Shown here: positions 1-64,000 of the stretch, piece by piece
Numbering within the stretch: position 1 is the first letter of the stretch
How the letters are laid out: every line of letters begins with the position of its first letter
NCBI RefSeq assembly: GCF_000383235.1
Contig: NZ_KB910941.1
Span: forward strand, 1 to 64,000
Direction of reading: 5' to 3'
DNA from: Bacillus sp. 123MFChir2
GTDB taxonomy: Bacteria; Bacillota; Bacilli; Bacillales; Bacillaceae_G
DNA: 64,000 nucleotides
The notes under the pieces: model-generated
Told to the model about the DNA's origin: nothing
Seen by the model: the letters and a program-made list of their open reading frames with translations, nothing else
Databases searched by the model: none
Program-made: the position numbers and the translations under genes

Positions 1-5
1 TAAAT

Positions 6-1868
6 ATGGTTCTTTCCAAAGTTGGTTGAAATTCTAACAATTTGTCCATACTGTTCCTATTATTTAAGTGAGGGATGGTGCTGTAAAGTGGATAATGTGG
101 TGAAAATGTTAGATGAAAAACTTAGATATCTTTCACATGAAATTGTAGAGGATACACTATTTATTCAGATTACCTCGGAGAGGTTATCAGTAATATGCCC
201 TTCCTGCAATACGGCTTCGATCAAAGTTCATTCTCGCTATGAAAGGACGTTTCATGACTTGCCCATTCAAGGGAAGAAGGTTGTATACGTGATCAATAAC
301 CGCAAAATGTTCTGTCATAATGCGCAATGCCATCGCAAAACATTTGCTGAACAATTCTTATTTTTACCCTATAAAGCGAAAAAATCCACTCGCTTGGAAC
401 AAGAAATCATGAAAATCGCCCAAAATGTCAGTTCGCTTGTAGCTGAAAAAATATTGAACCGTGGCATTGCGAAGGTTGGAAAAAGTACCATTTGCAATCT
501 ACTAAAAAAAAACAATCGAAATTGATAAAACCCATGTAAAAAGAGTCTGTATCGATGATTTTGCTTTAAAAAAGAGACATACATATGGCACGATTATGAT
601 AAATTTAGATACACATCGAGTGGTTGACTTAATTCATTCTAGAAACGGTGAAGAAGTGACAAGTTGGCTGAAAACTTTTCCAAATCTGGAGATTGTCTCT
701 AGAGATGGTTCTATTACGTATGCTCATTCCATTGCGGAGGCCCATCCGAAGGCTATTCAAATAAGCGATCGCTTTCACTTGCTTCAAAATCTGACAAAGT
801 ATTGTACAGAATTTTTCAAGTCCATCATAAAAACGAATGTCAAAATCCCAGTGACAACCTCAAAGAAAGCATCCCTTATGAACGCGAATAATCTAAACAT
901 ACCATTCACAAAAAAAGTCAAAATAGCGAATGGCTTAATGGATACCGGCTATACATTTCACCAAATAGCGAAAGCTTTACAGATGGATATCAGAACAGTG
1001 AAAAAGATTTTATCCATAGGATTAAGCGAACAAGTAGAGTATCTGATGAGCACAATGAAAATATCTCATGAACACAAAAAGTTGCAGAAAGAAAAACAGA
1101 TATGTGAAGCACGAGAGCTGTATAAACAAGGAAACTCCAAGCGAAGTATCGCACGTCAACTCGGGTTAGATCGCAGAACTATCTCCAAATATTTGAATCC
1201 AGAAACAACAGGAGTACATGCAAGCTTAGGGCAAACGAGAACGAGCATGCTAGATCCCTATGCAGAAGAAATAAAACAGTACGTAACCAATCGGTATACA
1301 TCTGTTCAGATTGGTGCCATACTTCGAAAAAAAGGATACAAAGGTTCTGCCTCTACTGTACGCCATTATGTTTCCAAACTGAAAAAATCTTTATTTGAAG
1401 ACCCTCGACTGTTACATGATACGGAGTTTGAATTCGTGAAACGAAAAGAGGTTATCGCTCTTTTGTTCTATTCAGAGAAAACAAAAATCAAATTATCTGA
1501 AGAACAAATAAAAGAAATTTACAAGTTGCATCCGAAAATCGAATCCGTCATAAACTTGGTGAATGACTTTAGGGAAATCCTGAAACAAAAAAAGAACGAT
1601 GCACTGCAAAGCTGGATTGAACGAGCGACTGCGCTAGATATTCAACCGCTCAATAGCTTTATCAATGGAATAGAAAGAGATTTGACAGCTGTGAAAAATG
1701 CCATCGATTATGAATACAATAATGGTCTAGCCGAAGGGAAAATCAATAAATTAAAGTTGGTGAAGCGCACCATGTATGGTCGTTGCTTGTTCGATTTATT
1801 GAGAAAAAAAATCTTACTACTAGAATATGAGAAAACGGTTCTTTTCAACTAACTTTGGAAAGAACCAT
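6..1868 (+). mobile_element. ISL3-family insertion sequence, complete ends, frameshifted transposase
   Basis: Near-perfect 26-bp terminal inverted repeats bound this element: the left end at 6-31 begins ATGGTTCTTTCCAAAG and the right end at 1843-1868 is its reverse complement with one mismatch. They enclose a single transposase gene that fills the element. The protein (N-terminal zinc-finger half, central DDF region, C-terminal half) is typical of the ISL3 family. On the right the element abuts an IS66 transposase remnant, so it was apparently inserted into that older element. ISL3 elements usually make an 8-bp target duplication, but only 5 bases are visible on the left and they do not match the right flank, so no duplication can be confirmed. 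Confidence 0.85.
106..1852 (+). pseudogene. ISL3-family transposase, split by a one-base frameshift
   Basis: DDE transposase that would catalyse excision and insertion of the surrounding element. The first part (open from 22, stop at 525) carries a zinc-ribbon-like CPSC...C..C cluster. The second part (open past 596 to 1852) carries an HTH segment and the C-terminal catalytic half. The frame of the second part can be read back without a stop to about base 515, giving VCIDDFALKKRHTYGTI, the ISL3 segment that holds the first catalytic Asp. The break therefore lies in the A9 run at 504-512: eight A would restore one frame. A TTG at 22 lies inside the inverted repeat, so ATG 106 is the more likely start. 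It is either an inactivated gene or one rescued by polymerase slippage on the A run. Confidence 0.8.
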
Positions 1869-1898
1869 GTTTAGGTTGACATTTACATCAGAGCATTT

Positions 1899-2186
1899 TT
1901 GAATGATGGGCGCATTGAAATCGATAATAATCCAGCTGAAAACGCCATCCGTCCAAACGTTCTAGGCAGAAAAAACTGGCTTTTTTCGGTCAGCGAAGCT
2001 GGCGCAAAAGCGAACGCCATTTGTTTGAGTATCGCAGAAACAGCCAAAAGTAACGGCGTTGATTTCTACGAATACATCAAGAAACTTTTCACGGATCTAC
2101 CGAATCTCGGAATCCATCAAAATCCTGAAACTTTAGATCAATACATGCCTTGGTCAAAAAAGATTCAGCTGGAATGTAGCAAATAA
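1899..2186 (+). pseudogene. IS66-family transposase, C-terminal fragment
   Basis: The translated fragment includes NDGRIEIDNNPAENAIRP and GRKNWLFSVSEAGAKA, which are hallmark sequences of the C-terminal part of the IS66 transposase catalytic domain and include the final acidic residue of the DDE triad region. A full IS66 transposase is about 500 residues, so only the last fifth remains. The frame stays open a little upstream of the TTG at 1899, to the ISL3 boundary. It has no credible ribosome binding site and is non-functional. Confidence 0.85.
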
Positions 2187-2190
2187 ATGA

Positions 2191-2228
2191 AATTAGCCGT
2201 ATTTTTGATTGAAAAAATACGGCTAATT
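2191..2228 (+). terminator. Hairpin after the IS66 remnant
   Basis: A strong stem with arms AATTAGCCGTATTTTT and its complement and a 5-base loop lies directly downstream of the transposase stop. It resembles a transcription terminator internal to the IS66 end; a clean U-tract is present within the right arm rather than after it. Confidence 0.5.
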
Positions 2229-2260
2229 CGTGATGCGTACCGAAAGGTGCGCTTATTTTT

Positions 2261-2509
2261 TTATAATTCGGGCTTACTCTCTACAAAATGGATTTCGATA
2301 TCATCACTTAATACTTGTTGTGTTTTTGTATTCCATAATTGGCCGATAGTGTGAAATGAATCATCATCAGCAAATAATAAAAAATCTAATAAGTTAATGG
2401 TGATTGTTTTCCGAAGTGAACGATAGGGCATCCCTTCTTGCATTTGAGATGTGTAGAGTTTACTCCAATAGTATAAAGAACGTTTGACCATATCATGTGT
2501 ATTTCGGAG
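2261..2509 (-). pseudogene. Rpn/PD-(D/E)XK nuclease copy 1, 3' exon, truncated by IS66 end
   Basis: The segment from 2278 to 2509 is nearly identical to codons 83 onward of the intact Rpn gene at 6119-7021 (LRNTHDMVKRSLYYWSKLY). It continues in frame with the 5' exon at 5008-5253 if the group II intron between them is removed. At about 2278 the similarity stops and the frame runs into the IS66 terminus, ending after KPEL. A spliced product would be about 164 residues, lacking the C-terminal ~136 residues including the charged EGLEKG-rich tail. Probably a dead gene even after splicing. Confidence 0.8.
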
Positions 2510-2550
2510 GTCGGGTAAGTCGGAGTCCTCACGGACCCTTTCTCCCCTCA

Positions 2551-2584
2551 GAACCGGACTTGTCCGTTTCCAAACATCCGGCTC
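2551..2584 (-). ncRNA. Group II intron domain V
   Basis: On the minus strand the 34-nt element begins GAGCCGGATGTTTGGAAAC and closes with AAGTCCGGTTC. This is the classic domain V hairpin with the catalytic AGC triad in the first strand, a GAAA-type tetraloop and an asymmetric bulge. Domain VI follows between it and the intron end at 2510. Confidence 0.93.
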
Positions 2585-2612
2585 AAGCCTTCTTTTTATC
2601 CAAAACAGCTGG

Positions 2613-4409
2613 TCACTCTTCATCAATCACGTGCCATTCTATTAACTGAATTCTCTCTTGAGGAGTTAATGAGATACGTTTGTTCAATTTCTTGTAAATA
2701 TACGCTCTCTCTCGAAAGATAGGATGTTTTTGATGATATTGGATGTGACATGGTATATGTAGAAGCTGGAGATTACTATATTCATTTGTTCCCCCATAAG
2801 CCTTAGGAACTTTATGATGTACTTCTAATGCTTCTCCGTTTTGTAGAGCCTCTTCACAGATTGGACAGATATATTTCTGTTTCTTTGCGATTTTAATTCG
2901 AGCTAGCGTATTATTGTTATCGAAATCTATTCTATCACGTTTGATAAAGTAATGAGTGAGTTCAGGATTATCGGGACTGTTCTTATACTTCACCCCAATG
3001 TGTCGGATAATCGGAGTCCAAATCATTTTAAAAATTTGATATTTTGTCTTTGGACAAGTAAGAACCCATTTATCATGACCACCATGATGAGGTTTTCGAA
3101 AATATCGTTTCATAATCCATTTCCAGCTTTTCTTTGGATGTAGCCTTTTTACATGACGTACAATATTCCCCCATATAAAATAATCCATTGATGAAAATAC
3201 CCTTTTTGATACTACATGCATCCAGTAATACGCGTATCCCCTAATAATTGGATTTAATTCAGCAAGTAGTGTTTGAACAGGTTTTCCTTTTAATTTTTGA
3301 AAGGTAGTTTTCATCTTCTTCTTGGCTTTTTGTATGCTTTCTTTAGAGGGTTTAATTAACAATTTATTTTTGTCTTGTTTATATTGCTTAATATGAAACC
3401 CTAGGAAACGGAACCCCTCCGTAATGTGAGTGACATGAGTCTTATCTGTCGCTAATGTAATACCTCGTCTCTCAAGATAAGGTGTTAGCTCTTGATAAAG
3501 GGATTCGGCTTCCTCTTTCGTTTGACAAGCAACGATAAAATCATCTGCATAACGAATCATAGCCTTTGTACATTTGATATTTGTATGATAGGTAATACCT
3601 TGCCTTTTGGTATTACTCCTACTGTAGCTGATTCCCAGCTCCTTCTCCATACCATGTAGGGCGATGTTAGCTAATAGTGGTGAAATGATTCCTCCTTGAG
3701 GTGAACCCACTGTAGTTGGGTGGAAAGCCTGATTATCTATATATCCAGATTGTAACCATCTCTTGATAATCCTTTTAGCTGGAAACTTATCAGTTTTCTC
3801 TAAGATATGCTCATGACTTAGATTATCAAAACATCCGGTGAAATCCCCTTCGAATATCCAAACCTTCTTGCTTTTAGAGTTTAGTTTATTAAAAATATTC
3901 GCTATGGCGTCATGCGCACTACGCTTAGGGCGAAATCCATATGAAATAGGTTCGAATTCTGCCTCCCATTCCGGTTCTAGTGCATTTTTGGCTATGTTTT
4001 GCCACACTCTATCCTTGATTGTTGGAATGCCCAGTGAGCGTAATTTTCCATTCTGTTTTGGAATATATACACGTTTCACAGCTTTTGGGAGATGCAATTG
4101 GATGCTTTGATACATCATTTGGTGAAACAGTTTCACTCTAGATTTTGGTGTTAATACCCGTTCTCCGTCGATACCCGCAGTTCGTTTCCCTCGATTTACT
4201 TGTGTGACTCTTTTGATCGATAACAATAGGTTTGCTCTACTTCGAAGCATGAGCCTTTGTAACTTTCTCACTTTTCTTCTTTGATTTTGCTGTTTGGCAC
4301 GAAAAATTCGTTGTCGTAACTTCCTTACATACCTCTCAATTTCTCCCCAATGGATTGTAAACCAATCTGTAAGTGAAGGAATAGCCGACGCCTTGTGAGC
4401 TGTATCCAT
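2613..4409 (-). CDS. ltrA: Group II intron reverse transcriptase/maturase with HNH endonuclease (LtrA-like)
   Basis: Multifunctional intron-encoded protein that assists splicing, nicks the target DNA strand and copies the intron by target-primed reverse transcription. Reading from the longest frame (4484), the RT domain runs from about residue 100 to 400 with RYADDFIVA at 311-319 (catalytic YADD), preceded by SYGFRPKRSAHDA and SPQGGIISPLLANI. A maturase X region follows, and the C-terminus has an HNH domain with CPICEEAL, EVHHKVPKAYGG and a C..H pair. I chose the ATG at 4409 because AAGGAAGG lies 8 bases upstream; the longer frame to 4484 has no such site. This gives 598 residues, a normal length. 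No disruption is visible, so the element may still be mobile. Confidence 0.92.
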   Translation of the reverse strand: MDTAHKASAIPSLTDWFTIHWGEIERYVRKLRQRIFRAKQQNQRRKVRKLQRLMLRSRANLLLSIKRVTQVNRGKRTAGIDGERVLTPKSRVKLFHQMMYQSIQLHLPKAVKRVYIPKQNGKLRSLGIPTIKDRVWQNIAKNALEPEWEAEFEPISYGFRPKRSAHDAIANIFNKLNSKSKKVWIFEGDFTGCFDNLSHEHILEKTDKFPAKRIIKRWLQSGYIDNQAFHPTTVGSPQGGIISPLLANIALHGMEKELGISYSRSNTKRQGITYHTNIKCTKAMIRYADDFIVACQTKEEAESLYQELTPYLERRGITLATDKTHVTHITEGFRFLGFHIKQYKQDKNKLLIKPSKESIQKAKKKMKTTFQKLKGKPVQTLLAELNPIIRGYAYYWMHVVSKRVFSSMDYFIWGNIVRHVKRLHPKKSWKWIMKRYFRKPHHGGHDKWVLTCPKTKYQIFKMIWTPIIRHIGVKYKNSPDNPELTHYFIKRDRIDFDNNNTLARIKIAKKQKYICPICEEALQNGEALEVHHKVPKAYGGTNEYSNLQLLHIPCHIQYHQKHPIFRERAYIYKKLNKRISLTPQERIQLIEWHVIDEE

Positions 4410-5007
4410 AACTAGATTCCTTCCTTTCGGCAGAAGTTTCTTTTCGCTTTTTTTTCGTGTTGAAGACCTGTTGGAAGTCTGCACCCTGTCGGGTTACATC
4501 ATTAGGTTATGCCCTGGATACTATTCGCACAGTTATGAATTCCTGTTGCCTTTCGACTTTGCGACCTTCGCTTTTTCCAACATCCCATACCCTCTATAAC
4601 GTCATTTTGCCTTACGGCATCCTTACTGTACAACGTACAGATTATATAGGGCTTACCAAGTTCCACTTCACATAGATACGATGAGGGAAGGTACCTTCTC
4701 TACTCCGGCGGACATGTAGGTTGTCTCTCAGTGACATCCAAAGTTCACTTTTCTAATCCGCATTTCCAATGTATCAACGTCTTTCATTGGATTCATCGTA
4801 ACGAAGCTTACAAAGATTCACTGTCGTTTACCTTTCTCATCTTTTCCTAGCACGGATTGAATGGACGTTCATCGCTTCCTTATGCGTTCCTTCATGCAAC
4901 CAACCCTGCCATTACTAGCAACGCTGTTTCGGGTGGAAATATTCTTGACAACTAGAATAGCGTATCCTTATGGATGCGCACTATTATGAAGCGACTTCTT
5001 GTCGCGC
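4410..5007 (-). ncRNA. Group II intron 5' ribozyme region (domains I to IV upstream part)
   Basis: About 600 bases between the intron 5' end and the maturase start hold no protein gene and are the expected place for domains I-III and the start of IV. Two short segments are candidates for exon-binding sites: TTGGAT (minus strand, 4741-4736) against the last six exon bases ATCCAG, and TTCAAT (minus strand, 4861-4856) against the exon segment ATTGAG just upstream. Each pairs over six bases with one terminal G-U. I did not fold the RNA. Confidence 0.75.
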
Positions 5008-5253
5008 CTGGATCTCAATATTCACTTGAGTTCCATTATCGAGTGTTGCTAGTAAATCTAAAATGGATAACTTATCATCTTCGTATGACTTATGAAGATG
5101 CGGGTCTTCCAATTGTAGAGATGTAATCGGTGCATCCAAAGATTCCTCTAAAATGGCATTTAAGAACCCTGTTAAAATCTCTTCATTTCCTTTGGTTCCA
5201 AATAACTGTTTAAAAGCAAAATCGATTCGTAAATTTACTAATTGGTTGGACAT
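5008..5253 (-). pseudogene. Rpn/PD-(D/E)XK nuclease copy 1, 5' exon
   Basis: Eighty-two codons from MSNQLVNLRIDFAFKQLFG to NIEIQ, almost identical to the start of the intact copy at 6119-7021. The segment carries the conserved acidic residues of the Rpn nuclease core (the LSILDLL Asp and the E-x-Q of IEIQ). The group II intron begins exactly after the Gln codon, and the exon length is a whole number of codons, so splicing would restore the frame. The start is chosen by alignment with copy 2 and a GGGAGAG ribosome site. Confidence 0.85.
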
Positions 5254-5641
5254 GGGTTTTCTCTCCCTGACGATCATTTCTTTTTATTTTATAAGATAAT
5301 TCCTTACATATGCAAATACTACTATTGTGAGTCTACCTTATATTCATGGCTAAGAAGTATTGTTTCAGAAATTACGAGCAAAGGTACTTCTTCGCTAATT
5401 ATTTTATCAACAATGAATATAGCTGCTATGTTCAACCAGTAATAACATTAAGGGTATATGATGGAGGACTCAACCAGTACAACCGCCACAGTACACTCAT
5501 GTCAGCATATAAAAATGTGAAAGATGAGAAGTTTCGCTATTATATTTTAAAACAAAAAGCTGATGTGTTTCATGCGATGAAGAGCTTTTTCCGTGAAGAA
5601 TCGAATGAGAAGATGGCCTGAACCCCTAAGTGTAGGGGTTT
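5254..5641 (+). repeat. Rpn module, copy A flank (direct repeat of 7022-7436)
   Basis: The ~390 bases upstream of the Rpn start in copy A are closely similar to the equivalent bases upstream of copy B, including the Rpn leader, a shared reading frame and the terminator AACCCCTA/TAGGGGTT. With the Rpn genes the duplicated unit is at least 1.2 kb. The copies differ by scattered substitutions and small indels (for example 4 bases missing in copy B near 7277), so the duplication is not very recent. Confidence 0.85.
5499..5621 (+). CDS. Small conserved ORF next to Rpn copy 1 (possible gene tail)
   Basis: Forty residues starting [18 protein letters not shown] and ending EESNEKMA. The same frame with only silent or no changes is kept at 7296-7418 beside the second Rpn gene, and each is followed by a terminator, so the reading frame appears to be under or to have recently been under selection. 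In copy A the frame stays open upstream to about 5346, in copy B it is broken there by a 4-base deletion. No ribosome site is close to the ATG. It may be a small protein or the 3' remnant of a longer gene that was carried along with the Rpn unit. I do not recognise a family. Confidence 0.4.
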
Positions 5642-5645
5642 TTTG
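5621..5645 (+). terminator. Rho-independent terminator after small ORF copy A
   Basis: Stem AACCCCTA/TAGGGGTT with a 4-base loop followed by a T run; it overlaps the last base of the stop codon at 5621. Confidence 0.8.
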
Positions 5646-6066
5646 TCGTGGTAATATATAGGGAAATCAGTTAATTAACTTGCAGGAAATAAGTACTATT
5701 ATATACCACTCTACCCTAATCACCGAGTTTGATACCCTTGGGAAAGAGCTTGAATCTTAAGAATACAGGGTTCGTCTTTGTTTATTATTATGGACGGTAA
5801 TTTGGAGAAATAAACGTGTTCGGTGATTGGGATGAAGATGGTTTGTTTGTATAGTTAGATGGAGGGATAAGAAGATAAATAAGCAACAAAGTAAAAAATT
5901 TATCCCTAAAATGAAAGGATACGTTATTCTGTCTGAGTCTTCACAGGCATGATATGATAGGTTTCCCGATTCCTCACGTAAGTCTTTTTATTCAATGTAG
6001 AGTATAAAAATATAGGTTGCAGGTGGATTTTTAAGGACTATATGGCTGAGAGTTCAGTGACTATAT
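5646..6066. other. Gene-free spacer between the two Rpn modules
   Basis: About 420 AT-rich bases without a supported reading frame, known repeat or clear promoter. It separates the terminator of copy A from the terminator of Rpn copy 2. Confidence 0.5.
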
Positions 6067-6117
6067 ACACATAATAAAAAGCTTTGCGGACTTTCGCAAA
6101 GCCTTTTTATTATGTGT
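6067..6117 (-). terminator. Terminator of Rpn copy 2
   Basis: Long near-perfect inverted repeat with arms ACACATAATAAAAAG and a GC-rich core GCTTTGCG, loop about 6 bases, two bases from the Rpn stop. T runs on both strands make it potentially bidirectional. Confidence 0.85.
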
Positions 6118-6118
6118 A

Positions 6119-7021
6119 TTACAATAGTAATTTTCGTATTTCTTCTGTACTTAGATCAGTGAATTTTGCAATGTCTTCTAACGGCATACCATTTTTATGC
6201 ATACCACGGATTAATTGCATTTTTCCTTGTTCAATTCCTTTTTCTAGCCCTTTTTCTAGTCCCTCTTCTAATCCCTCTTCTCGTGCATGAGCTATTTTAG
6301 CTTGCTCATCTAGAAGTATTTTCTCACGAGCTTCATAAGCTGTTCGGAAAGAAGAATCATGACTCATATTTTCCCATTTATTCATGGCCTTTTGTAAAAT
6401 TGGATCTTGGTTCATCGCAATCTCCTCCAATACTTGGGTTAAATGTTCATCTTCGTGAGCCGGCAACAGTAACATCCAACGGACAAATGTATTTTCCCAT
6501 GGATTTACTTTTTCTTCACGCCATTGTTTCACTAAGTTTGGAATCTCTACAAAATGGATTTCGATATCGTCACTTAATACTTGTTGTGTTTTTGTATTCC
6601 ATAATTGGCCAATAGTGTGAAATGAATCGTCATCAGCAAATAATAAAAAATCTAATAAGTTAATGGTGATTGTTTTCCGAAGTGAACGATAGGGCATCCC
6701 TTCTTGCATTTGAGATGTGTAGAGCTTACTCCAATAATATAAAGATCGTTTTATCATATCATGTGTATTTCGGAGCTGAATTTCTATATTCACTTGTGTT
6801 CCGTTGTCAAGTGTTGCTAGTAAATCTAAAATGGATAACTTATCATCTTGGTACGATTTATGAAGATGCGGGTCTTCCAATTGTAGAGATGTAATCGGGG
6901 CATCCAAAGATTCCTCTAAAATGGCATTTAAGAACCCTGTTAAAATTTCTTCATTTCCTTTGGTTCCAAATAACTGTTTAAAAGCAAAATCGATTCGTAA
7001 ATTTACTAATTGGTTGGACAT
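6119..7021 (-). CDS. Rpn family recombination-promoting nuclease / putative transposase (PD-(D/E)XK), intact
   Basis: A 300-residue protein of the Rpn/TIGR01784-type group, members of which are DNA endonucleases linked to RecA-independent recombination; some are annotated as putative transposases. The N-terminal half has RIDFAFKQLFGTKGNEEIL, the acidic ILDLLATLDNGTQ and the IEIQ motif that together form the PD-(D/E)XK core. The C-terminus has an E/K-rich segment of repeated EGLEKG units and then a helical tail (GMPLEDIAKFTDLSTEEIRK) characteristic of the family. A GGGAGAGG site precedes the ATG. It is the uninterrupted paralogue of the intron-split copy at 2261-5253. Substrate and biological role here are unknown. 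Confidence 0.88.
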   Translation of the reverse strand: MSNQLVNLRIDFAFKQLFGTKGNEEILTGFLNAILEESLDAPITSLQLEDPHLHKSYQDDKLSILDLLATLDNGTQVNIEIQLRNTHDMIKRSLYYWSKLYTSQMQEGMPYRSLRKTITINLLDFLLFADDDSFHTIGQLWNTKTQQVLSDDIEIHFVEIPNLVKQWREEKVNPWENTFVRWMLLLPAHEDEHLTQVLEEIAMNQDPILQKAMNKWENMSHDSSFRTAYEAREKILLDEQAKIAHAREEGLEEGLEKGLEKGIEQGKMQLIRGMHKNGMPLEDIAKFTDLSTEEIRKLLL

Positions 7022-7436
7022 GGGTTTTCCTCTCCCTGTCTGTCATTTCTTTCTTTATTTTATAAGATAATTCCTTACCTATGCAAATACTATTGTTGTG
7101 AGCCTAATTCAGTTTATAAAGTGAATGCAATTGCTATCTTATATTCATATTTAAGAAGTATGGTTTCAGAAATTACGAGAAAAGGAACTTCTTCTTCAAT
7201 TATTTTCCCAACAATGAATATAGATGCTATGTTCAACCAGTAACAACATTAAGGGTATATGATGGAGGACTCAACCCAACCGCCACAGTACACTCATGTC
7301 AGCATATAAAAACGTAAAAGATGAGAAGTTTCGTTATTATATTTTAAAACAAAAAGCTGACGTGTTTCATGCGATGAAGAGCTTTTTCCGTGAAGAATCG
7401 AATGAGAAGATGGCTTGAACCCCTAAGTATGGGGGG
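7022..7436 (+). repeat. Rpn module, copy B flank
   Basis: Second copy of the upstream segment described at 5254-5641, in the same orientation relative to its Rpn gene, ending in the AACCCC/GGGGTT terminator. Confidence 0.85.
7296..7418 (+). CDS. Small conserved ORF next to Rpn copy 2 (possible gene tail)
   Basis: Same 40-residue frame as at 5499-5621; the few base differences between the copies (such as GTG/GTA and GAT/GAC third positions) leave the protein unchanged. Upstream, the longer frame seen in copy A is disrupted by a 4-base deletion, so if the protein is made here it must start at or near this ATG. Divergent from the Rpn gene. Unknown function; may be a remnant. Confidence 0.4.
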
Positions 7437-7441
7437 TTTTG
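7418..7441 (+). terminator. Terminator after small ORF copy B
   Basis: AACCCC...GGGGTT hairpin with T run, equivalent to the one at 5621-5645 but with a longer G run. Confidence 0.7.
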
Positions 7442-7626
7442 TTTGTAATGACTGAGTCTCTTTAAGTGCAACTTTGAATCAGACCCAGTTCAATTTAGCA
7501 AATCATACTTTATAAAATGAAAATTTTTATATTGGAATCTCATGTTCTCAACTAACTCCATCTTTATACTACAACACAGAATTTATTAAAATATAATTTA
7601 GAGTAGCTTATAAAGGGGGAATTAAA

Positions 7627-8093
7627 GTGAACATACGTATCGAACAACTTCATAAAGGATTAGGTTATCAGGAGTTTATAAAAAATATTATAGAATTATG
7701 GAATATGAATGCTATAGAAACAGCAGAATGTGAATTAGACGAAAGCGATAGAATGGGCATTTATGAGCAATTAGAACAATTTGTCCAATCAAAATATGGC
7801 GCTGTTTTTGTAGTAACTGATGAATGCCAAAACATGATTGGTTATGGCATAGCTTCTATTAAACAAGACCTAGTTACCAATACACTATATGGTCAAATTG
7901 ATGAGATTTATGTAAGAAAAGAATATCGAAGACAGCAAATTGCTAAAAATGTAGTAGAACATTTAATGAGATGGTTGAATCAAGAAGGGATTTCTTTCGT
8001 TCACGTGAATGTGGATGTAGAGAATAGATTAGCTTTAGATTTTTGGGAGATACAGGTTTTGAAAAGGAGTTTTTTCTTTTATTAAATAGTTAA
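7627..8093 (+). pseudogene. GNAT-family N-acetyltransferase, frameshifted near its C-terminus
   Basis: Acetyl-CoA-dependent N-acetyltransferase of unknown substrate. The GTG start at 7627 is preceded by AAAGGGGG. The protein shows the GNAT core: IDEIYVRKEYRRQQIAKNVV (motif A, with R..QQI in place of R-x-x-G-x-G) and HVNVDVENRLALDFW (motif B). Family members continue as ...FWE..TGFEKE. Here the frame reads FWEIQVLKRSFFFY and stops at 8085, while the +1-shifted frame from 8052 reads TGFEKEFFLLL and stops at 8093. One base was therefore probably lost near 8045-8051. The last ~12 residues are altered, which may or may not abolish activity. Confidence 0.75.
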
Positions 8094-8110
8094 TTTCTAA
8101 GCAAAACGAA

Positions 8111-8143
8111 ACAAGATTGAGTAGAAAACCTACTCAATCTTGT
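8111..8143. terminator. Bidirectional terminator between convergent genes
   Basis: Perfect stem ACAAGATTGAGTAG with its complement and a 5-base A-rich loop. The minus-strand gene ends inside the right arm. Confidence 0.8.
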
Positions 8144-9392
8144 TTATACGATCAAATAATAACCCATCTGTCGCATGATTTTCCCCTATTACAAAATCTT
8201 TCATATAATAAGAAAGATAATCACCATATTTTGAATCTGTATTTAAAAGAAGTTCGTCTACAAAGTAACAGCCAAGTGGTAAATTGTCGAGTAAGAGGCT
8301 AGCAAGTGCACCGTAAACGCCGCATGCGACTTGAAAGTAGGTTGCGTTTGTTCCGTATTGTGTGTACACATGTTGGGTGGCAGTTGTATTGTACATATAG
8401 ACTTCTTTGTCTTTATAGACAAGTAATACACCGATTAAATCTTCACCGAGGAGTTGTCCAGTTTCTGGATTTAATACGTGATGATCCCAGTTCCATAGTT
8501 CATCAATGTTCTGTTGATTATCATGAATTACTTGCGTCATATAATCATTAATACGATATAAAAAACCGACTTCCATATCGTACAATTTTCCGAGATTAAT
8601 TACTTCTTCGTGTCCCATTAAACAACCGAAAAACTGTTTATCTCCTAACGTTACTTTAAATTCTTGTTCATAAGCAGTGTTACAGAAGAGCATCGGAGTT
8701 TGATGTTTCATAAAAAGAGGATAGTTTAAAATAGCTTCTTCTAAAAATCCCGCAGGCGACCATGTCGAGTATACAGTTTTTTCTTTAATAAGAGTTGGAT
8801 CCTGGTAGAAAGTTGTATCGTGTTCGACGATGAAACAAGCTAGGGGGATTTCCTCAGGATTTTGCTTCATTAACTTAACGGCCATCCATTGGACAACGCC
8901 AGGATTCATACCGGAACAAATAATACCTGTCATTTGTGTGAAGGTAGGTTTATGCTTTTCAAAGAAATTTTGTCTTTCTAATAAACTGAAGCGTTTAATA
9001 TGCTCATTCGCATCGATTGCCGGTGATTGTAATGCTGTATTAATATAATGTACATTAGCTTCATTGCAGCATGTTAGCATTTCTACTGCATCTGCTAAGG
9101 AAGCATCAATGACTATGCTTGTCCCCGTTTTCTGTAGATGATTTCGAAATAATGTGTTATCGCTTAGATCAAACACATGGAATGTAAAACTTTCGTATAA
9201 CGCAGGATACATATCCTGAAAATAAGATTTTGGTTTTTGTTTTATATCAATTAAATGAATGGAACAGTTTTGCAACTGAGAGTATAACGGATTATGAATG
9301 TCTTTCACGGCATGATGTAATAGAGATAAAAATGCGCGAGCAGCGCCGCCACTGCTTCCAAGTATAGTAAGAATGAGTTGTTTTTCTTTCAT
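8130..9392 (-). CDS. Saccharopine dehydrogenase / homospermidine synthase-like oxidoreductase
   Basis: A 420-residue cytosolic enzyme with an N-terminal Rossmann nucleotide-binding segment, LILTILGSSGGAARAFLSLL, and a following TSIVIDASLADAVEMLTCC stretch typical of saccharopine dehydrogenase-like NAD(P) domains. The C-terminal part (GIICSGMNPGVVQWMAVKLM; VLNPETGQLLGEDLIGVLL) resembles the homospermidine synthase group, which acts on polyamines using NAD. The exact substrate cannot be read from sequence. GGGAGGG lies just upstream of the ATG. It stands alone, with convergent terminator downstream and divergent flotillin operon upstream. Confidence 0.7.
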   Translation of the reverse strand: MKEKQLILTILGSSGGAARAFLSLLHHAVKDIHNPLYSQLQNCSIHLIDIKQKPKSYFQDMYPALYESFTFHVFDLSDNTLFRNHLQKTGTSIVIDASLADAVEMLTCCNEANVHYINTALQSPAIDANEHIKRFSLLERQNFFEKHKPTFTQMTGIICSGMNPGVVQWMAVKLMKQNPEEIPLACFIVEHDTTFYQDPTLIKEKTVYSTWSPAGFLEEAILNYPLFMKHQTPMLFCNTAYEQEFKVTLGDKQFFGCLMGHEEVINLGKLYDMEVGFLYRINDYMTQVIHDNQQNIDELWNWDHHVLNPETGQLLGEDLIGVLLVYKDKEVYMYNTTATQHVYTQYGTNATYFQVACGVYGALASLLLDNLPLGCYFVDELLLNTDSKYGDYLSYYMKDFVIGENHATDGLLFDRINKIE

Positions 9393-9590
9393 GCTTTCCC
9401 TCCTATGTGATTAAGATATTCAGTTCACATGAGAAAGGATTATTTGTTTGTCCATACATGCATCAAAATCCACTGTCTATTTTCTTCATTAGTGGGATAT
9501 TGTAAGAGAAATAGCTTCCAATATATACATGACTTTACTTTTTGTGTAAAATCTTGTATTATATAAATATACCATATATTAGTTGATTTT

Positions 9591-9632
9591 CAGGAGGAGG
9601 CTGTCACTATAGCTTTCTCCTGTTCTTTTTTT
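9591..9632 (+). terminator. Terminator-like hairpin in the leader of the flotillin operon
   Basis: CAGGAG and CTCCTG arms about 20 bases apart are followed by TTCTTTTTTT. A promoter-like TATTATATAA lies about 30 bases upstream, so a short transcript could end here. The stem is only 6 bp, so the call is tentative. Confidence 0.4.
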
Positions 9633-9659
9633 GGGAGTCTGTAATAAGACTCCTTTTTC
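9633..9659 (+). terminator. Second terminator hairpin upstream of yuaF
   Basis: GGAGTCT/AGACTCC stem, 6-base loop, followed by TTTTT. With the preceding hairpin it forms a tandem pair in the 364-base gene-free stretch 9393-9756. No other feature was found in that stretch apart from the yuaF ribosome site GAAAGGAG. Confidence 0.65.
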
Positions 9660-9756
9660 AAAAGTTTAAATGACTGAAATTTAAGACATCTAAAAGGGGG
9701 AGGGAATACATATTAAATATAACAAGTTTCACTTATGTTGAAAGGAGTGAAGCAGT

Positions 9757-10299
9757 ATGTTATTTAACGTTCCAATTGAAACCATTTATTTATATGGACT
9801 TGTTATAACTGGAGCTATTGCCATTCTTTATTTGCTTTTCGGTGATATTTTAGAATCTCTTTTTAGTATATCAAGCGGAGCTACTTCGCCTTTTACACTC
9901 TTATTTAGCTTTCTGGCAATGCTATGTGGATTTGGTTACATATTAGAATATATATTTCCTTGGAGTAGTGTTGCTATTTTTGTTATTTCATTTTTCCTCG
10001 CACTTGTTGGTGTAATTACAATGAAAATGCTAGTTTTGGCGCCAATTTCTAAAGCGGAGCAAAATACAATGCACCGTATGGAAGAGTTTATTGGCTGCAA
10101 AGGAGAAGTGATTATTACGATTCCGAAAGAAGGGCTAGGAGAGGTTTTGTTAGCTTCTCAATTTGGTAGCAATGCGATGCCAGCTAAAACGATAGGAAAG
10201 AAAGATATTTTACAAGGATCAGATGTCATTGTTGAAGCAGTGGAAGATGGTGTTTTACATGTACAAAATTTAGCGGTTTCTTTAAAGAAACCGAAATGA
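9757..10299 (+). CDS. yuaF: NfeD-like membrane protein, flotillin partner (YuaF type)
   Basis: A 180-residue protein with three predicted membrane helices (about residues 10-32, 46-66 and 71-93) followed by a soluble C-terminal OB-fold region (GCKGEVIITIPKEGLGEV ... ILQGSDVIVEAVEDGVL). This is the short NfeD1b/YuaF architecture without the protease domain. In B. subtilis yuaF lies directly upstream of the flotillin gene and both act in membrane microdomain organisation. Here the flotillin gene is 1.5 kb further on because an IscB element lies between them. The ribosome site AAAGGAG is 8 bases upstream. Confidence 0.87.
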   Translation: MLFNVPIETIYLYGLVITGAIAILYLLFGDILESLFSISSGATSPFTLLFSFLAMLCGFGYILEYIFPWSSVAIFVISFFLALVGVITMKMLVLAPISKAEQNTMHRMEEFIGCKGEVIITIPKEGLGEVLLASQFGSNAMPAKTIGKKDILQGSDVIVEAVEDGVLHVQNLAVSLKKPK

Positions 10300-10310
10300 T
10301 AAGGACTAAA

Positions 10311-10510
10311 TCAATAGTAGTCATTTTTATATAAAAAAGTATACAAACGTGGGCAAATATGCTCGTATACTTACTATTGATTCGGTTTCAAGCCTAAGTG
10401 AGTGCGTTTTGACGAAAGTTAAATTGCATGATGAACTACGATTGATGAGTAAGTTGAAGACTTACCCTCGGATACACGCTTTAGTCCGTTGCTCTAAGAG
10501 TGTGGAAGGA
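10311..10510 (+). ncRNA. Candidate omega-RNA scaffold upstream of iscB
   Basis: About 200 bases without a gene directly before iscB contain nested inverted repeats. An outer stem pairs TCAATAGTA (10311-10319) with TACTATTGA (10372-10380), and an inner stem pairs AAGTATAC (10337-10344) with GTATACTT (10365-10372). Further on there is GTAAGT/ACTTAC near 10450-10471 and an ACACGCTTTAG/CTAAGAGTGT stem ending at about 10503, next to the iscB start. Known omega-RNAs are encoded immediately upstream of iscB, are about 200 nt and carry their guide at the 5' end. Position, size and structure fit; homology to a known omega-RNA was not tested. Confidence 0.65.
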
Positions 10511-10523
10511 TGACTGGTCAGAG

Positions 10524-11756
10524 ATGACTAAAAATAAAAACAAAGAATATTGTTTTGTATTGGATGTAGAAGGAGGAAAATTAGCTCCTACAAGTGTCAA
10601 CAATGGATGGTACTTAATTAGGAAGAAAAGAGCAAAACTTGTTGCAAAATACCCAATGGTAATTCAACTTCATAAGTCAGTGGAAGATGTAGATTATAAA
10701 ATTAGGTTGGGGATAGACGATGGTAGTTTACATGTTGGGGTTGGGTTAGTACAAGAATGTAAAACAAAAAACAAACCAATCTTTAAAGCTACTATTGAAC
10801 ATCGAAAAGATGTATCAAAGCTAATGGAGCAAAGAAGAGGATATAGACGATACAAAAGAAATCACAAACGGTATCGTCAAGCAAAATTTGGTAATCGTGC
10901 AAGTAGTAGAAGAGAAGGAAGAATCGCACCTAGTATACTTCAAAAGAGACAAACGATTATTAGGTTTGTAAATAAGATTTCAAAATGGATAGACATTGCA
11001 AGTATTCACTTAGAAGATGTTGCGATAGACATACGAGCATTGACTGATGACAAGAAGTTATACAACTGGCAATGTCAAAAATCCAATCGGCTAGATGAAA
11101 ACATGAGAAAGGCTGTAATTATACGAGACAAATATGAATGTATGGAATGCAGAAAATCAAACTGTATGTTAGAAGTACATCATATTGTCCCTAGGAGGTT
11201 AAGAGGCTCTAATACATTAGATAACCTGATTACACTGTGTAGTAAATGTCACCAAAAGACAGAAGGTAAAGAAGAAAAGTTTGTTGATAAGTATCAAAAA
11301 CTGATTAACGGAAAGAGTTTACGGCTAGACTTTGCTCAACACGTTATGCAAGGTAAAAACTGGTTACAACAACACTTATCTCAGTATGGTACTTTGCTTT
11401 TAACAAGTGGTGGAGATACTGCAAATAGGAGAATAGATTGGAGTATTGAAAAGGCACATTCTAATGACGCTTTAGTTATTTGTGGGTTAGAGATCCATGA
11501 TACAAACATAAAAGACTGGGTCATTAAACCAATCAGAAAGAAAACGAAAGCGATACATTCTGAAACTTATGGGTTTAAACATAGAGATATTGTACAATAC
11601 ACAGACACCAAAAAGGTAACTCATGTTGGCTATATTTCTGCAATGTACCCAGATAAGTTACAAATTAATATCCAAACAAAAGAGAAACATCTAAAAAGAG
11701 TAAATGCAAGAAAAAGTGTACTAAAGTGGAGATTTAGAGGGTTGTATTTCCTATGA
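10524..11756 (+). CDS. iscB: IscB-type RNA-guided endonuclease (RuvC/HNH)
   Basis: Ancestor-type relative of Cas9 that cuts DNA under guidance of an omega-RNA. Numbering from a GTG at 10500, the protein shows a degenerate PLMP-type N-terminus (KLAPTSVNNGWYLI then RAKLVAKYPMVIQL, 27-57), RuvC-I RLGIDDGSLHVGVGL with D73, an Arg-rich bridge helix QRRGYRRYKRNHKRYRQAK (111-129), RuvC-II IHLEDVAIDI with E172, an HNH domain with C..C, EVHHIVPRR (H227/H228) and DNLITLC (N242), and RuvC-III KAHSNDALVICG (H320, D323). All catalytic residues are present. I prefer the ATG at 10524, since the GTG at 10500 lies in a stem of the candidate omega-RNA and GGAAGG precedes the ATG. It has no adjacent transposase. 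Confidence 0.9.
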   Translation: MTKNKNKEYCFVLDVEGGKLAPTSVNNGWYLIRKKRAKLVAKYPMVIQLHKSVEDVDYKIRLGIDDGSLHVGVGLVQECKTKNKPIFKATIEHRKDVSKLMEQRRGYRRYKRNHKRYRQAKFGNRASSRREGRIAPSILQKRQTIIRFVNKISKWIDIASIHLEDVAIDIRALTDDKKLYNWQCQKSNRLDENMRKAVIIRDKYECMECRKSNCMLEVHHIVPRRLRGSNTLDNLITLCSKCHQKTEGKEEKFVDKYQKLINGKSLRLDFAQHVMQGKNWLQQHLSQYGTLLLTSGGDTANRRIDWSIEKAHSNDALVICGLEIHDTNIKDWVIKPIRKKTKAIHSETYGFKHRDIVQYTDTKKVTHVGYISAMYPDKLQINIQTKEKHLKRVNARKSVLKWRFRGLYFL

Positions 11757-11806
11757 ATGACCACACATGAATACTTTTATGTATATTTTTTGAAGGAGGA
11801 GTTACT

Positions 11807-13375
11807 ATGGTTCCATTAATTATTGGTGGTGTTTTATTAGCAATATTAGCGATTTTGATTTTAGTCTTTGTTACAAAATATCGTACTGTTGGTCCCGATG
11901 AAGCGTTAATTGTAACAGGAAGTGGACTCGGCAGCGGGAAAAATGTTGTGACAACAGATGATGGAAAGAAGATTAAAATTATTCGCGGCGGCGGTACGTT
12001 TGTTGTACCAATTATGCAACAAGCCGAACCTCTTAGTTTATTAAACTATAAGTTAGAAGTGGGAACACGCGATACATATACGAAGCAAGGTGTTCCAGTA
12101 ACAGTAAATGGTGTTTCGATAATTAAGGTAGGTTCTACAATTGAGGAAGTATCAACAGCAGCAGAGCAATATTTAGGAAAAGAAACAGAAGAACTGAAAG
12201 TAGAGGCGAAGGAAGTTTTAGAAGGACATTTACGAGCGATTCTTTCTTCGATGACAGTAGAAGATGCGTATAGTAACAGGGAGCAGTTTGCGCAGAAAGT
12301 ACACGAAGTTGCTTCCACTGATTTGAAGAAGATGGGGCTGCGCATCGTATCATTTACCATTAAAGAAATTAGTGATAAAAACGGATATTTAGATGCACTT
12401 GGTCAGCCGCAAATTGCAACGGTGAAGCGTGATGCGCAAATTGCAAACGCAGAACGAGAAAAAGAAGCACGGATTGAAAAGGCTCGTGCTGAAAAAGAAG
12501 CAAAAGAAGCAGAGTATCAGCGTGATGCGCAAATTGCGGAAGCAGAGAAACATAAAGAGTTAAAGGTGCAATCATATAAAAGGGAACAAGAACAAGCACG
12601 TGCTGATGCTGATCTTTCCTATGAATTACAGCAAGCGAAGGCTCAGCAAGGTGTAACAGAAGAGCAAATGCGAGTGAAAATTATTGAGCGTGAAAAACAA
12701 ATTGAATTAGAAGAAAAAGAAATTGCTCGTCGTGAAAAGCAATACGATGCAGAAGTGAAGAAAAAAGCAGATGCTGATCGTTATGCAGTTGAGCAAGCGG
12801 CGGAGGCAGAAAAAGTGCAACAAATGAAAAAAGCAGATGCCCAGCAATATAAAATTGAAGCAGAAGCAAAAGCGCGTGCAGAAGAAGTACGAGTAGAAGG
12901 TTTAGCGAAAGCCGAAATTGAAAAGGCACAAGGGCAAGCAAAAGCAGAAGTACAAAAAGCGCAAGGTACAGCAGAGGCGGATGTTATTAAATTGAAAGGT
13001 CTTGCGGAAGCGGAAGCAAAACAAAAAATTGCTGAGGCATTTGAATTATACGGCCAAGCGGCAATTATGGATATGGTATTAAAAATGTTACCAAGCTATG
13101 CAAAAGAGATTGCAAGCCCGCTTAGTAATATCGATAAAATTACTGTTGTTGATACTGGCGGCGGTGGAAAAAACAGCGGTGCTGGTAAAGTTGCCGGCTA
13201 TGCGACTGATTTAATGGCAACGATGCAAGAAACTTTGAAGGCTTCTTCGGGAATTGATTTAAAAGAGTTGTTAGAAAGTTTTGCGGGGAAAGGTGCAATG
13301 CAGCAGAGCGGAGAGATAAAGGCTGCTATTCCGAGTCCGGAATGGAAAAATCTGGAAAATAATGAAACCCTATAG
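11807..13375 (+). CDS. floT: Flotillin (SPFH domain), FloT/YuaG
   Basis: A 522-residue flotillin with an N-terminal hydrophobic segment (residues 4-24, LIIGGVLLAILAILILVFV), an SPFH/band-7 domain to about residue 200, and a long coiled-coil region rich in repeated E/A/K motifs to about 420. The C-terminus carries the oligomerisation segment AFELYGQAAIMDMVLKMLPS. Flotillins organise membrane microdomains and affect signalling and secretion in Bacillus. GAAGGAGGAG precedes the ATG by 6 bases. It is normally driven from upstream of yuaF; the inserted IscB unit may reduce read-through unless it contributes its own promoter. Confidence 0.93.
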   Translation: MVPLIIGGVLLAILAILILVFVTKYRTVGPDEALIVTGSGLGSGKNVVTTDDGKKIKIIRGGGTFVVPIMQQAEPLSLLNYKLEVGTRDTYTKQGVPVTVNGVSIIKVGSTIEEVSTAAEQYLGKETEELKVEAKEVLEGHLRAILSSMTVEDAYSNREQFAQKVHEVASTDLKKMGLRIVSFTIKEISDKNGYLDALGQPQIATVKRDAQIANAEREKEARIEKARAEKEAKEAEYQRDAQIAEAEKHKELKVQSYKREQEQARADADLSYELQQAKAQQGVTEEQMRVKIIEREKQIELEEKEIARREKQYDAEVKKKADADRYAVEQAAEAEKVQQMKKADAQQYKIEAEAKARAEEVRVEGLAKAEIEKAQGQAKAEVQKAQGTAEADVIKLKGLAEAEAKQKIAEAFELYGQAAIMDMVLKMLPSYAKEIASPLSNIDKITVVDTGGGGKNSGAGKVAGYATDLMATMQETLKASSGIDLKELLESFAGKGAMQQSGEIKAAIPSPEWKNLENNETL

Positions 13376-13440
13376 GGATTTTTTGTAACTATTTAAAAGG
13401 AATTCCTGGGAATCGCTTTTATTTCATATTAGATAGAGGA

Positions 13441-13478
13441 GAACACATATTATTCATATATAATATGTGTTCTTTTTT
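13441..13478 (+). terminator. Terminator downstream of floT
   Basis: GAACACATATTA and its complement form a strong stem followed by TTTTTT. A weaker CCC-TATA-GGG hairpin with a T run overlaps the floT stop at 13366-13384. Confidence 0.85.
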
Positions 13479-13674
13479 GTTTTTAAGCTTTTTATTGGCA
13501 AATGGGCAAGTAGCCTATCTTCAAAATTACAAGGTATGGCAGCAATTTGTATATTGAAAAATTAAAATAGATATATGTAAATAAAAGAATTTTTAAAATA
13601 TGAGTTGATTTTCATAACAATGTTAGAATAGGTGAGAAATATAACACTGAAATGTAATGAGGAGAAAAGTTTAG

Positions 13675-13929
13675 ATGAAAGATGTAATTGAAAATGTTTA
13701 TAGCCCATGCAATGGAGTGATTGAAGAAATACTTATTCAACAATCGTCTTACGTATATGAGTGGGAAAAATTATTTGTTATTAAAAAAAGTGATGGAACA
13801 TTAGAAGAAGCCGCAGTTGGTTTTAGCGGTAATATATTAGCTGTCGAAGTAAAGTTAGGCCAGGAAGTAAATGAACAAACATTGTTGTGTAAATTAGAAG
13901 ACGATTGGTTGATTACTGGCTGTGAATAA
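13675..13929 (+). CDS. Small biotin/lipoyl-like domain protein without modifiable lysine
   Basis: An 84-residue protein that folds plausibly as a single biotinyl/lipoyl barrel: VYSPCNGVIEEILIQQSSYV resembles the first half and GFSGNILAVEVKLGQEV the second half of the hammerhead repeat. At the hairpin where carrier proteins have M-K-M or D-K-A the sequence is TLEEAAVG with no lysine, so covalent biotin or lipoate is unlikely. Similar orphan barrels occur in efflux adaptor proteins. GAGGAG precedes the ATG. It is monocistronic between repeats. Function unknown. Confidence 0.6.
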   Translation: MKDVIENVYSPCNGVIEEILIQQSSYVYEWEKLFVIKKSDGTLEEAAVGFSGNILAVEVKLGQEVNEQTLLCKLEDDWLITGCE

Positions 13930-13956
13930 AGAAAGTAGATTATGAAAAACGGCATC

Positions 13957-14156
13957 ATATATATAAATCCAAATTAAAAAACTGACATAAAACCATCTTT
14001 TTTAGGTGGGCGAGAGCATCTGGTTATGCATAGAAGCGGTCAGTTCCTTTTACTGCCACATGCGAAGTTTAAACAAAGTCAGAAAGCGAGTGGAAGCTCC
14101 TTTTTTTCTGCATAGCAGCAATCTATATGTCGGAAAATTAAAATGGCATCATATAG
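13957..14156 (+). repeat. Interspersed MITE-like repeat (bcr-type), copy 1
   Basis: Contains the family landmarks in order: TATATAAAT..AAATT, GACATAAAACC, GGGCGAGAG, CTGG..ATGCATAGAAGCGGTCAG, TGCCACATG and GCATAGCAGC. It is flanked by GGCATCATATA at 13951-13961 and 14145-14155, a possible direct repeat. Similar to the repeats described as bcr elements in the B. cereus group. Confidence 0.8.
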
Positions 14157-14169
14157 ATGTCGTTTTTTG

Positions 14170-14345
14170 TATATTAATATATAAGTACAAATTGAAAAAT
14201 TAACATAAACCATAGGGAAGAGCGAGAGTACCTGGCCAAGCGTAGAAGTGGTCAGGTACTTTTTTTGCCACATGCAAGAGTATGTCACTACTGAGATAGC
14301 TGCGATGTTAATCTCCTCATATGTTCTTATTTTATAAACATAAAT
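14170..14345 (+). repeat. Interspersed MITE-like repeat, copy 2
   Basis: Second copy in tandem with copy 1, more diverged (GAGCGAGAG, CTGGCCAAGCGTAGAAGTGG, TGCCACATG). Together the two copies fill most of the 560-base gene-free stretch upstream of the chemoreceptor. Confidence 0.75.
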
Positions 14346-14492
14346 TTTCGGAATATTAATAAAAAACATTTGTATATTGTTTTATAGTGATATAATGTAT
14401 AAAATTTAAAGTAAGTTTTAAATATTTAGATAGATGGAGTATAGGGTGTGATTTTGTTATTTAAAAAAATAAAAGATAAGGAGTTGTTATGT

Positions 14493-16475
14493 ATGAGGAG
14501 TTTATTGAAACGAATGGACAGCATAAGTATAACAAGGAAATTGATGATATCTTTCCTTCTTATTTTAATTGTACCTGGCGTTATTATTGGCGGTGTGTCA
14601 TATCAAACGGCAAGAACAAATTTTGAACATCAAATTATTGCAAAAGCAAATGAAAATATTAATGTTTTAGATACCGTTATTACGCAAAATTTAGATGCGA
14701 AATCTGTGGATGCTGCTTACTTTGCGGATATATTAACAGAGGATACGTATAAAGATGGAAATGTAGAAAACGTAAAAGCGAAATTCACGCAATATATAAA
14801 GATTCATCCGGAAGTAGAAGGGCTTTATATCGGCACGCAAGATGGGATGTTTTTAAGAGAGCCTTATATGCAAATGCCTGAAGGATATAAACCAACGGAT
14901 CGCCCATGGTATAAAGATGCTATGAAATCTGTGGATAAAGTAATTATTACCGCACCATATGAGTCTTCTTCTACAAAAAACATGGTAGTAACAGTTGCGA
15001 AGAAGACGAAAGATGGAAAAGGTGTTATTGGCGTTAACTTAAATCTTGAGAACATATTAAAAACGACAAAAATGTTTAAACTTGGAGAAAAAGGATACGC
15101 AGTAGTTTTAGATCAAAACAGACAAGTTGTCAGTCATCCAACTCGAAAAGGTGGTTCTAAAGTTACAGAAGCCTTCATTAACCCTGCATATGAGAAAGAT
15201 AAAGGGTATTTTTCATACGATGATAAAGGAGAGAATAAGATCCTTTCCTTCAATACAAATAATAAAACAGGTTGGAAAATCATCGGTGTTGTGTATGAAG
15301 AAGAAATTACTAAGGCAGCTGAACCGGTATTCTTTAAAACAGTCATTGTAGTTGTCATTTCTATGCTGTTAGGTGCCATTCTTATTTACTTCATTATCAA
15401 ATCAATAACAAATCCATTAAGAAAGATTGTTACTTCTGCACAAAAAATTAGCCAAGGCGATTTAACAGAAGAAATTGTAATTCATTCTAAAGATGAGATT
15501 GGAAGATTAGGAGCTTCCTTTAATGAGATGTCAGCTTCTTTACGCGATGTAATTTCTAAAATGAGTAACTCAGCAGAGCGTGTTGCTGCTTCAGCGGAAG
15601 AGTTAACTTCAAGTGTACGACAAGCAAATGAGGCGACAGATCAAATTACAATTGCGATGGAGCAAGTATCCATTGGTGCGCAGTCACAAAGTCAAGGAGT
15701 TGAAGAAGGAGCGTCGCTATTACAACAAGTAAATACGGCTATTCAAAATGTAACAGATAGTTCACAAACGATTTCAAATTCTTCAGCATATGCAAGACAA
15801 AAGGCAGAAGAGGGTGGAAGATTAGTACAACAAACAGCGACGCAAATGCAATCTATTCATCAGTCTGTTTCACAATCGGATACGATTATTAAATTATTGG
15901 ATGAAAAGTCCAAACAAATTGGTGCGATTTTAGAAGTGATTCAAAATATTGCACAGCAAACAAATTTATTAGCTTTAAATGCAGCAATTGAAGCAGCAAG
16001 AGCCGGCGAACAAGGACGTGGATTTGCAATTGTAGCAGAAGAAGTTAGAAAACTAGCAGAGCAATCAGGAGAATCATCAGGAGAAATTGCCAAACTGATT
16101 ACAGAGATTAAAGATGATATAGAATGCACTGTACAATCTATGAATGAAGTAAAAATAGAAGTACAATCTGGTCTTGAAGCTGTTGATGAGACAAAAATAA
16201 ATTTTGCAGAAATATTAAAGGTTACTAATGATATCGTATATCAAATTCATACGATGGCAAAAACGGCAACAAATATGTCAGAAGATGCAAATGAAGTCAC
16301 GAATGCAATTGATGAAATTGCAGCAGCAGCAGAAACAAATACAGCAAGTATGCAAAACGTAGCTGCTTCTTCAGAAGAACAAGTAAACTCTATGGTGGAA
16401 ATTGGTTCTTCTGCTCAAAACTTAGCAAAAATGGCAGAAGAATTACAAATTATGATTGAAAAGTTTAAAGTGTAA
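14493..16475 (+). CDS. Methyl-accepting chemotaxis protein with dCache sensor
   Basis: Transmembrane chemoreceptor that signals through CheW/CheA. It has a first membrane helix near residues 15-37 ([19 protein letters not shown]), a ~240-residue extracellular double-Cache-like sensor ([43 protein letters not shown]), a second helix near 290, a HAMP domain and a cytoplasmic signalling hairpin with the invariant tip [25 protein letters not shown] split over its usual position. The start is the ATG at 14493, 9 bases after AAGGAG; an in-frame GTG at 14448 has no such site. About 660 residues. The ligand is unknown. Confidence 0.92.
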
Positions 16476-16484
16476 TATACTAGA

Positions 16485-16524
16485 AATAAGTAAGGCAATT
16501 GTGATTGTCTTACTTATTTTTTTG
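16485..16524 (+). terminator. Terminator after the first chemoreceptor
   Basis: AAATAAGTAAGGCAAT pairs with ATTGTCTTACTTATTT and is followed by a T run. Confidence 0.85.
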
Positions 16525-16531
16525 TTAACAA

Positions 16532-16740
16532 ATATATATAAATACAAATTGAAAAAATGACATAAAAACCACTTTTTTTAGGGAGGGAGATCAGAGAAAC
16601 TGGCCATGCATGGAAGCGGTCAGGGCCTTTTCCTGCCACGTGTAAAGTTTAAAACAAAGGTAGAAAGCAAGTAGCGGCCATATTTTGTTCTGCATAGCAG
16701 CGACTTAGATGTTAAAAAGTTAACTTGTATTTATATATAC
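16532..16740 (+). repeat. Interspersed MITE-like repeat, copy 3 (full length)
   Basis: A full-length example. The left end ATATATATAAATACAAATTG and the right end, read on the other strand, TATATAAATACAAGTTAAC, are terminal inverted repeats, extended inward by GACATAA/AACATCTAA. The interior is closely similar, in reverse orientation, to the copy at 29806-29990. Confidence 0.85.
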
Positions 16741-16802
16741 ATTCGTTATCATATTTGATAATATAATCATAAGATGTAATAAAAGGGAGTAGGTTTTGCT
16801 AT

Positions 16803-17348
16803 ATGAAAGAAAAAAAGCTTGATATACTGTTTCATCCGATTCGTTTTCAACTGATTCAAGAGTTTATCGGAGGAGAGAAATTAACAGCCAAGCAGCTTGC
16901 GAAAAAGTTACCGCATATTCCACAAGCGACGTTATATCGTCATTTAGATAAACTAACGACAGCGCATTTATTGCAAGTTGCTCAGGAAACGCAAATACGA
17001 GGAACGATTGAAAAGTTATATGCCTTAAATTTCAGTATGGCTAGCGTTTCACAAAAGGATTTGCAAGACGTAACGAAAGAAGAACATATGCAGTATTTTA
17101 TGATGTTCACCACCCAGGTTATGGCAAGTTTTAAAGATTATTTGCAGCAAGATCATGTTGATTTTGAAAAAGATGGAGCCGGGTATCGACAAGCAAGTTT
17201 TTATATGAGTGATGAGGAGTTTCAAGAGTTTGCACAGGAAATGAGTGGAGTATTTTTAAAAGCAATGGAGCGTAAACCATCTCCAGAGCGAAAGCGAAGA
17301 ACGATTTCAACAATTGTTATTCCTGAAAGAAATAAGAAGGGAGAATAA
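16803..17348 (+). CDS. Winged-helix transcriptional regulator (ArsR-like HTH)
   Basis: A 181-residue DNA-binding protein. The N-terminal third is a winged HTH (HPIRFQLIQEFIGGEKLTAK, then QLAKKLPHIPQATLYRHLDK, recognition helix around residues 37-52). The remainder is helical without a recognisable ligand domain. It lies five bases before an alpha/beta hydrolase gene and probably regulates its own small operon. A GGGAG site precedes the ATG. The effector is unknown. Confidence 0.75.
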   Translation: MKEKKLDILFHPIRFQLIQEFIGGEKLTAKQLAKKLPHIPQATLYRHLDKLTTAHLLQVAQETQIRGTIEKLYALNFSMASVSQKDLQDVTKEEHMQYFMMFTTQVMASFKDYLQQDHVDFEKDGAGYRQASFYMSDEEFQEFAQEMSGVFLKAMERKPSPERKRRTISTIVIPERNKKGE

Positions 17349-17353
17349 ACGAT

Positions 17354-18298
17354 ATGGGGAAAGAATTGTTCGTTACAATTGAAAGTGCAGTTTCACTTCA
17401 AGGAACGCTAACAATTCCAGCATATGATGCAGCGACATATCCAGCTATTTTATTGATTGGTGGAACGGGAAAAGGAGACCGAGATGGAAATGTTCGCGGT
17501 TTATCGCTACGTTTATATAAAGACTTAGCGGATTATTTCACTTCATTAGGATTTGCGACTTTGCGTTATGATAAGCGTGGTACGCATAAAAGTGAAGGTG
17601 ATTATTATAAAACAGGTGTTACAGATTTAATTGATGATGGTGTTGCTTGCGTACGTTTTTTAAAGGAGCATCCACAAATTGATCCAAAGCGAATCGTCAT
17701 TGTAGGTCATAGTGAAGGAGCATTACTTGCGCCAGCAATTTATGTAAGAGAATCCGTTGCTAATTTAATTTTACTTAGCGGTGCAGCTGAACCTTCGAAA
17801 ACATTACTGCCAAAGCAAATGAAAATGGTAGTGAAAGAATTAGAAGAAGCATCCGGATTTCGAGGATGGCTATACCGTTTTTTAAAACTTCCACAACGTA
17901 TTCAGAAACAAAATGAAGCGCAGATGGAAAAAATACAACAATCATCAAAGCCTGCTTTGCGAATCAAAGGGGTAAAGGTAAATGCAAAGTGGCTACGTGA
18001 ACAATTTCAATATAATGTCGTAGAGTATTTAGAGAGAGTAACGTGTCCGGTTTTGGCAATTACGGGAGACCGTGATATACAAGTACCGCCAGAACAGGCA
18101 AGAGATATTGCGGAATATGTAGCAGGTGAGGCCGAGTGGCATATCATCCCTAATATGAATCATATTTTACGAGAAATCGAGAAAAATCATACCATGTTAG
18201 GGCTAATGAAAGAATATAAGGGGCTTGTGAATAAAGAGATTCAAGAGGAATTATTGAATGTTATGAAGGAATGGTTGGCAAAGTATAACCTTCCATAG
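17354..18298 (+). CDS. Alpha/beta hydrolase
   Basis: A 314-residue serine hydrolase. It has an oxyanion/core strand AILLIGGTGKGDRDGN, a nucleophile elbow VGHSEGALL with Ser120, a likely acid in ITGDRDIQVP and a His in NMNHILRE. It resembles dienelactone hydrolase/acyl-peptidase-like esterases of Bacillus. No signal peptide is seen, so cytosolic. It is translated with the upstream winged-helix regulator (gap of five bases, GAAGGGAG between them). Substrate not inferable. Confidence 0.85.
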   Translation: MGKELFVTIESAVSLQGTLTIPAYDAATYPAILLIGGTGKGDRDGNVRGLSLRLYKDLADYFTSLGFATLRYDKRGTHKSEGDYYKTGVTDLIDDGVACVRFLKEHPQIDPKRIVIVGHSEGALLAPAIYVRESVANLILLSGAAEPSKTLLPKQMKMVVKELEEASGFRGWLYRFLKLPQRIQKQNEAQMEKIQQSSKPALRIKGVKVNAKWLREQFQYNVVEYLERVTCPVLAITGDRDIQVPPEQARDIAEYVAGEAEWHIIPNMNHILREIEKNHTMLGLMKEYKGLVNKEIQEELLNVMKEWLAKYNLP

Positions 18299-18336
18299 GG
18301 AAAAAGAATGAATAAATATTAAATCAAAAGACAAAC

Positions 18337-18382
18337 GAAAATGAAAATAGAGAAAAGGGATCCCTTTTCTCTATTCATTTTC
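18337..18382. terminator. Palindromic bidirectional terminator
   Basis: Arms GAAAATGAAAATAGAGAAAA and complement with GGGATCCC at the centre, between convergent genes; it overlaps the 3' end of the acetyltransferase gene. Confidence 0.85.
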
Positions 18383-18886
18383 TTCATGTAAAAACAGCAT
18401 CATATGCTCTTCATCCCAATATTGGTCATTATATTTTAACGAACGCTCTTGTACACCAAATGTTTTAAAGCCTAACGATTCGTAAAGCTTTTTTGCACCT
18501 TCATTGCCAACGACAACATCAAGCATAAGTTGTTCTACTTCTAATTCTTTTGCTTTTTCAATTGCTGCTTGCATCAGAGCTTTTCCGGCGCCCATTCCGC
18601 GCGCTTTTGGAGAGACATAAACAGAACCAATTTTTGCTTTATGTTCTTGCTTTAAAAATGATTTTGTTTCTAAAGTTGCCACGCCAACTAAATCGTCGTC
18701 TTTAAAAGCACCAAGCGTGTAATTTTCGTTTTGGTCTAATATTTGCGCTTTATATTCAACAGGATCTTCCTTATTAATAATATCTTCATAAGAAGAACTG
18801 AACGCTTCTGGATTTTGTTTTAATCCCTCGACACGAAGTGCTAAATAAATTTCTGCGTCTTTTTTTGTTAATACACGAATTTCCAA
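18371..18886 (-). CDS. GNAT-family N-acetyltransferase (paralogue A)
   Basis: About 171 residues with a complete GNAT fold: AKIGSVYVSPKARGMGAGKA is motif A with the R-x-x-G-x-G acetyl-CoA loop, and VVGNEGAKKLYESLGFKTFG is motif B. Proposed start is a TTG at 18886, which lies 9 bases after GGAGG and aligns with the start of its paralogue at 22692; the frame is open to an ATG at 18895, but that ATG touches the GGAGG. Substrate unknown. The paralogue at 22186-22692 shares most residues, suggesting a local duplication across the two-component operon. Confidence 0.85.
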   Translation of the reverse strand: MEIRVLTKKDAEIYLALRVEGLKQNPEAFSSSYEDIINKEDPVEYKAQILDQNENYTLGAFKDDDLVGVATLETKSFLKQEHKAKIGSVYVSPKARGMGAGKALMQAAIEKAKELEVEQLMLDVVVGNEGAKKLYESLGFKTFGVQERSLKYNDQYWDEEHMMLFLHEENE

Positions 18887-18979
18887 TTGTATCATCCTCC
18901 AATTCTTTGGTGGTAATGTTATATTTTATATTAAAATCCTAATACTTTCAAAAAATAGGCTTGATATATGAAATGTTTT

Positions 18980-19106
18980 AATATTTCTACATAAAAGTCG
19001 CTGCTATGGAGAAACATGTGGCTTGCACTGCCCGTGGCAGAAAAAGGCCCTGACCGCTATTAAGCATGGCCAGACGCTCTCACCCACCCATAAAAGGGGA
19101 AGTGGG
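18980..19106 (-). repeat. Interspersed MITE-like repeat, copy 4 (shortened)
   Basis: Reverse-orientation copy recognisable by GTCGCTGCTATGGAG, CGTGGCAGAAAAAGG, CCTGACCGC and GGCCAGACGCTC. The middle part (AAACAAAG segment) is missing. Confidence 0.75.
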
Positions 19107-19107
19107 T

Positions 19108-19283
19108 AATATATCAATTTTTATGTTTCAACATATAAGTTACTGCTATGTAGAAAACATCATGCCCTCCACTTGCATGCTCCCTTTGTTTAAAACCTCG
19201 CATGTGGTAAAAAAAGGCCCTGACCGCTACTAAGCGCGGCCAGACGCTCTCGCCCATCTAAAAAGAAAAAGGTTTTATGATAG
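19108..19283 (-). repeat. Interspersed MITE-like repeat, copy 5
   Basis: Second reverse-orientation copy in tandem with copy 4 (GTTACTGCTATGTAG ... CGCATGTGG ... CCCTGACCGCTAC ... GGCCAGACGCTCTCGCCC). It reaches the 3' end of the histidine kinase gene. The two copies fill the spacer. Confidence 0.8.
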
Positions 19284-20660
19284 CTATTTAATAGGCAGTT
19301 CTATCGTAAATGTAGTTCCGACTCCGATCTCGCTCGTTACTTGTATAGACCCACCATGTGATTCTACAATTTCTTTTGCAACAGCTAAACCAATACCTTT
19401 TCCTCCAGTTGCTCGTGTCCGCGATTTATCAACCCGATAGAAACGGTCAAAAATATGTGATAAGTCTTCACATGGAATTCCTTCCCCTTCATCTTGCACT
19501 TGTATAAGAAAAGTATGCTCCTTTTTTAATACTCGTACTGTAATATGAGTATTCTCGTGAGAATGCTGATGTGCATTATGTAATAAATTGAGCATAACTT
19601 GCTCCATGCGGCGGTCATCGATGCACACATATAAATCTTCTTGGCAATATAAAGAGATATCGATTTGCTTTTTTTTAAGAGATGGTTTTATTTTTTCGAC
19701 CATACGCTCGGCGAATGGTAAAAGTGAAACTGGCTGTTTTTTTATCGAAAATTGGTGTTGTTCAAGCTGCGCCAGTTCAAATAAGTCTTGGACGAGTTCC
19801 GTAATATTTTCTGTTTCTTCTTCAATGATTTGTAAATATTCTTCCCGTTCTTCTTTAGATAAAGACTCTCTTTTGGCAACTTTTGTGTATCCTTTTACAT
19901 ATGTAAGCGGAGTGAGTAATTCATGTGCGACGCTGGCGAGAAACTCGTTTCGTTCTTTTTTCATATATATTAACTCACTAGAAAGCTGTTCGATTGTTTT
20001 TGCTAAGCTGCCTAATTCATCATTACTTTTAATATCTAACGTAATGGGTTCATTTTGTTTCATCAATTTTTCAGTTGCTTTTTTCATCTTTATAAGTGGA
20101 TTTGTAATAACCCTTGAAAATAAAAATACTAAAATTGTTGTAAGAGCTACTGTCAATGCACCGACGGTAACGAATTGTTGTGTTAATCGACAAATCATCG
20201 CTTTTATAGAGGCAGTTTCTAAAAACATATGGACATAGCCAATTACGACTCCATGTTTTACAATGGGGCTGGCTGTTGAAATATGTTTTGATTCTTTCCA
20301 GTTATCTTCTGTGATCATGCCATCTCTAGGAATGTATGTAATCTTTTGTTTAAGCTGTTTGCGTATATCTTCTGTAACAGGATCAGAAGAGTCGATAATA
20401 TGACCTGTTGCATCTGTTATGACAAGTTTTGTATGAGAAGGTGAATTTGATTCCATTGCTGCTACGCGTTCAAAGATGCCTTCCCTATAGCGTTTTTCGA
20501 TAATGTTACGATACCAAGTTCCTTTTTCTAATAAGGCCGCAGTTTCTTCATCTACACGCATTTGTGCCAATGTTGTATGAAAGGATACAAAGAGTACGGA
20601 TTCAATGCAAAAAGCTAATAATAAAAAGTACGTCCCAAGCTTTATAGAAAGTTTATTCAT
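19284..20660 (-). CDS. Two-component sensor histidine kinase
   Basis: A 458-residue membrane kinase. It has an N-terminal membrane helix (residues 7-27), a ~130-residue extracellular sensor, a second helix near 166-188 (VGALTVALTTILVFLFS), HAMP, then HisKA with LASVAHELLTPLTYVKGY (phospho-acceptor His) and HATPase with N box LLHNAHQHSHE, GEGIP and GGKGIGLAVAKEIVESHGG. It is encoded downstream of its OmpR-type regulator with a 69-base gap that contains a short repeat. The signal is unknown. Confidence 0.92.
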   Translation of the reverse strand: MNKLSIKLGTYFLLLAFCIESVLFVSFHTTLAQMRVDEETAALLEKGTWYRNIIEKRYREGIFERVAAMESNSPSHTKLVITDATGHIIDSSDPVTEDIRKQLKQKITYIPRDGMITEDNWKESKHISTASPIVKHGVVIGYVHMFLETASIKAMICRLTQQFVTVGALTVALTTILVFLFSRVITNPLIKMKKATEKLMKQNEPITLDIKSNDELGSLAKTIEQLSSELIYMKKERNEFLASVAHELLTPLTYVKGYTKVAKRESLSKEEREEYLQIIEEETENITELVQDLFELAQLEQHQFSIKKQPVSLLPFAERMVEKIKPSLKKKQIDISLYCQEDLYVCIDDRRMEQVMLNLLHNAHQHSHENTHITVRVLKKEHTFLIQVQDEGEGIPCEDLSHIFDRFYRVDKSRTRATGGKGIGLAVAKEIVESHGGSIQVTSEIGVGTTFTIELPIK

Positions 20661-20678
20661 TATGATTCACAACCTTTT

Positions 20679-20728
20679 TCTGTACTAACAGGCAGTAAGA
20701 CCCCCACTGACGGAAATTTCACTTTATC
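20679..20728 (+). repeat. Second short repeat family, copy 1
   Basis: Contains GGCAGTAAGACCCCCACTGA and GGAAATTTCACTTTAT, shared with copies near 52141, 54911 and 63183. It lies between the stop of the response regulator and the start of the kinase gene. Confidence 0.65.
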
Positions 20729-20729
20729 C

Positions 20730-21407
20730 TTACGAGGGCCCATTTTTCCATTTGTAACCTATTTTATAAACAGTTTCTAGATAATCTTCGATAGGAAATC
20801 CTGCTTTTCGAAGTTTTTCACGTATATTACGAATGTGAGAATCAACAGTACGATATTCAATATCTGTTTGAAATCCCCAAATGAGTTCGATAAGCTCATC
20901 GCGGCTATAAGCACGGTTTATATTTTGTAAAAAGAGTCCAAGTAAGGAAAACTCAATTGGTGTGAGAGAGAGTTTTTCATCATATACAGTTACGGTATGT
21001 CTCGTTTTATCCCACTCGATGCCGTTAAAATTTATAAATCCTTCTTTCTTCGTACGACGGAGGACAGCTTCTATACGAGCAATTAATACTTGTTCATCAA
21101 ATGGTTTTGTAATATAGTCATCAGCACCTAATGTGAGTCCTTTCACCATGTCATAATTTTGATTACGTGCTGTTAGCATAATAATAGGAACATTACTGAT
21201 TTGCCTAATTTGAAAGCAAGCCTCCCAGCCATCCGTGTTTGGCATCATTACGTCTAATAAGATAAGATCAAAATCTTTTTGCTGAACGAGTTCAAGTGCT
21301 TCTTGACCTGACGTTGCTTTCATACAAAAATGTCCACGCGGACTTAAAAATAAATCTAATAAGCGAAGCATGCGTTCTTCGTCATCTACTAATAATAGTT
21401 TGGCCAT
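20730..21407 (-). CDS. OmpR/PhoB-family response regulator
   Basis: DNA-binding partner of the downstream kinase. It has a receiver domain (KLLLVDDEERML with the acidic pair, DLILLDVMMPNTDG with the phospho-acceptor Asp, IIMLTARN, DYITKPF with the conserved Lys) and a winged-helix output domain (LTPIEFSLLGLFLQN ... SRDELIELIWGF ... RTVDSHIRNIREKLRK). The ATG at 21407 lies 9 bases after GAGGTG; a GTG at 21419 would overlap that site. About 225 residues. Confidence 0.93.
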   Translation of the reverse strand: MAKLLLVDDEERMLRLLDLFLSPRGHFCMKATSGQEALELVQQKDFDLILLDVMMPNTDGWEACFQIRQISNVPIIMLTARNQNYDMVKGLTLGADDYITKPFDEQVLIARIEAVLRRTKKEGFINFNGIEWDKTRHTVTVYDEKLSLTPIEFSLLGLFLQNINRAYSRDELIELIWGFQTDIEYRTVDSHIRNIREKLRKAGFPIEDYLETVYKIGYKWKNGPS

Positions 21408-21454
21408 AACGATGTACACCTCAAGTTTTCATTATTTACTCTTGTATTAATGTT

Positions 21455-21589
21455 TGTATATCTGAATTTTAAAAACGACATAAAAACCTCTTTCTTCTCC
21501 TGCCACATGCGAAGTTTCAAGGCAAGTAGCGATCATGTTATATTCCGCATAGCAGCGACTTATATGCCAAAAATTTAAAATGAATTTAT
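21455..21589 (+). repeat. Interspersed MITE-like repeat, copy 6 (internal deletion)
   Basis: Has both ends (AAAAACGACATAAAAACC and GCATAGCAGCGACTTATATG) and TGCCACATGCGAAG, but the central GGGCGAGAG...GGTCAG block is absent. Confidence 0.75.
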
Positions 21590-21834
21590 GTAGAAGGAAA
21601 AGATAGGAGAGTCAAACTTTCACGAATAGAAGTTTCCTCCTATTATTATTCTACATGAACTTTACAAAAAACACTGTTCATATGGTAAAGAAAAGGACAA
21701 TTGCCATAAAAAATGCACTACTTTTGCACATTTTTCTTTTATAATAGGCAATGTAGCAGCACAAAAATACCCTATGTTGCGACATAACGTCATGTCATTT
21801 TGATTTCAAAATGGCAAATTCCATTCTATTGTGT

Positions 21835-21908
21835 ACGTGGGATAGAGAACATTTTTCGTATTCACCTCGCATCGGATAAGAAAAATTTCTATCTCACGTC
21901 TTTTTTTT
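21835..21908 (+). ncRNA. Long hairpin followed by U-tract; possible small RNA or terminator
   Basis: ACGTGGGATAGA and TCTATCTCACGT, plus ATTTTTC and GAAAAAT inside, form a long imperfect stem of about 65 bases ending in eight T. It lies in the 528-base gene-free spacer upstream of a 38-residue peptide gene, with no plus-strand gene before it that would need a terminator. No promoter is convincing. The rest of the spacer holds repeat copy 6. Confidence 0.4.
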
Positions 21909-21935
21909 GATTGTAGATAAAAGGGGATTTAGATA

Positions 21936-22052
21936 GTGAACAAAAAAGATCTTGAAAAGCAGAAACAAGAACGAAATGTAGTTATAATCTGCATTGCGGT
22001 ATCAATGATGATTATCGTTGTTTGTGCTAGAAAGTTTTTTTGGTTGTTATAA
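21936..22052 (+). CDS. Small single-pass membrane peptide
   Basis: Thirty-eight residues from a GTG start preceded by AAAGGGGAT. A charged N-terminus (MNKKDLEKQKQERN) is followed by one hydrophobic helix (VVIICIAVSMMIIVVCA) and a short basic/aromatic tail. It is followed by a strong terminator, so it appears to be an independent transcription unit. No family recognised. Confidence 0.6.
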   Translation: MNKKDLEKQKQERNVVIICIAVSMMIIVVCARKFFWLL

Positions 22053-22080
22053 AATAAATTGGTTTGTTATAGATGAAAAG

Positions 22081-22107
22081 CCTCGCACTACATAGTGCGA
22101 GGTTTTT
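22081..22107 (+). terminator. Terminator after the membrane peptide
   Basis: CCTCGCACTA/TAGTGCGAGG stem, 2-base loop, then TTTTT. Confidence 0.88.
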
Positions 22108-22185
22108 GTAATGTAAAAATAATGATACATGAGAAACACCCACTTCATTTGCAGGAGAGTGAGTATTTTCATGTTAAAAGAAGAT

Positions 22186-22692
22186 TTAAGCATTGAGAAA
22201 TAACATCATATGTTCTTCATCCCAATATTGTCCGTTATATTTTAAAGCACGTTCTTCTACACCAAATGTTTGGAAGCCAAGTGATTCATATAGTTTCTTT
22301 GCCGGTTTATTTCCAGTAACCACATTAAGCATAATCTGTTCTATATCTAATCTAGGGGCATTTTCAATGATAGTTTCAATTAACGCTCTTCCAGCACCAA
22401 GACCGCGTGCTTTTGGAGAAACGTATACAGAGCCAATTTTCGCTTTATGCTCCTGTTTGACAAGTGGTTTTATTTCAAGAGTGGCAATACCGATTAATTC
22501 CTCTTCTTGAAAAGCACCTATCGTAAACTTTTCAGGGTTATCTAACCGTTTTGCAATAGCAGCAACGGGATCTTTTTGTTTCATAATATCTTCATAAGAG
22601 GAACCAAATGCTTCTGGATTTTGCGTTAAACCTTCTATGCAAAGTTGTAAATATATACTTGCATCTTCTTTTGTTAATACACGAATATTCAT
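22186..22692 (-). CDS. GNAT-family N-acetyltransferase (paralogue B)
   Basis: A 168-residue paralogue of the protein encoded at 18371-18886, with the same acetyl-CoA loop (AKIGSVYVSPKARGLGAGRA) and motif B (KPAKKLYESLGFQTFGVEER), identical at most positions. AGGGGG lies about 10 bases before the ATG. Substrate unknown. It is monocistronic. Confidence 0.87.
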   Translation of the reverse strand: MNIRVLTKEDASIYLQLCIEGLTQNPEAFGSSYEDIMKQKDPVAAIAKRLDNPEKFTIGAFQEEELIGIATLEIKPLVKQEHKAKIGSVYVSPKARGLGAGRALIETIIENAPRLDIEQIMLNVVTGNKPAKKLYESLGFQTFGVEERALKYNGQYWDEEHMMLFLNA

Positions 22693-22760
22693 ATTAGTTA
22701 ACCCCCTAATGGTTTTTATGTAATGAAATTATATATTAACTTTATTAACTATTCAATAGG

Positions 22761-22926
22761 TATATATAGATGCAAATTGAAAAACTAACATAAAACCCTT
22801 TTCTTTTTCGGTGGGCGGGAGCAACTGGCCATGCATAAAAATGGTCATGGCTTATTTCTGCCACATGCGCAGGTTCCTTTTTTTCATAGTAGCAATCTAT
22901 ATGTAAAAAAGTAAATTGGATTCATA
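22761..22926 (+). repeat. Interspersed MITE-like repeat, copy 7
   Basis: Begins TATATAGATGCAAATTGAAA and shows TGGGCGGGAGCAACTGGCCA and TGCCACATGCGCAGG. The left third is nearly identical to the copy at 38883, pointing to a common sub-family. Confidence 0.8.
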
Positions 22927-23079
22927 TAAGTAAAAAATGACATAAAACTCTCTTTCTTTTTTGAGAGGGAGAGAGCAACTGGCCGTGCATAGAAACGGTC
23001 AATGCCCTTTTCTGACACGTGCCATGTTTTAAACAAAGGGAGCTAGACAAAGATATCGAAAAATAAAGTGAATTTATAT
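22927..23079 (+). repeat. Interspersed MITE-like repeat, copy 8
   Basis: In tandem with copy 7; AAAAAATGACATAAAACTC, GAGAGCAACTGGCCGTGCAT, GACACGTGCC and AAACAAAGGGAGC are recognisable. The right end is degraded. The pair fills the spacer between the acetyltransferase and fdhD. Confidence 0.75.
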
Positions 23080-23109
23080 CAAAAGATTTCTCATATGAGA
23101 AACCTTTTG
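23080..23109 (-). terminator. Terminator of fdhD
   Basis: CAAAAGATTTCTCAT and its near complement form a stem 16 bases past the fdhD stop, with T-rich flank on the minus strand. Confidence 0.65.
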
Positions 23110-23125
23110 AGCGCTCTATTTATGC

Positions 23126-23923
23126 TTACTGATACCCTTCAATTCGTTCCGGGTGTGTGTAAATATTACAAGAATCACCGCGAATAAAGCCAACAACAGT
23201 AATTCCTAAATCATGAGCAAGTTCTAGTGCTAATTTTGTCGGAGCGGATTTGGAGAGGACAATTTCACAGCCGATTTTTGCAACTTTAAGTAAGATTTCA
23301 GATGAAATGCGTCCGCTAAAGGCAATTACTTTTCCTGTTATTGGAATGTTTCTTTGTAAGCAATATCCGTAAATTTTGTCTAAAGCATTGTGACGACCAA
23401 TATCCATTCGTGAAACGAGAATTTGTTTTTCATCACATAATGCAGTGTTATGTACACCGCCTGTTTCTTTGAAAGTGATAGAGGATTGCTGCAGGTCCTT
23501 CATGAGACGAAAGCAATCTTCAGGCCTTAAGGTAATATGAATATCGTGCATCGTTTTTGCTTTTGCGGCATCATTTACAAAGACAAACCCTTGTCTGCTT
23601 TTGCCGCAGCACGATGTCACATATCGTTTGTTATAGCAAGTTTGATAGAGTGGATTTGTTTGCGTCGTTGTGACATGCGCAAATCCTTTTTCTTTTTGAA
23701 TCCATAATTGTTCAATATGTTTATAGGAAGGAATAATACCTTCTGATACTAAGAAGCCAACGACCATATCTTCAATATGATCAGGTGTACAGACAATTGT
23801 TACATATTCTTCACCATTTAGTTTAATTGTAAGTGGATATTCTGTTACAACCTCATCATCTTTTTGATGAAACGTTCCACCCTGATAACGAACCATTGTA
23901 TATGTGCTTTGAACAGACTCCAT
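23126..23923 (-). CDS. fdhD: Formate dehydrogenase accessory sulfurtransferase FdhD
   Basis: A 265-residue cytosolic maturation factor that transfers sulfur to the molybdenum cofactor of formate dehydrogenase. Family landmarks are PLTIKLNGEEYVTIVCTP, VGFLVSEGII, YVTSCCGKSRQG (the cysteine region that carries the persulfide), TGGVHNTALC, DIGRHNALDKIYG and FSGRISSEILLKVAKIG. AAAGGGGAAAG precedes the ATG. It is divergent from a chemoreceptor gene and 2.3 kb from the formate dehydrogenase-like gene at 26258, its probable client. Confidence 0.95.
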   Translation of the reverse strand: MESVQSTYTMVRYQGGTFHQKDDEVVTEYPLTIKLNGEEYVTIVCTPDHIEDMVVGFLVSEGIIPSYKHIEQLWIQKEKGFAHVTTTQTNPLYQTCYNKRYVTSCCGKSRQGFVFVNDAAKAKTMHDIHITLRPEDCFRLMKDLQQSSITFKETGGVHNTALCDEKQILVSRMDIGRHNALDKIYGYCLQRNIPITGKVIAFSGRISSEILLKVAKIGCEIVLSKSAPTKLALELAHDLGITVVGFIRGDSCNIYTHPERIEGYQ

Positions 23924-24139
23924 ATGACTTTCCCCTTTATTATATTTGGCGAGAAGACCTCCACCTCACTTCTCTGAAACGATAGGTGGGGGTAGTTCAA
24001 TAATTATTCTCCCACGTTTATCATAAGGCATAAAAAAAAGAAAAGCATTCGTTTTGTATATAAATCGATCAACAGCTTTACTAATTTTTATATTATAAGA
24101 TATATAACGTAATATATAAATTAGTAAGGATGTGGTTTG

Positions 24140-25858
24140 ATGTCAATTCTAAAAAACAGTAAAATTGGTACGAAGTTGAATACATTAATGATTACAGCTA
24201 GTATTGCATGTATTCTCTTATCCATTATAGGGGTTATCTCTTTAAAGAAAACGGCCGAAACTTCTACAGATATGTATGATGAAAGGTTACTTCCAATTTT
24301 TTGGATAGAATCTATAGAATCTAATTTCTACTACCGTAATTGTAATTTTATGGAACTTATGATTACAACTGATGAAACAAGAAACAAAGAATTAATAAAT
24401 AATATAGCTCAAATGCAAAAAGAAAATGATGAGTTATTAAAAAAATTGGACTCTAAGGTCAAGTCACAAGAAGAAAAGCAATTGTACGAGAATTTCAAAA
24501 AAAACTTTCAAGAATACAGAACTCGAGCGCAAGAAGCGCAAAATTTAGCATTAAACAATAAAAATGAAGAAGCTTATACTTATTATGTAAAAAACACTGA
24601 ACCCGCTATGCAAAGTACAACTAAATCTATTCACGAACTTGTGCACTATAATAGTAGCAAGGCAGAACAATTACAAAAAAATAATACGAACAGTGCAGAT
24701 ACTACAATACTGATGTTTATTATTATTTCCGTTATTGCGGCTGTAATTATTACATGTATTGGATATATCATTAAAATAGCGATTAAACGTCCGATTGATT
24801 TATTACAACATGATATAAATCAAGTAGCGGATGGAAATCTAGTCATACGTACTTCGTATCAAGCAAATGATGAATTAGGAGCTATTGTTACCTCTTTTAA
24901 TAACATGTTAGATAATTTACAACAATTAATCGAAAGAATACAAGTAACAACACACGAAGTTACTTCCTCTACCGATAGTTTGTTACAGAATACAAAACAA
25001 GCATCTACCATATCTCACGAAGCTGTTCAAACAATTAATGAAGTAAACAAACAAATAGAAGGACAAGTTATTAATATTCATGAAAGTTCAACAGCAATGA
25101 ATGACCTAACAAATGGCGTTCAAACAGTAGCTGAATCAGCAGCAACTGTTGCTGAAGTATCTGTTACCACAACAGATCGTGTAAATAACGGAAGTAAAGT
25201 AATCAAACAATCTATTACGCAAATGAATAATGTTCATACAGTTGTCGAAGAAACATCTGCAGTAATAGAACGCCTTATTATGCGTACACAACACATCGAT
25301 AAAGCTTTACACGCGATTACGAATATTGCGGAACAAACAAACTTACTTGCTTTAAATGCTGCAATCGAAGCTGCACGTGCAGGAGAAAATGGAAAAGGCT
25401 TTGCAGTTGTTGCAGCTGAAGTGAGAGATTTAGCTGAACAATCCAAGCAATCCGCAAATGAAATCAATAATTTAATTAAATCCATCCAACAAGATACAAA
25501 AGATACGGTTCAAATCATGAGAAAAGGACACGAAGAAGCTACACAAGGAAGAGATGCTGCTAATGAAGCAGACGAAGCCTTTTCAACAATTATGAAAGAT
25601 ATTCATAAGATAACACGTCAAATCCAAGAAGTATCAGCTACAACAGAAGAAATGTCTGCTGGAACTGAAGAAATTAACGCTTCACTATCAGCAGTATCAG
25701 AAACTTCTACAAAAGTAGCGAAAGATACAAATCAAACCGTACAAGCCATTCAAACACAAGCATCATCCATTACAGAAATAACAAATCAATCGATGCGAAT
25801 AAGGAAAAAAATCGAAGAATTAGAAGGATTAATTTCACAATTTAAAATTAAAGAATAA
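24140..25858 (+). CDS. Methyl-accepting chemotaxis protein with four-helix-bundle sensor
   Basis: A 572-residue chemoreceptor with a first helix at residues 10-32, an all-helical ~150-residue extracellular region of the 4HB_MCP type (acidic, many Q/N/E/K heptads), a second helix near 190-212 ([19 protein letters not shown]), HAMP, and a signalling hairpin with [25 protein letters not shown] lies upstream of the ATG at 24140; a TTG at 24137 is in frame but not needed. Monocistronic between fdhD and the formate dehydrogenase genes. Confidence 0.9.
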
Positions 25859-25869
25859 AAAGTATTTAT

Positions 25870-25975
25870 AAATGGGGCCCCGCCACATTGCTATCAAGCT
25901 AAGATTTTAAAGTACCCCCAAAACGAAAAATTTGTGATTTTTAAAGTACCGAAATTCATTTTTTTGTTTTGGGGA
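25870..25975. repeat. Stem-loop element in the fdhA upstream spacer
   Basis: The 400-base stretch 25859-26257 contains CCCCCAAAACGAAAAA (25915-25930) and TTTTTTTGTTTTGGGG (25959-25974) as an inverted pair, with TTTTAAAGTACC occurring twice at 25906 and 25939. The composition (GGGGCCCC at the left edge) differs from its AT-rich surroundings. It looks like a small mobile or repeat element but no second copy exists in the window. Confidence 0.4.
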
Positions 25976-26205
25976 ACAACCAATTTCTTAAGTTGATGGG
26001 CATGCGCTCCCTCCCCAAAAAAGAAAAGGTTTTTTCATGCCATTTTTCATTTTGTATTCACATACATCCCTTGGTTATTATTTATATTCTACGATATAAT
26101 AGAATCGTAGTCATATACATCAATTGTAAGTTTATTTTATACATCAAGAATCTACTTCTAAGAACTTTTTTCTGTTTTGAAAAAGAGCGTATAGCAACAC
26201 TGTTT

Positions 26206-26219
26206 TGAAAACGTATTCA
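26206..26219 (+). promoter_or_regulatory. Cre-like site upstream of formate dehydrogenase (weak)
   Basis: TGAAAACGTATTCA matches the CcpA-site consensus TGWNANCGNTNWCA at all but one fixed position. It lies about 40 bases before the fdhA start. Confidence 0.3.
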
Positions 26220-26257
26220 AAAGGTGTTGTATGGTTGGTTGTAAGGAGAGGGTAAAG

Positions 26258-29200
26258 ATGTCAGAACACAAAATTCGTGTAACTGTCGATGGTACAGAGT
26301 ATATTTCATCTAATGAGAAAACGATATTGCAGTTATTAAACGAAAGAGAGCTTGAACACCCGCAAATTTGTCACGTACCAGAAGTTGATCCAATTCAGAC
26401 ATGTGATACATGTATTGTTGAAGTGAATGGAAAGCTGATGCGCGCATGCTCAACAAATCTTGAAGAAGGCATGTATATTGAGAGAAAGTCGAAGCGAGCG
26501 GTTGAAGCCCAAACAGAAGCGATGGACCGGCTACTTGAGAATCATTTATTATATTGTACTGTTTGCGATAATAATAACGGAAATTGTAAAGTCCATAATA
26601 CAGTGCATATGATGGGAATTGAAGAACAGAAATATCCGTACGAACCGAAAGTGAGCGCTTCGGAAGTCGATATGTCCCATCCGTTTTATCGTTACGATCC
26701 AAATCAATGTATTGCATGTGGGCAATGTGTAGAAGTATGCCAAAACTTACAAGTAAATGAAACCTTATCGGTGGATTGGAGTTTAGAGCGCCCGCGTGTC
26801 ATTTGGGATGACGGCGCAAACATTAATGATTCTTCTTGTGTAAGTTGCGGACAATGTGTAACGGTTTGTCCATGTAATGCCTTAATGGAAAAATCGATGC
26901 TTGGAGAAGCTGGTTTTATGACAGGGATAAAACAAGATGTGCTAAATCCAATGATTGATTTTGTAAAAGACGTAGAACCGGGTTATAGCAGTATTTTAGC
27001 TGTTTCGGAAGTAGAGGCAGCGATGCGTAAAACGAAAATTAATAAAACGAAAACCGTTTGTACGTTTTGTGGTGTCGGCTGTTCATTTGAAGTATGGACG
27101 AAAGATCGTCACATTTTAAAAGTACAACCGTCATCAGATGCACCGGTAAACGGGATTTCAACGTGTGTAAAAGGGAAATTCGGATGGGATTTTGTAAATA
27201 GTGAAGAACGGATTACAAAGCCGCTTATCCGTAAAGGAGACATGTTTGTTGAAGCAACTTGGGAAGAGGCACTAGAAGTTGTTGCAGAAAATATGAGTCA
27301 TATTAAAGAGCAATACGGCAGTGAGGCGTTTGGATTTATTTCTTCTTCTAAAGTAACGAATGAAGAAAATTATGTAATGCAAAAGTTAGCGCGCCAAGTA
27401 TATGGAACAAATAATGTGGACAACTGTTCTCGCTACTGTCAATCACCAGCGACAGATGGTTTATTTAAAACTGTAGGTATGGGCGGTGATGCAGGAACAA
27501 TTAAAGATATTGCAGAGGCAGGGCTTATCATTATTGTTGGGGCAAATCCGACAGAAGGTCATCCCGTTCTTGCAACGCGTGTGAAACGTGCCCATAAACT
27601 GCATGAGCAAAAATTAATTGTAGCTGATTTGCGTAAGCATGAAATGGCGGAACGTGCTGATTTATTTGTGCACCCAAGTCAAGGTACAGATTACGTTTGG
27701 CTAGCAGGTGTAACAAAATATATCATTGATCAAGATTGGCATGATCAAGCATTTCTAGCTGAAAACGTAAAGAACTTTGACGAATATAAAACAATGATAG
27801 AGAAGTATACGCTTGATTATACAGAAAGTGTAACAGGCATTTCAAAAGATACATTAATAGCAATGGCAAAAATGATTCGTGATGCAGATGGCACATGTAT
27901 ACTTTGGGGTATGGGAGTAACGCAAAATACAGGTGGAAGTACGACATCTGCTGCCATCTCTAATTTACTTCTTGTAACAGGGAACTATCGTCGCCGCGGT
28001 GCAGGCGCATACCCGCTGCGCGGACATAATAACGTACAAGGTGCTTGTGATATGGCAACATTACCAAACTGGTTGCCTGGTTACCAAGCGATAGCTGATG
28101 ATGCACTGCGTGCGAAATTTGAAAAAGCATACGGCGTTTCGATTCCGAAAGAGCCAGGATTAAATAACATTGCGATGCTGATTGCAGCAGAAGCAGGGAA
28201 ATTACGCGGTATGTATGTGATGGGAGAAGAAATGGCATTAGTCGATTCTAACGCGAATCATGTGCAGCACATTTTAGAAAACCTTGATTTCCTTGTTGTA
28301 CAAGATATGTTTTTAACGAAAACAGCTCGTTTTGCAGATGTCATTTTACCAGCAGCACCGAGCTTAGAAAAGGAAGGCACATTTACAAATACAGAACGCC
28401 GAATTCAGCGTTTATACGAAGTTATGCCGCCGCTTGGTGAATCAAAACCAGACTGGTGGATTTTGCAGAAGGTAGCTCGTGCGTTAGGTGCAAATTGGAA
28501 CTATGAGCATCCAAGTGAAATTATGGATGAAATCGCATCACTTGCTCCTTTATATTCGCAGGCAACCTATGATCGTTTAGAAGGATGGAATAGCTTATGC
28601 TGGGGTAGTCATAACGGAGATGATACACCGTTATTATATGTAGATGGATTTAATTTCCCTGATAAAAAGGCACGTCTATCACTTGATGAATGGGTACCGC
28701 CAGTCGAAGCGCCGGAAGAATATGATTTATTATTAAATAATGGCCGCATGCTCGAACATTTCCATGAAGGGAATATGACAAAGAAATCGGCAGGCATTTT
28801 ATCGAAAATGTCAGAGGTATTTGTGGAGATTTCCCCGGAGCTAGCGATGGAGCGAAATGTAAAGGATGGAAGTCTTGTTGAACTTGCATCACCGTTTGGA
28901 AAAATAAGGGTTCCAGCGCTTATTACAGATCGGGTAACTGGAAACGAACTATACTTACCGATGCATGCAACAGTAAATGAAGAAGCAATTAATATTTTAA
29001 CAGGAACGGCAACCGATCTTTTTACATGTACACCAGCATATAAACAAACGCGCGTCAAAATGCGTGTGCTGCGTGAAAAAGGAAATCGCCCACTTCCTGC
29101 TTCCAATCCGCGAAATAAAGAGCGTCATCCGCAAAATGGTGTCGAAGTGCAAAAGAAATGGCAACGAAAACAATACGTATCACTTGTGGATGAAAACTAG
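26258..29200 (+). CDS. fdhA: Formate dehydrogenase alpha subunit-like molybdoenzyme (YrhE/FdhA type)
   Basis: A 980-residue cytosolic molybdopterin oxidoreductase. It has an N-terminal [2Fe-2S] NuoG-like domain (CHVPEVDPIQTCDTC), a C-x-C..H-type second cluster region, two [4Fe-4S] ferredoxin motifs (CIACGQCVEVCQN, CVSCGQCVTVCPC), a further cluster in CTFCGVGCSFEV, and the bis-MGD catalytic domain. The metal ligand is Cys in DNCSRYCQSPA, not selenocysteine. The start is the ATG at 26258, directly after GGAGAGGGTAAAG; an in-frame ATG at 26231 lies upstream of that site. Twelve bases separate it from the DUF1641 gene. Predicted to oxidise formate; the electron acceptor is unknown. Confidence 0.92.
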   Translation: MSEHKIRVTVDGTEYISSNEKTILQLLNERELEHPQICHVPEVDPIQTCDTCIVEVNGKLMRACSTNLEEGMYIERKSKRAVEAQTEAMDRLLENHLLYCTVCDNNNGNCKVHNTVHMMGIEEQKYPYEPKVSASEVDMSHPFYRYDPNQCIACGQCVEVCQNLQVNETLSVDWSLERPRVIWDDGANINDSSCVSCGQCVTVCPCNALMEKSMLGEAGFMTGIKQDVLNPMIDFVKDVEPGYSSILAVSEVEAAMRKTKINKTKTVCTFCGVGCSFEVWTKDRHILKVQPSSDAPVNGISTCVKGKFGWDFVNSEERITKPLIRKGDMFVEATWEEALEVVAENMSHIKEQYGSEAFGFISSSKVTNEENYVMQKLARQVYGTNNVDNCSRYCQSPATDGLFKTVGMGGDAGTIKDIAEAGLIIIVGANPTEGHPVLATRVKRAHKLHEQKLIVADLRKHEMAERADLFVHPSQGTDYVWLAGVTKYIIDQDWHDQAFLAENVKNFDEYKTMIEKYTLDYTESVTGISKDTLIAMAKMIRDADGTCILWGMGVTQNTGGSTTSAAISNLLLVTGNYRRRGAGAYPLRGHNNVQGACDMATLPNWLPGYQAIADDALRAKFEKAYGVSIPKEPGLNNIAMLIAAEAGKLRGMYVMGEEMALVDSNANHVQHILENLDFLVVQDMFLTKTARFADVILPAAPSLEKEGTFTNTERRIQRLYEVMPPLGESKPDWWILQKVARALGANWNYEHPSEIMDEIASLAPLYSQATYDRLEGWNSLCWGSHNGDDTPLLYVDGFNFPDKKARLSLDEWVPPVEAPEEYDLLLNNGRMLEHFHEGNMTKKSAGILSKMSEVFVEISPELAMERNVKDGSLVELASPFGKIRVPALITDRVTGNELYLPMHATVNEEAINILTGTATDLFTCTPAYKQTRVKMRVLREKGNRPLPASNPRNKERHPQNGVEVQKKWQRKQYVSLVDEN

Positions 29201-29212
29201 GGGGCGAGCATT

Positions 29213-29698
29213 GTGGCAAAAGAAATTACGATGATTCAAAAAACAGTTGTAACAGAGGAACAAAAGAAACAACAAGTTTCAGAGGGATTATTACAACAGT
29301 TAGGAGAGAATCAACAAGCAATTGAAGAAACGATTCATTTGTTAGCACAGCTTCAGAAAGCTGGTTTGTTAGATGCTGCCGTAAGCTTGCTGGCAGCGAA
29401 AGAAGATGTTTCGAAAATTACGATTGAACAACTAAACCGTGAACCAGTAAAAAATGCATTAAATAATGTGATGGGTGCAGGAGAAGCGCTATCTTCAGTA
29501 GACCCAGAAGTGACCAAGCAAGTAACATCTAGCTTAGTTACAGGTTTACAATACGCAACAGATGAACTGGCAAAAGGCAAGAGAACAGGTGTGATGGATT
29601 TCTTTAAAGTATTACGAGATCCAGACATAAACCGAGCGATTACATTTGGATTTAATTTTTTGAAAGCATTTGGTCAAGAACTAGAAAAGAAGAACTAA
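29213..29698 (+). CDS. yrhD: DUF1641 protein (YrhD type), formate dehydrogenase partner
   Basis: A 161-residue, mainly helical protein of the DUF1641 group (KRTGVMDFFKVLRDPDINRAITFGFNFLKAFGQEL is the typical C-terminal end, shown here in part only). It starts at GTG after GGGGGCGAG and is translationally linked to fdhA. In B. subtilis the equivalent gene also neighbours the formate dehydrogenase-like yrhE. Its molecular role is unknown; an assembly or structural role is inferred from context. Confidence 0.82.
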   Translation: MAKEITMIQKTVVTEEQKKQQVSEGLLQQLGENQQAIEETIHLLAQLQKAGLLDAAVSLLAAKEDVSKITIEQLNREPVKNALNNVMGAGEALSSVDPEVTKQVTSSLVTGLQYATDELAKGKRTGVMDFFKVLRDPDINRAITFGFNFLKAFGQELEKKN

Positions 29699-29703
29699 TA
29701 AAA

Positions 29704-29740
29704 AAAGAGCGGTGGATTTAGAATCTATCGCTCTTTTACA
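29704..29740 (+). terminator. Terminator after the formate dehydrogenase operon
   Basis: AAAGAGCG and CGCTCTTTT arms, with extra pairing of GGATT and AATCT inside, followed by TTTT. Confidence 0.75.
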
Positions 29741-29805
29741 TGTTTAGTAGAATATATTATGATGAAAGAGATGAAATTTTAATATATAACTATTTTCATT
29801 TTTCA

Positions 29806-29990
29806 ATATATATAAATACAAGTTGACTTTTTAACATCTAAGTCGCTGCTATGCAGAACAAAACATGGCCGCTACTTGCTTTCTACCTTTGTTTTAAACT
29901 TTGCACGTGGCAGGAAAAGGAACTGACCACTTCTATGCATGGCCAGTTTCTCTGGTCTCTCCCCTAAAAAAGTGGTTTTTATGTTGTTTT
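29806..29990 (-). repeat. Interspersed MITE-like repeat, copy 9 (full length)
   Basis: Reverse orientation; both terminal inverted repeats are present (ATATATAAATACAAGTTGAC at left). Very similar to copy 3, including AAACAAAGGTAGAAAGCAAG in reverse complement, so these two shared an ancestor recently. Confidence 0.85.
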
Positions 29991-29995
29991 TTAAT

Positions 29996-30172
29996 TTATA
30001 TATAAATATATTTCGATTTAAAGATTTTTGCTATGTAGAAAAAAGGGAGCATGCTACTGTTTTTCTCTCTTTGCTTTTACTTGGCATGTGGCTGAAACAG
30101 GCTCTGACCGCACCTATGCGCGGCCAGATGTTCTCGCCCCCCTAAAAAAGGGTTTTATGTTTTTTAAACTTA
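29996..30172 (-). repeat. Interspersed MITE-like repeat, copy 10
   Basis: Tandem neighbour of copy 9, same orientation, diverged (GCTATGTAG, GGCATGTGGC, CTCTGACCGCACC, GGCCAGATGTTCTCGCCC). The pair fills the 500-base spacer before the phosphodiesterase gene. Confidence 0.8.
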
Positions 30173-30200
30173 AATATTGTTTCGAAATATGGAGGTACCT

Positions 30201-32072
30201 ATGCTATATCGTAAAAAATTATCTATACCAGGGGTAATGAAACATTCCTTTCAGACAGTAAGATTTGCCTTTGGAAATGTACTATCGTTTCAACTCATGT
30301 ATAAACTTTTAGCCGTAATTGCTTTTATTCCATTATTCCGTATTATTTTTAATAAGCTGTTATACTGGGGGGGATATGCCAATGCGACAAATGATGAATT
30401 GCTTGCATTTTTAAAAACACCCTACGGAATTGCAGTGATTGTCATTTTATCTGTGTTAGCACTTTTTCTTATTTTTATCGAATTTGCAGTGCTAATTATT
30501 ATTTCATATTTTGCACATAAGCGACAAAAGGTGAAACTGCGTCCTATTTTATATAAAACGGTAACGTATTTACCTTCTTTTTTTACCTATTGTTTGCCAG
30601 GATTTATTTTGTATGTTGTCGTTTTACTGCCCCTTTTAAGCATCGGTTATAAATCTGCACTTCTTCCTGAAATCCAGATTCCTAATTTTATTACAGGCGA
30701 ATTATTGAAAACAACAATGGGGCAATTTGGATATTATTTCTTTTTCGCCATAGTTGCCTATGTCAATCTTCGTTGGATTTTTGTGTTACCTATCATTGTT
30801 TTAGAAGAAAAGCCGTTTCGCGTAGCTGCTCGTCAAAGTGCCACGTTAGTAAGTGAAAACTTTTTGAAAGTCCTGTTCTTTTTCATTGGATTTTTTATTT
30901 CGATAGGCATTGTTTTTCTAATGTTTACAGGTGTTTATTTATTATTACTGCTTGGGATATATGAATTTACAAATCCAGAAGGGACATTTGCTTTATTAGC
31001 ACAATCGACGCTATCTGCATTTTTAACGAGTACACTTTATATATTTAGCTTTATTGTTACTCCGTTTTATATTATGGCGCTGATCAGGTTATATTTACAA
31101 AAAGTTCCCCTTGAAGCTGTTTTATTAGAAGAGGGCCTTGATTATTCGAAAGTAAAAGCAGAGAAATGCTTTTTTCAAAAGCATCGATTGAAATTTATTG
31201 GTGTATATATTTGCGTGGGTGTTGTAATGGGAATGGTTTTGGCTTTTATTGTAACCTTTATTACGAACTCTTATAAAGAACCTATTATTATGGCACACCG
31301 TGGTTATATATCTAGGGGAGTAGAGAATACAAAAGAATCAGTACAAGGAGCGATTGATGCGAAAGCAGATTATGCGGAGATCGATGTACTGGAAACGAAA
31401 GACGGAGAATTAGCCGTTATACACGATTTGAAATTAAAACGTCTTGCGAATGCAAATGTACATGTGTCAGATTTAACGATGGATGAACTTAAAAAGCTTA
31501 CGCTAAGGCAAGGTGAATTCTCAGGCGAAATTAGTACACTTGATGAGATTATTAAACTTGCGAAAGGGAAGATTAAACTTAATATAGAAGTGAAGCTCCA
31601 TGGAAATGAAGATGAAAAGGATTTTGTAAAGAAGGTTTTAAAAACGATTGAAAAAAATGAATTTGAAAAGCAGTGTGTTATTCAAACATTGCATTACCAA
31701 CTTATTAAAGAATTTAAACGTGCAAATCCAGATATAAAAGTAGGATATGTCCTATATGCAAATGCAGCAAATTTAAAAAATGTTCCGGCAGACTTTTATG
31801 TAGCGGAAGAATATATGTTGAATAAGCGCTTAGTACAATCGGCCCGTAAATTAAATAGACCGATTTACGTCTGGACTGTAAATGATATGGAAAGCTTAAA
31901 GAAGTATTATAAATTGAATGTGGATGGAATTATTACAGACTATCCAGAAGATGCAAGAGAAACGATTAAAATGCTCAAAGAACAAGAGGAAAATGAAACG
32001 GATATGGTTGAGAAAATTATGGAAACAACGGCAGACTTATTTTCAAAGCTATTTGTAGGAAGATGGAACTAA
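30201..32072 (+). CDS. Membrane-anchored glycerophosphodiester phosphodiesterase
   Basis: About 623 residues. The N-terminal ~350 residues contain some eight hydrophobic helices (a glycerophosphoryl diester phosphodiesterase membrane domain). The C-terminal ~250 residues are a GDPD catalytic barrel: IIMAHRGYISRGVENTKES has the catalytic His and the first metal ligands, YAEIDVLETKDGELAVIHD the E-x-D and second His, and LNIEVKLHG a further Glu. It hydrolyses glycerophosphodiesters, possibly from lipid or teichoic acid turnover. The ATG at 30201 follows GGAGGT by 6 bases; an upstream TTG at 30177 lacks a site. Confidence 0.9.
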   Translation: MLYRKKLSIPGVMKHSFQTVRFAFGNVLSFQLMYKLLAVIAFIPLFRIIFNKLLYWGGYANATNDELLAFLKTPYGIAVIVILSVLALFLIFIEFAVLIIISYFAHKRQKVKLRPILYKTVTYLPSFFTYCLPGFILYVVVLLPLLSIGYKSALLPEIQIPNFITGELLKTTMGQFGYYFFFAIVAYVNLRWIFVLPIIVLEEKPFRVAARQSATLVSENFLKVLFFFIGFFISIGIVFLMFTGVYLLLLLGIYEFTNPEGTFALLAQSTLSAFLTSTLYIFSFIVTPFYIMALIRLYLQKVPLEAVLLEEGLDYSKVKAEKCFFQKHRLKFIGVYICVGVVMGMVLAFIVTFITNSYKEPIIMAHRGYISRGVENTKESVQGAIDAKADYAEIDVLETKDGELAVIHDLKLKRLANANVHVSDLTMDELKKLTLRQGEFSGEISTLDEIIKLAKGKIKLNIEVKLHGNEDEKDFVKKVLKTIEKNEFEKQCVIQTLHYQLIKEFKRANPDIKVGYVLYANAANLKNVPADFYVAEEYMLNKRLVQSARKLNRPIYVWTVNDMESLKKYYKLNVDGIITDYPEDARETIKMLKEQEENETDMVEKIMETTADLFSKLFVGRWN

Positions 32073-32317
32073 GAGTATGCAAATTTTTATACAGTTTTTC
32101 GGCTAATCCAGTAACAAACGGGAACCCTGAAACCCACGCAGGATAGGGATGTATAAAAAATGAATAGAGTCATAGAAAAGGAAAAGACGAATTCTTTGTG
32201 AGAGTAAGTATCCGGCTTTTTCTTGCTATTGATAATGTTACGTTATGTCAACCGAGTATGAATAGGGTATTCATACTCTTCCTATGTTAAATTTATATAA
32301 AAAAGGAGCATTCATTC

Positions 32318-33202
32318 ATGGAAAAGTTACAAATCTTATTTAATAGTTCAATCCAATCGATAACAGAATTACATCCTGGATATGAAAATCACGCCAGTAA
32401 TGTTTTGTTAATTAAGACAGAAACTGAGGAAGTCATTGTACGTTCCTCACAAATGATTCAAGAACCTCATAATGACTTCTGGTGGGGGTGTAAACAGCTA
32501 TTTGGGATTGATCCTCGAAATGTATTTAGTTTAGAAGTTATTAATAACTCCTTAGCGGAACTAAGTTCATTTCCTGTACCAAGGGTTCTACGAAAAATGA
32601 CTATAGATAATAAGGAATACGTGGTAGTAGAAAAGTTAAATGGGCATACGATACATACTTTTTTGAATCAACCATCTTCCATATTAGAAAGCTTGGGGAA
32701 AGGATTAGCACTCATCCATCAAAAAAGCTTTAATTACATAGGTAATCCATTAGGGACTCATCAAACATCTATTTACGATTTTCACAGTACACTTATAAAC
32801 ATAATGCAACAGCTAACTGAGAGATTTTATAACAATAACCAAAAAATACTAGAGGTTCTTCCTGAAATGCAATTGTTATTAAAAAGGATTCCTACTCCAA
32901 CAGAAAGTAATTTTATTTTAGTCGACATGGATCCCACACAATTTTTAAGCAATGGAACTGAAATTACCGGATTAGTAGATACAGAAGCTTATGCTGTAGC
33001 ACCTAGAGAGTTAGATTTTATTGCCTTAGAATATGTATTGGATAAAAAGAGTGCTGAAGACTTTATTAGAGGATATATATCTGTACAGGATATTCCTGAT
33101 TTAACTTATGTTAGAAAACCATATAGATATTTATATCGTTTGCTATCAGTTCAAGGTTCCGTTGATATTGAAGAATGGCTAAACCATCCAACATATTTTT
33201 AA
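32318..33202 (+). CDS. APH/choline-kinase-fold phosphotransferase-like protein
   Basis: A 294-residue cytosolic protein of the aminoglycoside phosphotransferase fold. It has a hinge-like EYVVVEKLNGHTIH, the catalytic-loop equivalent FILVDMDPTQFL and the metal-binding GLVDTEAYAVAPRELDF (D-x-E instead of D-W-E). The usual H-G-D of the catalytic loop is replaced by V-D-M-D, so the Asp is kept but the His is not. The substrate, whether a drug, sugar or metabolite, is unknown. AAAAAGGAG precedes the ATG. Monocistronic. The 245-base spacer before it has no supported element. Confidence 0.7.
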   Translation: MEKLQILFNSSIQSITELHPGYENHASNVLLIKTETEEVIVRSSQMIQEPHNDFWWGCKQLFGIDPRNVFSLEVINNSLAELSSFPVPRVLRKMTIDNKEYVVVEKLNGHTIHTFLNQPSSILESLGKGLALIHQKSFNYIGNPLGTHQTSIYDFHSTLINIMQQLTERFYNNNQKILEVLPEMQLLLKRIPTPTESNFILVDMDPTQFLSNGTEITGLVDTEAYAVAPRELDFIALEYVLDKKSAEDFIRGYISVQDIPDLTYVRKPYRYLYRLLSVQGSVDIEEWLNHPTYF

Positions 33203-33363
33203 AAACAACTTCCGCTAACGAGAATTATGTAAATGAGTTGTCCATATGGGCGGCTTATTGTATTTTTTTTTACTTATTGTAGTCTTGAAAAAAATTGGAG
33301 TCTCCTATAGCGTATCTATATGTATTATTTACTCAAATCTCATAACAGCAGCATATAAAAGCG

Positions 33364-33447
33364 TTATCTACGTGGCTTATTAAGAAATATTGTGATAACT
33401 AATAACAATACTCCTATTATTGAAATCAAATATGGGAATTTCTCCAT
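33364..33447 (-). CDS. Possible 27-residue membrane peptide
   Basis: MEKFPYLISIIGVLLLVITI continues to a basic NKPRR end, i.e. one hydrophobic helix with flanking charges. Only GGAAAA is found as a possible ribosome site. The surrounding stretch 33203-33575 holds no other gene. Tentative. Confidence 0.3.
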   Translation of the reverse strand: MEKFPYLISIIGVLLLVITIFLNKPRR

Positions 33448-33575
33448 TTTCTTTTTCCACGTTTATCTTTGTTATAAACAATACATCTTTATTTCAAACC
33501 AACATTATCTCCTTTTTGTACATTTGGAATGTTGAATATTGTCGAAGTGTCGATATATTATTGAACAGATAAGAA

Positions 33576-33628
33576 GGAGCGAATTCAAAAGAAATCTACA
33601 TCTCTTTTGAGTTCGCTCCATTTTTTTT
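33576..33628 (+). terminator. Terminator upstream of the molybdenum hydroxylase operon
   Basis: GGAGCGAATTCAAAAGA and its near complement, followed by eight T. No plus-strand gene is seen for 370 bases before it, so it may terminate an unrecognised short transcript or act in reverse for none. Confidence 0.75.
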
Positions 33629-33702
33629 GTACGGAGAGATCTGTACTAAATTGTTAGTCGTGTAAATAGGATGGTAGGAGAGGAGAGCAAAGGAGGCAGG
33701 GA

Positions 33703-36042
33703 ATGGAACGGTATCGTGTCATAGGAAAAAGTGTGAAGCGAAAAGAGGGTGCTGATAAAGTAACGGGAAGAGCGAAGTATATCAATGATGAAATAGAGGT
33801 TGGTACGCTATATGTAAAACTGCTTACGAGCCCATATGCGCATGCTTATGTTAAGAGTATAGATATTCGCGGGGCGAAGAAAGTAGAAGGTGTACATGCT
33901 GTGGTAACGGGAGCGGATTATCCGATTCTTGTCGGTTCTAGTATTATTGATCGTCCTCCGTTAGCTTTTGAGAAAGTACGGTATTTTGGCGAACCTGTTG
34001 CGCTTGTTGTAGCGGATACAGAAGCAATTGCAAAAGAGGCAGCAGCACGAATCCGCGTTATATACGAAGAGCTTCCAATTATTCGTTCCCCTTTGCAAGC
34101 CTATAATGACACGAACATATTAGTCCATGAACATGTGGAACGATATAAATTAGAAGAAAAAGTATATCCAAAGCCGCACACAAATATTGCAAACTGGACA
34201 AAAATTCGTAAGGGTGATATTCAAAAAGGATTTGCTAGCAGTGACGTGACTGCCTGTGAAACATTTTCTTTTCGGCAATCTGATCATGCAGCGATGGAAA
34301 CGCGGTGTGCGAGGGTAGAAATAAAGCCGAACGGAGATGTTATTGTTCATTCTACTTCACAGGCTCCTTTTGAAATAAAGAGGCAGTTAAGTAAAGCGTT
34401 TCAAATTGATGAAGGGAAAGTCATTGTACACGTGCCGCTCGTCGGAGGAGCATATGGCGGCAAAACAGCGGTGCAACTTGAGTTTTTAGCATACATTGCT
34501 TCAAAAGCAGTAGGGGGAAGACGTGTTACTCTTCGAAATAGTAGAGAAGAAGATTTTATAACATCTCCTGTTCATATCGGTTTACAAGCAAAAGTAAAGC
34601 TTGGATGCACGAAAGATGGAAAGCTGCAAGCAGCCGAAATTTTGTATTTATTTGACGGCGGTGCTTATGCTGATCGGGCGGTAACGATGAGTAAGGCAGC
34701 TGGGCTGGACTGCACGGGTCCATATGGGATTGAAAACGTATGGTGTGATTCACTTGGTATGTATACGAACCATACATATGCAACGTCGTTTCGAGGTTTT
34801 GGACATTCAGAGTATACGTTTGTAATGGAACGAACAATCGACATACTTGCAGAGAAGTTAGGGATGTGCCCGCTTATGTTTCGTCTAAAAAATGCGATTA
34901 GACCAGGGGATACAACACCGACACAAGTACCTGTAACGCGAAGTAACACCGGAGATGTGACGGCGTGCTTGCAAAAGTTAAAATCGCTTATCAATTGGGA
35001 AGAGGGAAATAAAGTTGTTCTATCAAATGGTATTGTACGTGCTAAAGGGGTTAGCTGCTTCTGGAAAAATTCGACTACACCAAATAATGCCGGTGCAGGT
35101 GCTGTGTTAACCTTTAACGGTGATGGTAGTGTCAATATTAATTGCGGCGCTGTTGAAATTGGGCAGGAAACAAAAACGGTGCTAGCGCAAATGGTTGCAG
35201 AGAAAATGAATATGAATACTGATGATGTCCATATCATGATGGAAGTCAATACACAAGTCGCTCCAAAACATTGGAAAACAGCAGCGAGCCGGACGACACT
35301 ACTTGTTGGAAATGCTGTTGTAATGGCTGCAAAAGACGCAATGAGGCAGCTTTGCCAAACGGCTTCAAATTTACTTGGGTACACCGCAGAAGAATTAGAG
35401 ATTGCAAGAAAACAAGTTTATGTCAAAACGAATCCGAACCTATACGTACCTTTTTCTAAAATTGCATTTGGATATGTAGATGCAAATGGACATGTAAAAG
35501 GAACAGAAGTGGTCGGAAGAGGGAGTTACGTGATTGAAGGAATTACAGACATTGATTATGAGACAGGGAAAGGTAGACAAGGACCAGAATGGGGAGTAGG
35601 AGCGCAGGCCGTGGAAGTGGAGTATAACCCTAAAGATTATACATACCGCTTGTTGCATGCTGTAACAGTTGCCGATGCAGGAACCATTTTAAATAGAAAG
35701 GGAGCAGAGGTGCAAATTATGGGAGCCATGAGCATGGGGCTTAGTTTTGCAACGCGAGAAACATTTCATTATGATGCGAAGGAAAGAAATTTGAATCATC
35801 AGTTTCGTTCTTATAAAGTCATCCATTATGGCCAACAGCCAAAGTATATAGTCGATTTTGTAGAAGTACCACATGAAGAAGCTGCATTTGGTTCTAGGGG
35901 ACTTGGGGAACATGGAATAATTGGCATGCCGGCAGCTTTAGCGAATAGCTTATCTATTGCAGCTGGTATTTCACTGCGGAATTTACCGCTTACGCCAGAA
36001 TTAATTTGGAAAGAGAAGCAAAAAGGAGAAGGGATGGAATGA
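33703..36042 (+). CDS. pucD: Molybdenum hydroxylase large subunit (xanthine dehydrogenase PucD/XdhA-like)
   Basis: A 779-residue molybdopterin-binding subunit of a xanthine dehydrogenase/aldehyde oxidase-type enzyme that hydroxylates N-heterocycles or aldehydes with water. Landmarks are an N-terminal a/b hammerhead (KVTGRAKYINDEIEVGTLYV; RYFGEPVALVVADTE), VGGAYGGKTAVQLE, SFRGFGHSEY, and SRGLGEHGIIGMPAAL, which holds the catalytic Glu. AAAGGAGG precedes the ATG. It is the first of five genes joined by 4-base overlaps. Content matches the B. subtilis puc purine operon, but the substrate cannot be fixed from sequence. Confidence 0.88.
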   Translation: MERYRVIGKSVKRKEGADKVTGRAKYINDEIEVGTLYVKLLTSPYAHAYVKSIDIRGAKKVEGVHAVVTGADYPILVGSSIIDRPPLAFEKVRYFGEPVALVVADTEAIAKEAAARIRVIYEELPIIRSPLQAYNDTNILVHEHVERYKLEEKVYPKPHTNIANWTKIRKGDIQKGFASSDVTACETFSFRQSDHAAMETRCARVEIKPNGDVIVHSTSQAPFEIKRQLSKAFQIDEGKVIVHVPLVGGAYGGKTAVQLEFLAYIASKAVGGRRVTLRNSREEDFITSPVHIGLQAKVKLGCTKDGKLQAAEILYLFDGGAYADRAVTMSKAAGLDCTGPYGIENVWCDSLGMYTNHTYATSFRGFGHSEYTFVMERTIDILAEKLGMCPLMFRLKNAIRPGDTTPTQVPVTRSNTGDVTACLQKLKSLINWEEGNKVVLSNGIVRAKGVSCFWKNSTTPNNAGAGAVLTFNGDGSVNINCGAVEIGQETKTVLAQMVAEKMNMNTDDVHIMMEVNTQVAPKHWKTAASRTTLLVGNAVVMAAKDAMRQLCQTASNLLGYTAEELEIARKQVYVKTNPNLYVPFSKIAFGYVDANGHVKGTEVVGRGSYVIEGITDIDYETGKGRQGPEWGVGAQAVEVEYNPKDYTYRLLHAVTVADAGTILNRKGAEVQIMGAMSMGLSFATRETFHYDAKERNLNHQFRSYKVIHYGQQPKYIVDFVEVPHEEAAFGSRGLGEHGIIGMPAALANSLSIAAGISLRNLPLTPELIWKEKQKGEGME

Positions 36043-36881
36043 TACCATTTGATTTTGAGTATTATCGTCCAGATTCTATTCAAGAGGCAATTCGGTTATT
36101 TCATGAGCTAGATCAAGAGGAAAAGAAGCCGCTCTACTATGGAGGCGGCACAGAAATTATTACGATGGGACGCTCACAGCGCATTCGAACAAAGGCTGTT
36201 ATTGATATAAAAGATATTTCGGAATGTAATGTTTGTGAATGGCAGGGTGACAAACTTTTACTTGGTGCAACATTAACGATAACAAATGTTCAAGAAGCGA
36301 AAGTATTTCCGCTCCTTGGGGAAACGGCAGGCCGGGCCGCAGATCGCACAGCAAGGAACAAAATTACAATTGGCGGAAATGTTGCAGGGAGGATTCGATA
36401 TAGGGAGGCTGTGCTGCCATTTTTATTAGCTGATAGTACATTTGTCATTGCAGGAATAGAGGGCATTCGCTATGTCCCTGCACATCAAGCTTTTGCGGAA
36501 AAATTGCAATTACAAAAGGGTGAGTTTCTTGTACAAATCATTACAGAGCGGCAGTATGTGACAGCGCCGTATTATAGTGTGAAAAAGCGTCAACTGGAAA
36601 AGATTGATTATCCCCTTGTGACAGTTGCGGCAATAAAATATGGCAGTGAAATTCGGATGGCGTGCAGCGGTTTATGCGCTTTTCCATTTCGTTCATTTCA
36701 GATAGAAGCAGCTTTGAATAATAAGCAGATTCCATTTGAGAAAAGAATCGAACGTGCTCTAAATCATATTCCAGCTCCTGTATTAGATGATATAAGAGGT
36801 TCGCGTGCTTATCGGACATTTGTATTTCAATCTGTACTGCAAGATCTATTGCGAAATTTTGCAGAGGGGGACGAAGGATGA
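36039..36881 (+). CDS. pucC: Molybdenum hydroxylase FAD-binding subunit (PucC-like)
   Basis: A 280-residue subunit carrying FAD between the iron-sulfur subunit and the electron acceptor. YYGGGTEIITMGRSQ and NKITIGGNVAGRIRYREAV are the two FAD-contacting loops of the CoxM/PucC family, and a C-terminal CO-dehydrogenase-flavoprotein domain follows. The ATG at 36039 overlaps the stop of pucD (ATGA), with AAAGGAGAAGGG before it; an upstream ATG at 36006 in the frame lies inside pucD and is not needed. Confidence 0.87.
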   Translation: MIPFDFEYYRPDSIQEAIRLFHELDQEEKKPLYYGGGTEIITMGRSQRIRTKAVIDIKDISECNVCEWQGDKLLLGATLTITNVQEAKVFPLLGETAGRAADRTARNKITIGGNVAGRIRYREAVLPFLLADSTFVIAGIEGIRYVPAHQAFAEKLQLQKGEFLVQIITERQYVTAPYYSVKKRQLEKIDYPLVTVAAIKYGSEIRMACSGLCAFPFRSFQIEAALNNKQIPFEKRIERALNHIPAPVLDDIRGSRAYRTFVFQSVLQDLLRNFAEGDEG

Positions 36882-37348
36882 GGAACGTGCAACTTATTCT
36901 ACATGTAAATGGAGAAACGCGAGAGGCCGCCTCAAGAATGGCTGATACGCTATTACATATATTACGTCACGAACTGGATTTAACAGGAGCAAAGCCAGGC
37001 TGTGAAAATGGTGATTGCGGTGCTTGCACAGTTTTTGTTGACGGGATACCGATTAAGTCTTGTATTATGCTGGCTGTTGAAGCGATTGGAAAGCAAGTTA
37101 CAACGATTGAGGGGTTACAATCAGCTCCTATTCAACAAGCTTTTGAAGAGAAATGGGCGTTCCAATGCGGATACTGTACACCGGGGTTTATTATGAATTG
37201 CCACGGACTTGTTACAGGAAGGCCTGATGCAGACGATCACGTCATTGAAGAATGGTTAAGTTCTAACATTTGCCGGTGTACGAGTTATCAAGAGATTGAA
37301 GAAGCTGTAAAGTTTGCACTGCAAAAGCAGCGAGGGGAGTCAAAATGA
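36878..37348 (+). CDS. pucE: Molybdenum hydroxylase iron-sulfur subunit (PucE-like)
   Basis: A 156-residue protein with two [2Fe-2S] clusters. The plant-type cluster is in GCENGDCGACTVFVDG plus a later Cys (SCIMLA), and the C-terminal cluster in FQCGYCTPGFIMN and SNICRCTSYQEI. It passes electrons from molybdenum to FAD. The start overlaps pucC by 4 bases with GAGGGGG upstream. Confidence 0.93.
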   Translation: MRNVQLILHVNGETREAASRMADTLLHILRHELDLTGAKPGCENGDCGACTVFVDGIPIKSCIMLAVEAIGKQVTTIEGLQSAPIQQAFEEKWAFQCGYCTPGFIMNCHGLVTGRPDADDHVIEEWLSSNICRCTSYQEIEEAVKFALQKQRGESK

Positions 37349-38301
37349 CTTCTGTATACGATGTATTAGAAGCGTTGTTATGTTGTGAGACACGCTGTGC
37401 GTTAGCGACGATTATTCATGTTGAAGGATCGGCATATCGAAAAGAAGGAACGATGATGCTTTTTCAAGAAGATGGTACAAAAGTTGGAATGCTAAGTGCA
37501 GGGTGCATTGAAGAAGAGCTTTTTTACTATGCGACGCATGCTATGGAGCATAAAACGTGGGCGATTCATACATTCAACACGAAAGCAGAAGATGATTTGT
37601 CTTGGGGAGTAGGATGTAATGGTGTCATTCATGTATTAGTAGAACATATAGATGATACCTATAAAGTTATTTTACAAGATTTGTATATTCACCTTACTGA
37701 TGGTTCCTCTGCTTGGATGGTGAAAAACCTTTCGCTAGAGCAAACTGCGCTTATATTTAATAATGGGAATACGCTTGGGAATTGGGAAGGAACGATTCCA
37801 CAGGCAACTGACTTGAAAAATGGGTTACAAGATGAATATTATAGCCAACATTTTATACCGAAGCCCCGTCTGTTTATTTTTGGGGCAGGAGAAGATGCAA
37901 AGCCGCTCGTGCGTTTTGCGAAAGAAACGAACTTCTTCGTAACAGTTTGTGATTGGCGGGAAGGTTTATGTAATACGGATCAATTTCCAAATGCTGATGC
38001 ATGTATAGTCGGGTTTCCGGGAGAAATGATCAAAGACCTTTCACTACATCAAAGTGATTTTCTTGTCATTATGACGCATCACTTTGAAAGAGATCGGCAA
38101 TTACTGTCACTCTTATTAGGAAAAAAAGTTCGTTATATAGGTATTTTAGGCCCTCGTCATCGTACGGAGCGCTTATTAGAAGGGAAACCAATTCCTCATT
38201 ATCTCCATTTTCCTGTTGGAATTTCAATTGGTGCACAAGGTCCAAGTGAAATTTCCATTAGCATCATGGCTGAAATCATCGGACAATTACGGGGGAAGTG
38301 A
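37345..38301 (+). CDS. pucA: XdhC/CoxI-family molybdenum cofactor insertion protein (PucA-like)
   Basis: A 318-residue chaperone that binds molybdenum cofactor and delivers its sulfurated form to xanthine dehydrogenase-type enzymes. The N-terminal XdhC domain has ALATIIHVEGSAYRKEGTMM and LSAGCIEEEL. The C-terminal Rossmann domain has PRLFIFGAGEDAKPLVRFA and a FVTVCDWREG strand. The start overlaps pucE by 4 bases with GAGGGGAG upstream. Confidence 0.88.
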   Translation: MTSVYDVLEALLCCETRCALATIIHVEGSAYRKEGTMMLFQEDGTKVGMLSAGCIEEELFYYATHAMEHKTWAIHTFNTKAEDDLSWGVGCNGVIHVLVEHIDDTYKVILQDLYIHLTDGSSAWMVKNLSLEQTALIFNNGNTLGNWEGTIPQATDLKNGLQDEYYSQHFIPKPRLFIFGAGEDAKPLVRFAKETNFFVTVCDWREGLCNTDQFPNADACIVGFPGEMIKDLSLHQSDFLVIMTHHFERDRQLLSLLLGKKVRYIGILGPRHRTERLLEGKPIPHYLHFPVGISIGAQGPSEISISIMAEIIGQLRGK

Positions 38302-38302
38302 G

Positions 38303-38902
38303 ATGAAAATCATTGGTGTATATTTGGCGGCGGGAAATAGTAGACGAATGGGACCAGGAATTCATAAGCTTTCTCTTCCTTTCCATAATGAACCACTTGG
38401 TAAGGTAGCCCTCCAAACAGCTTTGTCTTCCAATCTCGCAGGTATCATTATTGTCGCAAATGATGCGAGTTGGGCCCTGCAATCATTACGACATAAGAAC
38501 GTACACATTCTTTCTTGTGCTGATTCTAGTCAAGGACAATCACACTCACTTCGCTGCGGGTTGAAGAAAGCCATGCATATGAAAGCGGATGGGATTGTTG
38601 TCTTACTTGCTGACCAGCCCTTTATCAAAATAGAGATAATTAATGAATTAATAGATTGTTATAAGCAACATAAAACGGTCTATTATGTCGCAGCAAAGCA
38701 TCGCGGCATTGTCAGACCGCCTGTTTTGTTTGCGAAGAAAACATTTCCTATCTTACAAACATTAGAAGGCGATCAAGGAGCGCGCGCTATTTTTCAACAG
38801 GTAGAGGGCATAACGATATCGTATGAAGAACCGGCCCTTTTTTATGATGTGGATAGCTGGAGTGATTATCAGAAAATGATAAAATATATAGATGCAAATT
38901 GA
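38303..38902 (+). CDS. pucB: MobA-like nucleotidyltransferase (PucB-like), end formed by a repeat
   Basis: A 199-residue NTP-transferase related to MocA/MobA, expected to make the dinucleotide form of the molybdenum cofactor (MCD for this enzyme class). VYLAAGNSRRMGPGIHKLSL is the nucleotide-binding loop, and VVLLADQPFI the metal-binding Asp region. The ATG at 38303 is one base after the pucA stop and follows GGGGGAAG; the longer frame back to 38216 lies in pucA. The last residues KYIDAN and the stop are read from the left end of a MITE-like repeat, so the original C-terminus was probably different. Confidence 0.85.
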   Translation: MKIIGVYLAAGNSRRMGPGIHKLSLPFHNEPLGKVALQTALSSNLAGIIIVANDASWALQSLRHKNVHILSCADSSQGQSHSLRCGLKKAMHMKADGIVVLLADQPFIKIEIINELIDCYKQHKTVYYVAAKHRGIVRPPVLFAKKTFPILQTLEGDQGARAIFQQVEGITISYEEPALFYDVDSWSDYQKMIKYIDAN

Positions 38903-38996
38903 AAAACTAACATAAAAACCCTTTTCTTTTTCGATGGGCGAGAGCAACTGGCTATGTTTTGTTCTGCATAGCAGAGACTAATATGCAAAAACATGA
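38883..38996 (+). repeat. Interspersed MITE-like repeat, copy 11 (internal deletion)
   Basis: Left end TATATAGATGCAAATTGAAA is almost identical to copy 7; then GGGCGAGAGCAACTGGC joins directly to TTTTGTTCTGCATAGCAG, so the central part is missing. It overlaps the 3' end of pucB by 20 bases. Confidence 0.8.
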
Positions 38997-39192
38997 AGCA
39001 GGAACATCATAAGTCATTAATTCCTAACTTATAGAGAGTATATGTGGTTTTTGTATAATATTTATTCGCTAAAAAACTTTCTAGAAATAATAAGTGTAGC
39101 GTGACAAAATAGAATAAGAATACATATATCGTAATAAAAATAGTTTCTATTATTTCCACTATTTTAAATATAAAAACTTTTATTTTTTCGTA

Positions 39193-39206
39193 TGATAGCG
39201 TTTTCA
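39193..39206 (+). promoter_or_regulatory. Predicted CcpA (cre) site upstream of ald
   Basis: TGATAGCGTTTTCA fits the cre consensus TGWNANCGNTNWCA at every position. It is 100 bases upstream of the ald start, in the 400-base spacer that otherwise holds repeat copy 11 and AT-rich sequence. Predicts carbon catabolite control of alanine dehydrogenase. Confidence 0.6.
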
Positions 39207-39305
39207 TGAGTAGGAAGTTATGCTAGAATAAATTCATAAGTTATTCATTATTAAAAAAAGAAAAAAGAATTACTTTTTTCTGTTAATTATAAGGGGGCAT
39301 TTCAA

Positions 39306-40439
39306 ATGCGTATTGGAGTACCAGGAGAAATTAAAAACAACGAAAACCGTGTAGCTATGACACCAGCTGGTGTTGTACATTTAATTCGTAACAATCACGA
39401 AGTATTCATTCAAAAGGGTGCAGGATTAGGATCAGGTTTTCCTGACGAGCAATATGTAGAAGCAGGAGCAAAAATCGTAGAAACAGCTGAAGAAGCTTGG
39501 TCTATGGAAATGGTAATGAAAGTTAAAGAGCCAGTTGCAAGCGAATATAAATATTTCCGTGAAGGTTTAGTTCTATTCACTTACTTACACTTAGCTCCAG
39601 AGCCAGAATTAACAAAAGCGTTAATTGAAAATAAAGTAGTAGCAATCGCTTACGAAACAGTTCAATTAGAAAACCGTTCTCTACCATTATTAGCACCTAT
39701 GAGTGAAGTTGCAGGTCGTATGGCAGCACAACTTGGTGCACAATTCCTTGAGAAAAACAAAGGTGGAAAAGGTATCTTACTTGCAGGTGTTCCAGGCGTT
39801 AAGCGCGGTAAAGTAACAATTATCGGTGGTGGACAAGCTGGTACAAACGCTGCTAAAATTGCAGTTGGTTTAGGTGCTGACGTAACAGTTATCGACTTAA
39901 GCGCAGATCGTCTTCGTCAATTAGATGATATTTTCGGTAACCAAGTGACAACTTTAATGTCTAATCCTTACAATATTGCACAAGCTGTAAAAGAGTCTGA
40001 TCTTGTAATTGGCGCAGTATTAATTCCAGGAGCGAAAGCACCAAAACTTGTAACAGAAGAAATGATCAAGTCTATGGAGCCAGGTTCTGTTGTAGTTGAT
40101 ATCGCGATCGACCAAGGTGGTATTTTCGAAACAACTGACCGTATTACAACACATGACAACCCAACTTATGAAAAACACGGCGTAGTTCACTATGCAGTTG
40201 CAAACATGCCTGGTGCGGTTCCACGTACATCTACACTTGCATTAACAAATGTTACAGTACCATATGCAGTACAAATCGCAAACAAAGGCTACAAAAAAGC
40301 TTGTTTAGAAAATACTGCATTATTAAAAGGTATTAACGCATTAGAAGGCTTTGTAACATTCGAAGCAGTTGCAGAAGCACACGGTGTAGAATATAAAGCA
40401 GCAAAAGAATTATTAGAAGCAGAAGCAGTATCTTGCTAA
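39306..40439 (+). CDS. ald: Alanine dehydrogenase
   Basis: A 377-residue NAD-dependent enzyme converting L-alanine to pyruvate and ammonia, used for alanine catabolism and during sporulation. The N-terminal substrate domain has [20 protein letters not shown] (Arg15 region) and MKVKEP (catalytic Lys). The NAD domain has [18 protein letters not shown] and a following [23 protein letters not shown] is typical. AAGGGGGC precedes the ATG. A terminator-like hairpin separates it from a permease gene transcribed in the same direction. Confidence 0.96.
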
Positions 40440-40475
40440 TCTAAATATCGAACAATATTTTCATACAACAAGATG

Positions 40476-40508
40476 AGAGCTAAGAGAAGTGCCTCTTAGC
40501 TCTTTTTA
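40476..40508 (+). terminator. Terminator between ald and the permease gene
   Basis: AGAGCTAAGAG/CTCTTAGCTCT stem with 6-base loop and T run. The permease ribosome site follows only a few bases later, so some read-through is plausible. Confidence 0.8.
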
Positions 40509-40528
40509 ACTAGAAGGGGGCAAGGGTC

Positions 40529-41944
40529 GTGGCCAACTTATTCAAAAAGAAATCCGTGACACAATTGTTAAGCCAAAGTCAAAGTAAAACTTTGACAAAA
40601 ACATTAGGGGCATTTGACTTAACGATGTTAGGAATTGGAGCAATTATCGGTACAGGAGTACTTGTATTAACTGGATTAGTAGCAGCAAGAGATGCTGGTC
40701 CAGCTGTTATTTTCTCGTTTATGATTGCAGCAATTGTTTGTGGCTTTGCAGCATTATGTTATGCAGAAGTTGCCACAGCGCTTCCTGTATCAGGAAGTGT
40801 ATATACGTATGCATATGCAACAATTGGAGAATTTATTGCACATTTAATGGGATGGACATTATTGTCAGTTTATGTGTTAACAACAGCAGCGGTAGCTGGC
40901 GGTTGGACGGGTTACTTTAATAACTTAGTAAGTGGATTAGGAATAGAGATTCCGAAACAATTGTTAACGATTCCATCTCAAGGCGGAATTGTGAACCTAC
41001 CAGCGGTTGGCATTACATTAGTGTTAACATGGTTACTATCTCGCGGTACGAAAGAAAGTAAACGTGTAAATAATGCAATGGTATTAATTAAAATTAGTAT
41101 TGTTGTATTGTTTATTGCAGTTGGTGTGTTCTATGTAAAACCAGAAAACTGGACGCCATTTGCACCGTATGGTATCAATGGGATTTTTGCCGGAGGAGCT
41201 GCAGTATTCTTTGCTTTCTTAGGATTTGATGCGTTAGCAACTTCAGCTGAAGAAGTAAAAAATCCACAGCGTGATTTACCGATTGGTATTATTGCATCAC
41301 TTGCTGTTTGTACAGTTATTTATATTGCAGTTTGTCTTGTTATGACAGGAATGGTGTCATACAAAGAATTAAATGTACCAGAAGCGATGTCTTACGTATT
41401 AGAAGTTGTTGGGCAAGATAAAGTAGCTGGTGTGATTGCCATTGGCGCAGTAATTGGTATCATGGCCGTAATTTTTGCTTATATTTATGCGACAACACGT
41501 GTATTCTTTGCGATGAGCCGTGATGGTTTACTTCCAAAATCATTTGCGAAAATTAACAAAAAAACAGAAGCTCCGGTATTTTCAACATGGTTAACAGGTA
41601 TCGGAAGTGCTTTAATTGCCGGATTTATCGATTTAAAAGAATTGTCAAATTTGGCTAATATTGGAGCGTTATTAACGTTTGCGATGGTGGGCGTTTCTGT
41701 ACTGATCCTTCGTAAAACACATCCGACATTACAACGTGGCTTTATGGTACCTCTTGTACCAGTATTGCCGATTATTTCAATCGCATGTTGTCTGTTCTTA
41801 ATGGTTAATTTACCACTTACAACATGGTTATACTTCGGTGCTTGGCTTGTACTAGGAGTTATCGTATACTTCGTATACTCTAAGAAACATAGCCACCTGC
41901 AACAAGATAAAAGTTCGCAAGATCATTTAAAACAAGCAAATTAA
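40529..41944 (+). CDS. APC-superfamily amino acid permease
   Basis: A 471-residue membrane transporter with about 12 hydrophobic helices. The conserved first helix GIGAIIGTGVLVLTG contains the unwound GxG motif that binds the amino acid in APC transporters. FLGFDALATSAEEVKNPQRDLP is the conserved segment of cationic/neutral amino acid permeases (YfnA-like). It starts at GTG after AAGGGGGCAAGGG. Its position behind ald suggests alanine or a related amino acid as substrate, which is an inference. Confidence 0.88.
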   Translation: MANLFKKKSVTQLLSQSQSKTLTKTLGAFDLTMLGIGAIIGTGVLVLTGLVAARDAGPAVIFSFMIAAIVCGFAALCYAEVATALPVSGSVYTYAYATIGEFIAHLMGWTLLSVYVLTTAAVAGGWTGYFNNLVSGLGIEIPKQLLTIPSQGGIVNLPAVGITLVLTWLLSRGTKESKRVNNAMVLIKISIVVLFIAVGVFYVKPENWTPFAPYGINGIFAGGAAVFFAFLGFDALATSAEEVKNPQRDLPIGIIASLAVCTVIYIAVCLVMTGMVSYKELNVPEAMSYVLEVVGQDKVAGVIAIGAVIGIMAVIFAYIYATTRVFFAMSRDGLLPKSFAKINKKTEAPVFSTWLTGIGSALIAGFIDLKELSNLANIGALLTFAMVGVSVLILRKTHPTLQRGFMVPLVPVLPIISIACCLFLMVNLPLTTWLYFGAWLVLGVIVYFVYSKKHSHLQQDKSSQDHLKQAN

Positions 41945-41950
41945 AGGGAT

Positions 41951-41987
41951 AAAGCCTTATGCGTTGGGGAGCGCGTAAGGCTTTTTT
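41951..41987 (+). terminator. Terminator after the permease gene
   Basis: AAAGCCTTATGCG pairs with CGCGTAAGGCTTT, followed by T run. Confidence 0.87.
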
Positions 41988-42050
41988 ATGCTTTTGAAGG
42001 AATTTTGGGAAATTTTGTAGAAACTTGTATGTCGAAAGGTGGGAGAAAGA

Positions 42051-42611
42051 ATGAATGTAAAAGAAGAAGTAAAAGTTGTAGTAGGGGCAGAAGGATATAA
42101 CAATAATCCAGGGTGGTTACATACACAAGAAAATGAACTAAATTTACTGAAAAGGGAAGATTGGACGAAACAATTTGCTCCAAACTCTATCGCAGCAATC
42201 TTGGGAGAGCATGTGTGGGAGCATTTAACATATGAAGAGGGAGTAGAAGCAGCAAAAATTTGTTATGAATTTTTACAGCCAGGCGGCCATCTTCGCTCCG
42301 CGGTACCAGATGCGTTTTTCCCAGATGAAGATTATCAAGCAGGCGTACAAGTCGGCGGACCAGGTCCATTAGATCATCCGGCAGCGAGCCACAAAATTGT
42401 CCATAACTATAAAACGATGACTTCAATGTTTGAAGAAGCTGGTTTTGAAGTGAAGTTACTAGAGTATTGTGATGAAAACGGAGAATTTCATCATAATGAC
42501 TGGAATGAAAAAGACGGCTTTATTTATCGTTCCAAGCGTTTCGATCATCGCAATCAAGATGGACAACTTGGTTTTGTTTCATTGATTGTCGATGCAGTTA
42601 AGTCTAAATAA
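42051..42611 (+). CDS. SAM-dependent methyltransferase-like protein (COG4627 type)
   Basis: About 186 residues. The centre reads SIAAILGEHVWEHLTYEEGV then AAKICYEFLQPGGHLRSAVPD, which matches the second half of a class I methyltransferase fold (post-II and motif III) as in predicted methyltransferases of COG4627. The glycine-rich motif I is replaced by VVVGAEGYNNNPGWLHT, so it is short for the family fold. GTGGGAG precedes the ATG at 42051. Substrate unknown. Confidence 0.65.
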   Translation: MNVKEEVKVVVGAEGYNNNPGWLHTQENELNLLKREDWTKQFAPNSIAAILGEHVWEHLTYEEGVEAAKICYEFLQPGGHLRSAVPDAFFPDEDYQAGVQVGGPGPLDHPAASHKIVHNYKTMTSMFEEAGFEVKLLEYCDENGEFHHNDWNEKDGFIYRSKRFDHRNQDGQLGFVSLIVDAVKSK

Positions 42612-42616
42612 ATGAA

Positions 42617-42737
42617 AAATCGCCGATATATCAGCGATTTCTTGAATATATCGACGATTCGACATGATATAAAGACTCTTCGGTGATATTCGATATGCTG
42701 AACGCATAAAAGAGAACCCTTTAGTATAAATCAAGGG
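42617..42737. terminator. Hairpins between convergent methyltransferase genes
   Basis: An AAATCGC/GCGATTT hairpin (42617-42641), with further imperfect GATATAT/ATCGACGAT copies behind it, is followed by a bidirectional GAACCCTT/AAGGGTTC hairpin with T run at 42713-42737 that overlaps the end of the minus-strand gene. Confidence 0.65.
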
Positions 42738-43351
42738 TTCCTTTTTTCATTTTTTAAAAGCAAAATCCGATAATTACCATGAAAAATAGATGGTTCTTCA
42801 TATTGAACGGTAAGCGGTAATGTTCCAATAATAACACTCAACTTGCGATTAATAGTCGTTCCAAGTCTCTCAGTAAATAGGTTCATTAATTTTCTAAATG
42901 GAGATAGTTGTTTTTCTTCAGAAAGAAATTTATCTAAGATAATGATGTTTCCTCCGTCTTTTATAACGCGTAATGCTTCTGAAAGTGCAATATGAGGATG
43001 TTCAACAACACTTAAAATGAGATTTAAAATAACAACGTCAAATGAATTGTCTAGAAATGTGAGCTCTTCAGCATTCATTTGTTGATATACAACATGAGGA
43101 TAAGGATATTTCCGTTTCGCTTGCGCTAACATATGATTTGAGAGGTCGATTCCAGTGATGAGGGTATTGTTCGGAAGAAGTGGGATATCTTGCCCTGTAC
43201 CGACGCCAACTAATAATATTTTTTGATGTTCTGTAAAAGGTACAAGAGAAAAAGCACGTTTTCTTGCTTTAATAAAGAAACGGTTTTGTATGAACAAATC
43301 ATAAAAGGTAGACCATACTTTATAAATTTTTTGATTTTGCTTATTTTTCAT
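42731..43351 (-). CDS. Class I SAM-dependent methyltransferase
   Basis: About 206 residues with methyltransferase motif I ILLVGVGTGQDIPLLP, the acidic residue after beta-2 in ITGIDLSNHML, NAEELTFLDNSFDVVILNL (motif II region) and LRVIKDGGNIIILDKF (motif III). It resembles UbiE/phospholipid methyltransferases. The ATG at 43351 follows GGAGGG; the longer frame to 43465 would cross the divergent cadC promoter. It may share control with the divergent metal-resistance operon. Substrate unknown. Confidence 0.8.
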   Translation of the reverse strand: MKNKQNQKIYKVWSTFYDLFIQNRFFIKARKRAFSLVPFTEHQKILLVGVGTGQDIPLLPNNTLITGIDLSNHMLAQAKRKYPYPHVVYQQMNAEELTFLDNSFDVVILNLILSVVEHPHIALSEALRVIKDGGNIIILDKFLSEEKQLSPFRKLMNLFTERLGTTINRKLSVIIGTLPLTVQYEEPSIFHGNYRILLLKNEKRNP

Positions 43352-43404
43352 AACGTTTCCCTCCATTTCTATATACAATGTAAAAAAATAAAAAGCAGAA
43401 ATTA

Positions 43405-43434
43405 TTGACACATATGAACGGTCACTCATATAAT
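43405..43434 (+). promoter_or_regulatory. Promoter of cadC-cadA
   Basis: TTGACA (43405-43410), 18-base spacer and TATAAT (43429-43434). The spacer holds most of the first ArsR-type operator, so bound repressor would block RNA polymerase. Confidence 0.75.
43412..43431 (+). promoter_or_regulatory. ArsR/CadC-type operator 1
   Basis: ATATGA-N8-TCATAT inverted repeat within the promoter spacer, closely similar to operators of Zn/Cd-sensing ArsR-family repressors. Confidence 0.65.
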
Positions 43435-43447
43435 GAAAGTATAACAT

Positions 43448-43467
43448 ATATGAACAGTTATTCATAT
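43448..43467 (+). promoter_or_regulatory. ArsR/CadC-type operator 2
   Basis: A second ATATGA-N8-TCATAT repeat 16 bases downstream of the first, near the predicted transcription start and before the cadC ribosome site. Confidence 0.65.
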
Positions 43468-43491
43468 GTTCAAGTGAAGAGGTGAGCTATT

Positions 43492-43869
43492 GTGACTGAA
43501 CAAAAAGTAGAAACTAATGAAGAAACATGTTTACAAAATGTCATTCATCAAGAGGTTGTTGAAAAAGTACAACAAACGATTCCGCAGGATGATAGCTTAA
43601 GTCAAGTAGCAGAGTTATTTAAAGTATTAGGAGACCGTACGCGCACACGTATTTTACATGCTTTGTTTGAAGCGGAAATGTGCGTATGCGATTTAGCATA
43701 TTTACTCGGAATGACGCAGTCGTCTATTTCCCATCAATTACGTGTATTAAAGCAAGCGAAGCTTGTGAAAAATCGTAAAGAAGGAAAAGTGGTGTACTAT
43801 TCACTTGCAGACCATCACGTTATTCATATTTTTGAGCAAGCATTTGAGCATGTAAACGAGGAAAAATAG
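43492..43869 (+). CDS. cadC: ArsR/SmtB-family metal-sensing repressor (CadC/CzrA type)
   Basis: A 125-residue winged-helix repressor. LSQVAELFKVLGDRTRTRIL then YLLGMTQSSISHQLRVLKQ forms the HTH. Metal-binding elements of both known classes are visible: EMCVCDL in the recognition-helix region plus an N-terminal Cys (alpha-3N site) and DHHVIHIFEQAFEH at the C-terminus (alpha-5 site). It likely releases the operators when Cd, Zn, Pb or Co binds. GTG start after GAGGTGAGC. It is 23 bases upstream of the ATPase gene. Confidence 0.92.
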   Translation: MTEQKVETNEETCLQNVIHQEVVEKVQQTIPQDDSLSQVAELFKVLGDRTRTRILHALFEAEMCVCDLAYLLGMTQSSISHQLRVLKQAKLVKNRKEGKVVYYSLADHHVIHIFEQAFEHVNEEK

Positions 43870-43892
43870 AAGCAGCACAAGGAGGGAGAAAT

Positions 43893-46256
43893 ATGGGGGA
43901 AGCATTGGTAAAACGGAAACTTGTGTTAGACGGATTAGACTGCGCAAACTGTGCGATGAAAATTGAAAAAGGTGTAGGAGAATTAGAGGATGTATCATCA
44001 TGTTCTGTGAACTTCGTTACGAAAACAATGACGGTAGAAACAGCGAAACAAAACGAAGAACATGTTGTCATGGAAGCAACGCAACTTGTCAATAAATTAG
44101 AACCGCATATTCATGTGAGAGAAGAACAAAAAACGAAAGTGGCCAAAGAAACTTTTATATTAGAAGGTTTGGACTGTGCAAACTGCGCGATGAAAATTGA
44201 GACAAAAGTAGGCGAAATGCCTACAGTTACATCAGCATCTGTTGATTTTGTTTCTAAAAAATTAAGAGTAGAAATCGCAAATAAACAAGAGATAGAGACA
44301 ACTGTTGCACTTATAAAAGAAGTCGTACAGAAATTAGAACCCGAAGTGAACGTAGTGCGTGAAAAAGAGAAAACCGAACATCATCATAGTCATGATCACG
44401 GAGGAGCGAATACGAAAAAAATGATTTGGCGGTTATCGATTGGGGCGATTTTAACTGCTATTGCTGCATTAGTTTCATTGCCGCAAATGGTCACAATTCC
44501 ACTTTTCGTGATTGCCTATATGATTATTGGCGGTGATATTGTTTTACGTGCTGTAAAGAATATTGTACGCGGGCAAGTGTTTGATGAAAATTTCTTAATG
44601 GCGATTGCAACGATTGGTGCTTTTGGGACTCAAAATTATTCAGAAGCTGTCGCGGTAATGCTCTTTTATCAAGTAGGTGAACTGTTCCAGAGCATTGCGG
44701 TGAATCGTTCCCGTAAGTCGATTAGTTCATTAATGGATATTAGACCTGATTATGCAAACTTAAAGGTAGGAAATGAAACGAAACAAGTATCGCCAGAAGA
44801 TGTGCAAATTGGTGATTTTATTATCGTCAAACCGGGTGAAAAAGTACCGTTAGACGGTAAAGTAATCGAAGGAATATCGATGGTAGATACATCGGCGTTA
44901 ACAGGAGAATCTGTACCTCGTGAAGTAGAGGTCGGCAGCGCTGTATTAAGCGGTTGTGTAAATCAAAATGGTGTCTTAATAATTGAAGTGACGAAAGAGT
45001 ACAGTGAATCTACTGTTTCAAAAATTTTAGATTTAGTGCAAAACGCAAGTAGTCGTAAAGCCCAGGCAGAAAACTTTATTACAAAATTTGCTCGTTATTA
45101 TACACCAGCTGTCGTCGTTACAGCTGCAATACTAGCCTTTGTTCCACCGCTTATTATAGAGGGAGCAACGTTTTCAGATTGGATTTATAGAGCGCTCGTC
45201 TTTCTTGTTATTTCTTGTCCGTGTGCATTGGTTGTTTCGATTCCACTTGGTTTCTTCGGTGGTATCGGCGCAGCATCTAAGAGCGGAATATTAATAAAGG
45301 GCAGTAACTATTTAGAAGCATTAAATGATGTAAAGCATATTGTATTTGATAAAACAGGTACGTTAACAAAAGGTGTCTTTAAAGTAACAGATATGCAGCC
45401 AAGTGAATTTGTGACGAAAGAAGAATTGTTAGAGTATGCAGCATTTGCAGAAGTATATTCGAATCATCCAATCGCACAGTCCATTCGATCTGCATATGGA
45501 AAAGTAGTTAATGAACAGATGATTGAAGATTATAAAGAAATTTCTGGTCATGGTACAGTTGTGAAAGTGAACGGAAAAGAAATCTTTGCTGGAAACGCAA
45601 AGTTAATGAACAAAGAAAATATTCCATTCCAGCAACCGCAAACGGTTGGAACACTTGTACATGTAGCTGTAGATAGTCTGTATGCTGGATACATTGTCAT
45701 TTCTGATGAAATTAAAGAAGACGCGAAGAAAGCAATTCAATCGTTAAAACAACTTGGTGTAAAAAGAATCGTTATGTTAACGGGCGATTCCAAATTAGTC
45801 GGAGAAGCAGTTGGAAAAGAGCTTGGAATTGACGAAGTCCATGCAGAACTGTTGCCACAGCAAAAAGTAGAAGAAATTGAAAAAATTGATGCGACAAAAC
45901 ATCCGAAAGAAAAAATTGCGTTCGTTGGAGACGGTATTAACGATACACCTGTATTAGCAAGAGCAGATGTTGGGATTGCGATGGGTGGCCTAGGATCAGA
46001 TGCCGCAATTGAAGCAGCTGACATTGTTATTATGACAGATGAACCTTCGAAAATAGGAGCGGCTATTCAAATTGCAAAACGCACGCGCAGCATTGTATGG
46101 CAAAACATCATTTTCGCCTTAGGGATAAAAGGAGTTGTTCTTTTATTAGGGGCATTCGGTATTGCAACAATGTGGGAAGCAGTCTTCTCAGATGTTGGGG
46201 TAACTTTGCTGGCAGTGTTAAATGCGATGCGTGTATTACGAGTGAAAGGTTTGTAA
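43893..46256 (+). CDS. cadA: Heavy-metal P1B-type ATPase (CadA/ZntA), two HMA domains
   Basis: A 787-residue cytoplasmic-membrane efflux pump for Zn, Cd, Pb or Co. Two N-terminal HMA domains carry the same GLDCANCAMKIE metal site, followed by a His-rich linker (EHHHSHDHGG). Membrane helices follow, with SCPCALVVS (CPC ion-binding motif), DKTGTLTKG (phosphorylated Asp), the P1B HP motif SNHPIAQSI and GDGINDTPVLARADVGIAMG. AAGGAGGGAG precedes the ATG. It forms an operon with cadC. Confidence 0.95.
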   Translation: MGEALVKRKLVLDGLDCANCAMKIEKGVGELEDVSSCSVNFVTKTMTVETAKQNEEHVVMEATQLVNKLEPHIHVREEQKTKVAKETFILEGLDCANCAMKIETKVGEMPTVTSASVDFVSKKLRVEIANKQEIETTVALIKEVVQKLEPEVNVVREKEKTEHHHSHDHGGANTKKMIWRLSIGAILTAIAALVSLPQMVTIPLFVIAYMIIGGDIVLRAVKNIVRGQVFDENFLMAIATIGAFGTQNYSEAVAVMLFYQVGELFQSIAVNRSRKSISSLMDIRPDYANLKVGNETKQVSPEDVQIGDFIIVKPGEKVPLDGKVIEGISMVDTSALTGESVPREVEVGSAVLSGCVNQNGVLIIEVTKEYSESTVSKILDLVQNASSRKAQAENFITKFARYYTPAVVVTAAILAFVPPLIIEGATFSDWIYRALVFLVISCPCALVVSIPLGFFGGIGAASKSGILIKGSNYLEALNDVKHIVFDKTGTLTKGVFKVTDMQPSEFVTKEELLEYAAFAEVYSNHPIAQSIRSAYGKVVNEQMIEDYKEISGHGTVVKVNGKEIFAGNAKLMNKENIPFQQPQTVGTLVHVAVDSLYAGYIVISDEIKEDAKKAIQSLKQLGVKRIVMLTGDSKLVGEAVGKELGIDEVHAELLPQQKVEEIEKIDATKHPKEKIAFVGDGINDTPVLARADVGIAMGGLGSDAAIEAADIVIMTDEPSKIGAAIQIAKRTRSIVWQNIIFALGIKGVVLLLGAFGIATMWEAVFSDVGVTLLAVLNAMRVLRVKGL

Positions 46257-46289
46257 AGGGAGAGAAGCGATGCTTCTCTCCTTATTTTT
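46257..46289. terminator. Terminator between cadA and pncB
   Basis: AAGGGAGAGAAGC/GCTTCTCTCCTT stem with two-base loop and T-rich tail; the convergent pncB gene ends inside it. Confidence 0.85.
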
Positions 46290-47745
46290 TCATCGAATTT
46301 GCAATTTGATCTCGCACTGTTTGAATATAATTCATTTTATGATCCCAGCACGCTTGGCTTAAATCGACAGGATACTCTTCTGGGTTAAGTGTCCGTTTAT
46401 ACTCTTCCCATAAGAAGGATAAGCTGTTCTCTGCATGCTGTTGAATATGAAGGATGTCAGGTGATTCATAAGTAAGCTGTCCGTTCACAAATATATCATG
46501 ATGCAGCTCTTTTGCTTCAAAGTCCGTAACAAATTTACTAATATACGTATGAACAGGGTGGAACATTTTTAAGCGTTCTTCTTCTTGTGGTTCTTCTGTT
46601 TCTAAGGCAATATAATCGCCTTCTGCATGCTGATTGATACGATTGATAATGCGATAAATACGCTTTAATCCTGGGGTTGTAATTTTTTCAGGATTGGACG
46701 AAATTTTAATTGTGTCGTTCAATGTATCATTTTCATCTTCAATACAAACCAATTTATAAACAGCGCCGAGTGCCGGTTGTTCAAATGATGTAATCAGTTT
46801 TGTTCCAACACCCCATACGTCAATTTTTGCACCTTGTGATTTTAAATGTAAAATTGTGTATTCATCTAAGTCACTTGAAGCAATAATTTTTGTATCGGTA
46901 AATCCAGCAGCATCTAACATTTTACGCGCTTCTTTCGATAAGTATGCCATATCTCCGCTATCGAGGCGAATGCCATAAAAGTGAATGCGGTCACCAAATT
47001 CTTTTGCGACGCGAATCGCATTTGGTACACCAGATTTTAACGTGTCGTATGTATCAACGAGAAAAACACATTTTGTATGTGTTTCTGCATATTTTTTGAA
47101 GGCTACATATTCATCACGATACGCTTGTACAAATGAATGAGCATGCGTACCAGCAACAGGAATACCAAATCGTTTCCCAGCTCGAACGTTACTTGTTGAA
47201 GAAAAGCCGCCGATGAATGCTGCGCGCGTTCCCCAAAGCGCTGCATCAAACTCATGAGCGCGGCGTGTACCGAATTCAAGAAGTTCATCATTACCAGCAG
47301 CATGTTTCATCCGCGTTGCTTTTGTAGCAATTAATGTTTGGTAGTTCACAATATTTAAAAGGGCGGTTTCAATAATTTGTGCTTCTCCAAGTGGTGCATC
47401 TATACGCAAAAGAGGTTCGTTATGAAAGACAACTTCGCCTTCTTGCATACTGCGAATAGAGCCAGTAAACTTCATGTTTTGTAAGTAGTCTAAAAAGCCT
47501 TCTTCAAACTGGAGTTCCTTTAGATAAGCAATATCGCTTTCTGTAAACTGAAAGCTCTTCACATACTCGATAATCTTTTCGAGTCCTGCAAAAATTGCAT
47601 AACCATTTTCAAAAGGCAGCTTACGAAAGTATAAATCGAATACTGCGCGGCGGTTATGGATATGATCTTTCCAATATGTATAAGCCATATTAATTTGATA
47701 TAAGTCTGTGTGTAAGGCGTAGCTATCGTCTTCATAATGTACCAT
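46282..47745 (-). CDS. pncB: Nicotinate phosphoribosyltransferase
   Basis: A 487-residue cytosolic enzyme of NAD salvage, joining nicotinate to PRPP with ATP to form nicotinate mononucleotide. LHTDLYQINMAYTYW is the typical start; EFGTRRAHEFDAALWGTRAA, GFSSTSNVRAGKRFGIPVAG, HAHSFVQAY and FYGIRLDSGDMAYLSKEAR are the conserved substrate-binding blocks with the active-site His. GGAGGTG lies upstream of the ATG. Monocistronic. Confidence 0.95.
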   Translation of the reverse strand: MVHYEDDSYALHTDLYQINMAYTYWKDHIHNRRAVFDLYFRKLPFENGYAIFAGLEKIIEYVKSFQFTESDIAYLKELQFEEGFLDYLQNMKFTGSIRSMQEGEVVFHNEPLLRIDAPLGEAQIIETALLNIVNYQTLIATKATRMKHAAGNDELLEFGTRRAHEFDAALWGTRAAFIGGFSSTSNVRAGKRFGIPVAGTHAHSFVQAYRDEYVAFKKYAETHTKCVFLVDTYDTLKSGVPNAIRVAKEFGDRIHFYGIRLDSGDMAYLSKEARKMLDAAGFTDTKIIASSDLDEYTILHLKSQGAKIDVWGVGTKLITSFEQPALGAVYKLVCIEDENDTLNDTIKISSNPEKITTPGLKRIYRIINRINQHAEGDYIALETEEPQEEERLKMFHPVHTYISKFVTDFEAKELHHDIFVNGQLTYESPDILHIQQHAENSLSFLWEEYKRTLNPEEYPVDLSQACWDHKMNYIQTVRDQIANSMKK

Positions 47746-47936
47746 AACGTAAACACCTCCATATTTTGGTTATAGTATACCTCTTTTTGGCAGTTTGTTG
47801 CTAATTATCTAATCTTAAATGTGAAAAACTGAAAATGAAAAATCATTCGGAATCTTTTTATTTATCAATTTATATTTTTGTGAATTTTATGTATTATTAA
47901 ATTACTAGGGTATAACTTAGAATGGAGGAGGGAACT

Positions 47937-49208
47937 ATGCAACAAAATCTAGAAAAGATGGGTAAGCAAATTTTTTATAAACGACTCCAACAAAAAATGA
48001 CACAAGAAGAACTCTGCCAAGGCATTTGTTCCGTCTCATATTTAAGTAAAATTGAAAATGGGAAAATTGAAGCCTCAGAAGAAATATTGCAGTTATTATG
48101 TACGAGACTCGAGATTGCAGTGTCGGATTTAAGAGACATTGAAGCTGAGGTAAAAGAAAAGTTAGAGGAGTGGTTAACGGCACTAGTTCACTTAGATAAA
48201 CATAAAGTTGAAGAGTTATATACAGAACTAGAAGCAGAAATGCAACAAATTGTCGACTTTGAAATTGTGAATTATTATAAATTGTTATATACACGATATT
48301 TAATTATGAAGCGAAATATACCAGCCCTTAAAGAGGAGTTGGAGAAGCTAAAAAAACTTTATAAAAAATATTCTCCATTTCAGCAACTGTTATATCAGTA
48401 TAGTCAGGCTTTGTGTTATTGCCTTCAGCATAAATGGCAAGAGGGATTACGGTTTTTAATTCAGACAGAGATAATGGCAAAAGAACAAGATTATTATGAA
48501 ACTGGAATTTATTATAATTTAGCACTTGCATATACTCATTTGGAAGTTCCACATTTGGCACTTCATTTTGCTAATATTGCTATGGAAGGATTTCGAAATG
48601 AGTATAAATTTCGAAATGTGATCAATTGTCAAATCATCGTTGCGTTAAGCTATAGTGAGAAAGGACAGTATGATGAAGCGTTAAAAATTTATGAGAGCAT
48701 ACTGCGTGAAGCGGATTCTTTTTCTGAAAAAGATATATTGAGGGCAATGGTATTAAGTAATATTGGCAATGTACATTATAGAAAGAAACAGTATGAAGAT
48801 GCTAAAAAGTATTATACAAAAAGTTTACAATATCAAAAAGAAGATGCTGTAAATTATGTTGATACGTTGTATGAGATGGCGTTGCAATGTATTCACCTTG
48901 AACAGTTAGAAGAAGCAAAAGAGTGGATTGACAAGGGTATTGCTTCTGCCAAGAAAGATGAAAGAGGTAATACAGAATTGTACTTACTTCTTATGCTTCG
49001 TTATAAGCACTTTACAGAACCAAGTGTATATAAAGTATTTTTAGAAACAGAAGCAATCCCTTTTTTCAAAAATACAGGAAATAAAAAAGAATTAAAGAAA
49101 GTATATATAGAACTCGCTAAGTATTTCGATAATTCCTTACGATTCAAAGAAAGCAATCATTATTATAAGTTAGCAATTGAAGCGCTCGAAACCATACTGG
49201 AGGGATAA
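47937..49208 (+). CDS. nprR: Quorum-sensing transcription factor NprR (RNPP family)
   Basis: A 423-residue peptide-responsive regulator, the usual NprR length. An N-terminal HTH_3 (RLQQKMTQEELCQGICSVSY then LSKIENGKIEASEEILQLL) is followed by about nine TPR units (for example YDEALKIYESILREA; YEDAKKYYTKSLQYQ) that bind the imported NprX heptapeptide. In the B. cereus group it activates nprA and necrotrophic-phase genes. The ATG at 47937 follows GGAGGAGGG; an in-frame ATG at 47922 overlaps that site. The downstream peptide gene and the nprA gene confirm the identification. Confidence 0.95.
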   Translation: MQQNLEKMGKQIFYKRLQQKMTQEELCQGICSVSYLSKIENGKIEASEEILQLLCTRLEIAVSDLRDIEAEVKEKLEEWLTALVHLDKHKVEELYTELEAEMQQIVDFEIVNYYKLLYTRYLIMKRNIPALKEELEKLKKLYKKYSPFQQLLYQYSQALCYCLQHKWQEGLRFLIQTEIMAKEQDYYETGIYYNLALAYTHLEVPHLALHFANIAMEGFRNEYKFRNVINCQIIVALSYSEKGQYDEALKIYESILREADSFSEKDILRAMVLSNIGNVHYRKKQYEDAKKYYTKSLQYQKEDAVNYVDTLYEMALQCIHLEQLEEAKEWIDKGIASAKKDERGNTELYLLLMLRYKHFTEPSVYKVFLETEAIPFFKNTGNKKELKKVYIELAKYFDNSLRFKESNHYYKLAIEALETILEG

Positions 49209-49210
49209 GG

Positions 49211-49339
49211 ATGAAAAAAGTAGTAATCGGTATGATTTTAACAATGGTGGCATTAGTTGTTATAGCTAATCCTCAATACGCGAATAAACCAGATGTTTTT
49301 GGACAAGCTGCTGACATAGTTGAAACAGTAAATGTATAA
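49211..49339 (+). CDS. nprX: NprX signalling peptide precursor, variant heptapeptide NKPDVFG
   Basis: A 42-residue pre-pheromone with a basic/hydrophobic export signal (MKKVVIGMILTMVALVVIA), a spacer NPQYA and then NKPDVFG followed by QAADIVETV. In well-studied strains the mature NprX peptide is SKPDIVG at the same place, so the active peptide here is predicted to be NKPDVFG or a trimmed form. The ATG is two bases after the nprR stop and GGAGGGATAAGG is its ribosome site, so translation is coupled. Confidence 0.92.
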   Translation: MKKVVIGMILTMVALVVIANPQYANKPDVFGQAADIVETVNV

Positions 49340-49349
49340 GGTAATTATT

Positions 49350-49400
49350 AAAAAATGACTCGAAAAACCGTTACAAAACGGGTTTTCGAGTCATTTTTTT
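49350..49400 (+). terminator. Terminator of nprR-nprX
   Basis: AAAATGACTCGAAAA with CCGTT and complementary arm, followed by seven T. Confidence 0.9.
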
Positions 49401-51344
<1,944 letters not shown>

Positions 51345-51367
51345 GTATCACTCCCCTTTATATAGTG

Positions 51368-51395
51368 AAAAAGGAGCATAATGCTCCTTTTTTCA
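51368..51395. terminator. Bidirectional terminator between nprA and the DedA-like gene
   Basis: AAAAAGGAGCAT/ATGCTCCTTTTT stem with T runs on both strands. Confidence 0.87.
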
Positions 51396-51941
51396 TTTTT
51401 TCTTCCATGTTTTCCACAAATAAAACAAACCAATAGAGCCGGCAATTGTAATAATCCACTTTGCTTCATTTGTTCCATTCATCACTTGATAGGTGGAATA
51501 TACTTCAATGAGTAACGCCGGTATTTTTCCAAGAGTACTAGCGATGCTAAAAGTTAATATAGACATCGTTCCAAGGGATGCAAATAGTGTTACGATGCCA
51601 GATGGAATAAAGGGAATGAGGCGAAACGATAAAACGAGAAAGAATGCTTCTTTTCCTTGTACATAAAGAAGTTGCCTTACTTTTGGATGATTATCTATAT
51701 TTTTTTGAGCAACTTTTTGAAAACCAAGCCGATATAAATAAAAGGAGATAATCGCTCCTAATGCTTCGCCAGCAATGGAGATGAGCGTTCCTGTTGTTAT
51801 TCCAAATAATGAAATGTTAATGGCTGTTAAAAAAACACTAGGAATAACTGCTCCTAGGCTAATAAGAATATTGATTAAGATACTAAGTGGGATAGCCATT
51901 GTTTGATGATCTATGAGAAAAGACTGAATTGTTTCTGACAT
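51393..51941 (-). CDS. TVP38/TMEM64-family (DedA-like) membrane protein
   Basis: A 182-residue inner-membrane protein with about five hydrophobic helices. GEALGAIISFYLYRLGF and VLSFRLIPFIPSGIVTLFAS are the conserved glycine-rich and R-x-x-P-F-x-P segments of the SNARE-associated/VTT domain. Family members are linked to lipid or undecaprenyl-carrier flipping, but for this protein the role is unknown. AAGGAAA lies about 10 bases before the ATG. Confidence 0.85.
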   Translation of the reverse strand: MSETIQSFLIDHQTMAIPLSILINILISLGAVIPSVFLTAINISLFGITTGTLISIAGEALGAIISFYLYRLGFQKVAQKNIDNHPKVRQLLYVQGKEAFFLVLSFRLIPFIPSGIVTLFASLGTMSILTFSIASTLGKIPALLIEVYSTYQVMNGTNEAKWIITIAGSIGLFYLWKTWKKK

Positions 51942-51963
51942 ATGAATTAGTTTTCCTTTGCTT

Positions 51964-52140
51964 TTTTAGATGTAAATTTAAGCCCAAAAATGAAATCCCC
52001 CTTTTTTAGGTGGGCGAGAGTGCCTGGCCATGCATAGAATCGGTCAGGGCCTTTTTCTGCCACATCCAAAGTTCAAACAAAGGGAGCATGTTTTATTCTG
52101 TATAACAGCGACTTATATGTTAAAAAATTAACTTGGATTT
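51964..52140 (+). repeat. Interspersed MITE-like repeat, copy 12
   Basis: TTTTTTAGGTGGGCGAGAG, CTGGCCATGCATAGAATCGG, TGCCACATCCAAAG and TAACAGCGACTTATATG are present; the left inverted repeat is diverged. Confidence 0.8.
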
Positions 52141-52193
52141 ATTCTGCTATTTGCGGGTAGTAAGACTCCCGCTGATGGAAGTTTCACATTATA
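52141..52193 (+). repeat. Second short repeat family, copy 2
   Basis: GTAGTAAGACTCCCGCTGAT and GGAAGTTTCACATTAT. It follows directly on the end of MITE-like copy 12. The next ~100 bases before copy 13 hold nothing recognisable. Confidence 0.7.
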
Positions 52194-52301
52194 TAGCATT
52201 ACACCATAGTTTTTTTAGTAAGACAATAGAATTGTGGAAGATCATGGATTTATTTAAAGAAAAGTCATATTTTAATAGAAAGAATGGCTAGGGGATAACA
52301 G

Positions 52302-52507
52302 AATATATATAAATCCAAATTAAAAAACTGACATAAATCCCCTTTCTTTTTAGATGGCCCTGAGCGTCTGGCCGTGCGTAGAAGCGGTCAGTTCCTTTTC
52401 CTGCCACGTGCAAAGTTAAAACAAAGATAGACAGCAAGTAGTGGCCATGTTTTGTTCTGCATAGCAGCGACTTATATGTTAAAAAACCAACTTGTATTTA
52501 TATATAC
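52302..52507 (+). repeat. Interspersed MITE-like repeat, copy 13 (full length)
   Basis: Both ends are present: ATATATATAAATCCAAATTA at left and TTGTATTTATATATAC at right, with GACATAAATCC, GCGTCTGGCCGTGCGTAG, TGCCACGTGCAAAG and GCATAGCAGCGACTTATATG between. Very similar in its right half to copy 3. Confidence 0.85.
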
Positions 52508-52561
52508 AATAGAATTGACTTTTTCTAAAGATAATACAATAATCATGAAAGAGGTGATACG

Positions 52562-53068
52562 ATGAAAAAGTTATGGAATGTTGTTATAAGCATGATGCTT
52601 ATGATGATACTTGTATTAAGTGGATGTTCAAGTCAAGCGAAGCCGAAAGATAATCAAGCAGCATCAGCTATAAACGTTAGTGACAAAATTTTAGATGAAA
52701 TGGAAGGACCACCGAAAAATGGTCATACGATAGAACGTCACGTTGGGAAAACAGATGAGCAGCTGAAAGAACGATTACGTACAGATAATGTGTCTGCTGC
52801 AAGTACATATTATGATAAAGAAGCGGCAACAAAAGCAGTAAAAGATACGATCAAGCAGCATGAAAAAGAAATTGAAAAATGGTTGAAAGAATCCAAGGAA
52901 AATCGTCTTGTATTGAATACGAAGCATAACTTTGCAGTTGGAAAAACGGTATTAAAAAAGGATATGCGTGTAAAGGATGGGCTTCAGAATACAGTGACTG
53001 TTTTGCAGAAAGATAAAGGGAGCCAGCTCGGTTTTAAAATTGTTACTTCTTATCCTTCTGAGAAATAA
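52562..53068 (+). CDS. Hypothetical lipoprotein
   Basis: A 168-residue exported protein with a lipoprotein signal peptide: basic N-terminus, hydrophobic core and lipobox VLSGC with Cys22 as the predicted lipidated residue. The mature part is highly charged and Lys-rich without a recognised domain (ERHVGKTDEQLKERLRTD; VGKTVLKKDMRVKDGLQNTV). AGAGGTGATAC precedes the ATG. It probably forms a two-gene unit with the next ORF, 16 bases downstream. Confidence 0.75.
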   Translation: MKKLWNVVISMMLMMILVLSGCSSQAKPKDNQAASAINVSDKILDEMEGPPKNGHTIERHVGKTDEQLKERLRTDNVSAASTYYDKEAATKAVKDTIKQHEKEIEKWLKESKENRLVLNTKHNFAVGKTVLKKDMRVKDGLQNTVTVLQKDKGSQLGFKIVTSYPSEK

Positions 53069-53084
53069 GAAAGGCGGGGAATTT

Positions 53085-53357
53085 ATGTATTCAACATTTC
53101 AATATTTTCTTAGAGCGTACTGTACATTAAGTATATATGAAGAAGAAATGGTGCATCTTATGCAACAATTTAAAGAGCAGGAAGAACAAGAAATGCAGGA
53201 AAAGTTGCTACAAGAACTTGTTCAAATAGAGCAAAGAGCAGATTGGGAGAAAGTACAGCAAGAAGTTGAACAGTATGGAAATCGTATGTGGACAATAGAA
53301 GAAGTAAAAGGGCATATCAGTAACTTTATTTCTATATTACAAAACAAAAAGGCGTGA
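53085..53357 (+). CDS. Small hypothetical protein, glutamine/glutamate-rich
   Basis: Ninety residues beginning MYSTFQYFLRAYCTLSIYEE, then a long charged helix rich in E and Q (likely coiled coil). AAGGCGGGG lies before the ATG at 53085; the frame is open further upstream into the lipoprotein gene but without a site. Function unknown. Confidence 0.6.
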   Translation: MYSTFQYFLRAYCTLSIYEEEMVHLMQQFKEQEEQEMQEKLLQELVQIEQRADWEKVQQEVEQYGNRMWTIEEVKGHISNFISILQNKKA

Positions 53358-53373
53358 ATCACGACGCCTTTTT
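53346..53373. terminator. Bidirectional terminator
   Basis: AAAAAGGCGT/ACGCCTTTTT with short loop between convergent genes; both coding regions end within it. Confidence 0.82.
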
Positions 53374-54615
53374 GTATGTGCTTTTTGAAATTTGACCGTT
53401 GGAAAGCACTTGCCCATTTTGGGTTACTTTTTTATATGTTACAGCCACAATGCTTTTATCAGTTTCACTAATTACTTTTGAAGAAACCTCTACATTTTTA
53501 CCTGTATTTGTACCGAAAATACGAGCAGTTACATTACTGCCACTTGTAAATGCTTGAATATAAATATATTTACCCGTATTATTTTTGAATTTTAAATCAG
53601 GACCATAGTCAGCAACTGCTGCATCTTGACCAAGAGGTAAGTAATGAACCGGTAAAGAGTGGTTACTTCGCGCTACAACTCCTAAGTCAGCTCGTAATAT
53701 AGCACCATATAATGTGCTACTTACTTGGCAAACACCGCCCCCAGCACTTTGTTCTACTTTTCCGTTTACATATACAGCTGCTGATTTATAACCATGTGCA
53801 GCATTCGTTATGCCAACGCGACCGTTAAAACTAAATGTTTCATCAGGTGCAACAAATACTCCGGTTAATGTATTCACAGCGCGTTGTACATTAAATGTTT
53901 GACTTGAGTTTCGCCCAGCCAAAGGAGTAGAGTATTCAGCGATTACTTCTTGAATCCCCATATTTTTCACATCCTCTGTTGAGCGTTCTGGTTTCACAGC
54001 TGTCATTGGAACTTGGATATCTTGCTTATTTGTTGTAATAGCTTCTGTTGTGAGAATTTTTAATTTCTCTTTATCAACTTTTTCGCCATCTTTACTTTCG
54101 CTAATATTAATGGTTGTTCCAGAGATAGATAAGTTGGCATTAACAGGCTCTACTAAGGAATCATTATATTTTTCCTTAATAAATGCATCATATTTTGCGG
54201 TGTTTATAGAAGGCTCTAGCTTATAGTCACGTTTTAATTCACCTGTTTCAGCTTGTTTTTGCATGTTATAACGATTAGAAATATTGCCTTTTTGTTCTTT
54301 GAAAATTTTATCTGTAACATCCGTACCGTTATATTCAACCCCTAATTCCTGCCAAGTATATGTCTGTTTGTCATCTTGCAGGGCATAGTTCACAGATTTT
54401 TTATTTAACTCATCAACTTTTTGTTGAATGATCTTTTGAACATCTTCTTTCGTTTTGCCGTCTATGGAAATACCTTCGAATGTTGTGTGAGGTAAAACGT
54501 ATGTATCTAATTGATGATTTAATTTGGAAACATATTGATAAGCACTAACACCACCAATACAAAGGACGATTCCACCTGCAATCGCAGAACCAATAATTAA
54601 ATTGCGTAATTTCAT
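53359..54615 (-). CDS. VanW-family exported protein with peptidoglycan-binding-like domain
   Basis: A 418-residue membrane-anchored extracellular protein. It has an N-terminal helix (LIIGSAIAGGIVLCIGGVSA), two repeats of a PG_binding_4-type region (YVLPHTTFEGISIDGKTKED onward) and a VanW domain recognised by STPLAGRNSSQTFNVQRAVN, PDETFSFNGRVGITN, GGGVCQVSSTLYGAILRADL and RSNHSLPVHYLPLGQDAAV. VanW proteins are associated with the cell wall but their activity is not known. GGAGGG lies 6 bases before the ATG. Confidence 0.9.
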   Translation of the reverse strand: MKLRNLIIGSAIAGGIVLCIGGVSAYQYVSKLNHQLDTYVLPHTTFEGISIDGKTKEDVQKIIQQKVDELNKKSVNYALQDDKQTYTWQELGVEYNGTDVTDKIFKEQKGNISNRYNMQKQAETGELKRDYKLEPSINTAKYDAFIKEKYNDSLVEPVNANLSISGTTINISESKDGEKVDKEKLKILTTEAITTNKQDIQVPMTAVKPERSTEDVKNMGIQEVIAEYSTPLAGRNSSQTFNVQRAVNTLTGVFVAPDETFSFNGRVGITNAAHGYKSAAVYVNGKVEQSAGGGVCQVSSTLYGAILRADLGVVARSNHSLPVHYLPLGQDAAVADYGPDLKFKNNTGKYIYIQAFTSGSNVTARIFGTNTGKNVEVSSKVISETDKSIVAVTYKKVTQNGQVLSNGQISKSTYKKAS

Positions 54616-54807
54616 TCATTTCCCTCCGAAAAGAAATTTTAAAGTATAAGTATGATTTCTAATGTATAAATGTTAAAAGTAGTAATTCTTATACATTAGT
54701 ATACTATTAATTTTATTGTATGTGTAATATTTTGATAAAAAATGTTACATTTTTGTAATATAATTCCCTTTAATTAGGTTCATCACCAAAAGATGGGGAT
54801 GACATTT

Positions 54808-54910
54808 AGATATATAAATACAAGTTGATTTTTAAACATATAAGTCGCTGCTATGCATGGCCAGTTGCTCTGGTCTCCTGCCCTAAAAAAAGTGGTTTTT
54901 ATGTTATTTT
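54808..54910 (-). repeat. Interspersed MITE-like repeat, copy 14 (internal deletion)
   Basis: Reverse orientation. AGATATATAAATACAAGTTG and TAAGTCGCTGCTATGCA are joined directly to TGGCCAGTTGCTCTGG, removing the central ~70 bases. Confidence 0.8.
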
Positions 54911-54962
54911 TATTCCGCTATTCGTGGACAGTAGAACTCCCGCTGATGGAAGTTTCATTTTA
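54911..54962 (+). repeat. Second short repeat family, copy 3
   Basis: ACAGTAGAACTCCCGCTGAT and GGAAGTTTCATTTTAT, again directly adjoining a MITE-like copy. The remaining bases 54616-54807 contain no recognisable feature. Confidence 0.7.
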
Positions 54963-54974
54963 TTGAAAGGCAAA

Positions 54975-55011
54975 AGAAAAACAGCCGTTGTATTACAACA
55001 GCTGTTTTTCT
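54975..55011 (-). terminator. Terminator of the LytR-CpsA-Psr gene
   Basis: AGAAAAACAGC...GCTGTTTTTCT with an inner GTTGTA/TACAAC stem, adjoining the gene's stop codon. Confidence 0.87.
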
Positions 55012-56024
55012 TACAATTTCTTATGATCTAATTTACCTGTAACACCAAGATGATTTTGTAGTTCCTTAGAAATCTCATGAACACTCTTTTCGTTAGGGAC
55101 GTAATAGTATAAACCATCAATATATTTGTCGTCGCCTTTTACTTGCAATTTATCAATCTTCAAACCAGAGTCCATTGAATTTTTCGTAATGGCCATCATA
55201 TCGTCGAAAGTTAAGTTTGTTTTTAAATCATGATCGACTGAATCAAGTAATTCGCCAAGTTTACTAATTGAATTTACAGATAATGATTTTTTAGCAACTG
55301 CTTCTAAAACAAGTTGTTGACGTTGACCGCGCATATAGTCGCTATCAATATGACGCGTTCTTGCTAGTGCAAGCGCCTGTTCACCATTTAAGTGTTGATG
55401 ACCTTTTTCAAGGTGGATAGCACCTGGTTGGTCTTTACTGTCTTGTTCAGTAAATGAAACTGGTACGTCTACGTCAATACCGCCAAGAGAATCAACAATT
55501 TTTATAAATGATTTAAAGTTAAATTTTACGTAATAATCAACAGGAACATCTAAAAAGCGTTCTACTGTATTAATTGTACTATCCACGCCACCAAATACGT
55601 GGGCGTGTGTAATTTTATCTTCTTTCTTTTTTGATGGAATATATACGCGAGAATCACGAGGAATGCTTAATAGTTTCACAGATTTATCGTTTTTATTAAT
55701 CGTTGCAAGTAACAATGCATCTGTACGAGTTGCAGTTCCGTATTCTTTTGCTCGTGTATCACTTTCATCGACACCCATAATTAAGACTGAAATATTATCA
55801 GTCATCGGTTTTACTGCTTTTTCGCGTTTGTCCGATTTATCGCCACGTCCTAATTCTGAGTAAGCATCATTAGCAACAGCCTGTGCTTTATTATATATAT
55901 GGAAGCAATAGCTGCCTCCTCCAATAATCAAAAGGAATAAAGGAATCAGAACAAACCATAATACACGTTTTTTCTTAGAGCGTTTTCGTGCTGCTCTATT
56001 TATCGTTTCTAAATCAGGTTTCAT
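55011..56024 (-). CDS. LytR-CpsA-Psr family wall-polymer ligase
   Basis: A 337-residue enzyme anchored by one N-terminal helix (VLWFVLIPLFLLIIGGGSYC) with the catalytic domain outside the cell. LCP enzymes attach teichoic acids or other glycopolymers to peptidoglycan using lipid-linked precursors. Conserved elements are IMGVDESDTRAKEYGTATRTDALLLATI, LLSIPRDSRVYIP (pyrophosphate-binding Arg), HAHVFGGVDSTINTVERFL and LNGEQALALARTRHIDSDYMRGQRQ. AAAGGAGAAA precedes the ATG. Confidence 0.93.
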   Translation of the reverse strand: MKPDLETINRAARKRSKKKRVLWFVLIPLFLLIIGGGSYCFHIYNKAQAVANDAYSELGRGDKSDKREKAVKPMTDNISVLIMGVDESDTRAKEYGTATRTDALLLATINKNDKSVKLLSIPRDSRVYIPSKKKEDKITHAHVFGGVDSTINTVERFLDVPVDYYVKFNFKSFIKIVDSLGGIDVDVPVSFTEQDSKDQPGAIHLEKGHQHLNGEQALALARTRHIDSDYMRGQRQQLVLEAVAKKSLSVNSISKLGELLDSVDHDLKTNLTFDDMMAITKNSMDSGLKIDKLQVKGDDKYIDGLYYYVPNEKSVHEISKELQNHLGVTGKLDHKKL

Positions 56025-56307
56025 TAATAATTTCTCCTTTAAACAATCAATTCAGATATTTTCTGATAATCTTAAAAAAGACACACTTCCTATTGTACAT
56101 AAATAAAATGAGTTTTCACTATTAAATTTTAATTGACATGAAAATGAAATATATGAAACATATCGCTTTATAAAGATATGTTGTACTTTTTGTTATTTGT
56201 ACAAAAAACAAAAAATATGGGGAATTCCATAGTAACGCTATTTATAAGTGGTTTTGTATATAGGTTTTTCATTTCAAAGGAGAATATACAAGAAAGGAAG
56301 AGAGAAG

Positions 56308-56694
56308 ATGAATATTACCGATGTTCACCACGTTGCCATTATTTGTTCTAATTATGAAGTATCAAAAAAATTCTATACAGAAGTACTTGGTTTTCAAATT
56401 TTACGCGAAGTATATCGAGAAGAAAGAAAATCATATAAGTTGGATTTGTGTGTAGGGGATACATATCAAATTGAATTATTTTCATTTCCAAACCCTCCAA
56501 AGCGTACAAGCTTTCCTGAAGCAGCAGGACTAAGACACTTAGCGTTTTCTGTTTCATCTATAGAAGAAGCTGTGGTGCATTTACAGCAGCACGGTATACA
56601 AACGGAAAGCATTCGAATTGATGAGATTACTGGAAAGCGCTTTGTATTTTTTCAAGATCCAGATGGTTTGCCCCTTGAACTATATGAGAGATAA
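56308..56694 (+). CDS. VOC-superfamily (glyoxalase/bleomycin-resistance fold) protein
   Basis: A 128-residue single-module vicinal-oxygen-chelate protein. VHHVAIICSNYEVSKKFYTE has the first metal-ligand His, YQIELFSF the second acidic ligand, GLRHLAFSVSSIEEAV the third His, and VFFQDPDGLPLELYE the C-terminal Glu. The metal site therefore looks complete. It resembles the SMU.1112-type lactoylglutathione lyase-like group, but the substrate is not known. GGAAGAGAG precedes the ATG at 56308; the open frame to 56248 has no site. The 283-base upstream spacer holds no recognised element. Confidence 0.83.
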   Translation: MNITDVHHVAIICSNYEVSKKFYTEVLGFQILREVYREERKSYKLDLCVGDTYQIELFSFPNPPKRTSFPEAAGLRHLAFSVSSIEEAVVHLQQHGIQTESIRIDEITGKRFVFFQDPDGLPLELYER

Positions 56695-56779
56695 AAATTT
56701 GTGAAATTTATACAGGTTTTCTTGTGAGGAAATGAGGGAAATTAAAAAGAGTTAAACTTATCTTACGGGAGGTGTAACT

Positions 56780-56802
56780 TTAGCTGCTTACAGCTAAGGG
56801 AG
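56780..56802 (+). promoter_or_regulatory. Hairpin touching the ribosome site of the CorC-type gene
   Basis: Perfect TTAGCTG-CTTA-CAGCTAA stem directly upstream of the GGGAG ribosome site and TTG start. It could set translation efficiency; there is no evidence for a ligand. Confidence 0.4.
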
Positions 56803-56806
56803 ATAT

Positions 56807-58117
56807 TTGGAAATAGGGAATTTAATACTAGTTGCAGTTTTAATTGCGTTAACGGGCTTTTTTGTTGCAATTGAATTTGCGATTGTGAAAGTACGCAGTA
56901 GCCGCATTGATCAACTTGTCGGAGAAAAAAAACGGGGAGCAATAGCGGCGAAAAAAGTAACTTCTAATTTAGATGAGTATTTGTCAGCGTGTCAGTTCGG
57001 GATTACCATTACAGCACTAGGACTGGGGTGGTTAGGTGAACCAACCGTAAAACATGTATTAGAGCCTGTATTGATTACGTTTCATATTTCTCCTCCAATT
57101 GCGAATACCGTATCTTTTATTATTGCATTTGCTGTTATTACGTTTTTACATGTTGTAGTTGGGGAATTGGCACCAAAAACATTTGCCATTCAAAAAGCAG
57201 AGCAAGTCAGCCTACTGTTTTCAAAACCGTTGATGTATTTTTATCGCATTATGTATCCATTTATTTGGACATTAAATCATGCAGCTCGTTTTGTAACAAG
57301 TTTATTTGGATTAAAACCTGCTTCTGAACATGAAGTAGCGCATTCAGAGGAGGAACTTCGCCTCATTTTATCAGAGAGTTATGAAAGCGGAGAAATTAAT
57401 CAAGCAGAGTTTAAATATGTAAATAATATTTTTGAATTTGACAATCGTCTTGCGAAAGAGATTATGGTGCCGCGAACAGAAATTGTTGGATTATATGCGG
57501 AAGATTTATTTGAAATCCATATTGAAATAATTCGGCAAGAAAAATATACAAGATATCCAGTATTCGGGGAAGATAAAGATGAAGTGCTTGGAATGGTGAA
57601 TGTGAAGGATTTCTTTATTCGTTACATGGATGGAGAAAAACAAGAAGCAAAATCAATTATGGCATATACAAGGCCGGTTATTGAAGTGATGGAAAATATT
57701 CCTATACATGATTTGCTGTTAAGTATGCAAAAAAAACGGGTTCCACTGGCCATTTTATATGATGAATATGGTGGAACAGCAGGACTCGTTACGCTTGAAG
57801 ATATTTTAGAAGAAATTGTGGGAGAAATTCGTGATGAATATGATGAAGATGAACATCCGCCTATTCAACATATTAGTGACGATTGTAAAATCGTTGACGG
57901 AAAAGTGTTAGTCAGTGAAATTAATGATTTGTTTGGTTTACATTTGAATGAACAAGATGTAGATACAATTGGAGGATGGTTAATGATGCAAGGACAACCA
58001 ATGGCAGAGGGGGATGTGACTGTGGTTGGGGAATGGACATTTACGATTCTTGAAAAAGATACTCATCAAATTAAGCGAGTAGAGATTAAAAAAATGGAAA
58101 CGAAAGAAAAAGGCTGA
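56807..58117 (+). CDS. CNNM/CorC/HlyC-type transporter with CBS domains
   Basis: A 436-residue membrane protein. The N-terminal DUF21/CNNM domain has about four helices (LVAVLIALTGFFVAIEFAIVKVRSS; ACQFGITITALGLGWLGEP). Two cytoplasmic CBS domains follow (MVPRTEIVGLYAED; YDEYGGTAGLVTLEDILEEI) and then a C-terminal CorC_HlyC domain (DGKVLVSEINDLFGLHL). Relatives act in magnesium or cobalt homeostasis, and the old label 'hemolysin' has little support. Start is TTG 5 bases after GGGAG. Confidence 0.88.
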   Translation: MEIGNLILVAVLIALTGFFVAIEFAIVKVRSSRIDQLVGEKKRGAIAAKKVTSNLDEYLSACQFGITITALGLGWLGEPTVKHVLEPVLITFHISPPIANTVSFIIAFAVITFLHVVVGELAPKTFAIQKAEQVSLLFSKPLMYFYRIMYPFIWTLNHAARFVTSLFGLKPASEHEVAHSEEELRLILSESYESGEINQAEFKYVNNIFEFDNRLAKEIMVPRTEIVGLYAEDLFEIHIEIIRQEKYTRYPVFGEDKDEVLGMVNVKDFFIRYMDGEKQEAKSIMAYTRPVIEVMENIPIHDLLLSMQKKRVPLAILYDEYGGTAGLVTLEDILEEIVGEIRDEYDEDEHPPIQHISDDCKIVDGKVLVSEINDLFGLHLNEQDVDTIGGWLMMQGQPMAEGDVTVVGEWTFTILEKDTHQIKRVEIKKMETKEKG

Positions 58118-58139
58118 TGAACGAGTCATCAGCCTTTTA
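58108..58139. terminator. Bidirectional terminator between CorC-type gene and lctP
   Basis: AAAAGGCTGATGA/TCATCAGCCTTTT stem with 5-base loop. Confidence 0.88.
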
Positions 58140-58141
58140 AA

Positions 58142-59764
58142 TTAGAAAATATTAAACACTGCGTTAAGTTGAAGTAAGCTAATAATTAATAAGAAGATTA
58201 AGCTATATTTCATTGTCATTTTAAATAGCTCTGATTCTTTACCAACGATACCAACTGCTGCACAAGCTACAGCAACTGATTGTGGTGATACCATTTTTGC
58301 CATTGTGCCACCTACTACGTTTAAGGCAACAAGAGTAGAAGGAACGATATCTAATTGAGCGGCTGTAACAGCTTGAAGAGGTGCAAATAAAGAGCCGCTT
58401 GATACTACAGAACCAGTTAAGAATACGCCAATCCAACCTAAGATTGGAGAAAGAATAGGGAATGCATCACCAGTAGATGATAGAGCTAATCCAAGAGTTG
58501 AAGACATACCAGAATAGTTTGTTACATATGCTAATGCAATTACACTACAGATTGTAAAAATTGGTGTTTTTAACTCTTTTAATGTTTCAATAGTTAATTC
58601 TTTTACTAACTTACCGCTTACACGGAATACAAGTAAAGATACGATAATTGCAAGTACAATCGCAGTAGTTGTAGATGAGAATACATCTAACTTAAAGATT
58701 GCTGGAAACGGTGTATTTGCTTTAACGATTGGCGCTGTTTTAATCACGTGATTGTGCAGGCCGGGTACTTGAATATTCAATACTAAGTTACTTAATGCAC
58801 CATTTGGAAGGAATAAGGCTTTTACTGCTTTTAAGTTGAAAATTGTTACAAATGCAGTTAAGAATACAAACGGTGACCAAGCGTATAAAATTTGTTTCAT
58901 TGTATAACTCTGTTTTTCTTGTTTATTTGCTGTTTCTTTTGTTGAAGATTTTGGTTGCCATACACGTAAGAACAATGCTAATGCGATCATGCTGACTACA
59001 GCTGCGAAAATATCAGTAAGTTCTGCACCAAGGAAATATGTTACAACGAATTGAGTAATAGCGAAAGAACCACCGCTTACAACAATACCTTGCCAAGTTT
59101 CTTTAATTCCTTTGAAACCATCAACGATTGCAACAAGTAAGAATGGTAAGACGAAACTAATAAATGGTAAAATTCCAACTACATGACGACCAACAGTTAA
59201 TGCGTCAAGTTGTGTTAATTGAGCTGGTACTGTAACTGGAATACCCATTGCACCCATCGCACCGCCGGCAATGTTAGCAATTAAACAAATACCTGCTGCT
59301 TTTAATGGATCAAATCCCATACCTACAAGTAATGCTGCTGTAATAGCAACCGGTACACCAAAACCTGCTGCACCTTCTAAGAAAGCTCCGAAAGAATAAG
59401 CAATCAATAGCACTTGAAGACGAGGATCGCTTGTAATGCTCGAAATGCTATCGCGAATTACGTTAAATTGTTCAGTTTTTACAGTTAGTTTGTAAAGAAA
59501 AATAGCTGCAATAACAATTGTACAAATTGGATAAAATCCAGCGGCTACACCGAAGGCAGCGGAGGATACAGCCATAGTTGCTGGCATTTTATAGACGAAA
59601 ATAGAAAGAATGATAGCTAAAATAACACTATAAAATCCAGATACGTATCCTTTCATTTTAAAGACTGTTAAACATAATACGAAAAATAAAATTGGTATTG
59701 CGGCTACAAGTGCTGAAAGCCAAATGTTGTGTAATGGGTCATAAATTTGTGTCCATGTATTCAT
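58142..59764 (-). CDS. lctP: L-lactate permease
   Basis: A 540-residue membrane transporter of the LctP family with about 13 helices, moving lactate (and often glycolate) with protons. Family segments include YSFGAFLEGAAGFGVPVAIT, IANIAGGAMGAMGIPVTVPA, SGSLFAPLQAVTAAQL and NVVGGTMAKMVSPQSVAVA. The ATG at 59764 follows AGGAG; the frame to 59833 has no site and would pass through the Rex operators. No lactate dehydrogenase gene is adjacent. A consensus promoter and two Rex-type sites upstream predict induction when NADH is high. Confidence 0.95.
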   Translation of the reverse strand: MNTWTQIYDPLHNIWLSALVAAIPILFFVLCLTVFKMKGYVSGFYSVILAIILSIFVYKMPATMAVSSAAFGVAAGFYPICTIVIAAIFLYKLTVKTEQFNVIRDSISSITSDPRLQVLLIAYSFGAFLEGAAGFGVPVAITAALLVGMGFDPLKAAGICLIANIAGGAMGAMGIPVTVPAQLTQLDALTVGRHVVGILPFISFVLPFLLVAIVDGFKGIKETWQGIVVSGGSFAITQFVVTYFLGAELTDIFAAVVSMIALALFLRVWQPKSSTKETANKQEKQSYTMKQILYAWSPFVFLTAFVTIFNLKAVKALFLPNGALSNLVLNIQVPGLHNHVIKTAPIVKANTPFPAIFKLDVFSSTTTAIVLAIIVSLLVFRVSGKLVKELTIETLKELKTPIFTICSVIALAYVTNYSGMSSTLGLALSSTGDAFPILSPILGWIGVFLTGSVVSSGSLFAPLQAVTAAQLDIVPSTLVALNVVGGTMAKMVSPQSVAVACAAVGIVGKESELFKMTMKYSLIFLLIISLLQLNAVFNIF

Positions 59765-59789
59765 AAGTCTGCCATCTCCTATATATAAT

Positions 59790-59807
59790 TTGTGAGTTTC
59801 TTCACAT
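59790..59807 (-). promoter_or_regulatory. Rex-type operator 2 of lctP
   Basis: TTGTGAG-N4-TTCACAT, a near match to the Rex consensus TTGTGAA-N4-TTCACAA, between the first operator and the ribosome site. Confidence 0.6.
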
Positions 59808-59811
59808 TTAT

Positions 59812-59829
59812 TTGTGAAATGATTCACAA
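59812..59829 (-). promoter_or_regulatory. Rex operator 1 of lctP
   Basis: TTGTGAA-TCAT-TTCACAA on the minus strand is a perfect match to the Rex consensus. It lies about 16 bases downstream of the -10 element, so Rex bound at low NADH would block transcription. Confidence 0.8.
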
Positions 59830-59844
59830 TCAACTTGCATTTTT

Positions 59845-59873
59845 AGTATAGTCCTCATCAGCACTATTGTCAA
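59845..59873 (-). promoter_or_regulatory. Sigma-A promoter of lctP
   Basis: On the minus strand TTGACA (59873-59868), a 17-base spacer and TATACT (59850-59845). Confidence 0.8.
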
Positions 59874-60077
59874 CGTGGAAAAGTGTAATTGTTCCGTAAA
59901 TCGTTAACTGTAATAATTTTGCTACATTTTATGAAAAAATTGGAATAAATAATGCTACTGCACAGCAAAAAGTGTATACGGGTAGGATATGCTATATGTT
60001 CTTTATATATTCTCGGTTTATCACCGTAACATGGATTGATTTTTTTGAAATGAATCATTTTTAATACACTTCACTGT

Positions 60078-60131
60078 GAGTGGCGACTCCTGCGGAAATA
60101 GCGAGGAAAGCGTCCACTCGGAGTGGGGGAG
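60078..60131 (+). repeat. GC-rich repeat-like island in a gene-free spacer
   Basis: In the 620-base spacer 59874-60498 this segment stands out by composition (GAGTGGCGACTCCTGCGGAA, then GCGTCCACTCGGAGTGGGGG). Similar 'GCGACTCCTGCGG' tracts are common between genes in bacilli. The remainder of the spacer has no supported gene. Confidence 0.4.
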
Positions 60132-60498
60132 ATTCTATATGTTACCCCCTGTCTTTTGGTGGTGAACCTTATTTTTTCATGATTTGTAAAGATATTTATG
60201 AAGAAGCAGGAGAATGATCAAGGAATACCAAATAGTAAAAGTGATATACAAAAAATATAACAAAAAGGTTGAGAAAATTATTTTCGAAAGCAAGGAAATG
60301 CTTTGTGGATACTTTGCTTTTTGTCTTAGCTGTATAGTATAATATTCAGACATCAAAAGGGAGTTTTCTCTCTATATAAAGGAGGAATGTGGTTTTTATT
60401 AATAGGAAGTAATTGAATATAGAATGGAATAGTGAATAAGAAATATAAAAATAACACATGTATAAATATAAAATAAATAGAAAAAATGAGGGGAAAGT

Positions 60499-60786
60499 AT
60501 GTATCAAAATCAATTTGATTGTCGTATATCAGAAGAAGATGTACAAATGTTACGTGCATTAGCCCATCCGCTTCGTCTTCGTCTTGTTATAGAACTAATG
60601 CAGCGCGGCGTTTGTAATGTAACACAATTGCAGGAAGTATTAGAAATTCCACAATCTACAGTATCACAGCATTTAACAAAATTAAAACAAAATAAAGTCG
60701 TCCGTTTTGAAAGACGTGGTTTAGAAGTATATTATGAAGTGCATAATGAGAAAGTAAATAAAATTTTAGAGACATTATTTTCTTAA
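60499..60786 (+). CDS. ArsR-family winged-helix regulator
   Basis: A 95-residue regulator. EEDVQMLRALAHPLRLRLVI, NVTQLQEVLEIPQSTVSQHL and VRFERRGLEVYYEV make up the complete winged helix. The C-V-C metal motif of arsenic/cadmium sensors is absent; two isolated Cys (8 and about 39) could serve a redox or thiol role, as in some ArsR proteins. GAGGGGAAAG precedes the ATG. No neighbouring target operon in the same direction is obvious. Confidence 0.85.
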   Translation: MYQNQFDCRISEEDVQMLRALAHPLRLRLVIELMQRGVCNVTQLQEVLEIPQSTVSQHLTKLKQNKVVRFERRGLEVYYEVHNEKVNKILETLFS

Positions 60787-60800
60787 AATTTCAAAAAATG

Positions 60801-60838
60801 TAAAAAATAGGTATGTACTTGTACATACCTATTTTTTA
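60801..60838 (+). terminator. Terminator after the ArsR regulator
   Basis: AAAAAATAGGTATGTAC and its exact complement with a 2-base loop, followed by T run. Confidence 0.9.
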
Positions 60839-60855
60839 TTACTGGATTATGGAGA

Positions 60856-61027
60856 AATATATAAATATCAATTGAAAAACAACATAAAAAACCCTTTTCT
60901 TTTTTGAGGGACGAGTGCACCTGATCATGCATAGAAGCGGTCAAGGCCTTTTCCTGCCACGAGCCGGAATAAAACAAAGGGAGAGAGTGAGAGTGGGTCA
61001 TGTTTTGTTACGCATAACCGCGATTTA
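60856..61027 (+). repeat. Interspersed MITE-like repeat, copy 15
   Basis: ATATATAAATATCAATTGAA at left; GCACCTGATCATGCATAGAA, CCTGCCACGAGCC and GCATAACCGCGATTTATATA follow. Confidence 0.8.
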
Positions 61028-61142
61028 TATATACATTCAACTTAGAAACCTTACATAAAACCCTCTTCCTTTTAGCTGGGCGAGAGCGACTGGCCATGCG
61101 TAGAAGCGGTTATGGCTTTTTTCTGCCACATGTGAAGTAAAC
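61028..61142 (+). repeat. Interspersed MITE-like repeat, copy 16 (truncated at right)
   Basis: Tandem to copy 15: ACCTTACATAAAACCCTC, GGGCGAGAGCGACTGGCCA, TGCCACATGTGAAG, then similarity ends about 65 bases before sspH. Confidence 0.75.
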
Positions 61143-61209
61143 GCATAGAGAAGCAGGGATAGAATTCATCCAGACACGGCAAGATAAAAAAGAATAGGAG
61201 GGAACAATG

Positions 61210-61389
61210 ATGGATTTAAAGCGAGTAAAACAAATTTTATCATCATCAAGTAGAATTGACGTTACATATCACGGTATGCCTGTTTGGATCGAAAGCTGTG
61301 ATGAGACAAGTGGGCTTGCGAATGTACACGATATAAAAACACCACATGAAACAGTACAAGTAGACATCACTGCATTAGGAGAGCATTAA
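61210..61389 (+). CDS. sspH: H-type small acid-soluble spore protein
   Basis: A 59-residue spore core protein of the SspH family, made in the forespore. [20 protein letters not shown] then [18 protein letters not shown] matches the family along its length. An ATG at 61207 directly precedes the ATG chosen here; GGAGGG lies 8-11 bases upstream. No sigma-G promoter was identified with confidence. Confidence 0.92.
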
Positions 61390-61418
61390 AAAAAGCGGAG
61401 AAATTTCTCCGCTTTTTC
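61388..61418. terminator. Bidirectional terminator between sspH and the peptide transporter
   Basis: AAAAAGCGGAGAAA/TTTCTCCGCTTTTT stem with T runs on both strands. Confidence 0.9.
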
Positions 61419-61419
61419 T

Positions 61420-62811
61420 TTATTCCATCATATGTGCAATTTTTTTAGAGAACATAAGAAGGATTAAGCCTAATATAATAACGATAATACCGATGCTTGA
61501 GAATACTTCTAAATAACCTAAAGATTGTGTGTAAGCTGCTAAGATACCAGCTAGCTTGTTTGCACATCCAGTACCAGCCATCCATACGCCCATTAATAAA
61601 GAAGCTAACTTTACAGGAGCAATTGCACTTACCATAGATAAACCGATTGGTGATAAGAATAGCTCACCAATTGTATGGAATACATACGTGATAACGATGA
61701 ACAGTAAGTTTGCTTTTGCAGCAATATGAGCTTCATCACTACCTGTTTTTAGAACTGCTAATGTTAATACAAGGTAACCGATTCCTAATAGAATCATACC
61801 AAATGCCATTTTTGTTGGGATTTTTAAATCACCATTTTTTGATTTAGAAAGTTTTACCCATAACGCTGAAACAACTGGTGCTAATAAAACGATAAACAAT
61901 GGGTTAACAGATTGGAACCAAGAAGTTGGCATTTCCCATCCGAAAATAGTACGATCAACAAATTTATCTGTATAAAGTGTTAAAGAACTACCTGCTTGCT
62001 CGAAGCCTGCCCAGAAGAAGACAACGAAGCAAGTTAAAATAACGATTGCCCAAGTGCGGTTCTTTTCTTGTTTTGTTAAAGGTTTTTTCTCGATCACTTT
62101 TGCAGTGCTATCTTTTGATTTTTTACCAACAACTGTTGTTCCGATATCACCAAGATAACGTTTAGCTAGTAAGTTAAAGAGAACTTGACCAATAATCATA
62201 CCAATACAAGCAACTAAGAAGCCGTATTTGTATCCTTTTACCATAACGCCGTTAACAGTTGATGTGAAGAAATCTTCTGCTAAGAAACCACAAAGTAACG
62301 GTGCAATTAAAGCGCCTAAGTTAATACCCATGTAGAAAATTGTGAAAGCAGAGTCGCGACGCTTATCATTTTCACCGTAAAGTGAACCTACAAGAGTTGA
62401 AATGTTTGGTTTGAAAAATCCATTACCGATAATTAATAATCCTAATCCTAAATAAAGGCCGGTTGATGTATTCATTGAGAAAAGAACAAAGTTACCAATT
62501 GCCATGATGACACCACCAATAGTAATCGCATGGCGTTTTGTGATAAAGTGGTCAGTTAACCAACCACCAATAATTGGCGTGAAATATACGAGCATTGTAA
62601 ATGTACCATAAAGTTGTACAGCGGATGCCTTGTCAAACCCTAATCCACCGCCAACAACTGCAGTCGTTAAATATAGAACTAAAAGACTACGCATTCCGTA
62701 GTAGCTAAATCTTTCCCACATTTCTGTAAAGAACAACAAATATAATCCCGGAGGATGTTTCTTTGGTGATTGTTGTTCTTCAGCTTTGTTTAACTTCACA
62801 GCTGCATCCAT
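61420..62811 (-). CDS. dtpT: POT-family proton-dependent oligopeptide transporter
   Basis: About 463 residues and 13-14 helices. PGLYLLFFTEMWERFSYYGM carries the POT E-x-x-E-R-F-x-Y-Y motif (ExxER), and GNGFFKPNISTLVG and FTIFYMGINLGALIAPLL are the two PTR2 signatures. It imports di- and tripeptides with protons, resembling DtpT/YclF. The ATG at 62811 lies 7 bases after AGGAGG; another ATG two codons upstream is too close to that site. Confidence 0.93.
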   Translation of the reverse strand: MDAAVKLNKAEEQQSPKKHPPGLYLLFFTEMWERFSYYGMRSLLVLYLTTAVVGGGLGFDKASAVQLYGTFTMLVYFTPIIGGWLTDHFITKRHAITIGGVIMAIGNFVLFSMNTSTGLYLGLGLLIIGNGFFKPNISTLVGSLYGENDKRRDSAFTIFYMGINLGALIAPLLCGFLAEDFFTSTVNGVMVKGYKYGFLVACIGMIIGQVLFNLLAKRYLGDIGTTVVGKKSKDSTAKVIEKKPLTKQEKNRTWAIVILTCFVVFFWAGFEQAGSSLTLYTDKFVDRTIFGWEMPTSWFQSVNPLFIVLLAPVVSALWVKLSKSKNGDLKIPTKMAFGMILLGIGYLVLTLAVLKTGSDEAHIAAKANLLFIVITYVFHTIGELFLSPIGLSMVSAIAPVKLASLLMGVWMAGTGCANKLAGILAAYTQSLGYLEVFSSIGIIVIILGLILLMFSKKIAHMME

Positions 62812-63122
62812 TTTCATTCCTCCTAATCTTGTTAAACGGATATTTATGTAATCATTTTAATTTACAAAATATTTAGAAGTCAATAGTATTATATGGAAAT
62901 AGAATAAAAAATTTTGTAAATTCTATAAAAACATCTTCCGTCATCGTATTTTTCCCCTAAAAAATTGAAATTAAGCGTTTTCAATCCTAATATTTTCCGT
63001 TCGGAAAGCACATAAAATAATTACTAATCAGAAAATTTTAACTAGGTAAACTTTTCTGATATACAAAATTATTATAAGGGATACTTTTTGAATATAACAT
63101 ATTTTGAATAAGAATACAAAAT

Positions 63123-63160
63123 AAAAAACAACTTCTATTAAAGAGAAGTTGTTTTTTATT
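63123..63160. terminator. Bidirectional terminator in the spacer downstream of the siderophore gene
   Basis: AAAAAACAACTTCT/AGAAGTTGTTTTTT stem with 5-base loop. It lies about 100 bases past the stop of the minus-strand binding-protein gene. The rest of 62812-63258 is AT-rich and without a gene. Confidence 0.8.
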
Positions 63161-63182
63161 GAGATATTTTATCCCGCCACTT

Positions 63183-63262
63183 TTGAACAGTAAGAGCTTG
63201 ATTGAGCAGGCTTTCCATCGGTGGGGAATAAAGAAACCCTACCGATGGAAGTTTCACTTTAT
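63183..63262 (+). repeat. Second short repeat family, copy 4 (variant)
   Basis: ACAGTAAGAG near the start and CCGATGGAAGTTTCACTTTA at the end match the other copies, with an expanded inner palindrome CCATCGGTGGGG/CCCTACCGATGG. It reaches the stop codon of the binding-protein gene. Confidence 0.6.
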
Positions 63263-64000
63263 TTTACAAATCGTTTTTCGATGTCATCTAGCATTAAGTT
63301 CGCAGCCATTACACCGCCAGCTGTATTCCAAATGACATCGTCCACTTTGTATACTTTACCGTTTTTGGAAGCATTTAAGTTTTTGAATAAAGGATCGTTG
63401 ATATATTCTTTTTCTAATTCAGAACCTTTCTTTTCGTTCCCTTTATCATATGTGAAGTAGAAGATAATATCACCATCCATTGCAGAAATGCGCTCTTTAG
63501 ATACATTCCGTTCCGCAAAGTCATCTTTGTTTTGATCACCAGGACGTTTGAAACCAAGTTCTTTTAAAATAACACCAGAGAATGTATCTCCGTGATAAAT
63601 ACGAACATCACCAGGCATAAAACGCACCATAGAAATTTCTTGATTTACTTTATCTCCAAGTTTACCTTTTAAGTCTTTTATACGCTTGTCGTAATCAGCT
63701 AGTACCTGTTGACCTTCTTTTTCTTTATTCACTGCTTTTGCATAAAGCTTAAAATTATCTTTCCATTCACCGCGTAGTGTTTCTGAGAAAACAGTAGGAG
63801 CAATGCTTTTTAATTGCTCGTATATTTTTTCGTGACGCAGTTTATTACCAATGATTAAGTCGGGTTTTAAAGCAGCAATTGCTTCTACATTAGGTTGAAG
63901 CTCAGTACCGACAGTTTTTACACTTTTTAGTTTATCCTTTGTATGTGGATACCATGGGTTACCGGTCGGTGCTTCAGCAGCACCAACTGGTGTTACCCCA
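63259..64000 (-). CDS. Iron-siderophore ABC transporter substrate-binding protein, C-terminal part (partial)
   Basis: The frame is open from 63259 to the window edge (about 247 residues shown; the start lies outside). PWYPHTKDKLKSVKTVGTEL then NVEAIAALKPDLIIGNKLRH is the typical first lobe of FhuD/YfiY-type lipoproteins, and VRFMPGDVRIYHGDTFSGVI with WNTAGGVMAANLMLDDIEKR the second lobe. The internal ATG at 63732 is not a start. It captures ferric siderophore outside the membrane for an FecCD-type importer. The Fur-controlled promoter would be outside this window. Confidence 0.9.
   Translation of the reverse strand, partial: GVTPVGAAEAPTGNPWYPHTKDKLKSVKTVGTELQPNVEAIAALKPDLIIGNKLRHEKIYEQLKSIAPTVFSETLRGEWKDNFKLYAKAVNKEKEGQQVLADYDKRIKDLKGKLGDKVNQEISMVRFMPGDVRIYHGDTFSGVILKELGFKRPGDQNKDDFAERNVSKERISAMDGDIIFYFTYDKGNEKKGSELEKEYINDPLFKNLNASKNGKVYKVDDVIWNTAGGVMAANLMLDDIEKRFVK

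Follow-up and report, generated by a model that had tools for sequence, protein, structure and literature searches.

An IscB insertion with a shortened omega RNA upstream of floT, and its relatives at Shine-Dalgarno sequences

In Bacillus sp. 123MFChir2, a gene encoding an IscB nuclease lies directly in front of the flotillin gene floT, which raises the question of what such a gene is doing at this place. An earlier note on this DNA had described it as an intact RNA-guided nuclease that splits an operon, and that was either a recent insertion or a gene kept because it alters floT expression. We addressed this question in the window, that is the whole stretch of 64,000 nucleotides at the start of contig NZ_KB910941.1, to which all coordinates refer, and in relatives of the encoded protein. 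The reading that we hold to be likely is that the window copy is a stranded, guide-impaired element of the IscB/HEARO type that targets Shine-Dalgarno (SD) sequences, with a nuclease gene that is still open and with no TnpA nearby.

The IscB gene and its neighbours in the window

The iscB reading frame is open on the + strand from an ATG at 10524 (10524..11756; 410 amino acids) or from a GTG at 10500 (418 amino acids), and the encoded protein carries the catalytic residues of both its RuvC and HNH domains. It scored 289.5 bits against the curated family model guided_IscB of NCBIfam (NF040563; cut-off 175), which identifies it as an IscB, and Pfam detected RRXRR and HNH domains in the same frame. 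In an alignment of six proteins (the one from the window and five relatives), D65, E164, H219/H220, N234, H312 and D315 were invariant. The family score and these invariant positions confirm the complete IscB, with RuvC and HNH residues, that had been described before; the residues then given as D73, E172, H320 and D323 are D65, E164, H312 and D315, numbered from the GTG instead of the ATG. The protein is 59% identical to that of L001, and it matched HfmIscB (PDB 9k2z) over residues 7-410 with a phmmer E value of 6e-152; OgeuIscB reached 93 bits only, split over two stretches.

Two open reading frames flank iscB on the same strand, as the earlier note had it. Downstream, floT (11807..13375) is open and was recognised by the NCBIfam model FloT with 780 bits. 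Upstream, an open frame at 9757..10299 was left unnamed by the family libraries (0 Pfam and 0 NCBIfam families) and resembles the gene that precedes floT in other bacilli (25-53% in tblastn); we take it to be NfeD/YuaF-like on this similarity. An NfeD-like gene was found directly upstream in 31 of 35 FloT loci of other bacilli, which had been taken for their top search scores and thus not at random, all of them outside the window's own group. In these 31 loci, the aligned end of the NfeD-like gene lay about 28-155 nt from floT in tblastn, with no room for an IscB gene. The pair is therefore normally adjacent, and IscB is, by this comparison of sequences, an insertion between the two genes. The earlier operon-splitting claim, which had been made dependent on yuaF being normally next to floT, held on this point. 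The closest FloT that was found (L041, from genome G671; 88.8%) has no detectable NfeD-like gene directly upstream of floT.

The ends of the insertion were located to within a few nucleotides by aligning it with relatives that were collected from genomes by protein search and from IMG/VR by alignment query. Homology to these relatives starts just past the upstream stop codon and ends at the floT SD, which delimits an element of 1489 bp at about 10305..11793 on the + strand, whose right end (11757..11793) was assigned by the same comparison. Both ends are uncertain by about 4 nt because the sequence AAGGA is repeated on the two sides, with a left copy at 10301..10305 and a right copy at 11793-11797, within the floT SD. 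The TGA stop of the NfeD-like gene is separated by 1 nt from the left AAGGA and by 5 nt from the element. At the left end, a hairpin can be drawn from the arm AATCAATAGTA (10309..10319, + strand) and its second arm TACTATTGATT (10372..10382, + strand), which form a perfect inverted repeat (11/11 nt); the hairpin at the right end is weak, as judged by eye. No Y1 TnpA was detected among the ten reading frames scanned between 596 and 20660, in line with the previous statement that no TnpA is nearby.

Does the insertion affect floT? The floT SD (AAGGAGGAG, 11793..11801 on the + strand), which includes the right AAGGA repeat, is complete, with a GGAGG core that ends 7 nt before the ATG. A search of the + strand of 10300-11806 gave no terminator-like site, and 14 promoter-like sites were counted in 9400-13700 versus 15.7 in shuffled sequences. 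With a complete SD, open flanking frames, no + strand terminator in the element and promoter-like sites at the level of shuffles, nothing shows that the inserted IscB regulates floT, and we abandoned the suggestion that it was kept because it alters floT expression.

Several other kinds of mobile genes are found within the 10 kb upstream of the IscB element: an ISL3-type transposase gene (596-1852), a group II intron on the - strand (2510-4484, in which RF00029 matches a domain at 2510-2586 and 2613-4484 encodes a maturase/reverse transcriptase with an HNH domain) and a PD-(D/E)XK (Rpn-like) gene (6119-7021). The region at about 5008-7041 also showed an 86.5% DNA match to a plasmid labelled Klebsiella grimontii (CP079755.1), in two pieces amounting to 4% of the query; this would be an odd host for such a gene, and the record is perhaps a mixed assembly.

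Relatives of the window IscB and their insertion sites

Searches for relatives (49-62% identity) turned up 23 contigs in IMG/VR as well as staphylococcal phages and some chromosomes. Since these collections were searched by different methods, the following counts do not measure the relative abundance of the subfamily: 23 IMG/VR contigs at 55-61% identity by alignment query, at least nine Staphylococcus phage records at 52-55%, 11 of the 193 genomes that belong to the family of G002 (Neobacillus niacini; E values up to 1e-60), and, at E values up to 1e-70, one of 398 Bacilli-class and one of 341 Clostridia-class genomes, both of them seed genomes. Viral scans that used the IscB, NfeD-like or FloT sequence of the window singly found no relative. 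Among the plasmid matches listed (40 of 65), all were below 34% identity, and there was no DNA match to plasmids. In a tree of 40 IscB proteins, 26 of which came from IMG/VR or phage records, the window IscB was sister to L001, a Clostridia metagenome-assembled contig (support 99/96), and the next supported set comprised 18 rows, with four IMG/VR copies and the chromosomal ones. The end branch of the window protein is long (0.41), so its exact place in the tree is uncertain.

The position of the window element at an SD turned out to be common in this subfamily. We scored a site as positive when AGG or GGG stood at the right boundary of the element, followed after 2-16 nt by the start codon of a reading frame of at least 40 codons, with the boundary strings read by eye. 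This rule held at 30 of 38 distinct sites, including 10 of 14 chromosomal ones (the window, L001, L045, L043, L052, L003, L046 (=L049), L047, L002 and L044) and 20 of 24 in phages. The set of 38 leaves aside L051 and L138, in which the right flank is truncated, and the weak L140 (33%), and counts the pairs L046/L049, L120/L128 and L143/L144 once each. The rule failed at L050, L048, L053, L054, L124, L130, L136 and L143/L144; among these, L124 has an SD and an ATG that open a frame of only 25 codons and was counted as failing, and L136 has GGAGG before a start and fails on distance alone, its boundary AGG being one nt too far away. In L048 (genome G736), iscB carries an in-frame TGA, and the element lies in the leader of a serA-like gene, not at its SD.

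How often would such sites be expected elsewhere? Applied in identical form outside the elements, the same rule held for 325 of 3025 AGG/GGG motifs in 22 phage loci and for 194 of 1817 in the window (11%), or for 538/3025 and 317/1817, respectively, when the start was also allowed beyond the first quarter of its frame. A background for GG[AG]GG preceding a start was higher (41/109 in phage loci and 21/88 in the window), this control using a motif and distances unlike those of the hand count. Taking a background of 0.4, 30 of 38 sites would arise by chance with a probability of about 1e-6, a value that serves as a guide only, since the sites share element ancestry. On the other side, the element was immediately preceded by GG in 12 chromosomal copies and in 19 of the 20 phage copies with a left end recognisable by eye (L138 is outside these 20). 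Insertion at SD sites is thus a recurrent feature of the subfamily at the level of sequence. In gene-dense phages, most tolerated insertions lie near starts, so that selection against insertion inside genes, and not recognition, may explain part of this pattern. Among the papers listed by literature searches that covered few subscription papers, none was recognised as a report of IscB insertion at Shine-Dalgarno sequences.

The junctions were of two types. In type B elements, those of the Neobacillus family, the SD is split as GG^AGG, with a 2-nt ambiguity (AG). Type A elements, which include the window copy and most phage copies, have AAGG on both sides, so that the downstream SD stays whole; this AAGG pair may either stem from duplication of the target or belong to the element, with each copy attributable to flank or element.

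Natural element-free alleles were available for nine sites other than nfeD-floT, and they read an SD or a purine run at the insertion point. For nfeD-floT itself, searches at class, order and family level gave relatives more distant than the B. cereus group, to which the earlier note assigned this DNA, and no empty allele from the window's own group. At the hemX-hemC site, six of eight genomes in the genus of G694 are element-free and read CTAGGAGG or TTAGGAGG, and the occupied L046 and L049 read CTAGG-element-AGG. In the genus of G003, relatives read AGGAGG, AAGGAGG, GGGAGG or G runs at six other sites; G runs, not AGGAGG, predominate among the empty relatives at natB and L050, and the comparisons at the L048 site were about 71% alike only. 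For L045, whose genus is represented by one genome, there was no empty allele. The two empty phage sites read AAAGGAG and AAGGGG. One of them, that of L142, is empty in seven staphylococcal phage records that represent five distinct phages, of which four were read: three of these carry CCTATAAAGGAG, followed 11 nt further on by an ATG, and in the fourth this SD is preceded by a short repeat. The other, that of L141, is empty in phages PSU4 and phiSA_BS1 (GACAGTAAGGGG), in a comparison where the downstream gene is alike for about two codons only.

The 20 nt to the left of these phage elements were also found in empty alleles, and the match was exact in four of the six that were read: 20/20 in both empty phages for L141, and 20/20 in two and 19/20 in two others for L142. 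One of these two 19/20 matches, that in phage L146, has no AGG after it.

Some junctions had features of their own. The right junction of L142 shows three extra nucleotides (AGG) compared to the empty allele, as if it had been joined through SD microhomology. In L143/L144 (Staphylococcus Silviavirus), where the element has an eroded left end, the RusA-like target gene seems to have had its start region duplicated: this region is found twice, in diverged form, once on each side of the IscB element; among the matches listed for this region (56 in total), seven phage records hold most of it and 23 cover 43% without the element.

A predicted guide and possible modes of movement

The 5' part of the RNA acts as the guide in IscB/HEARO systems, and the target-adjacent motif (TAM) of the related IsrB was assayed in the nucleotides downstream of the target (PMC9755519, PMC9581776); for OrufIscB, NTAAA/NWRRN motifs are reported, which like the SD are rich in purines (PMC13180657). 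By analogy with this 5' spacer (PMC9755519) and with the empty phage alleles, the predicted guide of the window element is 10281..10300 on the + strand, its left flank, which corresponds to the end of the upstream gene. The next best match to these 20 nt in the window is 15/20.

These observations suggest a model in which elements of the subfamily, carried by phages and prophage-like contigs as well as by some chromosomes, would insert into purine-rich SDs (AAGG[A/G]G or GG^AGG), oriented with the downstream gene. After landing, the omega RNA of the element would take the sequence to the left of it as its 5' guide, and the SD next to the same flank in an empty allele would act as the TAM. An active copy could thereby cut sister alleles without the insertion and be copied into them in the manner of a homing endonuclease, the cut allele being repaired from the element-bearing copy, in the way that one study describes for TnpB in plasmids (PMC11870625). 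At the window locus, the element would have entered the floT SD just past the upstream stop, with both genes unbroken and the SD complete afterwards, and a later loss of 86 nt from its omega RNA would have left a stranded copy with its nuclease frame still open. We infer the guide and TAM assignments, the cutting, the homing and the loss of activity in the window copy from these sequence patterns.

For the phage-borne branch as a whole, we tentatively propose that the SD may serve both as landing site and as TAM, which would allow a self-reprogramming, RNA-guided and TnpA-free homing via ribosome-binding sites, with the nfeD-floT copy as a stranded example. Nearly every gene carries an SD, so, if this reading is true, the elements could spread through the ribosome-binding sites of phages and hosts with coding sequences unbroken. 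If the SD is the target motif, this would also explain how an IscB without a transposase persists in gene-dense phage genomes, because an SD stands before most genes, coding sequences are spared and an SD can remain for the downstream start. The role of IscB for its element and movement without TnpA then become testable, because phage pairs that differ in carrying the element occur naturally and their empty members match the predicted guide.

It is possible, if rather doubtful, that the element is instead of the IS200/IS605 type and owes its movement to a Y1 TnpA acting in trans, the SD reflecting a TnpA motif together with purifying selection, and IscB merely preventing loss at excision. The left-end hairpin, the short conserved target at the junction and the classical link of IscB to IS200/IS605 (PMC9755519, PMC9581776) fit this explanation. 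It has to be set against the lack of a Y1 domain in the ten window frames scanned and against the surroundings of 25 phage loci, where one of 66 reading frames of 105-190 amino acids had an HxH motif, without a Pfam match. An SD target is common to this explanation and to the homing model. In phage Golestan101-M (L141), a TnpB gene (OrfB_IS605; 5152-6222) lies about 1.4 kb downstream of the IscB frame, beyond PhoH.

The shortened omega RNA and comparison with known systems

Returning to the stranded, guide-impaired element that we favour for the window, its key feature is a deletion in the omega RNA. The 5' domain is present at 10384..10499 on the + strand (covariance model 82.3 bits, E 2e-23). 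The place of the 3' domain (10491..10523, + strand) is short: from a conserved GCTCT to the iscB start region, 115-116 nt were counted in 12 of 12 chromosomal relatives versus 29 in the window, a deletion of 86 nt. In a wider set, the same segment measured 113-124 nt in 38 of 41 relatives, and the other three gave no value, L053 and L054 being cut off and L119 having its own deletion. This phage relative thus shows a second, different internal omega-RNA deletion upstream of iscB. A purine-rich, SD-like GGAAGGA still precedes iscB in the window after the deletion.

With its default filters, a covariance model of the 3' domain found nothing in the 64 kb of the window; run unfiltered, it reached a best local score of 6.6 bits, in which 5 nt stood in for 91 model positions. 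The HEARO model RF02033 (gathering score 83) had no match in 10200-11900 at E values up to 10 and, at its gathering score, none in 10 relatives; L144 (36.7 bits) and L120 (33.9 bits) gave sub-threshold matches over its whole length. RNAalifold predicted 72 pairs from 11 relatives, 28 of them with changes on both sides, counts that lean towards the predicted structure since it was derived from the same sequences. The 3' strands of a long-range helix (columns 159-173/275-287) and of a closing helix (104-113/291-300) fall in the segment that is missing from the window. A complete omega RNA directly upstream of iscB is thus absent in the window, where the 5' domain is present and the 3' domain lacks 86 nt, and the copy is therefore expected to be unable to form the usual ribonucleoprotein. 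Its guide RNA is probably non-functional and the copy probably stranded, so that "intact RNA-guided nuclease" stands for the protein and falls for the RNA, and the reading of the locus shifts from an operon-splitting regulator to a stranded insertion with a damaged guide RNA. That the iscB frame is open after the deletion fits a recent deletion, and also continued use of the protein.

The gap could be harmless if the window copy made a functional, shorter omega RNA, and a well-kept 5' domain, an intact protein and the partial RNA of L119 speak for this. We consider it improbable, since the segment keeps its length in 38 of 41 relatives, since its loss takes the second strand from each of two covarying long-range helices, and since sub-threshold HEARO matches like those of L144 and L120 are absent in the window.

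Domestication, in which the protein, with or without the truncated RNA, would have been recruited to control the nfeD-floT operon or some other host function, appears very improbable: the open frame with all its catalytic residues, the SD-like sequence kept before iscB after the deletion and the undisturbed surrounding genes and SD would suit it, but the window IscB keeps its catalytic residues while its guide RNA is damaged, the predicted guide has no other near match within the window (best 15/20), and no second genome with the nfeD-floT IscB allele was found, and thus no conservation that would argue for a host function. TldR proteins are TnpB-derived and were recruited as regulators, and the known TnpB-derived regulators have lost catalysis.

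How does the stranded, SD-targeting element that we favour compare with known systems? The guide of TnpB lies at the opposite end from that of IscB. In the gene drive by TnpB of IS200/IS605, the guide likewise records the insertion flank and element-free alleles are cut, but that TnpB is accompanied by a TnpA, of which none was seen at the window IscB, and targets plasmids (PMC11870625). The OMEGA nucleases OgeuIscB and OrufIscB have RuvC and HNH domains and a 5' omega RNA in common with the window IscB, and their NWRRN-like TAMs (PMC13180657) are purine-rich, as the SD is; insertion at SDs, which is seen in the window subfamily, is not described for them in the text covered. With HEARO RF02033, two relatives match over the whole length below threshold and a related phage record is annotated as HEARO, but the window has no match and the relatives stay below the gathering score of 83. 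By sequence, HfmIscB, whose structure is solved (PDB 9k2z), belongs to the same subfamily as the window IscB. Free-standing HNH homing endonucleases of phages sit between phage genes. The IscB elements resemble them in being intergenic and in being carried by some sister phages but not by others, and some phage copies are indeed annotated as HNH endonucleases. They would differ in being RNA-guided by their own flank, and would therefore be re-programmed at each new site.
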